Assembly: GCA_950061135.1 (NCBI GenBank)
Contig: CATLVU010000010.1
Coordinates: 1 to 38,894, forward strand
Source of the DNA: an uncultured Oligoflexia bacterium
GTDB lineage: Bacteria > Bdellovibrionota > Bacteriovoracia > Bacteriovoracales > Bacteriovoracaceae
Length of the DNA: 38,894 nt
Reading direction: 5' to 3'
The translations under genes and the position numbers were made by a program. Under the pieces are notes generated by a model that was given only the letters and a program-made list of their open reading frames with translations, was not told the origin of the DNA and searched no databases. Of this stretch, positions 1-38,894 are shown piece by piece (the first letter of the stretch is position 1; each line of letters opens with the position of its first letter).

Positions 1-965
1 TGACGGTTACGCGCATTAGCACTAGTAATATCAGCTAAAGCCATCAATTCCGCCATAAAATAATCACTGGCTGGCAAGGCTTTTAATTGCTTTTTTGATA
101 AAAACATTGAGCACTTCTCATCAGTTTCATAAAATCTTTCTTTCATTTTTATCGTCACATAGCCCATTGTTTTCCTAAGGTTCACTTCGCACGCAAAATA
201 AAGTTTTTGATTACCATTTTCTTCATAGATAAAAGAATCAATTGAATACGGTCCACTATAGTTTTGCTTTTTAATGTAGCTTGCTAGTTTCTCAAGCTTG
301 ATAGAATACTCTTCTTGAAATTGAAGAGGAATGGCATCTGCATGAATAATACTGCCTTTATACTGAAATCTCTCATCTACTATATTTGTTATGGTTCCAA
401 GTTTTTTATTGTTTTCAAACACTGTTGAAAAGTCATAAACCCTATTTAAATGTAATTGAGCGACACAAGGGGACATTTTTAAGTTTTTTAATATAATGGC
501 TTTATGATCGGGCCAAAGAAAATTAGAACGTCCTGAGCTTCCAAAAGGAAATTTACAGAGAGTTTTATCTGAACATTCATTTAACTGTTCTTCATTAAAC
601 ACAATTGTTGTTGGAGTACTTGCTAGACCTAGTTCATTGAGTACTTTTACGAACTCCACTTTATTTTGAAGCTTATCCAAAGTATCAGCATTACTAAAAC
701 TCCCCCACCATGGAGTAATTTTCGAGGGATTTGAACATAATCTTATTTTTTCTTGAACCAATGATTCTACAAAGTTTAAATATTTTTGAGAGTAGTTTTT
801 TTTACTAAAAACTCTTAACTGCGGTGCTAAATAAAACATGAAATATTCAAACTCTTGATTTTCTCTGGAACTAACAAAATGATTAATTACTTCATTTCCT
901 AGATTCTTTTCAAAGTCTATATTACAAATATAAGCTTCACCGCCATTGTTTTCGACTTGTGACAC
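1..965 (-). CDS. ATP-grasp family enzyme, partial (C-terminus beyond window)
   Basis: This minus-strand reading frame stays open from a GTG at 963-965 to the left edge (321 codons), so its C-terminal end is missing. The GTG is preceded by GAGG about nine bases upstream and is the only plausible start, since the frame needs no ATG. ATP-grasp signatures are visible: a glycine-rich ATP-binding stretch with a lysine (CKFPFGSSGRSN, about residue 160), a later SIDSFIY strand, and the metal-binding element EVNLRKTMGYV. ATP-grasp enzymes join a carboxylate to an amine or thiol through an acyl-phosphate; the substrate cannot be read here. The start overlaps the end of the DUF455 gene by 29 bases, which implies translational coupling and a shared task. 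Family assignment is fairly sure; function is open. Confidence 0.72.
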   Translation of the reverse strand, partial: MSQVENNGGEAYICNIDFEKNLGNEVINHFVSSRENQEFEYFMFYLAPQLRVFSKKNYSQKYLNFVESLVQEKIRLCSNPSKITPWWGSFSNADTLDKLQNKVEFVKVLNELGLASTPTTIVFNEEQLNECSDKTLCKFPFGSSGRSNFLWPDHKAIILKNLKMSPCVAQLHLNRVYDFSTVFENNKKLGTITNIVDERFQYKGSIIHADAIPLQFQEEYSIKLEKLASYIKKQNYSGPYSIDSFIYEENGNQKLYFACEVNLRKTMGYVTIKMKERFYETDEKCSMFLSKKQLKALPASDYFMAELMALADITSANARNR

Positions 966-1749
966 GAAAGTTATCCTCAAAATTAATTAAATTATTTATA
1001 AAGTCTTCTCCTAAATTTGCTTTTAATCTGGCCTGCTTATTTAAGACCTGACCTTTAGAGCGAGCTGGAGTTAAAGGGAAATTAAGGTTCTGAGTGTAGT
1101 AATCCCATAAACTTTTATTTTCTCTCCATTTATTTAGATAAAATACTCCAAGACCAACATGAGATATTTCATCTTTTAATACTTGATTTAAAATACGGGC
1201 GGTTTTCTGATCATCAACTTTTTCAAATTCACCTTGGAAATAACTAGCAAAATCTAGATTGGCAGCTTCAAAAGTGAGGGCCATACAAGCAAAATACTGC
1301 TCGAAGGTTTTGAGTTCTTTCATATGCCCCCAAAAAAAGTCACTCAAAGGAAAATCTCCAAACTCATAACCTATTTCTTCTAAACGATTTTTATACAAAG
1401 TTAAATGTAATTGCTCATCTTTTAAAGACTGTATTATTCCACGCTTAGCTTTTTTCTGCTCCTCTGTTTCATGAGGATATAGCAATAAAGCACATGCCAT
1501 CATTTCAATTGCCAATAATTCATGATTAGCAAAACTATTTAAGGCAATCGCTTTCTTATCATTCAGGTGAAAATTTCCTTTAGGGAATTTAATTTTTTTG
1601 TCTAAAATTTTTAACTTAGCTGATCGCTGAGGAAAGTCGGGAACATCAAAGGCTGAAGTTTCGTCAAACTCAATACTTTCCGGAAAGATCAGTTTATTTT
1701 CAATCTCCCCCATAAATAATATTTCTTTGCAAAAATCTGACAACTTCAC
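937..1749 (-). CDS. DUF455 ferritin-like di-iron domain protein
   Basis: The 270-residue protein matches the DUF455 (ferritin-like, MiaE-related) pattern: a four-helix bundle with paired carboxylate/histidine motifs. These are ANHELLAIEMMA near residue 75, DEQLHL near 112, FEAANLDF near 160 and KDEISHVGLG near 192, consistent with a di-iron centre. The start is a GTG at 1747-1749; an in-frame stop lies just upstream, and the first ATG would remove 13 residues. No strong Shine-Dalgarno is seen. Its 3' end overlaps the ATP-grasp gene by 29 bases, so the two are probably co-translated. Family members are mostly uncharacterised; an oxygen-dependent oxidase or hydroxylase role is inference only. 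Confidence 0.85.
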   Translation of the reverse strand: MKLSDFCKEILFMGEIENKLIFPESIEFDETSAFDVPDFPQRSAKLKILDKKIKFPKGNFHLNDKKAIALNSFANHELLAIEMMACALLLYPHETEEQKKAKRGIIQSLKDEQLHLTLYKNRLEEIGYEFGDFPLSDFFWGHMKELKTFEQYFACMALTFEAANLDFASYFQGEFEKVDDQKTARILNQVLKDEISHVGLGVFYLNKWRENKSLWDYYTQNLNFPLTPARSKGQVLNKQARLKANLGEDFINNLINFEDNFRVTSRKQWR

Positions 1750-1774
1750 TCTGTAATGATTATCTCATAAATCC

Positions 1775-1796
1775 GTAAATTTCTAGCTGAATTTAC
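1775..1796. promoter_or_regulatory. Inverted repeat in divergent promoter region
   Basis: The arms GTAAATT (1775-1781) and AATTTAC (1790-1796) are perfect complements separated by eight bases. They lie in the 69-base gap between the divergent DUF455 gene and the plus-strand membrane protein gene. Position and symmetry suit an operator shared by both genes, but AT-rich spacers often contain such repeats by chance. Confidence 0.3.
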
Positions 1797-1818
1797 CGAT
1801 AAATGAAGTGGAGAAGTA

Positions 1819-3360
1819 ATGAAGAAATATGTAATTTTATGCCTGTTAATATGCCAATCGCTTACTACTGTTCAAGCGAAGCTAGATTTGATCGAGTTTG
1901 ATAAAAAAATACCAGAAGGGCATGACGATATAGCCTATATCCACTTTGTTCCGGAATATGAAGAAAATATGGATCCCAAAAGGGCGGTCTCAATTGAAGT
2001 CTATTTTGGAGAGCTTGATGATACGGAAGAGTCACATAAACGCTTAAGCTATATGAAGAGTATTGTTGATGATGACTTGCCTCTAATGAAAGAAAAAAAT
2101 CGGTTACCAGAGATCTCAGCGATCTCAAATAGAGATGATGTATTAAACTCTAAAAAACTTGAGTTGTTTTTAGATAAACTCGGCTTAGATAAAAAAGGTG
2201 TCAAACCATTAAAAGTTCCACAATCTTTAGACTTTGTTTCTAAGTATAAAAAAAATGAAACTACAAATAAAAGAGTTCCTTCTTCGAAGTTTTTGTCCGA
2301 AAGAGTTTATTGGACAATAATTAGAGCAACTACCAGTGGAGGCGGTGTATTCTTAGGGTTAAAATTTATTGAGAACCTCCCAATAACATTAGCCTCGACA
2401 CTTTCTATCTGGCCAGCGATTGGATCAGGTGCTTTTATATACTTTAATTCACAAGTTGGTAACTTAACTAAAAGTGGAGCATGGTCACGTTGGTTGCTGT
2501 TTTCTGATCATTCATATGCTGAAAAATTTAGAAAAACTTTTGGGCTTAACCCTGAAAAGTTTCATCAGTCTTTGCTAAGAGATCAAGAGTATATTCGAGC
2601 TCAATATCCTAGTTTATATAAAGAAAATCAAGAGTTAATGAGGCTTGCTGAGGAAGGTATAACAAATAACAAAAAACTAAGAGAAGCAAGGTTGAGTAAA
2701 CTCTATCGCAAGTTTTTATTTGCTGAAGAATATTTGAAGTTTTATTTGTTTGAAGTAGCATTTGTTGCCGTTACCTTAAAAACACCACAAATCATAGCTG
2801 GTATCGGTGATGCATTCACCTTGTCTGGGTTTGCATCGGATGTTTTTGGTGGTTCGTTATCAGGGTTATTGGCCCAAGCGCCAGGAGAGATAGCCATTCA
2901 TACAAGAAAATTTCAAATGGTTGAAGAACTCAAAGCTGATATTCTAAATTCGAAGATACAGATTGATAATCAGGCTGAACTCCTTGAGGAAATCGACAAA
3001 GTTCTTGCAAAGGAAGGTAAACACGCATCCTATGCCATTCATGATGGCTCCCATGAACTACTAAGAAAGATCGAAGCAATTGCCCGAAGACGCGCAACAC
3101 TACTTTCATTTTTTTCAGTGACCGGTGTTTCTATGAAAATATTTGGTATTGCGGGGTCAACTCCCTTATTGATGGGAATAGGAGTATTTGGAGCGACCTA
3201 CTATGCACATACTGTAGGATGGATAAAAATACCTTTCCCGAATGAAAAAATCAAAACAATGGTTCATGATATACGTTCAGGTGGATTTAAGCATTTTATG
3301 CGGATGATAAAAATTCGTCAGTGTGAAAATAGATATTTACTTACGCCGCCTAGGTCTTGA
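1819..3360 (+). CDS. Exported multipass membrane protein, unknown function
   Basis: I do not recognise this 513-residue protein. It begins with a typical signal peptide (a hydrophobic stretch ending TTVQA, cleavage near residue 20) and a good GGAGA ribosome site just before the ATG. An acidic, charged region of about 140 residues follows. Hydrophobic segments rich in Gly, Ala and Ile then appear around residues 165-212, 310-350 and 430-465, separated by charged helical stretches. This suggests an inner-membrane protein with a large periplasmic N-terminal part. No catalytic motif was seen. It stands alone on the plus strand, divergent from the DUF455 gene, and its 3' end overlaps the convergent helicase gene by 24 bases. 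Confidence 0.8.
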   Translation: MKKYVILCLLICQSLTTVQAKLDLIEFDKKIPEGHDDIAYIHFVPEYEENMDPKRAVSIEVYFGELDDTEESHKRLSYMKSIVDDDLPLMKEKNRLPEISAISNRDDVLNSKKLELFLDKLGLDKKGVKPLKVPQSLDFVSKYKKNETTNKRVPSSKFLSERVYWTIIRATTSGGGVFLGLKFIENLPITLASTLSIWPAIGSGAFIYFNSQVGNLTKSGAWSRWLLFSDHSYAEKFRKTFGLNPEKFHQSLLRDQEYIRAQYPSLYKENQELMRLAEEGITNNKKLREARLSKLYRKFLFAEEYLKFYLFEVAFVAVTLKTPQIIAGIGDAFTLSGFASDVFGGSLSGLLAQAPGEIAIHTRKFQMVEELKADILNSKIQIDNQAELLEEIDKVLAKEGKHASYAIHDGSHELLRKIEAIARRRATLLSFFSVTGVSMKIFGIAGSTPLLMGIGVFGATYYAHTVGWIKIPFPNEKIKTMVHDIRSGGFKHFMRMIKIRQCENRYLLTPPRS

Positions 3361-5919
3361 TGAGCTACTTTTTTTTCTACGATTACTAGTGCTATTTCCT
3401 TCTTTATTTTTTTTCTTTTTATCAAAGCCTCGTGGTTTACGAAATCTGTTTTGACGTCTTTGACTAAAACAAACCTCACAAATATTAAACTCAAACGTTT
3501 CAGGAAGCTTTACGCCGCATGATGGACAGTGCTTTGCAATTTTTTCAGATAATAAGTCATTAAGCTTATCAATTGCTTGCCCCTTATTATGTAAAAGTTT
3601 GACTTCATCAAAAACAAAATAATTATTATCAAAATGTCTCGCAAGCCATTGATACAATTCAACACATTTGATCGATGTCTCTAAATAATCAATAAGCTCT
3701 GAGCTCTCATCAATTTCAGAGTTCTGAATTGTTTGTCTTCCGACATACTTATTCGCAATACTCATAAAATATTCGACATGATCAATAAGCCCTAAGTTTA
3801 CAGGAGCGCAAGCAAAACCAAAGATTTCGGCATCTGATAAAACTTCCATTCTATCGATATTCTCAACCATCTCTGTCACTTCAATCATCTCTGTAAGATC
3901 AACACAGAAAAAAGGCTTTTCAAAAGTCATCGTATTAAAAAGTCGTAAAAACTCTGAAAGCCTTAAAGTTGATAATCCATTCTCTTCAAGTGCTTTGTTA
4001 ACAGACCTAAAGATATCTAAATCAGGTCCAACCATCGCCAGCTCTTTTTGTTCAAGCTCTGCGTGCAAAGCTTCTGCAATAATATCTAATCCGTTATCAA
4101 CTTTTTTAAGTGTTGTAACATGTCCTTCAGGAAATCTTTGATACCTTCCCGCCCTACCTGCGATTTGCTTAAGTTCTGATGCAGTCAGTGGATATTCTTG
4201 TGAGTTAAAAAATTTCGCGACAGCAGAAAAGACGATGCGTTTTACAGGAAGGTTCATTCCCATTGCAATCGCGTCTGTTGCAACCATAATATCTGTTTCA
4301 CCACTATCAAACTTTCTAGCCTGCTCTCTTCTAACTTCAGGGCTTAGTCTTCCATAAACAACCGAAACTTTATAACCTAAATTTTCTAAATCACGTTTAT
4401 ATTTTAAAGCATTTTTACGAGAAAATACGATTAGCGTATCATTGCGTTCTAAATCAACCAGTCTTACCTGAGATTTTTGTAAAGTCAGCTTCGTCATTCT
4501 TTCATAGTTCTTAACTTCTAGCTCATCACCAGTAAGCTTAAGAATTTGTTTTACAAGTTCAAAGACAGAAGGATCTCCACATAGATGAATTTCAGGAGCA
4601 TTCATATTAACAAGTGCTCTAGTCCATGCCCAGCCTCTTTGAGAGTCTGTAATCATTTGGATTTCATCAATTACAACACAATCAAACTCATCGTTTAAGC
4701 GTGCCATCTCAATTGTAGATGAGAAATGTTTTGCGCCATCAATCTCGACAACTTCTTCCCCTGTTAGAAGAGTTGTTGGAACTCCTTTATCATTCAGAGT
4801 ATCAAATAACTCTGATGCTAATAATCTCAAAGGAGCTAAATAGCACCCTCTTTGAGCTTTTGCTACTGCCTCAATTGCATGGTAAGTCTTACCTGAATTG
4901 GTCGGTCCCATATGATATATTATTTTTCTTTTTATTTTTCTAGCTGGCGAGTGCAACCAAAATTGCCCAAGATAATCTCTTAAGATCGTTGCAGAAATAT
5001 CTTTTCGCTTAAAAGATAAAATTGCTCTAACAAACTTTTCAAATTCAACTTTTAAAAAGCCTTTTGATCTCCAAAGATTTAGACCTTGCTGGGTATAAAA
5101 CTTTTCATATTCTTCTTCAGATATAATATTTGGATCAAGCTCCATCTCATTTAAAAGTGATACAAAATACGATTGAACTCTGAGGTTATAAGACTTTCCA
5201 ATATCTGATGTGGGCCCTAAGTTTTGTTTTAAAAGATACTTAATATCACTATTAAGCCTATTAACTGAGCCTCGTCTAAGTTTATTTTTAACCTTACCTA
5301 TTTTTTTATGAATAAGGTTTTTTAGTTTTTCATAGCTTTTACTCATCTGAGAAAGTTGGGCTTCTAAAACTTGACCATCAATCTCATTAACGAAATTTTC
5401 AATTAAGCTTTTTACATCTTGATAAACCACGTCTCTGAGCTTCGCTCTATAATCAGCAATACATTTTTGACAAGAACATTCTAGTTCACTCTGCTTAGTA
5501 TTAAGATCTAGGTTATTTAAAATTTTTTGCTGTGATTTTTCATGCAGCTCTATAGTTTTTTTCTGCCATAGTTCAATTTTATCAAGGTACTGCCCAATAA
5601 GACTTTCATCTCTCGTTTTTTCGGGATCAAAAGAAAATGTTTCAGTATCAGGAAATAAATATAGACCTTCGATACAACGAGAAAGAACTTCTTCCTTTTT
5701 CAATAAAGGAGAAACTTTTCCGAATTCTTTTTCAAATATTCTTAAAAGACTCCCTTCTAATTCCTCAACGGGCTTTAAAAGGGAGTTTAATTTTTGATAA
5801 AAACTTAAAAGGCTTAAAGACTCTTCCAAACTAATGGCTGGGTCTTTTGCTAGAGGGCCTGTTTCAAATTGTTGCTTTAACTCTAATTCTATTTCACTAT
5901 AAAAATTATCTGTATTCAA
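3337..5919 (-). CDS. Suv3-like DExH-box RNA helicase
   Basis: This 860-residue superfamily 2 helicase has the motifs of the Suv3 group. Walker A is GPTNSGKT at 338-345, followed by PLRLLASE (motif Ia). Walker B is VVIDEIQM with DEIQ at 418-421, then CGDPSVFEL. Motif V is ATDAIAMGMNLP and motif VI is QIAGRAGRY at 585-593. The GPTNSGKT loop and the DEIQ box are diagnostic of Suv3, the mitochondrial RNA-degradosome helicase. A long helical N-terminal region contains a CxCxxC cluster near 148-153. The C-terminus has a four-Cys zinc finger (CPSC...CEVC) and a very basic Lys/Arg tail, likely for RNA binding. The start is a TTG with GAGGG about 13 bases upstream, so the exact start is uncertain. Likely role: unwinding RNA during decay. 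Confidence 0.88.
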   Translation of the reverse strand: MNTDNFYSEIELELKQQFETGPLAKDPAISLEESLSLLSFYQKLNSLLKPVEELEGSLLRIFEKEFGKVSPLLKKEEVLSRCIEGLYLFPDTETFSFDPEKTRDESLIGQYLDKIELWQKKTIELHEKSQQKILNNLDLNTKQSELECSCQKCIADYRAKLRDVVYQDVKSLIENFVNEIDGQVLEAQLSQMSKSYEKLKNLIHKKIGKVKNKLRRGSVNRLNSDIKYLLKQNLGPTSDIGKSYNLRVQSYFVSLLNEMELDPNIISEEEYEKFYTQQGLNLWRSKGFLKVEFEKFVRAILSFKRKDISATILRDYLGQFWLHSPARKIKRKIIYHMGPTNSGKTYHAIEAVAKAQRGCYLAPLRLLASELFDTLNDKGVPTTLLTGEEVVEIDGAKHFSSTIEMARLNDEFDCVVIDEIQMITDSQRGWAWTRALVNMNAPEIHLCGDPSVFELVKQILKLTGDELEVKNYERMTKLTLQKSQVRLVDLERNDTLIVFSRKNALKYKRDLENLGYKVSVVYGRLSPEVRREQARKFDSGETDIMVATDAIAMGMNLPVKRIVFSAVAKFFNSQEYPLTASELKQIAGRAGRYQRFPEGHVTTLKKVDNGLDIIAEALHAELEQKELAMVGPDLDIFRSVNKALEENGLSTLRLSEFLRLFNTMTFEKPFFCVDLTEMIEVTEMVENIDRMEVLSDAEIFGFACAPVNLGLIDHVEYFMSIANKYVGRQTIQNSEIDESSELIDYLETSIKCVELYQWLARHFDNNYFVFDEVKLLHNKGQAIDKLNDLLSEKIAKHCPSCGVKLPETFEFNICEVCFSQRRQNRFRKPRGFDKKKKNKEGNSTSNRRKKSSSSRPRRRK

Positions 5920-5949
5920 TCTGAGCTTAATCCCTCTTTATTTAGAAAA

Positions 5950-7143
5950 TTATTTTCCTAATTCAGCAAGGAAAGCAAGTGCTAATCGCGCAAATTTCTC
6001 AGCATGATCAGCTGTACCTTGAGAACCTTCTGCCTCAATAGTATCTCGAGCAGTATGAATATGTCCATTGATATCGTTCATTGTTGATTCAAATGGAATA
6101 CTTGCTGCGAATCCTTGATTATGCCAAGAAGCATGATCTGAACAACCATATCCACATTTTGAATATCCCCAAGGAACTTGAACATATTTATCAATCAATT
6201 TTCCTAAGAACTCATTTTGTCTAGCATTTGTATAATCACTCATAAATACAATATCAAGATCTTTAGTACCTTTATGATTTGTCATATCTAATTGTAAAAC
6301 ACCAACAACTTCCTTATTTTCTCTTTTATGTTGTTTTGCAATTTCATTTGATCCAAGTAGACCAACTTCTTCAGCTGCATAGGCCATAAACTTAATTGTT
6401 CTACTAGGCTTATATCCATTTTTTACAAAAACTCTAATTACTTCAGTAATTGTTGCAATTCCTGATGCATTATCGTCTGCACCTGGAGCTCTTGCTCTTT
6501 CTCTTCCCCAAAAACCCGCTATTGAGTCTGCGTGTCCACCAATAACAACAATTTCATCACTTTTGTCAGTACCTTCAACTGTCATAACAACTGATGGCTG
6601 TGGCCATCTATCATGCTTATAATAATCAACCGAAATATCTGATCTACCATTAGATAACGATTCCCATTTTTGCTTTAACCAAGCCTGAGAATCAACCCCT
6701 GTTTGAGCTTTGTAATAACGATTATGAAAACTCGATAATTTTAAAATTGTTGATCTAATCTCGAACTCATCAACATCTTTTAAAAAGTTTGTAACAATAT
6801 CTTCTTGGTTAATACTGTAATCAACAAAGGCCATGTTTTTTGCAAATGCTCTATTATCATTAGCATTTAAAACCTCAACTGCTTCTTCTAAACTATCATG
6901 AACAATAAATCCCCCACAACGATTGAATTTATCATGCATTAATTTAGAAAGCTCTTCTACATCATCAGAGTTAATTTTTACGACAGAAATTTCTTCTGAA
7001 CCCGCTAAGTTAACAGCTGACTTTAAACTTTTTTGTGAATCATTTACAGCATCTGTACCTATAGTAATAAATAAATCTTTTGAACTTGCTGACACAGATG
7101 TCGCAAACAAAAGTAAAAATAAATTGGACAATAATTTTTTCAT
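5950..7143 (-). CDS. Secreted M28-family zinc aminopeptidase
   Basis: This is an exported metallopeptidase of the M28 family (bacterial leucyl aminopeptidase type). The metal-binding motifs are in order: GGHADS (His 204), GADDNASG (bridging Asp 223), AAEEVGLLGS (catalytic Glu pair 258-259), LQLDMTN (Asp) and SDHASWHNQG (His). I start it at the ATG 7141-7143 rather than at an upstream in-frame ATG 17 codons earlier. This ATG has GGAG six bases upstream and is followed directly by a classic signal peptide (MKKLLSNLFLLLFATSVSA). The product is 397 residues. The region between the signal and the catalytic core (about 20-165) is probably a propeptide or N-terminal domain. It would remove N-terminal residues from peptides in the periplasm or outside the cell, suiting a protein-consuming lifestyle. 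It lies 30 bases upstream of the helicase gene on the same strand. Confidence 0.9.
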   Translation of the reverse strand: MKKLLSNLFLLLFATSVSASSKDLFITIGTDAVNDSQKSLKSAVNLAGSEEISVVKINSDDVEELSKLMHDKFNRCGGFIVHDSLEEAVEVLNANDNRAFAKNMAFVDYSINQEDIVTNFLKDVDEFEIRSTILKLSSFHNRYYKAQTGVDSQAWLKQKWESLSNGRSDISVDYYKHDRWPQPSVVMTVEGTDKSDEIVVIGGHADSIAGFWGRERARAPGADDNASGIATITEVIRVFVKNGYKPSRTIKFMAYAAEEVGLLGSNEIAKQHKRENKEVVGVLQLDMTNHKGTKDLDIVFMSDYTNARQNEFLGKLIDKYVQVPWGYSKCGYGCSDHASWHNQGFAASIPFESTMNDINGHIHTARDTIEAEGSQGTADHAEKFARLALAFLAELGK

Positions 7144-7187
7144 TCCTAACTCCATGGTTATTTTAGTCTTCATCCTCTGACTATTAT

Positions 7188-7216
7188 TTGTCATAGAATT
7201 AAATCACACATATTAT
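7188..7216 (+). promoter_or_regulatory. Sigma70-type promoter for the DUF4442 gene
   Basis: TTGTCA (7188-7193) and TATTAT (7211-7216) are separated by exactly 17 bases, each one mismatch from consensus. They lie 45 bases upstream of the plus-strand GTG at 7261. Transcription would begin near 7222. Confidence 0.6.
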
Positions 7217-7260
7217 TAACTGAAAACATACTTCAACTTACACTTATAGGAGCTTTTTAA

Positions 7261-7782
7261 GTGGGTAATCGTTTATATCAACTAATTGACTCAATTATTT
7301 TAAATCCCATTACACCATTAAAACTTAAACTATTACAGAAATTGTTTAACCGTGGAATTCCATTTAATCTGCCTCATAATTTTAAATTTCTTCTTGTAAC
7401 AAAGTACAAAACAGTTCTAGAGCTTCCGCTCATTTACAAGAACAAAAACCATCTTGGAGGAATCCACGCTTGTGCTATTGCAACTTTGGGTGAATATCCA
7501 GCAGGATTATTAATTATAAAAAATATTGGGGCCACAAAATATAGAATTATCTTAGAGAACCTTAATGTGGATTATAAAAAGCAAGGGCGAGAAGATTTGC
7601 TAGGTATTGTTGAAGTAAATAGAGACGATGTCATTGCATTCAAAGAAAGACTTGAATCAGAAGGAAAAGGTTCAGTGACACTTCAAACTAAGGTTCTATC
7701 TAAATCTGATCGATCTGAAGTTGCCATTGTGACAACTAAGTGGCAATTGAAAGATTGGAAGACAGTAAAGTTTAAGGGGTAA
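7261..7782 (+). CDS. DUF4442 hotdog-fold thioesterase-like protein
   Basis: The 173-residue sequence fits DUF4442, a hotdog-fold family related to acyl-CoA thioesterases such as PaaI. It has the N-terminal RGIPFNLPHNFKF element. The core helix motif NHLGGIHACAIATLGEYPAG packs as the central hotdog helix and carries the residues that normally line the acyl pocket. The C-terminal beta-strands include EVAIVTTKWQLKDW. The GTG start is preceded by AGGAG nine bases upstream and a clear promoter. Hydrolysis of a fatty acyl thioester is the inferred role; the substrate is unknown. The gene is monocistronic and its last 11 bases overlap the end of the convergent lipoprotein gene. Confidence 0.82.
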   Translation: MGNRLYQLIDSIILNPITPLKLKLLQKLFNRGIPFNLPHNFKFLLVTKYKTVLELPLIYKNKNHLGGIHACAIATLGEYPAGLLIIKNIGATKYRIILENLNVDYKKQGREDLLGIVEVNRDDVIAFKERLESEGKGSVTLQTKVLSKSDRSEVAIVTTKWQLKDWKTVKFKG

Positions 7783-10700
7783 TATTATATTGATAGATCA
7801 TCCCTCGAAATGTACTTATCAATAATGTTGAGCTGTCTTTCCAGGTCATTTGATTAGGTCCATTTGAAATAGATAACATTCCAGCCTCAGGCCCTAAACT
7901 CGTATCATCACACCACTCAGCACCACTTGAAATATCATAACAATACAATTCTCCACCAGAAACATAAAAAAGCTGGGTTCCATCTTCAGAAAAAATATAG
8001 TTTTTAATATCTCTATCAGCAGTAAGTAATGTCACGAGTGTACTATTAACAGGGTTTTCAGGTTCTGTTATATAGCGTAATTTATCATGTTCTGAAAAAT
8101 ATAATCTATCTTGTGAATTATTATAATCCATAAAACAATGTGAAACATTTCTACAAATAGAAGAGAAAGTTTTATCTTCTAATAAACCTGCAGTCGCTTG
8201 ATCATTGGTGACATCAGCATCTTCTAAATAGTCTCCCATAATATGGGTCACTTGATTGCTTCCAAAGTCAAATAGCTTCATCTCTGCCCCAAGAACATGA
8301 GAACGGCTTGTACCATTTCTATATGCTCCAAAAACAAAAAGCTTATCACTGCCTTTAAGTGTTAAGTTATTAATTCCCCCATTAACCCATGCACCAAAAA
8401 GCCTTGGGTTATCTCCTGTTTCTGCCTCTTCAAAATAATTAGAGACCCCGCTATCATCAGTGAGATAATCAATTGTTAAGTCTGGCATAACCCTCATATA
8501 AGATTTTGAATTACTACTTGATCTCATCCAAGGCAGACCTTGATCATCAAAATCTAAACTAAAAAAGATCCCCCCTCCATATGGTTGACCTAAGGAAACT
8601 GTTGTATCAAAAGGGTCACCATCACTAGCAATACCACTCTTAGTTTGGTTTCCTGCGATTAAGGTCGTTTGATTTGAATCATCGATATATGCTAACGCCA
8701 TTGCTGATTTATCGATAAAGTAAAGCCCACTTGGAAATGCTGTTTGATTGAGTTCTGTCGCTTTTTTATAATAGATTCCCGATATATCAGATTTAATAAA
8801 TTCTTTAGCAAGCCCGTCTCCGTAAAATGGCCGTGTTCCCATAATTGTTTGAAGTTTGTCATCATCACGAACATAACGAACTGAATACGTTGACGGTGCA
8901 TTTAAATATGCTCCATCTTGAAAAGCAACGGTTCCATCAGGTCCTCTAAAAGGAGGAAAGTAGGAACCTGCACATGTTTGGGCCCTATCAACTCCATCAT
9001 TATAACACTCTCCAGTTCCATCTACTTTCACATAAGTATTTAGAACGTCTGAATCCGAGCTTGAGAAGTCTGCTGTAACAACTTTTATTTCATTACTCTG
9101 TGCTTTATACAAAGTATCATTATCATGATCATAATAAATTCCAGAATTACTCAAATTTGCTCGATACGTAGTTCCATTATTAATTTTAAAACAGCTTGAG
9201 CCATGTAAACAATAAATTATTTTCTCTCCGTTATCCCATATCGCCATACTTGCTAAGTTTGCATAAGCTCCATTTACAACCAAAGGACTAGTCAATGCAT
9301 CTACACCAACTCCTGTTGTTGGATTTCCTCTGGTACAATCTCCTGCAACAACTGAAACTGTTTCTGCTTCTTTTGTTGAAGAGTTCTGTGTAACCTTCAT
9401 TAATCTTAAACCAGGGTCAGCAGCTGCATCTCTGACGTACGACAATGAAGGATCACAACTAGCAAGATAATATAACGAATTACTTTCATCTAAATTGAAC
9501 GCACCATAAAGAACGTGTGCGTTTAAAACCGTTGCTGTGTTGTCAATTTTATCTCCCCCTCCTAGATATTTTTTTATCTCAAGAGTTGATAAATTAATCT
9601 GCCAAATATTAGCTGCAGAATAATTACCTGTTGATTCCATTAAATACATCATTCCATTTTTATCAATATGAAATCCAATAGAATCCGTCGGGACTTGAGA
9701 ATCAGAATTTAAAGTTGATCCATGTACAAAGTTTACTGTCCCACCATGCTTTATAAACATTTCAGTTTTTCCCGTAACAACATTCCCTTTATAAATGCCG
9801 TAACCATAATCGACAGCATAGACGTTGTTAGTCGTTGGATCAACTGCTACCGAAAAGTTTGAAACTGCATTAGATGCATGCCTTAGTCTTGTTGCTAACA
9901 AACTTCCACCTATTCCTCTATCAACAGTACCTGCAAACACAGACCAATTTCCGGTATTAAAAACAACTTCTGCTGACAAGGATGTATTACCAACATTATC
10001 TTTTGCAATAATTTTTAATCTAAAGTATGAACTCGCTGGAGAAGTAAAATCCAAATAATTTCCAGTGTACTCTGTTTGATTTTCACCAATACTTCCATAA
10101 TCTTCTATTATGGTTGTGAACTCTGCATTAGCACTTGAACTTGTAGTGTAATATAAAGAAACAGGTCCCTCTGCCAATTCTTCAGAATCGCTCACAGACC
10201 ATTCAATTCTTAAACTATCCCCTACTGATGCGACTTGAGTTCCAAAATTATCACCAGCCGTGCTATTTGTAACATTAAAGCTCGAGACAACTGGCGCAGA
10301 ACCAACTTGCAACAAGACAGTGTCCATGGTGACACCTTCTTCTCCTTGAGAAGGACTAATCACTGTTACATTTCCTGCATAATCCTTGGCCCAAACACAG
10401 ACTTTCTTTAGGCCATCACCAACAAAGAGTGAATGTGTAAATTGAGTTTGATTTTCGTTATAGTCTTGCCAATTATCATCTGCATATTCTGACTGACAAT
10501 CACCTGTATCAGAATTAGCATTACTTAATCTTATATAAAAATTCTCTGACCAATCATCTACTGCTAAGTCAACAAGTGCATAACTTGAACCAATGAGCTC
10601 CTTTCCTTCTGCCAACACAATACTATTCAATATTGGAGCAACAGTATCTCTGTTCCAAGTCACATAAACAGAAGTTATATTTCCTGCATCATCTGTCTGG

Positions 10701-12133
10701 GAGATTGTATAATTATAATTTCCGTCATTGGTAATTGCAGATGTTGTATAGCTCCAACTATCTGCTGTACAATCAACTTCAGCGCTTTGCTCTCCTGAAA
10801 TGATCACATTTCCATCAGTACTATTACAGCTACCACCAAGTGTTGTTGTATCTTGTGAAGAAAAACTTGGAGATTCAATCATTGTTTGAGTTAAATCAGG
10901 TGCGACAGTATCTTTGTTAAGACTAAAGTTTATTTGTGCTGTATTTGCCTCAGCTCTATCATCCATTTCAATTGTAAAGTTAGCAATTCCCTCAGGAAGA
11001 GAAGATAAATTCAACTCTCCACTAAATTCACTGTTTTCACAATTTAGATCTAGATTAGCATCACCAGAAATAATAACATCTTGTCCTTCTTCATTACATT
11101 CTCCCTGAATTACATAAGAATTCATATTAGACTCAACAATGAAATCACCATCATTTGGAGATAACAAGTTTAAAGCGGCAAGCTCAGTATCCTTTCGAAT
11201 TGAACGAGTAATTGTTTCTGATAAATTTTCCTCTGAGTCTTCTAATTGAAAATTAAACTCAAGTATATCTTCACTTAATGAGCTCATATTATAGTCAACA
11301 TTAAAGACTCCGGAGTTACAACTTATTATGGTATTAACAGCGCCTGAAACCTGAATCTCTCCATCATCGGTACAAGTTCCTGAAAAAGAAAAATTATCGA
11401 CATTAGTATTATTAATTTGAGCATCATGATTTACAGTGAGAGCGGGAATCGTAACATTTTTAGTTACCACCTTAGCAACACTTGTTTTTAAATTACTACT
11501 ATCAGTTGTTTCAACTTTGATACTAACGCTTCCATCTGAAACTTCAGAAAGATCAACAACTTTGATCCACTTATTCGTATCTCTACATTGAGTATTAAAT
11601 TCTAATAAACCTACTTTAATATCAACTCTACCACCTTCATCACAATCTCCCATCAATTCGTACTGATTAACATTTAATTGATTTATACTTGGAAGATCAT
11701 TCAAAGTTAAAACCGGAGGACTTTCATTTAATTCAATCGAATAAATGAAACCACTACTAAAAATTAGATTTTTGTTCTTATCTCTCACCCACAAATAAAT
11801 ATTTTTAACTTCATCACCCTCTGAGAGCTCAAATGAAGCCGGCCTTGAATTATGCCACCCATTCGATTCTCCCTGTCCTCCCTCACAACTATCTTGTGGT
11901 ATTGAAGCTTGAGCTTCACTAACGCACCATTGAGATACATTAGAATCCTTTGATAAAATGATCGTTACTATGCGGGAGAATGTTATATTTTTAGAAAGCG
12001 TTGAACTATCAGCTAAACTAAATAAGATTTGATTTTTTTCGACAACTTGCGATCGCCCAAGCTCTGAGCTTTCCTGATTACAACCAGCTAAAATCAGACA
12101 GATATATAGTATTAAACAAACGTTTATCTTCAT
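7772..12133 (-). CDS. Giant surface lipoprotein: Cys-paired Ig-like repeats plus beta-propeller
   Basis: This 1453-residue lipoprotein has a type II signal peptide with lipobox LAGC (Cys 18). Four tandem Ig-like repeats follow (residues about 140-500), each with two cysteines 18-19 residues apart: 164/183, 254/272, 346/365 and 436/455. Two repeats end in the KDTVAP or RDTVAP linker common in bacterial Ig-like repeats. Another Ig-like or fibronectin-like region covers about 500-745. The C-terminal half, starting with VDPTTNNVYAVDYGYG, has recurrent short beta-hairpins with Asp/Asn-rich turns, which I read as NHL- or YVTN-type propeller blades. Probable role: a long stalk presenting an adhesive or binding propeller on the outer membrane. 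The ATG has a GGAACA ribosome site. No operon partner is evident. Confidence 0.85.
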   Translation of the reverse strand: MKINVCLILYICLILAGCNQESSELGRSQVVEKNQILFSLADSSTLSKNITFSRIVTIILSKDSNVSQWCVSEAQASIPQDSCEGGQGESNGWHNSRPASFELSEGDEVKNIYLWVRDKNKNLIFSSGFIYSIELNESPPVLTLNDLPSINQLNVNQYELMGDCDEGGRVDIKVGLLEFNTQCRDTNKWIKVVDLSEVSDGSVSIKVETTDSSNLKTSVAKVVTKNVTIPALTVNHDAQINNTNVDNFSFSGTCTDDGEIQVSGAVNTIISCNSGVFNVDYNMSSLSEDILEFNFQLEDSEENLSETITRSIRKDTELAALNLLSPNDGDFIVESNMNSYVIQGECNEEGQDVIISGDANLDLNCENSEFSGELNLSSLPEGIANFTIEMDDRAEANTAQINFSLNKDTVAPDLTQTMIESPSFSSQDTTTLGGSCNSTDGNVIISGEQSAEVDCTADSWSYTTSAITNDGNYNYTISQTDDAGNITSVYVTWNRDTVAPILNSIVLAEGKELIGSSYALVDLAVDDWSENFYIRLSNANSDTGDCQSEYADDNWQDYNENQTQFTHSLFVGDGLKKVCVWAKDYAGNVTVISPSQGEEGVTMDTVLLQVGSAPVVSSFNVTNSTAGDNFGTQVASVGDSLRIEWSVSDSEELAEGPVSLYYTTSSSANAEFTTIIEDYGSIGENQTEYTGNYLDFTSPASSYFRLKIIAKDNVGNTSLSAEVVFNTGNWSVFAGTVDRGIGGSLLATRLRHASNAVSNFSVAVDPTTNNVYAVDYGYGIYKGNVVTGKTEMFIKHGGTVNFVHGSTLNSDSQVPTDSIGFHIDKNGMMYLMESTGNYSAANIWQINLSTLEIKKYLGGGDKIDNTATVLNAHVLYGAFNLDESNSLYYLASCDPSLSYVRDAAADPGLRLMKVTQNSSTKEAETVSVVAGDCTRGNPTTGVGVDALTSPLVVNGAYANLASMAIWDNGEKIIYCLHGSSCFKINNGTTYRANLSNSGIYYDHDNDTLYKAQSNEIKVVTADFSSSDSDVLNTYVKVDGTGECYNDGVDRAQTCAGSYFPPFRGPDGTVAFQDGAYLNAPSTYSVRYVRDDDKLQTIMGTRPFYGDGLAKEFIKSDISGIYYKKATELNQTAFPSGLYFIDKSAMALAYIDDSNQTTLIAGNQTKSGIASDGDPFDTTVSLGQPYGGGIFFSLDFDDQGLPWMRSSSNSKSYMRVMPDLTIDYLTDDSGVSNYFEEAETGDNPRLFGAWVNGGINNLTLKGSDKLFVFGAYRNGTSRSHVLGAEMKLFDFGSNQVTHIMGDYLEDADVTNDQATAGLLEDKTFSSICRNVSHCFMDYNNSQDRLYFSEHDKLRYITEPENPVNSTLVTLLTADRDIKNYIFSEDGTQLFYVSGGELYCYDISSGAEWCDDTSLGPEAGMLSISNGPNQMTWKDSSTLLISTFRGMIYQYNITP
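10634..11716 (-). repeat. Four tandem ~90-residue Ig-like repeats within the lipoprotein gene
   Basis: Spacing between the first cysteines of successive repeats is 90, 92 and 90 residues, and the within-repeat Cys-Cys distance is 19, 18, 19 and 19. Each repeat begins with a G-[DTES]-C turn followed by a Gly/Asp-rich loop. The DNA copies have diverged strongly; the repeat is visible only at protein level, indicating an old duplication. Confidence 0.7.
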
Positions 12134-12222
12134 ATTGTTCCATTTTACCTTGCTACTTTATCGGTAAACAAAATCAATACTTTAGGGAAGTACTCGGGAT
12201 AATGGGTGCCAACAGGGATTGG

Positions 12223-14082
12223 CTAGCTAAATATTTGAAATGTTATAAAAGAGAAAAAATAAGCAAGTGCTAAGGTATACAATCCGAACAAGACTGGTAG
12301 CTTATAACCATCTGTTTCTTTTCTTAAAACTCCAAAAGTTGAAATGCATTGTGGAGAAAAAACAAACCATATAAGCAGGGCCATTAAAGTTGCTAATGAA
12401 TACTCTTGGGCCATAAGCTCTGATAGACTTCCTGCGTAGGCGTCTTCATCATCCTCTGCAACCGAAACTGCCATAACTGTCCCCATGGCACTAACTAAAA
12501 CTTCTCTTGCTCCAAAACTTGGTATAAGTGCTGTGGTAACTTTCCAATCAAAACCTAATGGCCTAAAAACTGGTTCAAAAAAATGTCCTATTTGTGCTGC
12601 CGCACTGTAATGGATCGCAGGTTTAGTTGCATTCTCCGGAGCAGCTGGGAATGTTACCAGCCCCCAAATAATTACTGATAGAACAACAATAATTGTTCCG
12701 GCTTTTTTAAGAAATAACATCCCTTTATCTATTGCGCCTCCAATAACATATTTAAAGCTTGGTACACGGTAATCAGGAAGCTCCATCATTAAAGATTGTG
12801 CGGAACCTGCAACATATTTTCTCTTTGCTAAAAATGAAATTATAAAGGCCACAACAATGGCAAACATATAAAGCGCAAACATAACCAATCCTGGTAAACC
12901 AAAAATTCCCATGACTTTTTGATTAGGCACAATAACAGCAATTAACAAAGTATAAACAGGAAGCCTCGCAGAACAAGTCATCAAAGGAGAAATCATCATT
13001 GTTAATATTCTTTGCTTTTTATCTTTAATTATTCTTGCCGACATAATTCCAGGAATTGCACATGCATGAGATGATAAAAGCGGAACAACTGCTTTACCAG
13101 GTAATCCAACTTTTCTCATAATAAAGTCTAATAAAAATGCAGCTCTTCCTAGATAACCAAAGCTCTCTAAAAAGTTTATAATTATAAATAAAAAAACGAT
13201 ATGAGGTAAAAAGACAACAATTCCACCAACACCCGCAAGTACACCATCAATCAAAAGACTTTTTAACAAACCATCTGGTAAATAGGTTCCTATCAAGCTC
13301 GCCGTAAATTCAAACAACGACTCAATCATTCCAACGAAAGGATCAGCCCATGCAAACAATAATTGAAACATAAAAAGGAGAACACCAAATAATATTAACG
13401 TCCCCCAAACAGGATGAAGTACAATACTATCAAGCCTTTCGGTAAAGCTATCTGCCTTCATTTTAGAAACAATAATCTGATTATAGATACCATCAACTTC
13501 TTTTAGTTTATTTTTTATATAGTCTGTTTCTTTTATCTGTAATGGATATTCTTTTTGATAATCACTCTTTTTTGGTGAGTCTGATTGAAACTCCTTCATC
13601 TGGTCAACAAGCTTTTTAACTCCCTCTTTATTAATTCCAACAGTTGAAACCACTGGAATATTCCCAAGAGATTCTGCAAGTAAAGTCAGGTCAACTTCCA
13701 ATCCTCTTTTTTGAGCAATGTCTGTCATATTTAAAGCAACAAAAAAAGGACAACCTAATTCTTTTAATTGTAATGCAAGGTAAAGAGATTTTTTTATATT
13801 TGTTGCATCCATAACAAGGACAAAAGCATCAATATTTTCATCAGGCATTTTTCCAAAAATTAGATCTCTTGCAACTTTTTCATCTAAAGAGCTAGCATCC
13901 AAAGTGTACAAGCCAGGTAAATCAATTAATGAAGACTTAAAGTTCTCATCTTCAAAAATTCCCATTTTTTTATCAACTGTAATTCCAGGGAAGTTTGCAA
14001 TCTTTTGATTACGGTTTGTTAAACTATTAAATATTGATGTTTTACCTGAATTTGGTAAGCCTACAAGAGCAAAAGTTTTCAT
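12223..14082 (-). CDS. feoB: Ferrous iron transporter FeoB
   Basis: FeoB is the inner-membrane Fe(II) importer with an N-terminal G-protein domain. Visible motifs: G1 GLPNSGKT at 8-15, switch I FPGITVD, G3 DLPG at 54-57 and G4 NMTD at 118-121. After a helical insert come two gate domains with multiple membrane helices; the first has the conserved SSHACAIPG and TCSARLPVY elements and the second FSPQCISTF. At 619 residues it is shorter than E. coli FeoB (773), mainly through a compact C-terminus without a Cys-rich tail. The start ATG overlaps the feoA stop (ATGA), so the two are translationally coupled. Expression is probably iron-controlled through the candidate Fur box upstream of feoA. Confidence 0.97.
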   Translation of the reverse strand: MKTFALVGLPNSGKTSIFNSLTNRNQKIANFPGITVDKKMGIFEDENFKSSLIDLPGLYTLDASSLDEKVARDLIFGKMPDENIDAFVLVMDATNIKKSLYLALQLKELGCPFFVALNMTDIAQKRGLEVDLTLLAESLGNIPVVSTVGINKEGVKKLVDQMKEFQSDSPKKSDYQKEYPLQIKETDYIKNKLKEVDGIYNQIIVSKMKADSFTERLDSIVLHPVWGTLILFGVLLFMFQLLFAWADPFVGMIESLFEFTASLIGTYLPDGLLKSLLIDGVLAGVGGIVVFLPHIVFLFIIINFLESFGYLGRAAFLLDFIMRKVGLPGKAVVPLLSSHACAIPGIMSARIIKDKKQRILTMMISPLMTCSARLPVYTLLIAVIVPNQKVMGIFGLPGLVMFALYMFAIVVAFIISFLAKRKYVAGSAQSLMMELPDYRVPSFKYVIGGAIDKGMLFLKKAGTIIVVLSVIIWGLVTFPAAPENATKPAIHYSAAAQIGHFFEPVFRPLGFDWKVTTALIPSFGAREVLVSAMGTVMAVSVAEDDEDAYAGSLSELMAQEYSLATLMALLIWFVFSPQCISTFGVLRKETDGYKLPVLFGLYTLALAYFFSFITFQIFS

Positions 14083-14318
14083 TGTAATGATCCTTCCTCT
14101 AAAACCAGATGTGAAGCTTCAAAACGTGTTAAAGCAATTTTTGTTCCCTGAACTTCAAATAACATTGGGTCTTTAAAAATTGGAGCTGATCTAATTAAGC
14201 GAATATCTTCTCCCTCGTGAAACCCCATCGTGAAAAAATCTCTTCTTAAAGAGTCGTCCGCTTCCTTAATATTAATGATTTTATAAACTTTATTCTTTTC
14301 TAACTTTCTAAGCTCCAT
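14079..14318 (-). CDS. feoA: FeoA, SH3-like accessory protein for FeoB
   Basis: FeoA is the small SH3-like cytosolic partner that supports FeoB-driven ferrous iron uptake. The 79-residue product has the typical order: a short N-terminal strand, RRDFFTMGFHEGEDIRLI, then PMLFEVQGTKIALTRFEASHLVL, matching family members of 75-85 residues. I chose the ATG at 14316-14318 because a GAGGGG ribosome site stands just before it and the protein then starts with the usual MxLxKLxxxxxY pattern. The frame extends 15 codons further upstream only to a TTG without a good site. It overlaps feoB by four bases. Confidence 0.93.
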   Translation of the reverse strand: MELRKLEKNKVYKIINIKEADDSLRRDFFTMGFHEGEDIRLIRSAPIFKDPMLFEVQGTKIALTRFEASHLVLEEGSLQ

Positions 14319-14347
14319 TACCCCTCGCAGTTTGAATAGGAAAACTT

Positions 14348-14362
14348 TAATAAGCATTATCA
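14348..14362 (-). promoter_or_regulatory. Candidate Fur box upstream of feoAB
   Basis: Read on the minus strand the site is TGATAATGCTTATTA. Compared with the 7-1-7 Fur consensus TGATAAT-N-ATTATCA it matches 12 of 14 defined positions. It sits 30 bases upstream of the feoA start, where Fur would repress when iron is replete. Two small hairpins (14365-14375 and 14375-14389) follow further upstream without a U-tract. Confidence 0.45.
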
Positions 14363-14433
14363 AACCACTCAGTGGAAGTCCAGAACTTCATCCTACAGAG
14401 GTTACACCATATTAGTAGTTTCAATCACTTAGG

Positions 14434-16605
14434 CTAGTTAATATAATTTTGATCTTGTCCTTGATCAGACTTTTGCGGTATTAAATTTAAACTTTGCTTG
14501 GCCCGTTTAACATCAAGGAAAACTGAATGTACTCCAGTTATAACTTTTTCCTCGATATCATCGACTTGATATTTATTAATAGAGTCTTGGTAAGATTGGA
14601 TTCCTCTATATCCACTATCAAAATCAATTTTCTTATGAACCATTTTAATCGCGTCCATTTGAGATATTGCACTACTAAATACCAGCTCCAACTTACTCAA
14701 CACGTGATCTACAGTTGCAAGAGACTTTTTTAACTCTGGAGAATATTGACTTGATGCAACCGATTCCAGTTGCTTTCTACCACTTTTAATCGCAGGCTTT
14801 AACTCTGACAATCCTTCAACAATGCATTTTGTCTCTTCCACTATATTTAAAAGGGTTTCGGTATGATTATGTTGAGTCTGAAAGTTAGAATAAAAGTTCG
14901 TCAACTGTTCACACAGGGAATCTAACAAGCTCTTTTGATGATGATTACATGCAACTGATTCAGTAATTACATTCTTAAAATTCTTTAGAGACAGAAGTAG
15001 TTCTTTATTTATCTTGTTAATATCGGCCAGTCTTTCTTCAAGCATTGAGTTCGAACTTGTAAGACTACTTATTTCTCGCTCAATCGTTATTTTTTGCTCT
15101 TTTAAATGAGAAATTGAGTTGTAAATATCCTCGCTTCCATTTAACTCAAACTTAGAATAAGACTCTTCAGAAGGAGTAAAAGTTCCTTCAAATAATTCTT
15201 CTAAAGCACTACTTATAGGGTAAAGAACTTCTGCATTTTGTTCTTTTAACGTCTGATCGATATAATCAAGACTGTTAAGTACTAGGAGCGTTTTCTTTTC
15301 TCCTAAAAGATCCATCGGTGAAACATATAACTGAAAATCAGTGACATTATCTTCTGCTTTGATTTTAATAGGTAAATGCCCACTATTATTTTCTCTTGAA
15401 AGTCTCGCAACAGGGTCTTCACCTGTAATATTAGTCAACTTATTAAAATAGTCCCAAGATAAGCCACTAGCTTCACTTCTTTGAACTTTCCAAATATTTT
15501 TTGCAGACTTATTCATCCATTCAACTTTTAGATTCTCATCAAGCAGCATCATTCCAAATGGCGCACCCAACTCTACGGCTTTTCCAATTTCTGTTTTTTC
15601 TTTAACAAGTAAACTAATTGAATCAATAAACGCGATAAATTCTTCTGAGTATTTATTATCGTTTAAGTCTTGATTCTGAAAAATATGAGTTTTTAAGAGC
15701 GTTTCAAACTCTTTTTCTACTGCAATTTGCTCTTGCTTTAATATTTTTCTATTCAAAGAAAAAGTTGCAATAAAAAAGAGACTAATTATTCCAAGAATAG
15801 AAATTAGGCCAAGAATATAATATTTTCCAACTTGTTCAGCTTGATACCTTTGAAATGTAATCTTAGGAGCAATTTCTTTTAACCAATTATTCAACGCACC
15901 CTTAGACTCTTTAAGCACTCCTAAAAAAGATTGATACTCAACGAAGTATTTATTAAGCATGCCAATTTCAACATTTAGATTTGAAATCCGGCTTAATATT
16001 TCAGATTTCTCCTGTCTAGATAAAACGGAGTTTTCTGTCAGTTTGGTCATCTCTGTAAAGTCTTTTTCAATATATCTTACTAGTTCTTTGATTTTGTCTC
16101 TTTCAATATAGCGATTTGACTTTGATAGTATACGCTCGCTCATGCGAGTTAATGTTCTCCACTCTTTTCTTTCAACATAAAGATTGAACTTTTTTAATTT
16201 TAAGTTAAAAACATTCAGAACTTTCGTGCTATCAGAAAAAGATAGTAAATTGGCGATAGATGTTTTTAAGTTTTGGTTACTTGTCTTTAACTTTTCAAAG
16301 CTTTTAACTGGAATCTGCTCATTAACAACTTCAAGTTCTTTTTCAATTTCTTCAATTTGATCAAGTGCTTTCTTAGATTTTTCTCTTTCAACAAGTTTAG
16401 CAACTTCTACAAAATGGCTTTTTTCACTCAGGCCATTATAAATAAAATTTGCCTTATAAAGAGTCGAGCTACGACTTCCATCAATAAAACCTAATTTCCA
16501 AAAATAAAAAATGGTTCCGAGGGTTAAAATAGCAATAAAACCAATTCCGTATTGGTAATATTTAAGAAATTTTTTAACAGTTGAGTTTGGGCACATTAAA
16601 TTCAC
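14434..16605 (-). CDS. Membrane PAS/coiled-coil sensor-like protein at end of flagellar operon
   Basis: This 723-residue protein has an N-terminal membrane helix (about 18-39), a helical periplasmic region of about 220 residues, and a second membrane helix (about 259-282). A cytoplasmic PAS domain covers about 340-460 (GAPFGMMLLDENLKVEWMN with the following NIW and DYFNKL elements is typical). A long coiled-coil C-terminus follows. The layout is that of a chemoreceptor or sensor kinase, but there is no kinase, GGDEF or HAMP domain, and no chemoreceptor hairpin tip. The start is GTG 16603-16605 or, perhaps better, the ATG at 16594-16596, which has GGAT ten bases upstream. It lies 67 bases downstream of fliA on the same strand, so it probably belongs to the flagellar transcript; a motility-related signalling role is inference. 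Confidence 0.8.
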   Translation of the reverse strand: MNLMCPNSTVKKFLKYYQYGIGFIAILTLGTIFYFWKLGFIDGSRSSTLYKANFIYNGLSEKSHFVEVAKLVEREKSKKALDQIEEIEKELEVVNEQIPVKSFEKLKTSNQNLKTSIANLLSFSDSTKVLNVFNLKLKKFNLYVERKEWRTLTRMSERILSKSNRYIERDKIKELVRYIEKDFTEMTKLTENSVLSRQEKSEILSRISNLNVEIGMLNKYFVEYQSFLGVLKESKGALNNWLKEIAPKITFQRYQAEQVGKYYILGLISILGIISLFFIATFSLNRKILKQEQIAVEKEFETLLKTHIFQNQDLNDNKYSEEFIAFIDSISLLVKEKTEIGKAVELGAPFGMMLLDENLKVEWMNKSAKNIWKVQRSEASGLSWDYFNKLTNITGEDPVARLSRENNSGHLPIKIKAEDNVTDFQLYVSPMDLLGEKKTLLVLNSLDYIDQTLKEQNAEVLYPISSALEELFEGTFTPSEESYSKFELNGSEDIYNSISHLKEQKITIEREISSLTSSNSMLEERLADINKINKELLLSLKNFKNVITESVACNHHQKSLLDSLCEQLTNFYSNFQTQHNHTETLLNIVEETKCIVEGLSELKPAIKSGRKQLESVASSQYSPELKKSLATVDHVLSKLELVFSSAISQMDAIKMVHKKIDFDSGYRGIQSYQDSINKYQVDDIEEKVITGVHSVFLDVKRAKQSLNLIPQKSDQGQDQNYIN

Positions 16606-16672
16606 TATCCATGTAAATTGATCTTTAGATAGTATTCTACCTAAATTATATCAAAAATGAATAGTAAATAAT

Positions 16673-17458
16673 TTAACTTGCTAGATCTTCGTGAGATTCA
16701 AAAGTATTTTTAAGTTTCACTTTAAGCTTAACTATAGCTTGAGTGTGTAACTGTGAAACACGAGATTCTGTAACGTCTAAGACCTGACCTATTTCCTTCA
16801 AGTTTAAATCTTCAAAATAATATAATGAAAGAACAAGTCTTTGCTTCTCTGGTAGCGACTTTATTCCTTCCTTTATAATATCTTGAGAACCTTTGAAATT
16901 CACAGCAGCAAAAGGATTAGAGGATCTTCGATGCTCCAAAAGGCCCATCATCAATCGCTTGTCACCTTTACTGAAAATGGCAGAGTCGTCTATATTTAAA
17001 AGGGATACAGACTTTGAGGCGTTAAGCATTTCATGAAATTCGTCCATAGTACATTCCAGCTCAACACACATTTCTTCATCAGTTGCTGGACGACCAAATT
17101 CTCTTTCTAATTTTGCATAAGCACGCTCTAAAGTCTTAGTTTTTTCTCTAATTGATCGAGGAACCCAGTCTTGAGATCGCAATTCATCTAAAATTGCCCC
17201 TCTGATTCTAAATTCTGCATATGTCTTAAATTTATTGTCTCTTGTAGGATCAAACTTAGAAATTGCGTCCATCAGTCCTATAACACCACATGAAATCAAA
17301 TCATCTAATTCAATATTAGATGGTAACCTTGAAGCGATTTTCTGTGCAATAAACTTAACAAGTGGAGCATATTCAACAACAATCTCATCCTTAACTTTAG
17401 GATCCATTGTACATCTATAATCTTTAAGGTTTTTTAATTTGGTGGTAAGTGATGACAT
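16673..17458 (-). CDS. fliA: Flagellar sigma factor FliA (sigma-28)
   Basis: FliA directs RNA polymerase to late flagellar genes. The 261-residue length is normal for the family. Region 2 covers about residues 25-95 (APLVKFIAQKIA, ELDDLISCGVIGLMDAI, FKTYAEFRIRGAILDELR). The FliA hallmark RSQDWVPRSIREK follows, then region 3 and region 4 with the helix-turn-helix at about 195-250 (LPEKQRLVLSLYYFEDLNLK, then VTESRVSQLHTQAI). The ATG has GGAG seven bases upstream. It lies 26 bases downstream of flhG, the usual flhF-flhG-fliA order. FliA is normally held back by anti-sigma FlgM until the hook is finished; no flgM is in the window. Confidence 0.96.
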   Translation of the reverse strand: MSSLTTKLKNLKDYRCTMDPKVKDEIVVEYAPLVKFIAQKIASRLPSNIELDDLISCGVIGLMDAISKFDPTRDNKFKTYAEFRIRGAILDELRSQDWVPRSIREKTKTLERAYAKLEREFGRPATDEEMCVELECTMDEFHEMLNASKSVSLLNIDDSAIFSKGDKRLMMGLLEHRRSSNPFAAVNFKGSQDIIKEGIKSLPEKQRLVLSLYYFEDLNLKEIGQVLDVTESRVSQLHTQAIVKLKVKLKNTFESHEDLAS

Positions 17459-17484
17459 TAAGCTACTCCTTTAGCAAAATTAAG

Positions 17485-18360
17485 TTAACGAACCTCTTGT
17501 TCCAGAACACGCTTTTGGGAAGCAAAAATAGGATTTGCCGCCTTTTCAGGTGTACTTAATTCATCGGTTAGCTTTTTAACTACTTTAAGAATGTTTTTAT
17601 GCAGGTCATTTTTTCCGCCCTTAGCAAAAAACAAACTATCAAACTTACCTCGTTGTGTATTTAAACGCTCTATTCCCCCTAGTAAAACAGTTCTCCCTCC
17701 AAGGAAGCTTTCAACTGTTTCACTAATAGTGCTTACGACTTTATTAAACTGAGAATATGTCTCGTATTTATTAACAATTAAGTGATTCTCAGTAACTCCA
17801 TACTTATTTCTGAGTATTTTAATCAGGGAGTAAGTGTCTGTGATTGAAGATCTATCAGGATTAACAACCATGATTCTCTTGTCGCAATAAGCATTCAAAA
17901 CCAGACATTCTTTTTGAAGTCCCGCAGGGCAATCTAATAAAACATAATCATATTCATTTTCATGCTCATTCAATATATCAATTATTATTTCTTCAATTTT
18001 TAAACTTGAATCAAAAAGTTCTAAGCAGCCATTACTTGCAGAAAGTAAATGAAACCTTCCATCTTTATATAAACAGTCATCAAATGAACTCTGGGCCGTC
18101 ACCAAAGAGTAAAACTTATTCTCAATCGGTAAACCAAGCTTTATTGCAGTATTCGATAAATTTGTATCACAATCAATTAATAATACCTTGTAACCTTGAT
18201 CTACTAATTCTCGAGATAGCTTTAAAGAGATCGATGTTTTTCCAACACCTCCCTTTCCACCTGTAATCGAAATAGTTTGAGCTTTTGACGATGTTAATTT
18301 TTTATCATCCGGTGCCGCTTCTGAATTGTACGAAAATAACCATTCGCTAGTTTTATGCAT
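17485..18360 (-). CDS. flhG: FlhG/FleN MinD-like ATPase, flagellar number regulator
   Basis: FlhG is a ParA/MinD-type ATPase that limits flagellar number and works with FlhF and C-ring proteins. It has the deviant Walker A KGGVGKT at 36-42, the DCDTNLSNT switch and the Walker B-like YDYVLLDCPAG. A C-terminal amphipathic stretch may bind the membrane. The 291-residue length is typical. The N-terminal 25 residues, however, contain no DQAxxLR motif, the helix that stimulates FlhF GTP hydrolysis in Bacillus/Geobacillus and Vibrio proteins; FleN of Pseudomonas also lacks it. The ATPase motifs look intact, unlike the GTPase motifs of the FlhF encoded 50 bases upstream. Confidence 0.92.
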   Translation of the reverse strand: MHKTSEWLFSYNSEAAPDDKKLTSSKAQTISITGGKGGVGKTSISLKLSRELVDQGYKVLLIDCDTNLSNTAIKLGLPIENKFYSLVTAQSSFDDCLYKDGRFHLLSASNGCLELFDSSLKIEEIIIDILNEHENEYDYVLLDCPAGLQKECLVLNAYCDKRIMVVNPDRSSITDTYSLIKILRNKYGVTENHLIVNKYETYSQFNKVVSTISETVESFLGGRTVLLGGIERLNTQRGKFDSLFFAKGGKNDLHKNILKVVKKLTDELSTPEKAANPIFASQKRVLEQEVR

Positions 18361-18410
18361 AACTTCCTGTCCTCACATCTCCAACATCCTGTCAGAGTTT
18401 TTTATATTAA

Positions 18411-19796
18411 CTAGAGATCAAACATCTCACATAAAAGTCTTTCTGCAGATGCTCCTTCAATATCATCTGGCGCTGTATAACCTGTTCCAAAGAACTTCAA
18501 AGGCGTATCATTATAATCAAAATGTAAATTAATTATCGATCCGAAACTTACGCATTGGTCGATGTAATTTATAATAACACCATCAACAAAGTTTTTGTAC
18601 TTGGAAAGAATTTTGCGGTTATATTTTTCCTCTTGAATTGCTGATATATTAACCAAAAATTCGATTTCTTCATATGATCTTTTAAGTGTCTCAATGAATT
18701 TTTTTGACTCGTCTGATTCTTTGAAGCGAAGTTTTAAATCAACAACAATTTTTTTACCCGCAGCATACGACTTTCTGATCTGGGCCATTAATTCTGATAA
18801 TGTACTCGTATTAAACACTTCCAAATTATAAAGCTTAGACGCCAAACTTTCATCTTCAAAAAGTTTATCTTCTCTAAAACAGATCACATGCGCATTTTCT
18901 TGCAGTATTGCCATTTTAACCGCCATACTTGATTGCCCAGTAGAACTCTCAGAAAGTAAAACAGTTATGAAGCCATCTTCAACTTCAGAAAATTTAGCTC
19001 TTTCAGTATTAATATGTTCATTTAGCTCTCTTAGGATAAAGTCATTCACTAAATCAGAACTCTCTAGATCATGTTCACTGAGTTCGAACTGCATTTTCTT
19101 CACAATATTACTGATTATTTTTTCTGAAATATCTAATGATCTTAAAGTACTTTTCGCAAAGGCCATTCCTTTAGGCTCTCTTTGTGAAACATTTTCATGT
19201 GTGAGTTTCTCTGTTAGCTCAAAAAGCTTTTTTTCTAAGACATCAATTTGAATACTCTGTTTTTGTACTAAAGATTCTAATTGCTTGTTATTTTGAACCA
19301 AGTTATCCACACGGCCATCAGAGAAATTCTGAGAAGATTCAGGCTCTTGAATATAACTTCTTTCTTGAAAAGTGCTTTTCTCTTCAATTTGCGGCTCTTC
19401 TGCATCATTTAAGAAATCATCTAGAGAACTTTTGATTTTTTCAGAAGTTTTAGAAACAGTATTAACAACCTTATTCAAACCTAAATTACCATAACCTGCA
19501 GCAGGCTTTTTAGACTGAAAATGATCGTACTCATTTATCATATGATTGATACTTGCAGCTGGTGCTTTATAAAAATTTTCTTTTTGGTTATTATCCATAA
19601 CTCTATCCACCTTTGCTTTTTTGATATAATTTTGCTCTGAGATCGCAGCGGTGATTTCAATTTTACTCTTTTTAAAAGCACCTTTAAGACCATTATTAGT
19701 AATCGTCTTAAGTATAATTGCATCAGGGCCCAGCTCTGACTTAACTTTTTTTAATGCCTCATCTAAAGATTCACCTTCAAACTTTCTTACATACAT
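18411..19796 (-). CDS. flhF: FlhF homologue with degenerate SRP-type GTPase domain
   Basis: FlhF is the SRP-family GTPase that places and numbers flagella. This 461-residue protein has the family N-terminus (MYVRKFEGESLDEALKKVK then LGPDAIILKT), a charged linker with a coiled coil near 165-200, an N-domain, and the C-terminal landmark TGYTAPDDIEGASAERL at 438-454. The G motifs are gone. The P-loop expected as GPTGVGKT reads SESSTGQS (282-289), losing the lysine. The usual DTAGR is DLKLR (353-357), the TKLDE guanine-recognition motif is NYIDQ (410-414), and the DTYR switch is absent. The frame is intact throughout and sits between flhA and flhG, so it is a maintained protein, not a pseudogene. 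GTP binding and hydrolysis are unlikely; a scaffold role is inferred. Confidence 0.87.
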   Translation of the reverse strand: MYVRKFEGESLDEALKKVKSELGPDAIILKTITNNGLKGAFKKSKIEITAAISEQNYIKKAKVDRVMDNNQKENFYKAPAASINHMINEYDHFQSKKPAAGYGNLGLNKVVNTVSKTSEKIKSSLDDFLNDAEEPQIEEKSTFQERSYIQEPESSQNFSDGRVDNLVQNNKQLESLVQKQSIQIDVLEKKLFELTEKLTHENVSQREPKGMAFAKSTLRSLDISEKIISNIVKKMQFELSEHDLESSDLVNDFILRELNEHINTERAKFSEVEDGFITVLLSESSTGQSSMAVKMAILQENAHVICFREDKLFEDESLASKLYNLEVFNTSTLSELMAQIRKSYAAGKKIVVDLKLRFKESDESKKFIETLKRSYEEIEFLVNISAIQEEKYNRKILSKYKNFVDGVIINYIDQCVSFGSIINLHFDYNDTPLKFFGTGYTAPDDIEGASAERLLCEMFDL

Positions 19797-19799
19797 GGT

Positions 19800-21866
19800 C
19801 TACACCCTAACCGTTCCTAACGATCTAATATTAACCTCGGGACTAAGTTCATTGTGACTTATTACCACGAGGTTCGGAATAAATTTTTCTGTTAACTTTT
19901 TAAAATGACGACGAATAACTGGTGAGCACAGAACAACCATTTTTTCTCCCATATTCGTTGCCTCTTCAATTCTCTCATTTAAACTCGCCAAAATTGTTTG
20001 TGTAATTTTTGGATCAAGAGATAATTCTTGTCCCTTTTCTGTTTGAATAAGATTTTGGGCCAAGGATTCTTCTATAGCGCGATCAAGTGTAAATAAAGGA
20101 ACATCTCCTTCTTCACTTTTAACTTTTTCAGTAATTGTTCTATATAAAGATTCTCTAGCCATTTCTGTTAAACTATCCGGGTCCTTTATTATTGTACCAT
20201 TGTCAGCAAGTGTTTCAAGGATCGTGCGCATATCTCTAATAGAAACTGACTCTCTGAGTAGGTTTTGTAGTACTCTTAAAACCGAGCCTAGAGGTAGGAT
20301 GTCAGGAATAAGGTCATCTACGACTTTTGGATATTCTTGTTTTATATTATCAAGTACACCAACAAGTTCTTGTCTCCCAAATAAACTATGAATATTAGTT
20401 TTAAGAACTTCAGTTAAATGAGTTGCAATAATAGTTGATAGGTCCACTACTGTATAACCGTTATATTGAGCGTCCTCTTTAGAGTCTTCATTTATCCAAA
20501 CTGCATCAAGTCCAAATACAGGCTCTTTACCAGGGATTCCTTCAATCTCTTCAATAACTGTTCCTGGGTCCATAGCTAAAAAGTGATCTGGCATTAATTC
20601 TGATCTTGCAACATCAATACCTTTAATTTTAATTGCATACTCACCAGGCTTTAATTCAAGATTATCTCTAATTCTTACTGAAGGAATAATTACTCCCCAG
20701 TCTGTCACAAATTGCTTTCTTATATGACTAATTCTTTCTAATAAGTCTCCACTTTGATCGCTATCAACAATATTAACTAGTCCATAGCCTACTTCGAGCT
20801 CTACTAGTTCTAAATTTAAAAGCTCTTCTAAGTTTTCGCCTTTTTCCTTTTTTTCTTCAATTGCTTCAATACTTTCTGCTCGTTTATCTTCTTCAGTTTT
20901 TCTCTCAATTCTAAAAGCTATAAAAGCGAGCGAGGATGCAATAATTACAAATGGAAGAACAGGAAATCCCGGAATCAGAGCAAATAAAAACAATACTGAT
21001 GCTGCAATATAAAGGGCTTTTGGATTAACTGAAAACTGCTGTCCTAATTGCTGGCTTAGTCCTTTTTCATTAGTGTTTCTAGTCGCGATAATACCTGCAG
21101 CTGTAGAAATAATTAGTGCCGGTATCTGAGCAATTAATCCATCACCAACTGTTAATAATGTGAAAACTTCAGTCGCCTGAGCAAAAGAGAGATCGTTTTG
21201 GGCCATACCGATAATAATCCCTGCAATAATATTAACTACAGTAATTAAGATACCAGCTATAGCATCCCCTCTAACGAATTTACTCGCACCATCCATCGAC
21301 CCGTAAAAATCAGCTTCTTGAGCAACTTCCTCTCGCCTTGTTTTCGCCTGAGATTCATTTATAAGTCCAGCATTCAAATCAGCATCGATTGCCATTTGTT
21401 TTCCGGGCATTGCATCTAATGTAAATCTAGCTGCAACCTCAGCTACTCGTCCAGCACCCTTGGTAATAACAATAAAGTTTATGATGACAAAAATAATGAA
21501 GATGATAATACCTACCGCAAAGTTTCCACCAACAACATATTGCCCAAAGGCTTGAATAATATCACCCGCAGCGCTTGAACCTTCAGTCCCTCCTCGAATT
21601 AAAATATTTCTAGTAGAAGCAACGTTTAGTGAAAGTCTAAATAATGTGGCAACTAATAAAACAGAAGGAAAGGTACTAAAGTCGAGAGGTTTTTTTATGT
21701 AAACACTAATTAGTAATATTGTGATAGAACCAGCAAGAGTAAGCGCAATAAATAAATCCATCATAAATGGACTTATTGGAACAATCATTACTCCAAGAGT
21801 AAGTATTAACCCAAAAGCTACTGCGAGGTCTGCGTTCTTTGAAAAATCTTTAAGCCGGTCTAGCAT
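19800..21866 (-). CDS. flhA: Flagellar export gate protein FlhA
   Basis: FlhA is the main membrane component of the flagellar type III export gate; its ring of cytosolic domains binds substrate-chaperone complexes. The 688-residue length matches E. coli (692). The first half has about eight membrane helices with the conserved FHIPEP-family stretches SVLLVATLFRLSLNVASTRN and GAGRVAEVAARFTLDAMPGK. The second half is the cytosolic domain, with the typical GEYAIKIKG near 410 and the closing RRHFKKLTEKFIPNLVVISH followed by PEVNIRSLG. The ATG has AGGA six bases upstream. It follows flhB by nine bases and its stop lies three bases before the flhF ATG. Confidence 0.98.
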   Translation of the reverse strand: MLDRLKDFSKNADLAVAFGLILTLGVMIVPISPFMMDLFIALTLAGSITILLISVYIKKPLDFSTFPSVLLVATLFRLSLNVASTRNILIRGGTEGSSAAGDIIQAFGQYVVGGNFAVGIIIFIIFVIINFIVITKGAGRVAEVAARFTLDAMPGKQMAIDADLNAGLINESQAKTRREEVAQEADFYGSMDGASKFVRGDAIAGILITVVNIIAGIIIGMAQNDLSFAQATEVFTLLTVGDGLIAQIPALIISTAAGIIATRNTNEKGLSQQLGQQFSVNPKALYIAASVLFLFALIPGFPVLPFVIIASSLAFIAFRIERKTEEDKRAESIEAIEEKKEKGENLEELLNLELVELEVGYGLVNIVDSDQSGDLLERISHIRKQFVTDWGVIIPSVRIRDNLELKPGEYAIKIKGIDVARSELMPDHFLAMDPGTVIEEIEGIPGKEPVFGLDAVWINEDSKEDAQYNGYTVVDLSTIIATHLTEVLKTNIHSLFGRQELVGVLDNIKQEYPKVVDDLIPDILPLGSVLRVLQNLLRESVSIRDMRTILETLADNGTIIKDPDSLTEMARESLYRTITEKVKSEEGDVPLFTLDRAIEESLAQNLIQTEKGQELSLDPKITQTILASLNERIEEATNMGEKMVVLCSPVIRRHFKKLTEKFIPNLVVISHNELSPEVNIRSLGTVRV

Positions 21867-21875
21867 AAATCATCC

Positions 21876-22949
21876 TTAACTTACTGCCTTCTTTTTTTTC
21901 TTTAGTTTATAAACAAAAGCTAAAATTTCGGCGACTGCCTTATACAAAGTTCGAGGGACTCCTTCCCCCACTTTTACTGTTTTATAAATTGCACGAGCTA
22001 ATGGCACGTTTTCAACAATCGGAATATCATGCTCTTTTGCAATTTCGCGAATCCTCAGAGCTAAGTGGTCCTGCCCCTTACCTATAACCTGAGGAGCAAT
22101 CATCGTCTCATTATCATATCGTATAACAATACTTATATGTGTTGGGTTTGTAACAATTACATCCGCTTTAGGTATATCTGAGATCATTCTTTTTTGAGAC
22201 ATTTCTCGTTGAATAGCACGAATCTTTTGCTTTACTTCAGGATTCCCTTCTTTTTGCTTTAACTCTTCTTTTACTTGCTGTTTACTCATTCTCAGTTTTT
22301 GTTTATAAGCGTATTTTTCCCAAGCAAAGTCACCGACAGCAACAATTGCTAATCCAATAAAAATTGCAGCTGCAAGTTTAAAAGCAAACAACTTTCCATA
22401 ACCGATGGCCTGAGCCGCATCTGTATGTAAAAAACCTGTAAAGCTTGATAGGTTTTCATTTAGAATCATATAAGTTACGACAAGAACGATACTAAACTTA
22501 AATAAACCTTTAATGACTTCAACAATTGCTTTTTTAGAAAAAATTCTTTTAAGACCTGAAAGAGGGTTTATTCTATCAAGTTTTAATTCTAAAACTTCAG
22601 GAGAAAATAAAATTCCAACTTGCATAATTTGAGATAAAATTCCCAAGCATGCAGAAGTAATGAACACAGGCGCAACTGCTTTTGCTCCCATGAATAAAGT
22701 CTCCTTCAATATTCTTTGTCCCATCTCTTCTGTATAGGCTTTTTTTATTTCCAAGGAATACAACCACTCCATATACTCAGTTAATAATTCAAAAATATAA
22801 ATACTCGATAAAATTAATACCGAAAACGTTCCCGTTAATATAAGAACGCTACTCAGCTCTTTGGAAGCCGCAACATCACCTTTTTTTCTCGCCTCATCTA
22901 TACGATGTTGGGAGGGCTCTTCTGTTTTTTCGCCAGAATCATCGGCCAT
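21876..22949 (-). CDS. flhB: Flagellar export switch protein FlhB
   Basis: FlhB switches the export apparatus from rod/hook to filament substrates. The 357-residue protein starts with the family signature GEKTEEPSQHRIDEARKKGD. It has four membrane helices (about 30-215) and then a cytosolic domain with the self-cleaving NPTH motif in VIVTNPTHISIVIRY at about 265-270. The C-terminal tail beyond VPLARAIYK is short and lysine-rich. The ATG has a GGAT ribosome site. It lies nine bases after fliR and nine before flhA, in the middle of the export-gate block. Confidence 0.98.
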   Translation of the reverse strand: MADDSGEKTEEPSQHRIDEARKKGDVAASKELSSVLILTGTFSVLILSSIYIFELLTEYMEWLYSLEIKKAYTEEMGQRILKETLFMGAKAVAPVFITSACLGILSQIMQVGILFSPEVLELKLDRINPLSGLKRIFSKKAIVEVIKGLFKFSIVLVVTYMILNENLSSFTGFLHTDAAQAIGYGKLFAFKLAAAIFIGLAIVAVGDFAWEKYAYKQKLRMSKQQVKEELKQKEGNPEVKQKIRAIQREMSQKRMISDIPKADVIVTNPTHISIVIRYDNETMIAPQVIGKGQDHLALRIREIAKEHDIPIVENVPLARAIYKTVKVGEGVPRTLYKAVAEILAFVYKLKKKKKAVS

Positions 22950-22958
22950 TAATTATCC

Positions 22959-23738
22959 TTATATTACAAACTGGAACCAATCGCCCAGTCTCTCTACATA
23001 CATTTGATAAGCAACATGAAAAAATTCTTCTGAAATTGCAAAAAAGATTAACAACCCAATTCCAATACTCACAACGAAACTCACCATAATAATATTCATT
23101 TGAGGAATCGTTCTCGCCACAATTCCCATAACCATATTTAGAAGTAGATTTGAAAATAAGATCGGAGTCGAAAGCAATAATGCTGCCTCAAAAGCTCCTT
23201 TAAAAAAAGAATGATAAAAGACATGAATGCTTGAGAATTTATCCATACTTAATAAAGAGATACTAAAAAAAGAATTTAATACTCCCTTAAACATTGGTAA
23301 TAAAGCCCCTGTTGAAATAATCATAATGACAATTGTCCATTGAATTATTCTCTCAATCGGACCGACTCTTGTCTCAAAGGTAGGATCAAAGTAACTAACA
23401 GAAGCAAAACCTATTTGCTGTGTAATGACAGCACCAGCAGCAACAAAAAGATTCATGATTGATTTAACTAAAAAGCCAATAAACAATCCTGTTAGAGCAT
23501 AGTAAATAGTTAGGTACCAAAAATTCTCAATACCAACCATAGCAATATCTTTCAAAATCGGAGCACTTACATAAGGAAAAAAAGCATAAGTAATTACCAG
23601 AGAGCCTAAAACTTTAACCATTGAAGGAACGCTAGTATTATCAAAGATCGGCAGTTGAAACAATACAGTTATCCATCTTGTGAATCCAAGCCAGAATGCA
23701 ATAAGCATTGAATAATCTGTAACGTTTACATTTATCAT
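22959..23738 (-). CDS. fliR: Flagellar export gate protein FliR
   Basis: FliR, with FliP and FliQ, forms the helical export channel under the basal body. The 259-residue protein has about six hydrophobic helices and the FliR-type patterns FWLGFTRWITVLFQLPIF at the N-terminus and GLFIGFLVKSIMNLFVAAG, followed by QQIGFAS. Its ATG overlaps the fliQ stop by four bases (ATGA), the usual tight coupling for channel subunits made in fixed ratio. Confidence 0.96.
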   Translation of the reverse strand: MINVNVTDYSMLIAFWLGFTRWITVLFQLPIFDNTSVPSMVKVLGSLVITYAFFPYVSAPILKDIAMVGIENFWYLTIYYALTGLFIGFLVKSIMNLFVAAGAVITQQIGFASVSYFDPTFETRVGPIERIIQWTIVIMIISTGALLPMFKGVLNSFFSISLLSMDKFSSIHVFYHSFFKGAFEAALLLSTPILFSNLLLNMVMGIVARTIPQMNIIMVSFVVSIGIGLLIFFAISEEFFHVAYQMYVERLGDWFQFVI

Positions 23739-24010
23739 CTATTCATCACCATCCTTGGGATATTAACGTATAAATCATGAGTAAAAGATGTGATTGTTTC
23801 CATCATCCATGGGCTTAATAAAACCATTGCAATAACGATAACTAAAATCTTAGGAATAAATGAAAGTGTTTGCTCGTTGATTTGAGTTACTGCTTGAAAT
23901 AGTGAAACAGCGATACCGACAAACAAGGCACCCAGTAGCATTGGAGCTGCTAACATTAATGTAACTTTTACTGCTTGGTTTGTAACTTCTAATACAAAGC
24001 CATTATCCAT
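23735..24010 (-). CDS. fliQ: Flagellar export gate protein FliQ
   Basis: FliQ is a two-helix subunit of the export channel. The 91-residue length is typical. Helix one carries the family pattern VTLMLAAPMLLGALFVGIAV, then SLFQAVTQINEQTLSFIPKI is the most conserved linker of the family, and helix two is VIAMVLLSPWMMETI. The ATG is preceded by a GGAG ribosome site. It overlaps fliR by four bases and follows fliP by 11. Confidence 0.97.
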   Translation of the reverse strand: MDNGFVLEVTNQAVKVTLMLAAPMLLGALFVGIAVSLFQAVTQINEQTLSFIPKILVIVIAMVLLSPWMMETITSFTHDLYVNIPRMVMNR

Positions 24011-24021
24011 AAACTCTCCTG

Positions 24022-24771
24022 CTAGTTAAATGACCTAAGAATAGATCCTGTTACTAATTGCCATCCATCAACAAGGACAAATAATAATAATTTAAAAGGT
24101 AGTGAAATAATTACTGGAGGTAACATCATCATCCCCATTGCCATCAACACAGAGGCAACAACCATATCTAAAATTAAAAATGGTATATATAATAAAAATC
24201 CAATTTGAAATGCTGTCTTGAGTTCACTTATTACAAAAGCAGGAATTAAAAAGTGTAGTGGAACATCTTGAATCGTTTGCGGAGCTGCTTCTCCTGTCAC
24301 ATCATAAAAAAGTGCAATATCAGCCTTTCTAACTTGGGCTTCCATAAATACTCGAAGCTCTTTTTCTGCAACATCCATCGCTTGGGTTGTTGAGATTGCT
24401 TTGTCTAAATAAGGAGTAATCGAATTATTATAAATATTTTTACCAGTCGGCATCATTACAAAAACAGACAAAAATAGAGCAAGGCCGATTAATAATTGAT
24501 TTGGCGGCATACTTTGAGTACCTATTGCCTGCCTCATAAAGGAGAGAACTACAATAATTCTGGTAAAAGATGTACACAAAATAATAAAAGCAGGAGCAAG
24601 AGACAGAACAGTAAACAGTCCTAACACCTTTATAGTATCTACAAAGTCTGTTCCTTGGCCGAAGTTCACACTAAGCCCCGGAAGATTTAAATTATTCGCA
24701 CTTTGAGCAATTGCAAGCGAAGGTAGAAGAACTGTAAAAAATAAACCAAGTTTTAATAATGCTCGCATCAT
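24022..24771 (-). CDS. fliP: Flagellar export gate protein FliP
   Basis: FliP forms the pentameric core of the export channel. The 249-residue protein has a cleavable signal peptide (ending near SLAIA, about residue 21), as in most FliPs. Conserved blocks follow: CTSFTRIIVVLSFMRQAIGT, then PPNQLLIGLALFLSVFVM, the FMEAQVRKADIALF loop, and the C-terminal DMVVASVLMAMGMMMLPPV with KLLLFVLVDGW. The start ATG has AAGG just upstream and lies five bases after fliO. No unusual residues noted. Confidence 0.98.
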   Translation of the reverse strand: MMRALLKLGLFFTVLLPSLAIAQSANNLNLPGLSVNFGQGTDFVDTIKVLGLFTVLSLAPAFIILCTSFTRIIVVLSFMRQAIGTQSMPPNQLLIGLALFLSVFVMMPTGKNIYNNSITPYLDKAISTTQAMDVAEKELRVFMEAQVRKADIALFYDVTGEAAPQTIQDVPLHFLIPAFVISELKTAFQIGFLLYIPFLILDMVVASVLMAMGMMMLPPVIISLPFKLLLFVLVDGWQLVTGSILRSFN

Positions 24772-24776
24772 TGCCT

Positions 24777-25871
24777 TTATTGTAATTGTTTAAGTTTTTT
24801 TGCTTTTTGTTTTATCTGTTGAGAGAAAGTCACTTTCTCTTTTACATCTGAATAATTGGCCATTGCTGAACTTCTGTTTGATTGAGTAATATCTTCTTTT
24901 AATTGAATTCTACTCTCAAGCTCTGAGTCCACATCTGCAATATTTAAATTCGTATCAAAATTAGTTCCACTCAGACTTTTTTCTTCACTCTTAAACAGTC
25001 CTGCAGCATCTTTAATTTCTGAAATTGGATGAATTCCAGCATCAGTATTACTTACTAAAAATACTTGATTATGTGCTTTCACTAACATCAGGCTTTTTTT
25101 CGGACCAATATAAGTCTGACTAACTACTGATACTGCATCCGAGTTATGTAAAAATCCTAGCTTGCCTTTTTTTATGAAACCTTTTTTCATAAGACTTACA
25201 ACGCCATAAAAAAGAAGTAGAACCATTCCCAAAAAAGCTACGAACTTTCCTGCATATCCGACAAGAGAGAAATCTGATTCTTTTTTCGTTTCCGCTTTAT
25301 TTTCTAGGAATCCTTTTTTCTCAGTTTTTTGCTCAACAATCTTTTCTTGAGGTTGTACATCTTCTTTTTTGATATCAAGTAAACTATCTAGGTACTTCTC
25401 ATTTAAGTATTCTTTTTTCACGGGTTCATTTGATTCTGTTTTTTGAGTGTTCTTTTTTACAGCTGCAACAGCAGGTGCTTTGATTAAAACACGAGGAAAG
25501 GAAAGCTCTATTGCATTATCCTCTAACTTTAAAAAGACATTTGCTTGTTTTTTCTCAATATTAAAGGGTGATTTTACTTTTATTTCTACCGCTGAGTTAT
25601 TTTTCACTGCTGTAATCGTTGTGTCTAAATTATTAGCTGTAGAAAAATTAACTTTTTTAACTATCGGTGCATTGATACTCGCTCTTGGAATTTTAATTAA
25701 AATAGTATTCTTTTTAACCTGAAGCTCTGGAGTAGAAAGAAGCTTCTGATTAAATTTTAAAGTAACAATTCCTTTTTTTGATGATTTATTAAAAGCCACA
25801 TCCGACAGGACAGTCGCTCCAAAAACATTTTGAAAAAGAAATGATAAAACTAATGTTAATACTACTTTCAT
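24777..25871 (-). CDS. fliO: FliO with N-terminal AMIN-like periplasmic domain
   Basis: FliO helps FliP assemble into the export gate. At 364 residues this is far longer than enteric FliO (about 120). It begins with a signal peptide (cleaved after VFGA, residue 19). A beta-rich region at 20-130 resembles an AMIN domain, the fold that localises amidases and secretins to peptidoglycan (pattern VTLKFNQKL, ILIKIPRA, FLKLEDNAIELSFP). A Lys/Glu-rich linker leads to the single membrane helix at about 206-228. The cytosolic FliO domain (VSVVSQTYIGPKKSLMLVKA) and a basic tail follow. Position before fliP supports the call. The AMIN domain presumably contacts the cell wall around the basal body; that part is inference. 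Confidence 0.88.
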   Translation of the reverse strand: MKVVLTLVLSFLFQNVFGATVLSDVAFNKSSKKGIVTLKFNQKLLSTPELQVKKNTILIKIPRASINAPIVKKVNFSTANNLDTTITAVKNNSAVEIKVKSPFNIEKKQANVFLKLEDNAIELSFPRVLIKAPAVAAVKKNTQKTESNEPVKKEYLNEKYLDSLLDIKKEDVQPQEKIVEQKTEKKGFLENKAETKKESDFSLVGYAGKFVAFLGMVLLLFYGVVSLMKKGFIKKGKLGFLHNSDAVSVVSQTYIGPKKSLMLVKAHNQVFLVSNTDAGIHPISEIKDAAGLFKSEEKSLSGTNFDTNLNIADVDSELESRIQLKEDITQSNRSSAMANYSDVKEKVTFSQQIKQKAKKLKQLQ

Positions 25872-25879
25872 AATTATTC

Positions 25880-26266
25880 CTATTTTAAAGTCTCTATTCT
25901 CTCTAGTGGTGAAATGATATCTGTTAAACGAACTCCAAACTTTTCGTTTACAACCACAACCTCTCCTCGAGCGACTAACTTTCCATTTACAAGAACTTCA
26001 AGAGGCTCTCCAGCAAGTTTGTCTAGTTCTAAAACTGACCCTTGTCCTAATTGCAGTAAGTCTTTTATAACAACTTGAGCTCGACCAAGCTCAACGCTCA
26101 CTTTTAATGGGATATCTAAAATAAAGTCTAAGTTCTGAACTTTTAATTTATTAAGGGCATCATCCCCTGTTTTAATTTGATCTGCTAATTGTGAAATTGC
26201 ACTCTGTTGCTGATCATCTCCACCTGCTAACTCCGTTACGTTATTGTCTGGCGTATTTTCATCCAT
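25880..26266 (-). CDS. fliN: Flagellar C-ring protein FliN
   Basis: FliN forms the lower rim of the motor switch complex and helps dock export substrates. The 128-residue protein has a flexible acidic N-terminus and a C-terminal SpoA domain of about 75 residues, with the family signatures [34 protein letters not shown], then [20 protein letters not shown]. The ATG has GGAG six bases upstream and lies 11 bases after fliM. Confidence 0.98.
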
Positions 26267-26277
26267 TATCTACTCCT

Positions 26278-27270
26278 TTAATCCTGTTGTACTCTTTTAG
26301 TTATTTGCACTGCTTTATTTCCTTTATACTCACCCATTAAGCCTTGAAGCTTTTTTACTCCTTCAACTTCGATACTAATTTCTCCTGAAACTTCTTGATT
26401 TAAAGGAATAATGTCTCCGGTTTGTAAACTAACTAAATCACCAATACTCATTGATGTATCGCCAAGCTTTACAACTGCAACTGCATCAGCATCTTTAACG
26501 TGCTCATGCATTGATTGTGTCCACAAAGAATCGATAACATCATTTTCTGATTGGTATGAAGAACTTAATTTTTGTTTAATAGGTTCAATAGTCGAATAAG
26601 GAACAACTACCATTATCGTTCCAGATGCTGACTCAAATTCAACTTCAAAAGTTGTTGTAATAATAACGTCACTTGGAGGAACAACTCCAACAAACTGAGG
26701 GTTAATCTCTGTTCTTACATATTGAGCATCAATTTTATGAACAGGGGCCCACGCTTCTTCTAAATCATTTATCGCCATATCCATTACACGCTTCATAAAT
26801 GAAAGTTCTATTGGCGTAAATTCCTTACCTTCAATTTTTGTAAATGGACGATCTGTCCCTCCAAAATATGAATCAATTATTGCATAAGAAAGTTTAGACT
26901 CAAAAACAAGTAAAGCCGGCCCTCTTAACTCATTAAATCTTAAAACACACATACAACTTGGAATAGGTAATGTGTTAACAAACTCACCAAATTTTAAAAG
27001 GTCAGTAGAAATTAAAGATATAGTAGAGATTTTTCTCAAGCTATTTGAAAGAGAAACACGAAATGACCTAATGAATCTTTCATAAATAATTTCCAAAATA
27101 GGCATTCGCCCACGAATTACTCTATCTTGATTGGTTAAATCATAGGGCTGGATATTATCGGGGTTTTCGTCTTCAAAAGAGGCTTCAAACCCACCACTGT
27201 CGGAATCCCCATCTTCGTTAACTGCGTTTAAAAGCGCATCAACTTCTTCTTGACTTAATACTTGGGCCAT
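26278..27270 (-). CDS. fliM: Flagellar switch protein FliM
   Basis: FliM is the C-ring protein that binds phosphorylated CheY and sets the direction of rotation. The 330-residue length is standard. The N-terminal CheY-binding motif is present as SQEEVDALLNAV (residues 6-17), implying control by chemotaxis. The middle domain has the conserved TLPIPSCMCVLRFNELRGPA and YFGGTDRP elements. The C-terminal SpoA domain includes KLGDTSMSIGDLVSLQTGDI. The ribosome site GGAGGGG is strong, suiting a subunit needed in about 34 copies per motor. Confidence 0.98.
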   Translation of the reverse strand: MAQVLSQEEVDALLNAVNEDGDSDSGGFEASFEDENPDNIQPYDLTNQDRVIRGRMPILEIIYERFIRSFRVSLSNSLRKISTISLISTDLLKFGEFVNTLPIPSCMCVLRFNELRGPALLVFESKLSYAIIDSYFGGTDRPFTKIEGKEFTPIELSFMKRVMDMAINDLEEAWAPVHKIDAQYVRTEINPQFVGVVPPSDVIITTTFEVEFESASGTIMVVVPYSTIEPIKQKLSSSYQSENDVIDSLWTQSMHEHVKDADAVAVVKLGDTSMSIGDLVSLQTGDIIPLNQEVSGEISIEVEGVKKLQGLMGEYKGNKAVQITKRVQQD

Positions 27271-27326
27271 TTAAATCCCCTCCTGGGCTTTTTAAACTAA
27301 TAACTTCCTATTATTAGCTTTCTAAA

Positions 27327-27872
27327 TTAATTAACTTGAAAGTTCACATAAAAAATATCAACTACTTTTCCATCTACTAAAAAAGAGTTTATTGCAGACT
27401 TGATCTGCTCTTTTAAATAAACTTTACCATCTCTTTTTAAAACATCCTCCGGTCTCTTGGAGTTTAATATACTAATTACTGTATCTCTAATTTGAGGCTT
27501 GCGTGCTTCAACTTCTGTTAACTCTGAGTCTTCACTCATTTTCAATACAGCATTTAATCTTACATATCTTCTAGGACCATCTCCTTGAGCTAGGTTCACT
27601 GTAAAAGTTTGAAGATCGACTAGGCTCTCTTTAGAAATGCTCTCTGTCGGCTTAAATTCACTCTCTTCACCATTCATTTGAGCGGTTCTACCTTCTTGTA
27701 GCAATGTTGCTAAATCAGGCTTTTTAGATTCATTTTGAAAGTATTGGTATTGCATAAAAGCAACTGCTGATAAGGCAATAGCATTAATAATTAATAGCAA
27801 AGCTACTAAAGGATTTTTTTGGCTTTTTTCAGCTTTAACTTCTTCTTGGGATTCTTGTTGATCATCGGCCAT
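27327..27872 (-). CDS. fliL: Flagellar basal body protein FliL
   Basis: FliL is a single-pass inner-membrane protein that surrounds the stators and supports torque. The 181-residue protein has a short charged cytosolic N-terminus, one membrane helix (about 23-43, LVALLLIINAIALSAVAFM), a variable linker and a periplasmic domain. That domain carries the family features VDLQTFTVNLAQGDGPRRYV and the C-terminal VKEQIKSAINSFLV-type helix, ending in a phenylalanine-containing strand. It is the first gene of the flagellar operon; the ATG has GGAG six bases upstream and a consensus-like promoter lies 54 bases before it. Confidence 0.95.
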   Translation of the reverse strand: MADDQQESQEEVKAEKSQKNPLVALLLIINAIALSAVAFMQYQYFQNESKKPDLATLLQEGRTAQMNGEESEFKPTESISKESLVDLQTFTVNLAQGDGPRRYVRLNAVLKMSEDSELTEVEARKPQIRDTVISILNSKRPEDVLKRDGKVYLKEQIKSAINSFLVDGKVVDIFYVNFQVN

Positions 27873-27925
27873 TACAAACTCCTATTTAGGGCCCTAGGTA
27901 AATCCTATTACCTAGCTATGTCAAA

Positions 27926-27954
27926 ATTATACCTATCAACTGGATGAGAATCAA
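27926..27954 (-). promoter_or_regulatory. Sigma70-type promoter of the flagellar operon
   Basis: On the minus strand TTGATT (27949-27954) and a perfect TATAAT (27926-27931) are separated by 17 bases, placing the transcription start near 27919 and giving a leader of about 47 bases before fliL. No sigma54 (GG-N10-GC) or sigma28 promoter was seen here, so the operon appears to be driven by housekeeping polymerase. Confidence 0.7.
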
Positions 27955-28048
27955 GTACATCCTTTCCGACCTAGAAATTTTTTCCTATATATTCCGTCAA
28001 AGCTATGACACTTCTCTCTTTTTACTAGGCAAAACCTGCCAACTAAAC

Positions 28049-28078
28049 AAAAAAAGGGAGAGCAAAAAGCTCTCCCTT
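28049..28078 (-). terminator. Intrinsic terminator after the HU gene
   Basis: A perfect 10-base-pair stem (28054-28063 with 28069-28078, GC-rich core GGGAGAGC) closes a five-base loop and is followed on the minus strand by a run of seven T. It lies 31 bases past the HU stop codon and isolates HU from the flagellar promoter downstream. Confidence 0.9.
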
Positions 28079-28108
28079 CGATATAATTAACTTCTTGTTA
28101 ATTAATAA

Positions 28109-28387
28109 TTAAAACATTTCCTTCCATGCTTTACCTGGACGAAACTTAGGTAAAGTTTTAGCTTTAATTTTAATCTTCTCACCAGTAGATGGATTAACAC
28201 CAGTTCTAGCTGATCTTCTGATTTTTGTAAAAGTACCGAAACCTACTAGAGATACATCGTCACCTTTCTTAACTGCTTTTTTAACAGTTTCTAACATAGT
28301 GTTGATGAATTGATCTGCATCTTTCTTTGTTAGGTGGTTTAATTCTTTGCTTTTTAAAATCGCTTCTACTAGCTCTTTTCTGTTCAT
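28109..28387 (-). CDS. HU-family DNA-binding protein
   Basis: This is a nucleoid protein of the HU/IHF family; a dimer would bend and wrap DNA. The 92-residue protein has the helical N-terminal dimerisation part (MNRKELVEAILKSKEL), the family signature VSLVGFGTFTKIRRSARTG at about 45-63, the DNA-binding arm with NPSTGEKIKIKA, and the C-terminal helix ending FRPGKAWKEMF. I take the ATG at 28385-28387, which has AGGAG five bases upstream, rather than one six codons earlier. HU and IHF subunits are hard to separate by eye; the arm NPSTGEKI is HU-like. The gene is monocistronic and ends at a strong terminator. Confidence 0.96.
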   Translation of the reverse strand: MNRKELVEAILKSKELNHLTKKDADQFINTMLETVKKAVKKGDDVSLVGFGTFTKIRRSARTGVNPSTGEKIKIKAKTLPKFRPGKAWKEMF

Positions 28388-28473
28388 AAAAACTCCTATA
28401 GTCAATGTTAATAACGCTATAGAAAAATGGTTACGTATTATTTTCTCTTTGGCAAACTTTTTTTAAAAAAAAT

Positions 28474-28505
28474 AAAAAAAAAAGCTCGCCTACTAGACGA
28501 GCTTT
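28474..28505 (-). terminator. Intrinsic terminator after the DsbA-like gene
   Basis: The stem AAAGCTCG (28481-28488) pairs with CGAGCTTT (28498-28505) around a nine-base loop. On the minus strand it is followed by a long T-run (28483 down to 28474). It ends transcription 26 bases after the DsbA-like gene, before the HU promoter. Confidence 0.85.
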
Positions 28506-28531
28506 AGAGAGTTTTTTAAGTTGACTTGTTA

Positions 28532-29317
28532 TTATAAATTTACTTTCCCTCTTTTCTTTAACTCTTCAACAATCATGTCAAAGTGTGATGCAGGGTAAGC
28601 ACCTTTAACAGGAATTCCGTTAAATACAAAGCCTGGTGTACCTTGAATTCCATATTTTTTAGCTTCAGCCATATCAGCATCAATTCTTGCTTTAACCGTT
28701 TCTGACTTTAAATCTGTAGCTAGTTTTCCCATATCTGCTCCAAGTTTTTTTGCTACAGACTTGAAAAAACTTTCCCCATTTTTAATTTTTGAAAAGTTAT
28801 CAAATAATTCGTCATGAAACTTTTGCGCTTTCTCATGAGATTGTAATGCTAATGCCTCATAATATTGAGCTGCTGGCATTGCGTTTGGATGAAAACTAAG
28901 TGGTAAATGCTTATAAACAAACTTAATTTTTCCATCATATTTTTTCATCAGTTGTTGAACTGTTTGATATCCTCTTGAGCAGAATGGACATTCAAAGTCA
29001 GAGTATTCAACTAATACAAGCTCTGCATCTTTAGGTCCCCAAGTAACCATGTTATCGCTTAATTCAGGCTTTAATGGGTTATTAAAACTTTCTTCAAACT
29101 TCTTTTTTTCTTCTTCTTCTTGTTTTTTACGCTGAGATGATTGTGCATCTTTAACTGCCGCATTTAATGCTTCAATAAATTGAGCTGGATGTTCCTTGAT
29201 AACATCTGTTACTAGCTCAGGGTTTTTCTTTAAAAGTTCACCTATTTGCTTCTTGTCTGGATTACAAGATGAAAATAGAAAAAGAGAGATCATACTTAAT
29301 ACAACTGCAAATTTCAT
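28532..29317 (-). CDS. DsbA-family thiol oxidoreductase lipoprotein
   Basis: This 261-residue lipoprotein has a type II signal with lipobox FSSC (Cys 18). A helical region with a Glu/Lys-rich segment (65-77) follows, then a thioredoxin-fold domain with active site CPFC at 110-113 (DFECPFCSRGYQ) and the cis-proline GTPGFVFNG near 230. The inserted helices and the FVYKHLPLSFHP motif match the DsbA/DSBA-like thioredoxin group (Thioredoxin_4). Probable role: forming or shuffling disulfides of exported proteins, which fits the many paired cysteines in the large lipoprotein of this window. The ATG has AGGA eight bases upstream. It follows the membrane-protein gene by 15 bases and may share its transcript. 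Confidence 0.9.
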   Translation of the reverse strand: MKFAVVLSMISLFLFSSCNPDKKQIGELLKKNPELVTDVIKEHPAQFIEALNAAVKDAQSSQRKKQEEEEKKKFEESFNNPLKPELSDNMVTWGPKDAELVLVEYSDFECPFCSRGYQTVQQLMKKYDGKIKFVYKHLPLSFHPNAMPAAQYYEALALQSHEKAQKFHDELFDNFSKIKNGESFFKSVAKKLGADMGKLATDLKSETVKARIDADMAEAKKYGIQGTPGFVFNGIPVKGAYPASHFDMIVEELKKRGKVNL

Positions 29318-29332
29318 TAAAACATTCCTTTG

Positions 29333-30361
29333 TTATTTAACTTTTTTACTATCTATTTCACGTATATGTGATTTTACTTTTTTTTCTTCTTTTGCAAACT
29401 CATTTACAGAGTAATCCATAAACTTGTTAAACATTCTACCATAAGGTCTAATATGTGCATAACCAATTAAGTGTATTCGCGCATTAGTATTTCCCTTCAT
29501 AATCGCTCTCATCGTTGAAAAAAATGCAAATATCGCTCCTGAAACTTTTCCATAAAGATGAAAGCATAATGCAAAGTACGATATAAAAACTGAAATACCA
29601 GCTCCCCAAAGCAGAGACTCAAATACCTGACCTTGATTGTTCAAGAAATAAGCAACTACATCTGAGTTCTTAGATAAAGTTTGTAAAGAAAGCTCAATAA
29701 CCTGAGAGCGTATTTCCAAAGTTAGATAAGAACAAAACCATACAGTCATGACAGAGATAATTGTAGTGATAATTAAAAAATGAAACAAAAATACTTTTTC
29801 TAGAACCGGCCCTCGAACTTTAGAGTAATAGTTTGGCATAGTATTTGGTCTGAATTTTTTTTCTATTTTACATTGATTAACATACTGAAAGAACAGCTCA
29901 CTGAAGCGAGACAGAAGTCTGTAGTCTGAGAAAAGATCTGGATTATATAGCGTATTCTCTTTCTCCGCTAAGTCCTGACAATAGCTCCCTATCACTGCAA
30001 AGGGACGCAGTAAAATATATCCCACATACATACCAACAAAAAATATACAGATAATAAAAAAGAAGATTAAAGGCAGTTGATCTATAAGTGCTTTTAATGA
30101 ATGGTCGAAAAAAGCTTCTCTTAAATTCATTGACTTAAAATAACCAACCGACTCAAAAAAAGTACTATTTAAAGATAAAATCATCCAAATATGATAAGAG
30201 ATAAAGACAATTGTGAAGAAAGAAACACAGGAAAGCTTCAAACCGCAAGCGATATAAAATTTACCATCATCTTCTTTAAAAAGACGCTTGAAGTTTATCT
30301 TTGAAATAAAGTCCATATCTTTATATTTTAGATTAGCATCCTTCTCCCTACCAGCGGGCAT
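29333..30361 (-). CDS. Four-helix membrane protein with HAMP-like C-terminus, unknown function
   Basis: I do not recognise this 342-residue protein. It has four membrane helices, at about 45-67, 93-118, 195-217 and 252-272, arranged as two pairs with a cytosolic loop of about 70 residues between them. After the last helix, AFFSTMRAIMKGNTNARIHL then IRPYGRMFNKFMD resembles the two amphipathic helices of a HAMP signal-relay domain. The chain then ends in a short charged tail without any output domain. Helix two ends in GYILLRPFAVIGSYCQDLAE, which also has a HAMP-like start. The start ATG at 30359-30361 has AAGG seven bases upstream; an alternative ATG lies 16 codons in. It may act as a relay between an outside signal and a separate partner. 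Confidence 0.75.
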   Translation of the reverse strand: MPAGREKDANLKYKDMDFISKINFKRLFKEDDGKFYIACGLKLSCVSFFTIVFISYHIWMILSLNSTFFESVGYFKSMNLREAFFDHSLKALIDQLPLIFFFIICIFFVGMYVGYILLRPFAVIGSYCQDLAEKENTLYNPDLFSDYRLLSRFSELFFQYVNQCKIEKKFRPNTMPNYYSKVRGPVLEKVFLFHFLIITTIISVMTVWFCSYLTLEIRSQVIELSLQTLSKNSDVVAYFLNNQGQVFESLLWGAGISVFISYFALCFHLYGKVSGAIFAFFSTMRAIMKGNTNARIHLIGYAHIRPYGRMFNKFMDYSVNEFAKEEKKVKSHIREIDSKKVK

Positions 30362-30470
30362 CTCCTGCCCTTGTTGTAATAAAAATTATTTACTCTTAAA
30401 AAGTATAAAAACTGACCTACTTAAATGGTGTTGGGATTATAATAAGGCATTGTTATTTATGATGAGTTAT

Positions 30471-30623
30471 CTATAAATTTTGAACTGCTTCTTTTGGTTT
30501 AGGTTTAAATGAATGAATTCCAGTAGTTGATTTTAGACCAACACCAATCTTGTCAGGCAGTTTAAAAAGTATATAAAAGCTACATGGCCCATTGAGTAGA
30601 ATATTGCGCCGTGGTATAAATGA
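30471..30623 (-). pseudogene. Possible remnant coding frame without a start codon
   Basis: A minus-strand frame of 50 codons runs between stops and reads like protein in composition (LPDKIGVGLKSTTG, then SFKPKPKEAVQNL before TAG). It has no ATG, GTG or TTG, so it cannot be an ordinary gene. It could be the tail of a decayed gene, vaguely PilZ-like, or chance in AT-rich DNA. The plus-strand promoter of the small RNA candidate lies inside it. Confidence 0.2.
30550..30577 (+). promoter_or_regulatory. Sigma70-type promoter of candidate small RNA
   Basis: TTGTCA (30550-30555) and TATAAA (30572-30577) are each one mismatch from consensus with a 16-base spacer. No plus-strand protein gene follows, only the hairpins and terminator ending at 30697. 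An overlapping 11-base-pair inverted repeat (30478-30488 with 30557-30567) covers the spacer and may be an operator. Confidence 0.5.
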
Positions 30624-30697
30624 TTAACTTAGGACGAAAGTCCTTTGTACTCTCTCTCTCAAATGCGCAAGACTTAACTCATCTTGCGCTTTTTTTT
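30584..30697 (+). ncRNA. Candidate small RNA of about 114 nt
   Basis: The unit has a promoter just upstream (30550-30577), no open reading frame, and a strong intrinsic terminator at its end. Inside is a compact hairpin AGGAC-GAAA-GTCCT (30631-30644). Its C(GAAA)G tetraloop is extra stable only when transcribed from the plus strand, which fixes the orientation. Between this hairpin and the terminator lies an unpaired CU tract (TCTCTCTCTC, about 30651-30660) that could pair with GGAGAG-like ribosome sites. It does not match tRNA, 5S, SRP RNA, tmRNA or 6S features I could recall. Both flanking genes are on the minus strand, so the terminator has no other obvious plus-strand customer. The start base is estimated. 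Confidence 0.5.
30665..30697 (+). terminator. Intrinsic terminator, plus strand
   Basis: GCGCAAGA (30665-30672) pairs perfectly with TCTTGCGC (30682-30689) around a nine-base loop and is followed by eight T. On the minus strand the stem is followed only by ATTTGAG, so it is at best a weak terminator for the amidase gene that ends at 30701. Confidence 0.8.
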
Positions 30698-30700
30698 GCC

Positions 30701-31462
30701 TTAAAAAAGCGGGAGTCGTTTTGGTTGGGAATCATAGTATTGTTTGACTCCCTTAACCACAGCTTCAGCATAGACCTCTAAATAATTGTCTGATTTAATT
30801 TGAAAAACTTCTGAGGGGTTAGACATAAAGCCAGCCTCTAATAAAATTCCAGGCCTTTTAGACAAGGCTAAAACGTAAAATAAACTAGGCTTTACTCCGC
30901 GATCCTTTATTCTAAATCTTTTTTCAACTGCTTTTTTAATTTCTTGATGAATACTTGTTGCGACAGTTCTACTTTGCTTTGCAGTTTTCTTAACCGCTAA
31001 ATCTATTAAAATCTGATTAATTATTTTATCTGCGCCATCTAAAGACTTATTCTCAATCCTTTCAACTTTTTGAACCGCTTGATCATCATGATTATCGAGA
31101 TAAAAAGTTTCAAACCCGTGAGACTTTCTATTCTTACTAGAATTAAAATGTATAGAGATAAAAAGGTCGGCTTTAACTGTGTCTGCAAGATCTGCTCTCT
31201 CTTGAAGTCCAACCGTTGAATCAAAACTTCTAGTTAAATAAACAGTGAAGTGCTCACTTAATTTTTCTTTGATTAACTTTCCTAGCTTTAAAGCCAAGTC
31301 TTTCTCATAAATTTTAATTGTTTCTTTTTTTCCATTTATCTTTTTAACAATATAAGACACTGCCCCAAGCTCTTTACCGCCATGTCCAGGATCAACTAAC
31401 ACGACAAAAGCCTTAGCATCAATTGCAAAACAAAATATAAAACTTAGAATAAACTTTTTCAT
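30701..31462 (-). CDS. N-acetylmuramoyl-L-alanine amidase (Amidase_3)
   Basis: This enzyme cuts the bond between N-acetylmuramic acid and the stem peptide of peptidoglycan. The 253-residue protein is a signal peptide (cleaved near DAKA, residue 18) plus a bare Amidase_3 catalytic domain. The zinc ligands are His 27 in DPGHGG, Glu 53 in YEKDLAL and His 105 in SIHFNSS; the catalytic glutamate is Glu 209 in ILLEAGFMSN. There is no AMIN, SPOR or LysM targeting domain, unlike AmiB/AmiC of enterics, so localisation must come from a partner. It starts three bases after the SpoIID-like gene with no ribosome site of its own, so translation is probably coupled. Confidence 0.93.
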   Translation of the reverse strand: MKKFILSFIFCFAIDAKAFVVLVDPGHGGKELGAVSYIVKKINGKKETIKIYEKDLALKLGKLIKEKLSEHFTVYLTRSFDSTVGLQERADLADTVKADLFISIHFNSSKNRKSHGFETFYLDNHDDQAVQKVERIENKSLDGADKIINQILIDLAVKKTAKQSRTVATSIHQEIKKAVEKRFRIKDRGVKPSLFYVLALSKRPGILLEAGFMSNPSEVFQIKSDNYLEVYAEAVVKGVKQYYDSQPKRLPLF

Positions 31463-31465
31463 TTT

Positions 31466-32620
31466 TTAATATACTTTAGAGATTTTAAGCTTTGGAAAGT
31501 AATGCTTCAAGATTTCTTTATAAGAATATCCTCTTAGCGCCATTTCTTTTGCACCGAACTGACAAAGTCCAACCCCATGGCCAAAGCCTGCCCCTTCGAT
31601 ATTAATGGTTTCTTTACCTATTTTAATTTTAAAATTATTTGAAGGAAGATTTTTTCTTGTCAAAGTTGAACGTAGTCTTGATTTTTTTACACTGTAAACT
31701 TTTTGTGGTCCACCGTACAATTTTACAATAGGATCGTATTCATTATTTTTAAATAAACGATAACCTTTAGAGTTATTAGTTAAAGCCTTTCCTTGATAGC
31801 GATTCAAAGCTTTTTTATAATAATTCATAAATGTATGGTCTTTTAAACTTAACTTCCAATTTTTGAGACCATGTCCATAGCAATAAGGACATTGTACTTT
31901 TTCGTAACCAGTAACAGGATTACTCCATACTTCTTCTGGTAGAAAAGTATGTCCGCCACATTTTGAATGGAAAAATATTGGAAGCTTCTCTTCTTTGCCA
32001 TTTATTAGAATTTCACCTCTAGTTTCTTTCGAGGCCTGAATAGTCTTTGGTGTTATATCTGAATAGTTTCCATTTACTTGATGTTTTTCAGAATTCTCTA
32101 GATCATAATGAGTATTATAACCTTTTACTTTGGTTACGAAATTATTACGAATTTTATATAAAGCATAAGATCTTGCAGCAATGGCCTGGGCTTTTAGCGC
32201 TTCTATAGGCCAGGACGCGTTCATTTCTTTAGGCAATACCATCGAAATATATTCTTCAACATCAATCTCATTTACAAGGTCGCATCCTTTATAATTCTCA
32301 GCTGTTTGAACTTGAATTTTTCCGAGGTATTTATGACCTTCCCATTGCAGTACGTTTTTTTCAGCCTCAATCACAGCAAAAATCTGTGGTCTTTTTTTCC
32401 AATTTTTCCAAGCGACCTTTGAGCAATTAAAAGCAATGGAGCTCTTACCAGGTAAATCTTTTTTACGACCTGTTTCAACCAAATGCCGTTTAAGATTCTG
32501 GCCATGTATGTTTATACTTTTTAAGCTTGAAGCAATTTTAACTTTGATCGTTGGTATATTAGCATTCGCATTTGAATACAATAACCCACTCATAGCAATA
32601 AAAATAAGTAAATAGTTCAA
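31466..32620 (-). CDS. SpoIID/LytB-domain protein, probable lytic transglycosylase
   Basis: This 384-residue exported protein carries the SpoIID domain. SpoIID of Bacillus is a lytic transglycosylase that cuts glycan strands lacking stem peptides. The core motif YISMVLPKEMNASWPIEALK is at 124-143, with Glu 132 at the position of the catalytic glutamate, followed by AQAIAARSYALYKI. A CPYCYGH motif and an earlier single Cys recall the metal- or disulfide-bearing inserts of the family, and the C-terminal GAGFGHGVGLCQFGAKEMA is conserved. The start is a TTG with GGGAAGGA upstream; it gives a complete signal peptide (cleaved near NANA, residue 20), whereas the next ATG would cut it in half. It is coupled to the downstream amidase gene. 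Confidence 0.9.
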   Translation of the reverse strand: MNYLLIFIAMSGLLYSNANANIPTIKVKIASSLKSINIHGQNLKRHLVETGRKKDLPGKSSIAFNCSKVAWKNWKKRPQIFAVIEAEKNVLQWEGHKYLGKIQVQTAENYKGCDLVNEIDVEEYISMVLPKEMNASWPIEALKAQAIAARSYALYKIRNNFVTKVKGYNTHYDLENSEKHQVNGNYSDITPKTIQASKETRGEILINGKEEKLPIFFHSKCGGHTFLPEEVWSNPVTGYEKVQCPYCYGHGLKNWKLSLKDHTFMNYYKKALNRYQGKALTNNSKGYRLFKNNEYDPIVKLYGGPQKVYSVKKSRLRSTLTRKNLPSNNFKIKIGKETINIEGAGFGHGVGLCQFGAKEMALRGYSYKEILKHYFPKLKISKVY

Positions 32621-32683
32621 GTTCCTTCCCTGGAAACAGATCAGTTCATCCTAAAACTATTCTAACTTAAAGAGTTATTCTTT

Positions 32684-33442
32684 TCAATTGATGATTTTCA
32701 TAGCTTTTTGCATATCTTCCCAAGCTATTTTCTTCATATTCGGAGCAGAAATTAAAAGCTTAGGAGAGAATAGTGGCATTGCCTTGAGGCTTAATTTTTT
32801 TGAATCAGATACCAGACTGATATCTTCTATTTGACCATGAATATTTTTTAATCTCTCTTCTTTGCCCAAGATTTTTTTAGTTGCTGTAGCACCCAGAGTT
32901 ATTATTATTTGGGGATTCCAATAGGCCAATAAGGAATGATAAGTCTTCTCATCTGTTTGATCATCAAAAGCAAAGATTACATATTCAGAGGAAGTGACTC
33001 CCATTGCAGTTACCATTCTTTCAAAAAGAATCTCTACTTGCTCATTAAAGAAAAGCGCAAGGCCTGTGTTATCAGAGTCATTTTCATATTCATCTGTAAC
33101 AAAAACTATTTTGATTTCTGATTGCTTAAACCGAACAAAATAGTCCTGTAACAAACCTGAAAAGTTTAAATTCACCAATTCTGAATATTCTTGCTCACTT
33201 TTAAGTAAATTATAGTTAATTTCTTGATCTTTTTTAATTATCAATTCCGCTTCACCTAACTCGAGTGGTGAATCACTAATACTTTCCTGAGCAAAAGCCT
33301 CAAGAGACTTTAATACTTCTGTTTTTTCTGAGGTTTGAGCTAGTTGCTTAAAAACTTTATAATTCCAACAGGTTGAGAAAAATGGTGATATCGTTTTTTG
33401 GCCTCGGAGCTGCTGTAAATTATCTTTAAATAAATTTTTCAT
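32684..33442 (-). CDS. Divergent uracil-DNA-glycosylase superfamily-like protein
   Basis: The second half of this 252-residue protein follows the layout of family 4/5 uracil-DNA glycosylases: strand IKIVFVTDEYE, NEQVEILFERMVTAMGV, then NPQIIITLGATATKKILG and IHGQ, and finally LFSPKLLISAP with MKKIAWEDMQKAM. The catalytic pieces are changed: the usual GEAPG water-activating loop reads TDEYE and the HPSxLL loop reads FSPKLL, losing the histidine. The four iron-sulfur cysteines of family 4 are absent; only one Cys is present. The N-terminal 90 residues are unmatched. I start at the ATG 33440-33442; a TTG three codons upstream is possible. It is probably a non-catalytic or altered DNA-binding relative. 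The neighbourhood includes uvrC. Confidence 0.7.
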   Translation of the reverse strand: MKNLFKDNLQQLRGQKTISPFFSTCWNYKVFKQLAQTSEKTEVLKSLEAFAQESISDSPLELGEAELIIKKDQEINYNLLKSEQEYSELVNLNFSGLLQDYFVRFKQSEIKIVFVTDEYENDSDNTGLALFFNEQVEILFERMVTAMGVTSSEYVIFAFDDQTDEKTYHSLLAYWNPQIIITLGATATKKILGKEERLKNIHGQIEDISLVSDSKKLSLKAMPLFSPKLLISAPNMKKIAWEDMQKAMKIIN

Positions 33443-33486
33443 GTGTTCCAAATAACAGAATCGAAAGTAATTTCCTAGTGAAAAAG

Positions 33487-33514
33487 AAAATAATCAATAA
33501 ATTAACAAAGTCAA
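33487..33514 (-). promoter_or_regulatory. Possible promoter of the UDG-like gene
   Basis: On the minus strand TTGACT (33509-33514) and TATTTT (33487-33492) are 16 bases apart, about 45 bases before the ATG at 33442. The -35 is close to consensus and the -10 is weaker. Confidence 0.4.
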
Positions 33515-33560
33515 TAATACGCCGAAAAGTACTATGTAAACACCCATGGAGGCTATTTAA

Positions 33561-33773
33561 ATGTCTAAAAACACTGACTTTGAATTTGAAAAATACGACC
33601 GCTATTGGGGATCCTGCGAAAACGTTAAAAAAATTATGGACCAATGTCCATATTGTGGATCCAAATTGCTCTTGAGTCATTTACCCGATTACAAAAACCT
33701 ATTTGTACAAGAAACTTCTCGCTGTATTGATTGTGGAAAAGGATCAAAAAAGATTATTCATATTTTGAATTAA
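33561..33773 (+). CDS. Small zinc-ribbon protein
   Basis: A 70-residue protein with two CxxC knuckles, Cys 29/32 (CPYCGSK) and Cys 55/58 (CIDCGK), which together should bind one zinc. The N-terminus is acidic and aromatic (FEFEKYDRYWG). A strong GGAGG ribosome site seven bases before the ATG shows the gene is real. It stands alone on the plus strand, divergent from the UDG-like gene, and its last 20 bases overlap the end of uvrC. Function is unknown; zinc ribbons of this size usually bind nucleic acid or protein partners. Confidence 0.8.
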   Translation: MSKNTDFEFEKYDRYWGSCENVKKIMDQCPYCGSKLLLSHLPDYKNLFVQETSRCIDCGKGSKKIIHILN

Positions 33774-35616
33774 AATATTGATGAATTTTTTTTAAAACTT
33801 TTTGATCAATTGGATATTGTTTCTCAAGCTCAGTAAATGTGAGTTTTGACAAATCATCTTCGCTCAAAACTGTAAGGCGCATGATCTCCTTACGATCTTG
33901 TATACTTATGCCTTTGATATCATCAATCCACGTTTTGATAATACGTTTATTTTCAGCTTTATGATGAAGCCGTCGTGAAAACCTATGAGCTTCATCTCTC
34001 ATGGAGACAATAATTCTCATTAAGGGGGGACATTTTCTGAGAAGGTAGGGATTCATTCTTCCTGGAATGATAAGTCTCTCTTCTGTTCTTGCATTATTTT
34101 TTGCTTTTGCAATACCAATCACAGGTATATCAATTTGCTTTTTCTTTAAAGACTTTTTAACTGCATTTACCTGCCCAAGCCCGCCATCAATTATAAAAAG
34201 ATCGGGAAGATGACCTTTCTCTAGTCGCCTATCTAATAACTCCTCCATCATTGCAAAATCATTATTTCCTTCTTCTCGTTTTGCAAGATGATAATGTCGA
34301 TACCTTGAACGCTCTAAGACTCCATTGGATGATACGATTTGCGCTCCCGTTGGTGAGTCTCCTTGCCAAATTGCAATGTCGTAACACTCAAGAACGCTAG
34401 GCCTGTCTTTTATTTGTAAAAGCTGTTTTAGTTTTTCTAGTCCCAAATATGGACTCTCTTTATTTTCTTTTCGAACTCGTTGTGACTCTTGGGCATGCTT
34501 TAAAACAGACTCCGAAATATCTGCTAATTTAGCTGGAACTGTTTTCACTTTGATCTTTGCTTCTAAAACTTCCTTAAGAGCAACTTCTATTTTACTTAAG
34601 ATTTCTTTGTCTAAATCCAAAAAAACTTTGTCTGGTGCTGCTTCACTAATATTTGAATAATACTGAATAACTAACAATGCTTTTTCATCTTGATCAAAAA
34701 ATTCAAAGTCGTCTTTTTTAAAATGAAAATTTCTTTGCCCTAATAAACTTCCATCCTTAATTATATAAACGCTCATATCAATTTCTTCATCACCCTCATA
34801 AAAAGCAAAAATATCAGCGTTAAGATTTTGATTGAGCTCTACATTCTGTCCATAAAGGTCTTGTTTTAATTGATCCAAGAACTCAATGCTATCTCGCAAA
34901 AATGCAGCTCTCTCAAAATGTTCAAGTTTTGCTTCATCCATCATTTTTTCAGTTAAGTTCTCAAACATCTTTTGACGTTTATTCTTAGACTTAAAAAAGC
35001 TCAAAGATAACTCTAAGCTTTTTTGATAATCTTCTGCTGAAATTTTTTGAACACAAGGAGCAGAGCATTGCTTAAACTGATACAGAATACAAGGCTCTTT
35101 TCGAGAACGAAACTCACTTAAGCTGCAATCCCTTAATTCAAAAGTTTTGGTCAGTGTCTTTAAAATTTGTGAAATATTACTGCCCACAGGAAAAGGCCCA
35201 AATATTTCAATTCCTTTTTTGCGCTTAGGTCTTCTTGTATATTCTAAACGTGGAAAGCTCTCATTGAAATTGACACTAATATATGGATAAGTTTTGTCGT
35301 CACGAAGTCTAATATTATATTTCGGTAAATGCTTCTTAATAAGATTGTTTTCAAGAATAAATGATTCGGTTTCATTCTTAGTTAAAATAAAATCAAAATC
35401 TTTTATATGCCTTACTAAAATTTGAGTTTTTGGAGATTTGGCTGACTTATTAAAATAGCTTTGAACTCTATTTTTAAGATTTAAGGCCTTACCAATATAG
35501 ATTATTTCCCCGTACTTATTATACATCAAATAACAGCCTGATTTAGTCGGTAGTAGCTTTGCCTTGTCAAGTAGTGCACTCAGGGCTAAAATAGTATTGG
35601 TTTTATCTTCAGACAA
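33754..35616 (-). CDS. uvrC: Excinuclease ABC subunit C (UvrC)
   Basis: UvrC makes the two incisions in nucleotide excision repair after UvrA/UvrB find the lesion. Domains in order: GIY-YIG nuclease (YLMYNKYGEIIYIGKALNLK, 3' incision), a Cys-containing region (CILYQFKQCSAPC), a UVR motif for UvrB binding (EKMMDEAKLEHFERAAFLRD) and the RNase H-like nuclease. The last carries conserved acids in ECYDIAIWQG and FIIDGGLGQ and the histidine of AHRFSRRLHHK (5' incision). The final helix-hairpin-helix region is poorly conserved (IKGISIQDRKEIMRL). I start at TTG 35614-35616, which has AGGAG five bases upstream; the frame's earlier TTG overlaps that ribosome site. The product is about 620 residues, normal for the family. 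Confidence 0.95.
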   Translation of the reverse strand: MSEDKTNTILALSALLDKAKLLPTKSGCYLMYNKYGEIIYIGKALNLKNRVQSYFNKSAKSPKTQILVRHIKDFDFILTKNETESFILENNLIKKHLPKYNIRLRDDKTYPYISVNFNESFPRLEYTRRPKRKKGIEIFGPFPVGSNISQILKTLTKTFELRDCSLSEFRSRKEPCILYQFKQCSAPCVQKISAEDYQKSLELSLSFFKSKNKRQKMFENLTEKMMDEAKLEHFERAAFLRDSIEFLDQLKQDLYGQNVELNQNLNADIFAFYEGDEEIDMSVYIIKDGSLLGQRNFHFKKDDFEFFDQDEKALLVIQYYSNISEAAPDKVFLDLDKEILSKIEVALKEVLEAKIKVKTVPAKLADISESVLKHAQESQRVRKENKESPYLGLEKLKQLLQIKDRPSVLECYDIAIWQGDSPTGAQIVSSNGVLERSRYRHYHLAKREEGNNDFAMMEELLDRRLEKGHLPDLFIIDGGLGQVNAVKKSLKKKQIDIPVIGIAKAKNNARTEERLIIPGRMNPYLLRKCPPLMRIIVSMRDEAHRFSRRLHHKAENKRIIKTWIDDIKGISIQDRKEIMRLTVLSEDDLSKLTFTELEKQYPIDQKVLKKIHQYFNSKYE

Positions 35617-35695
35617 ATTTACTCCTAACAAAAATTGTCTTTAATTATTGGCAAAACCATTATCACATATGGCCGTAACTAGCGAAAGGATTACT

Positions 35696-36103
35696 ATGTC
35701 AAAATATGCTGCCGGAAAAGAAGTTGTCTCCTACTGTACAAAGTGTAAGCTTTCTCTAGGTCACACCATTGTTTCTATGAAAGATGCCTCTACTATTGGT
35801 AAAGTTCATTGCAATACATGTAAAACAACTCATGTTTTCAAAGACCCATCTCAAAATACTAAAAAAGTGAAGGGAACTAAAACTAGAGCCCGTAAAAAAA
35901 CTTTATCTGTTGCAGAACTTTGGACTGAACAAATAGGTAAAGCTGAGGGCAAAGCAAAAGATTATACGATTCGCGGAAATTTTGATGTCGGTGATTTAAT
36001 TAACCACAAAAAATTTGGGCCCGGTATTGTTCAGGCCCATATTGATGATAAAGTTGAAATTTTATTTCAGCATGAAATCAAATTACTTGTTCATAACAAA
36101 TAA
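35696..36103 (+). CDS. Zinc-ribbon protein with CarD/SH3-like C-terminal domain
   Basis: A 135-residue protein with an N-terminal zinc ribbon (CxxC at 14/17 and 39/42: CTKC, CNTC), a lysine- and arginine-rich linker (about 53-75, KKVKGTKTRARKK) and a C-terminal beta domain (GDLINHKKFGPGIVQAHID). That C-terminal pattern is shared by SH3/Tudor-like tails of UvrD-type helicases and CarD-like proteins, which contact RNA polymerase. I start at the ATG 35696 because AAAGGA lies six bases upstream; an ATG 16 codons earlier has no site. A DNA- or polymerase-associated role is inference. It is divergent from uvrC and its stop codon directly abuts the stop of the convergent Gly-rich gene. Confidence 0.82.
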   Translation: MSKYAAGKEVVSYCTKCKLSLGHTIVSMKDASTIGKVHCNTCKTTHVFKDPSQNTKKVKGTKTRARKKTLSVAELWTEQIGKAEGKAKDYTIRGNFDVGDLINHKKFGPGIVQAHIDDKVEILFQHEIKLLVHNK

Positions 36104-38077
36104 TTAAGGCCCAAAGTTAAATCCTGAATTTAGACCTGCACCTGCTCCAAGACTAAACCCGGCTTGAAATCCAAGCCCTGTATTTAAAGTAGATCCCATA
36201 TTATATGGACTATAAGCCGAAGTGTTATAGTTTAAGTCATTAAGCGAATATCTTGCTTGGTTTTGAAGCGCTACTTGCTGAAGCATTGAATCGTATTGTG
36301 CAGCTTGATTACTAGCAGCTAAGCTTTGAGCAATATTTCCATTAAAACGTCCATTTGCTCCCCACTGTCCACCAAGTTGTCCGCCAAACTGACCATTACC
36401 ATAAATTCCAAATGGATCATTATAATAGTTTCCGCCTAGGCCATTCCAACCTATTGTTCCGTTTATACCGCCGAGTCCACCAAGACCATTTCCGTTACAA
36501 GCACATGGCGTGGTAACACACATACATGAACCACCTAGGCCACCAAGACCGCCTAAACCACCAAGGCCACCTAAACCTCCAAGACCACCATTAACATAAA
36601 GACCACCATTCACACCAAGACCATTTCCGCCAAGTGCTCCTAAAAGAGGATTATACATTCCTCCTGTTAAATTTAGATTTAAGCCTAAACCTCCTGCACC
36701 GCCATTTAAAAGAGCTAACATCGCAGGAGAATAACCAGCTTGCATTCCTAAGTTTCCAAAAGATCCACCAAAAGGAGATCCACCTAAAGCGGCGACTCCG
36801 GCAAATGCAGATAAATCAAAACCATTACATTCTGCTAGCAATGGGTCTCTATCTGGTAACTCATTGGCCATAATATAATCAAAATGCTGTTGTTGCATTG
36901 TTGTTTGCATTGTCGCACATTGCTCGGCCATTCTTTCAGCTGAACCTGTGAATAATCCAATGCCGTCAACATAAGCATCTGCTTGATATCGACCTGTTAA
37001 ATAATAAGATAAAGGATTTAAAATAGAGCTTGTAAAAGCCGCAGCCCCATGCCAGTCAAAACCTGTATTTGATCTTTGTCCCCAAGTTCTTCTATTACAA
37101 TCAATACAAAGACTTCCATCTTGTCTGACTGTTACAATTCCACCATATCTAGAGTTTCCAATACAATCTTTTAAATCAACATCTGCAGCACATGTAATAG
37201 TACCTCCGCCATCAATATTATATGTAATAGTGCCACCAGAGTTTGACCCAGAACTTCCAGTATCAACATAAACAGTTCCACCTGAAGAACCCCCTAAATC
37301 AATCGTACCACCAACACTTACGTCTGCTGTATTATCTAAAATCGCTTCATAATTTCTACACTTAGACTTTAATTTAATTTTCGTTCCGCCACGACGACTT
37401 CTACATCTTGGATTTTTTTGGCAATCAGGATGACCACCACGAACAGAATCATATTCATAACAAAGCTCTCTAAATTCTTGTGAACCAACAACAACTTCAA
37501 CAGGACTAGAAAACCATCCATCAACAACAATTCTCGTTCCGTTTGTCGTTCCTGGAGGTAACGGATAACCACCAATTATAACATCTCCACCGCCACTAGT
37601 TCCCCCTGTTGAACCACCGACGCTCCCACCAACTGAACCACCTACGCTTCCTCCAACAGTTCCACCTGTTGAGCCACCAGTACTACCGCCAACAGAGCCT
37701 CCAGTTGAACCACCTGTACTTCCACCCGGAATTTCAACCTCTGGTAATTCCACTTCAGGTAAATCAACACAAACATTTCTAACATAAGCAGCAATTACAC
37801 CACCCTCTTGTTGTGTTTCAAAACTTTGGGCAGCATTATCTAATGAATCCCACTTTCCTGCTGTCGCTTTACAGCGAAAATCAGCACAGATCGTACGCCT
37901 ATCCATATCTGTTCTTTCATTGATTTTCTCTACATTAACTCCGAGTCTTTTACAGACAGTTAATAACTCTTGAGCTGTTACACTCTCTTTCATAAAGATG
38001 TCTAAAAGATCTGCTTGAGCAGAAAAAGCTCCAAGGCTTAGAGTTAAAGTTAAAAGGATTGTGCGCATTTTAAGCAT
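36104..38077 (-). CDS. Secreted Gly-rich repeat protein
   Basis: I do not recognise this 657-residue exported protein. The ATG at 38075-38077 has AGGTG six bases upstream and is followed by a signal peptide ending FSAQA (about residue 22). A Cys-containing helical domain (25-110) with VCKRLGVN and ICADFRCKA follows, then a Pro-Glu hinge (LPEVELPEVEIP) and twelve GGS[TV]-like repeats. A Cys-rich beta region with several GGT strands (about 165-340) and a helical part with MAEQCATMQTTMQQQ come next. The C-terminus is low-complexity Gly/Asn/Leu/Tyr with a perfect GGL run and a CMCVTTPCAC cluster. The design suggests an extracellular matrix or surface structural protein. It is monocistronic behind a promoter with a palindromic operator-like site. 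Confidence 0.8.
   Translation of the reverse strand: MLKMRTILLTLTLSLGAFSAQADLLDIFMKESVTAQELLTVCKRLGVNVEKINERTDMDRRTICADFRCKATAGKWDSLDNAAQSFETQQEGGVIAAYVRNVCVDLPEVELPEVEIPGGSTGGSTGGSVGGSTGGSTGGTVGGSVGGSVGGSVGGSTGGTSGGGDVIIGGYPLPPGTTNGTRIVVDGWFSSPVEVVVGSQEFRELCYEYDSVRGGHPDCQKNPRCRSRRGGTKIKLKSKCRNYEAILDNTADVSVGGTIDLGGSSGGTVYVDTGSSGSNSGGTITYNIDGGGTITCAADVDLKDCIGNSRYGGIVTVRQDGSLCIDCNRRTWGQRSNTGFDWHGAAAFTSSILNPLSYYLTGRYQADAYVDGIGLFTGSAERMAEQCATMQTTMQQQHFDYIMANELPDRDPLLAECNGFDLSAFAGVAALGGSPFGGSFGNLGMQAGYSPAMLALLNGGAGGLGLNLNLTGGMYNPLLGALGGNGLGVNGGLYVNGGLGGLGGLGGLGGLGGLGGSCMCVTTPCACNGNGLGGLGGINGTIGWNGLGGNYYNDPFGIYGNGQFGGQLGGQWGANGRFNGNIAQSLAASNQAAQYDSMLQQVALQNQARYSLNDLNYNTSAYSPYNMGSTLNTGLGFQAGFSLGAGAGLNSGFNFGP
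36530..36589 (-). repeat. GGL tripeptide tandem repeat
   Basis: Six perfect GGL units (nine bases each) plus a GG end inside the Gly-rich gene. Codons vary at third positions (CTT, TTA, CTA for Leu), so the run is kept at protein level rather than being a recent slippage product. Confidence 0.85.
37586..37726 (-). repeat. GGS[TV] tetrapeptide tandem repeat
   Basis: About twelve units of a 12-base repeat encode GGST, GGSV or GGT variants. They form a flexible linker between the N-terminal Cys-containing domain and the beta region of the Gly-rich protein. The number of units could change by slippage. Confidence 0.85.
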
Positions 38078-38113
38078 AATAATCACCTATGATTTAAATT
38101 TATTTTACTCTCC

Positions 38114-38140
38114 ATTATAAATTGTACCTAATAGATACAA
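38114..38140 (-). promoter_or_regulatory. Promoter with overlapping palindromic operator
   Basis: On the minus strand a perfect TATAAT (38114-38119) lies 37 bases before the Gly-rich gene ATG. Immediately upstream, TTGTACC (38122-38128) and GATACAA (38134-38140) form an inverted repeat with one mismatch and a five-base centre, covering the spacer and -35 region. That is a classic place for a repressor to block the promoter. The -35 itself is weak (TTGTAT with a 15-base spacer). Confidence 0.45.
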
Positions 38141-38244
38141 TATAATTGAGGAGGCAAAAATTCCTCTTCATCTTCATTTCGGATAAGTTTTTGAAAACTT
38201 TAGAGTTAATTGAGTAAAATGATTTAAACCATTGATTTTATTTG

Positions 38245-38265
38245 CAAAAAAATGCCTCTTCGGCA
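38245..38265 (-). terminator. Probable intrinsic terminator after the DUF507-like gene
   Basis: On the minus strand TGCC (38265-38262) pairs with GGCA (38256-38253) across a five-base loop, followed by eight T. The stem is short, so it is only moderately convincing. The rest of the 38078-38353 spacer shows no coding frame. Confidence 0.5.
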
Positions 38266-38353
38266 AGAAATTGAAGTCTTTGTTTTTCAATAACGGCTTC
38301 GGTCAGATATCGGAAAATTCACACATATCAACTTAATATGTAAAAAGCCTAAA

Positions 38354-38818
38354 TTAATATGCGTTAGCTTGTCTCTCAACTTTTGGATTAAATTTCTTCA
38401 TCGTAGTAACTAAGAATGCAATTAAGTCTTCATCAGAACTAAATACATCTTCAACAAGGTCACTATTTAAAAGAAACTCTGTTACTCTTTTGGCAACATT
38501 TCTAAGAGACTCAACCATGTATAGACCACCAAGATTCTCACCTTGGAAAGATTTAATAATTTCTTTACGAGCATGATTAAACATTTCAGTCTCAGTAATA
38601 TCCTCAGACATTTCCTCAACACCAAATTTATCTTCAACCTCTTCGATCGCTTGCTCTCTTACATCTTCATCCGTAGAAAAACTCACTCCAAGCTCAGTTG
38701 CAAGGGCATCAATCAAATCAGCTCTCTTATCAACTGAATACTCGATAATAGAATCTTGCTTTAAATGATTAATTGTATGAGTCGCAAGGGCAATCAGAGT
38801 ATTAAAATCCGTTTTCAT
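38354..38818 (-). CDS. Small acidic helical protein, resembles DUF507
   Basis: A 154-residue, mostly helical, acidic protein. Two halves look alike (helix, DEDVREQ or SSDEDLI turn, helix), as in DUF507, a small family common in Deltaproteobacteria and relatives, although I am not certain of this match. The centre contains the stretch HARKEIIKSFQGENLGGLY. No signal peptide, cysteine or catalytic motif is seen, so a cytosolic protein-protein role is likely. The ATG has AAGGA six bases upstream. It is monocistronic, with a probable terminator about 90 bases downstream. Confidence 0.8.
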   Translation of the reverse strand: MKTDFNTLIALATHTINHLKQDSIIEYSVDKRADLIDALATELGVSFSTDEDVREQAIEEVEDKFGVEEMSEDITETEMFNHARKEIIKSFQGENLGGLYMVESLRNVAKRVTEFLLNSDLVEDVFSSDEDLIAFLVTTMKKFNPKVERQANAY

Positions 38819-38894
38819 TGGAATCCTTATGTAATTTGTTAACAGCCATAGTCTACATCAAGAAAAATCAATATCTCAAGCGAAATATTAAGAG

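Follow-up and report, generated by a model that had tools for sequence, protein, structure and literature searches.

The window analysed here is a stretch of 38,894 nucleotides from an uncultured member of the Bacteriovoracaceae, and its open reading frames include a flagellar cluster in the order flhA, flhF, flhG and a FliA/WhiG-type sigma factor gene. The flhF frame is intact between flhA and flhG, as the preliminary description had stated; it encodes 461 amino acids from an ATG start, its neighbours can be located on both sides, and the domains of its product are ordered as B domain, linker, N domain and pseudo-G domain. The genes and features of the cluster are as follows.

19800-21866: flhA, adjoining flhF; match to PF00771
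18411..19796, minus strand: flhF, a pseudo-GTPase gene of 461 aa (ATG start), identified by TIGR03499, an AlphaFold2 model and Foldseek matches to FlhF
19599..19796, minus strand: N-terminal B domain (residues 1-66) with LGPDAIILKT, conserved with canonical FlhF
19464..19496, minus strand: linker motif GYGNLGLNKVV (residues 101-111), whose residues hardly vary across the alignment of 31 clade sequences
19410..19424, minus strand: linker motif LDDFL (residues 125-129)
18930..18953, minus strand: pseudo P-loop SESSTGQS (residues 282-289), Gln288 replacing Lys
18726..18740, minus strand: G3 position DLKLR (residues 353-357), Asp retained and TAGR lost
18555..18569, minus strand: G4 position NYIDQ (residues 410-414), Asp413 retained and Lys lost, followed by Cys415
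18435..18485, minus strand: retained closing loop TGYTAPDDIEGASAERL (residues 438-454; TGxxxPDDxE)
17485..18360, minus strand: flhG, MinD-type ATPase partner; Walker A motif KGGVGKT intact, best PDB matches FleN/FlhG, AlphaFold2 model
18325..18357, minus strand: N-terminal helix of FlhG, HKTSEWLFSYN (residues 2-12), replacing the enhancer helix with DQAxxLR
16673..17458, minus strand: gene for a FliA/WhiG-type sigma factor, following flhG in the cluster; Sigma70 r2, r3 and r4

Its position, its B domain and its predicted fold identify the frame at 18411-19796 as the Bacteriovoracia orthologue of FlhF. The NCBIfam FlhF profile TIGR03499 matches it from residue 1 with 59 bits, against an equivalog cut-off of 174 bits, so the homology is real but divergent. 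The Pfam SRP54 profile gave no match to the protein at E ≤ 10, a contig search with a single FlhF protein as query returned no relatives, and phmmer found no match in the PDB, where FlhF structures were recovered only by fold comparison. For that comparison, an AlphaFold2 model was built from a 31-row alignment (mean pLDDT 77.8, with the NG core mostly at 85-93). The best Foldseek match in the PDB was Shewanella putrefaciens FlhF (8r9r; E 4e-13, TMt 0.78), followed by Bacillus subtilis FlhF (2px3; TMt 0.79), and the model thus retains the NG-domain fold of SRP GTPases. With the FlhF proteins of B. subtilis (2px0, 2px3, 3syn) and S. putrefaciens (8r9r), the window protein shares the flhA-flhF-flhG-fliA gene order, the LGPDAIILKT B domain and the NG fold. 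GPDAIILK and its flanking residues are common to the window protein and to FlhFs from other families of Bdellovibrionota, which served as outgroup; the N-terminus and the C-terminal TGYTAPDDIEGASAERL at residues 438-454 are indeed both retained, as had been claimed.

Unlike canonical FlhF, the proteins of this clade have Gln for the P-loop Lys and Ser for its first Gly, and the DTYR and DTAGR signatures and the Lys of TKxD are gone. In the window the canonical GxxGxGK[ST] reads SESSTGQS, and DTYR, DTAGR and TKxD are absent, so that of G3 and G4 only the Asp persists; SESSTGQS, DLKLR and NYIDQ all stand where they had been reported. The distribution of these changes was followed in stages, beginning with an alignment of 31 homologues from the same family as the window, to which 80 loci from records named Bacteriovoracaceae, Halobacteriovoraceae, Bacteriovorax or Halobacteriovorax marinus were added. 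In these first 111 clade sequences, Gln replaced the P-loop Lys and Ser the first Gly without exception (111/111 each). Further genomes were then added and duplicates removed, giving 101 non-redundant clade FlhFs and 59 outgroup FlhFs. In this final set, Gln occupies the Lys position in 101/101 clade proteins where it was read, and Ser (Ser282) the first Gly position in 100/101; all 59 outgroup proteins keep GxxxxGK[ST] (Gly 59/59, Lys 59/59). This contrast between Gln and Lys lies well outside what chance would produce. In a tree, the clade forms a single branch with 100/100 support and a stem of 2.34 changes per site, which is most simply read as one origin before the clade radiated.

It is extremely improbable that the gene is decaying, or that errors in sequencing or assembly produced its altered motifs and a canonical FlhF is encoded elsewhere. 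The window's genome is only a draft (2.75 Mb, 178 contigs, 88.6% complete), which leaves some room for such a reading; yet the identical changes recur in 101 non-redundant sequences, which excludes an assembly error at the P-loop, and FlhF is under strong purifying selection. That genome holds just two full SRP54 GTPases, whose frame lengths fit FtsY (365 aa) and Ffh (477 aa). In 14 other genomes of the class, several of them in 1-10 contigs, no second FlhF was found: the full-length SRP54 matches were Ffh and FtsY only, and the remaining ones were weak and partial, some falling on the C-terminal half of FlhF itself. A second canonical FlhF, found neither in the window's genome nor in nearly complete genomes of the class, was rejected as far as the genomes allow.

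The pocket has nonetheless not been stripped of all its GTPase features, and the earlier claim that every GTPase motif was lost is overstated. It holds for the P-loop Lys, the first Gly, DTYR, TAGR and the Lys of TKxD; the G3 Asp, the G4 Asp, the P-loop Gly, the Ser/Thr that follows and the TG...P.D.E loop are retained. Across the clade, the P-loop Gly is kept in 100/101 proteins, S or T follows the Gln in 98, the G3 Asp is present in 100 (with K or R at +2 in 95), Cys415 occurs in 97, and the G4 Asp is found in all 100 proteins with a residue at that position. Ranked by conservation over 257 NG-domain sites, Gln288 comes first jointly with Lys294, Asp413, Pro432, Gly439, Asp445 and Ala449, with Ser282, Gly287 and Asp353 just below; Gln288, Asp413, Gly439 and Asp445 are invariant in the clade wherever the residue is present. 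Gln288 is encoded by both CAA (66) and CAG (35) and Ser282 by all six Ser codons, so the conservation acts at the protein level, and dN/dS of the NG domain is 0.01-0.08 among the 40 closest clade pairs. These near-invariant Asp, Gly and loop residues and the low dN/dS argue that the pocket is not drifting, having been re-made and then frozen. At the position of the first Gly the clade reads Ser-Glu/Asp; Glu283 and Lys355 form a candidate salt bridge that would close the pocket, with neither position invariant in the clade.

Conserved motifs are also found in the linker. A loose pattern for GYGNLGLNKVV occurs in 68/101 clade members and 2/59 outgroup proteins, and LDxFL in 93/101 and 0/59, respectively; the latter is, from its sequence distribution, a possible new contact.

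The FlhF/FlhG pair is the textbook example of a GTPase/ATPase switch that sets where flagella are placed and how many are built, and mutational studies disagree as to whether GTP hydrolysis, or binding alone, matters for FlhF. A flagellated, mostly predatory clade in which no member read has the P-loop Lys is a direct natural test of what the nucleotide is for. Judged from sequence, the FlhF of this class is probably a conserved pseudo-GTPase that works as a constitutive scaffold. The P-loop Lys and first Gly, the DTYR region including the catalytic Arg, and TAGR are missing from the whole clade, which has new invariant residues instead; the fold and the B domain are retained, as is the opposite side of the pocket. 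Such a FlhF would no longer cycle between a GTP-bound dimer and a GDP-bound monomer and would be held in one state; its B domain would recruit FliG/FliF, its NG-like domain would dock at the pole, and FlhG, as an intact ATPase, would be left with the control of flagellar number. Two sets of published data favour a constitutive scaffold. Polar docking of the S. putrefaciens FlhF NG domain to HubP is nucleotide-independent (PMC11236974). Vibrio FlhF tolerates mutation of its catalytic Arg; some flagella are still made with K305A or G299A, and none with T306A or D439A (PMC6092412, PMC7226244). In the clade, the K and the first G, where change is tolerated, are replaced, and Ser/Thr is kept at the T306 position and Asp at that of D439. 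Against this, GTP binding by FlhF appears essential in V. cholerae (PMC6092412), so that the step to a nucleotide-free form was not a small one, and a purely structural scaffold has no obvious need of the Asp at G3 and at G4, of a Ser/Thr following the Gln or of the TG...PDD loop.

These retained residues bear on the main rival to the scaffold, in which the pocket still holds a ligand without hydrolysing it, either a guanine nucleotide bound from its base side with Gln288 standing in for Lys or another small molecule, and FlhF is a ligand-bound, non-switching or sensor-like dimer. Such a ligand is conceivable, since invariance extends to the residues on the guanine side (G4 Asp, TG...PDD loop). 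The pocket is moreover the best-conserved part of the NG domain, and the positions kept include those of T306 and D439, whose mutation abolished function in Vibrio (PMC6092412). We nevertheless regard this reading as rather doubtful, given that the P-loop Lys, the first Gly, the DTYR region and the Lys of TKxD are all gone and that Ser-Glu/Asp at the first Gly brings negative charge near the phosphate site. In GTPases, loss of such motifs normally abolishes nucleotide binding.

The partner protein FlhG has changed as well. The DQAxxLR motif marks the enhancer helix of FlhG, and its Gln is co-catalytic for FlhF (PMC12826062). With the FlhG/FleN described there, clade FlhG shares KGGVGKT and an N-terminal helix followed by a linker; unlike that enhancer, it has a Trp-Leu motif in the place of DQAxxLR. 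Among 94 non-redundant clade FlhGs, DQAxxLR was found in none and the Trp-Leu segment in 92 (90 by pattern, together with L094 and L098, which read HWL). In the AlphaFold2 model of the window FlhG, residues 2-12 form a helix joined to the core by a disordered linker, both at low confidence, and the Trp-Leu helix may, with the same low model confidence, still touch FlhF, no longer as a GTPase activator.

The outgroups, whose FlhF P-loops are canonical, are informative about the order in which this machinery was lost. DQAxxLR is present in just 8 of 40 readable outgroup FlhGs, and the position of the catalytic Arg of DTYR holds Arg in only 7/59 outgroup FlhFs and Lys in 41/59. Because outgroups are often without DQAxxLR or the catalytic Arg and yet have an intact P-loop, sequence comparison suggests that the hydrolysis machinery was lost first and the P-loop last, in the stem of Bacteriovoracia. 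These relatives thus put the loss of catalytic Arg and activator helix commonly first. A tight co-loss of the FlhF P-loop and the FlhG DQAxxLR motif as a single event is not supported, since DQAxxLR is already absent from many outgroups whose P-loop is intact. At the loci L042, L047-L050, L181-L186 and L197-L232 of other Bdellovibrionota, DQAxxLR is absent from many FlhGs and Lys stands for the catalytic Arg in most FlhFs, with the P-loop intact. In one flagellated genome (G001, locus L040) the order is flhA-flhF-sigma and FlhF is very divergent; no flhG was found between flhF and the sigma gene or elsewhere in this genome, which is 75% complete.

Across 123 genomes of the class, flhA was found in 115, and the pseudo-FlhF accompanies it in 114; the only exception is G064, where flhA rests on a partial match. 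One genome listed as 99% complete (G025) has fliG and five flagellin matches and neither flhA nor flhF, probably owing to an assembly gap. A single polar flagellum is described for H. marinus BE01 (PMC5760749), and the pseudo form was read from an H. marinus genome (L092). The preliminary description is partly borne out: in its sequence, FlhF appears as a conserved pseudo-GTPase, clade-wide, single-copy and under purifying selection in flagellum-building bacteria. The suggestion that this form suits a permanently single polar flagellum carries little weight as a cause, given that canonical FlhF is retained in other bacteria with one flagellum, such as Vibrio (PMC7226244).

The clade proteins combine a GTPase fold, the loss of signature motifs and conservation under selection, and can on these grounds be counted as pseudoGTPases. 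To our knowledge the SRP GTPases (Ffh, FtsY, FlhF) include no other pseudo-enzyme, nor is one described in the papers searched. A literature search on FlhF with Bdellovibrio, Bacteriovorax/Halobacteriovorax or pseudo-GTPase found no earlier description, with subscription papers mostly outside its scope. They resemble eukaryotic pseudoGTPases such as the pseudoGTPase domains of p190RhoGAP (PMC5593906), with which the clade proteins share a GTPase-like fold, lost signature motifs and, probably, a structural or protein-binding role; unlike these, FlhF is bacterial and belongs to the SIMIBI/SRP rather than the Ras/Rho-like GTPases. The exchange of the GTP-binding Lys for an invariant Gln suggests that FlhF, a GTP-driven switch in other bacteria, has turned into a fixed scaffold in Bacteriovorax and its relatives.

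One genus, g32 (G031, G104, G105 and G106), stands apart, as flhA, fliG and flagellin were not found in any of its four genomes. Three of them (G031, G104, G106) keep a pseudo-FlhF of 346-384 aa (L233:9044-10171 in G031, L235:9441-10481 in G104 and L234 in G106), and flhG was not found in these three. In the g32 cluster, the pseudo-FlhF gene stands with genes for a FliA/WhiG-type sigma factor and for a membrane coiled-coil protein of 640 aa. Upstream of the cluster lie SpoIID, amidase and DsbA-like genes, and the same kinds of gene stand just beyond the flagellar block in the window; this shared flank suggests that the flagellar block was excised while flhF stayed. FlhF might accordingly have been re-purposed beyond the flagellum, for pole marking or together with the neighbouring sigma factor, flagellar placement being only one of its outputs. 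This would be compatible with a scaffold, and its persistence in g32 without flhA, fliG, flagellin and flhG, with an NG dN/dS of 0.028 between G031 and G106, speaks for it. It is unlikely as a general account, however, in that it is seen in one genus, FlhF elsewhere always following flhA, and that the g32 proteins are shorter, so that their role may be derived. Bringing these strands together, we tentatively envisage a single conversion of an SRP-family GTPase switch, early in the history of the class, into a polarity scaffold that needs no nucleotide and whose contact with FlhG was remodelled as well; a role outside the flagellum would then have preserved this scaffold when g32 lost the flagellum.

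Several neighbouring genes may also be recorded. In g32, a small gene of 169-173 aa overlaps the start of flhF (L233:8526-9047; L235:8935-9444); it matches no Pfam family and resembles none of the window's FliL, FliM, FliN and FliO, and a FliM/FliN remnant was rejected for the 173-aa gene on this ground. In the window, the sigma factor gene is followed by a 723-aa membrane/coiled-coil gene (14434-16605) with only a weak hint of a PAS domain; in g32, too, the sigma factor gene is followed by a gene of similar kind. Further along, at 7772-12133 on the minus strand, a 1453-aa lipoprotein-like gene with repeated domains lies beside feoB.
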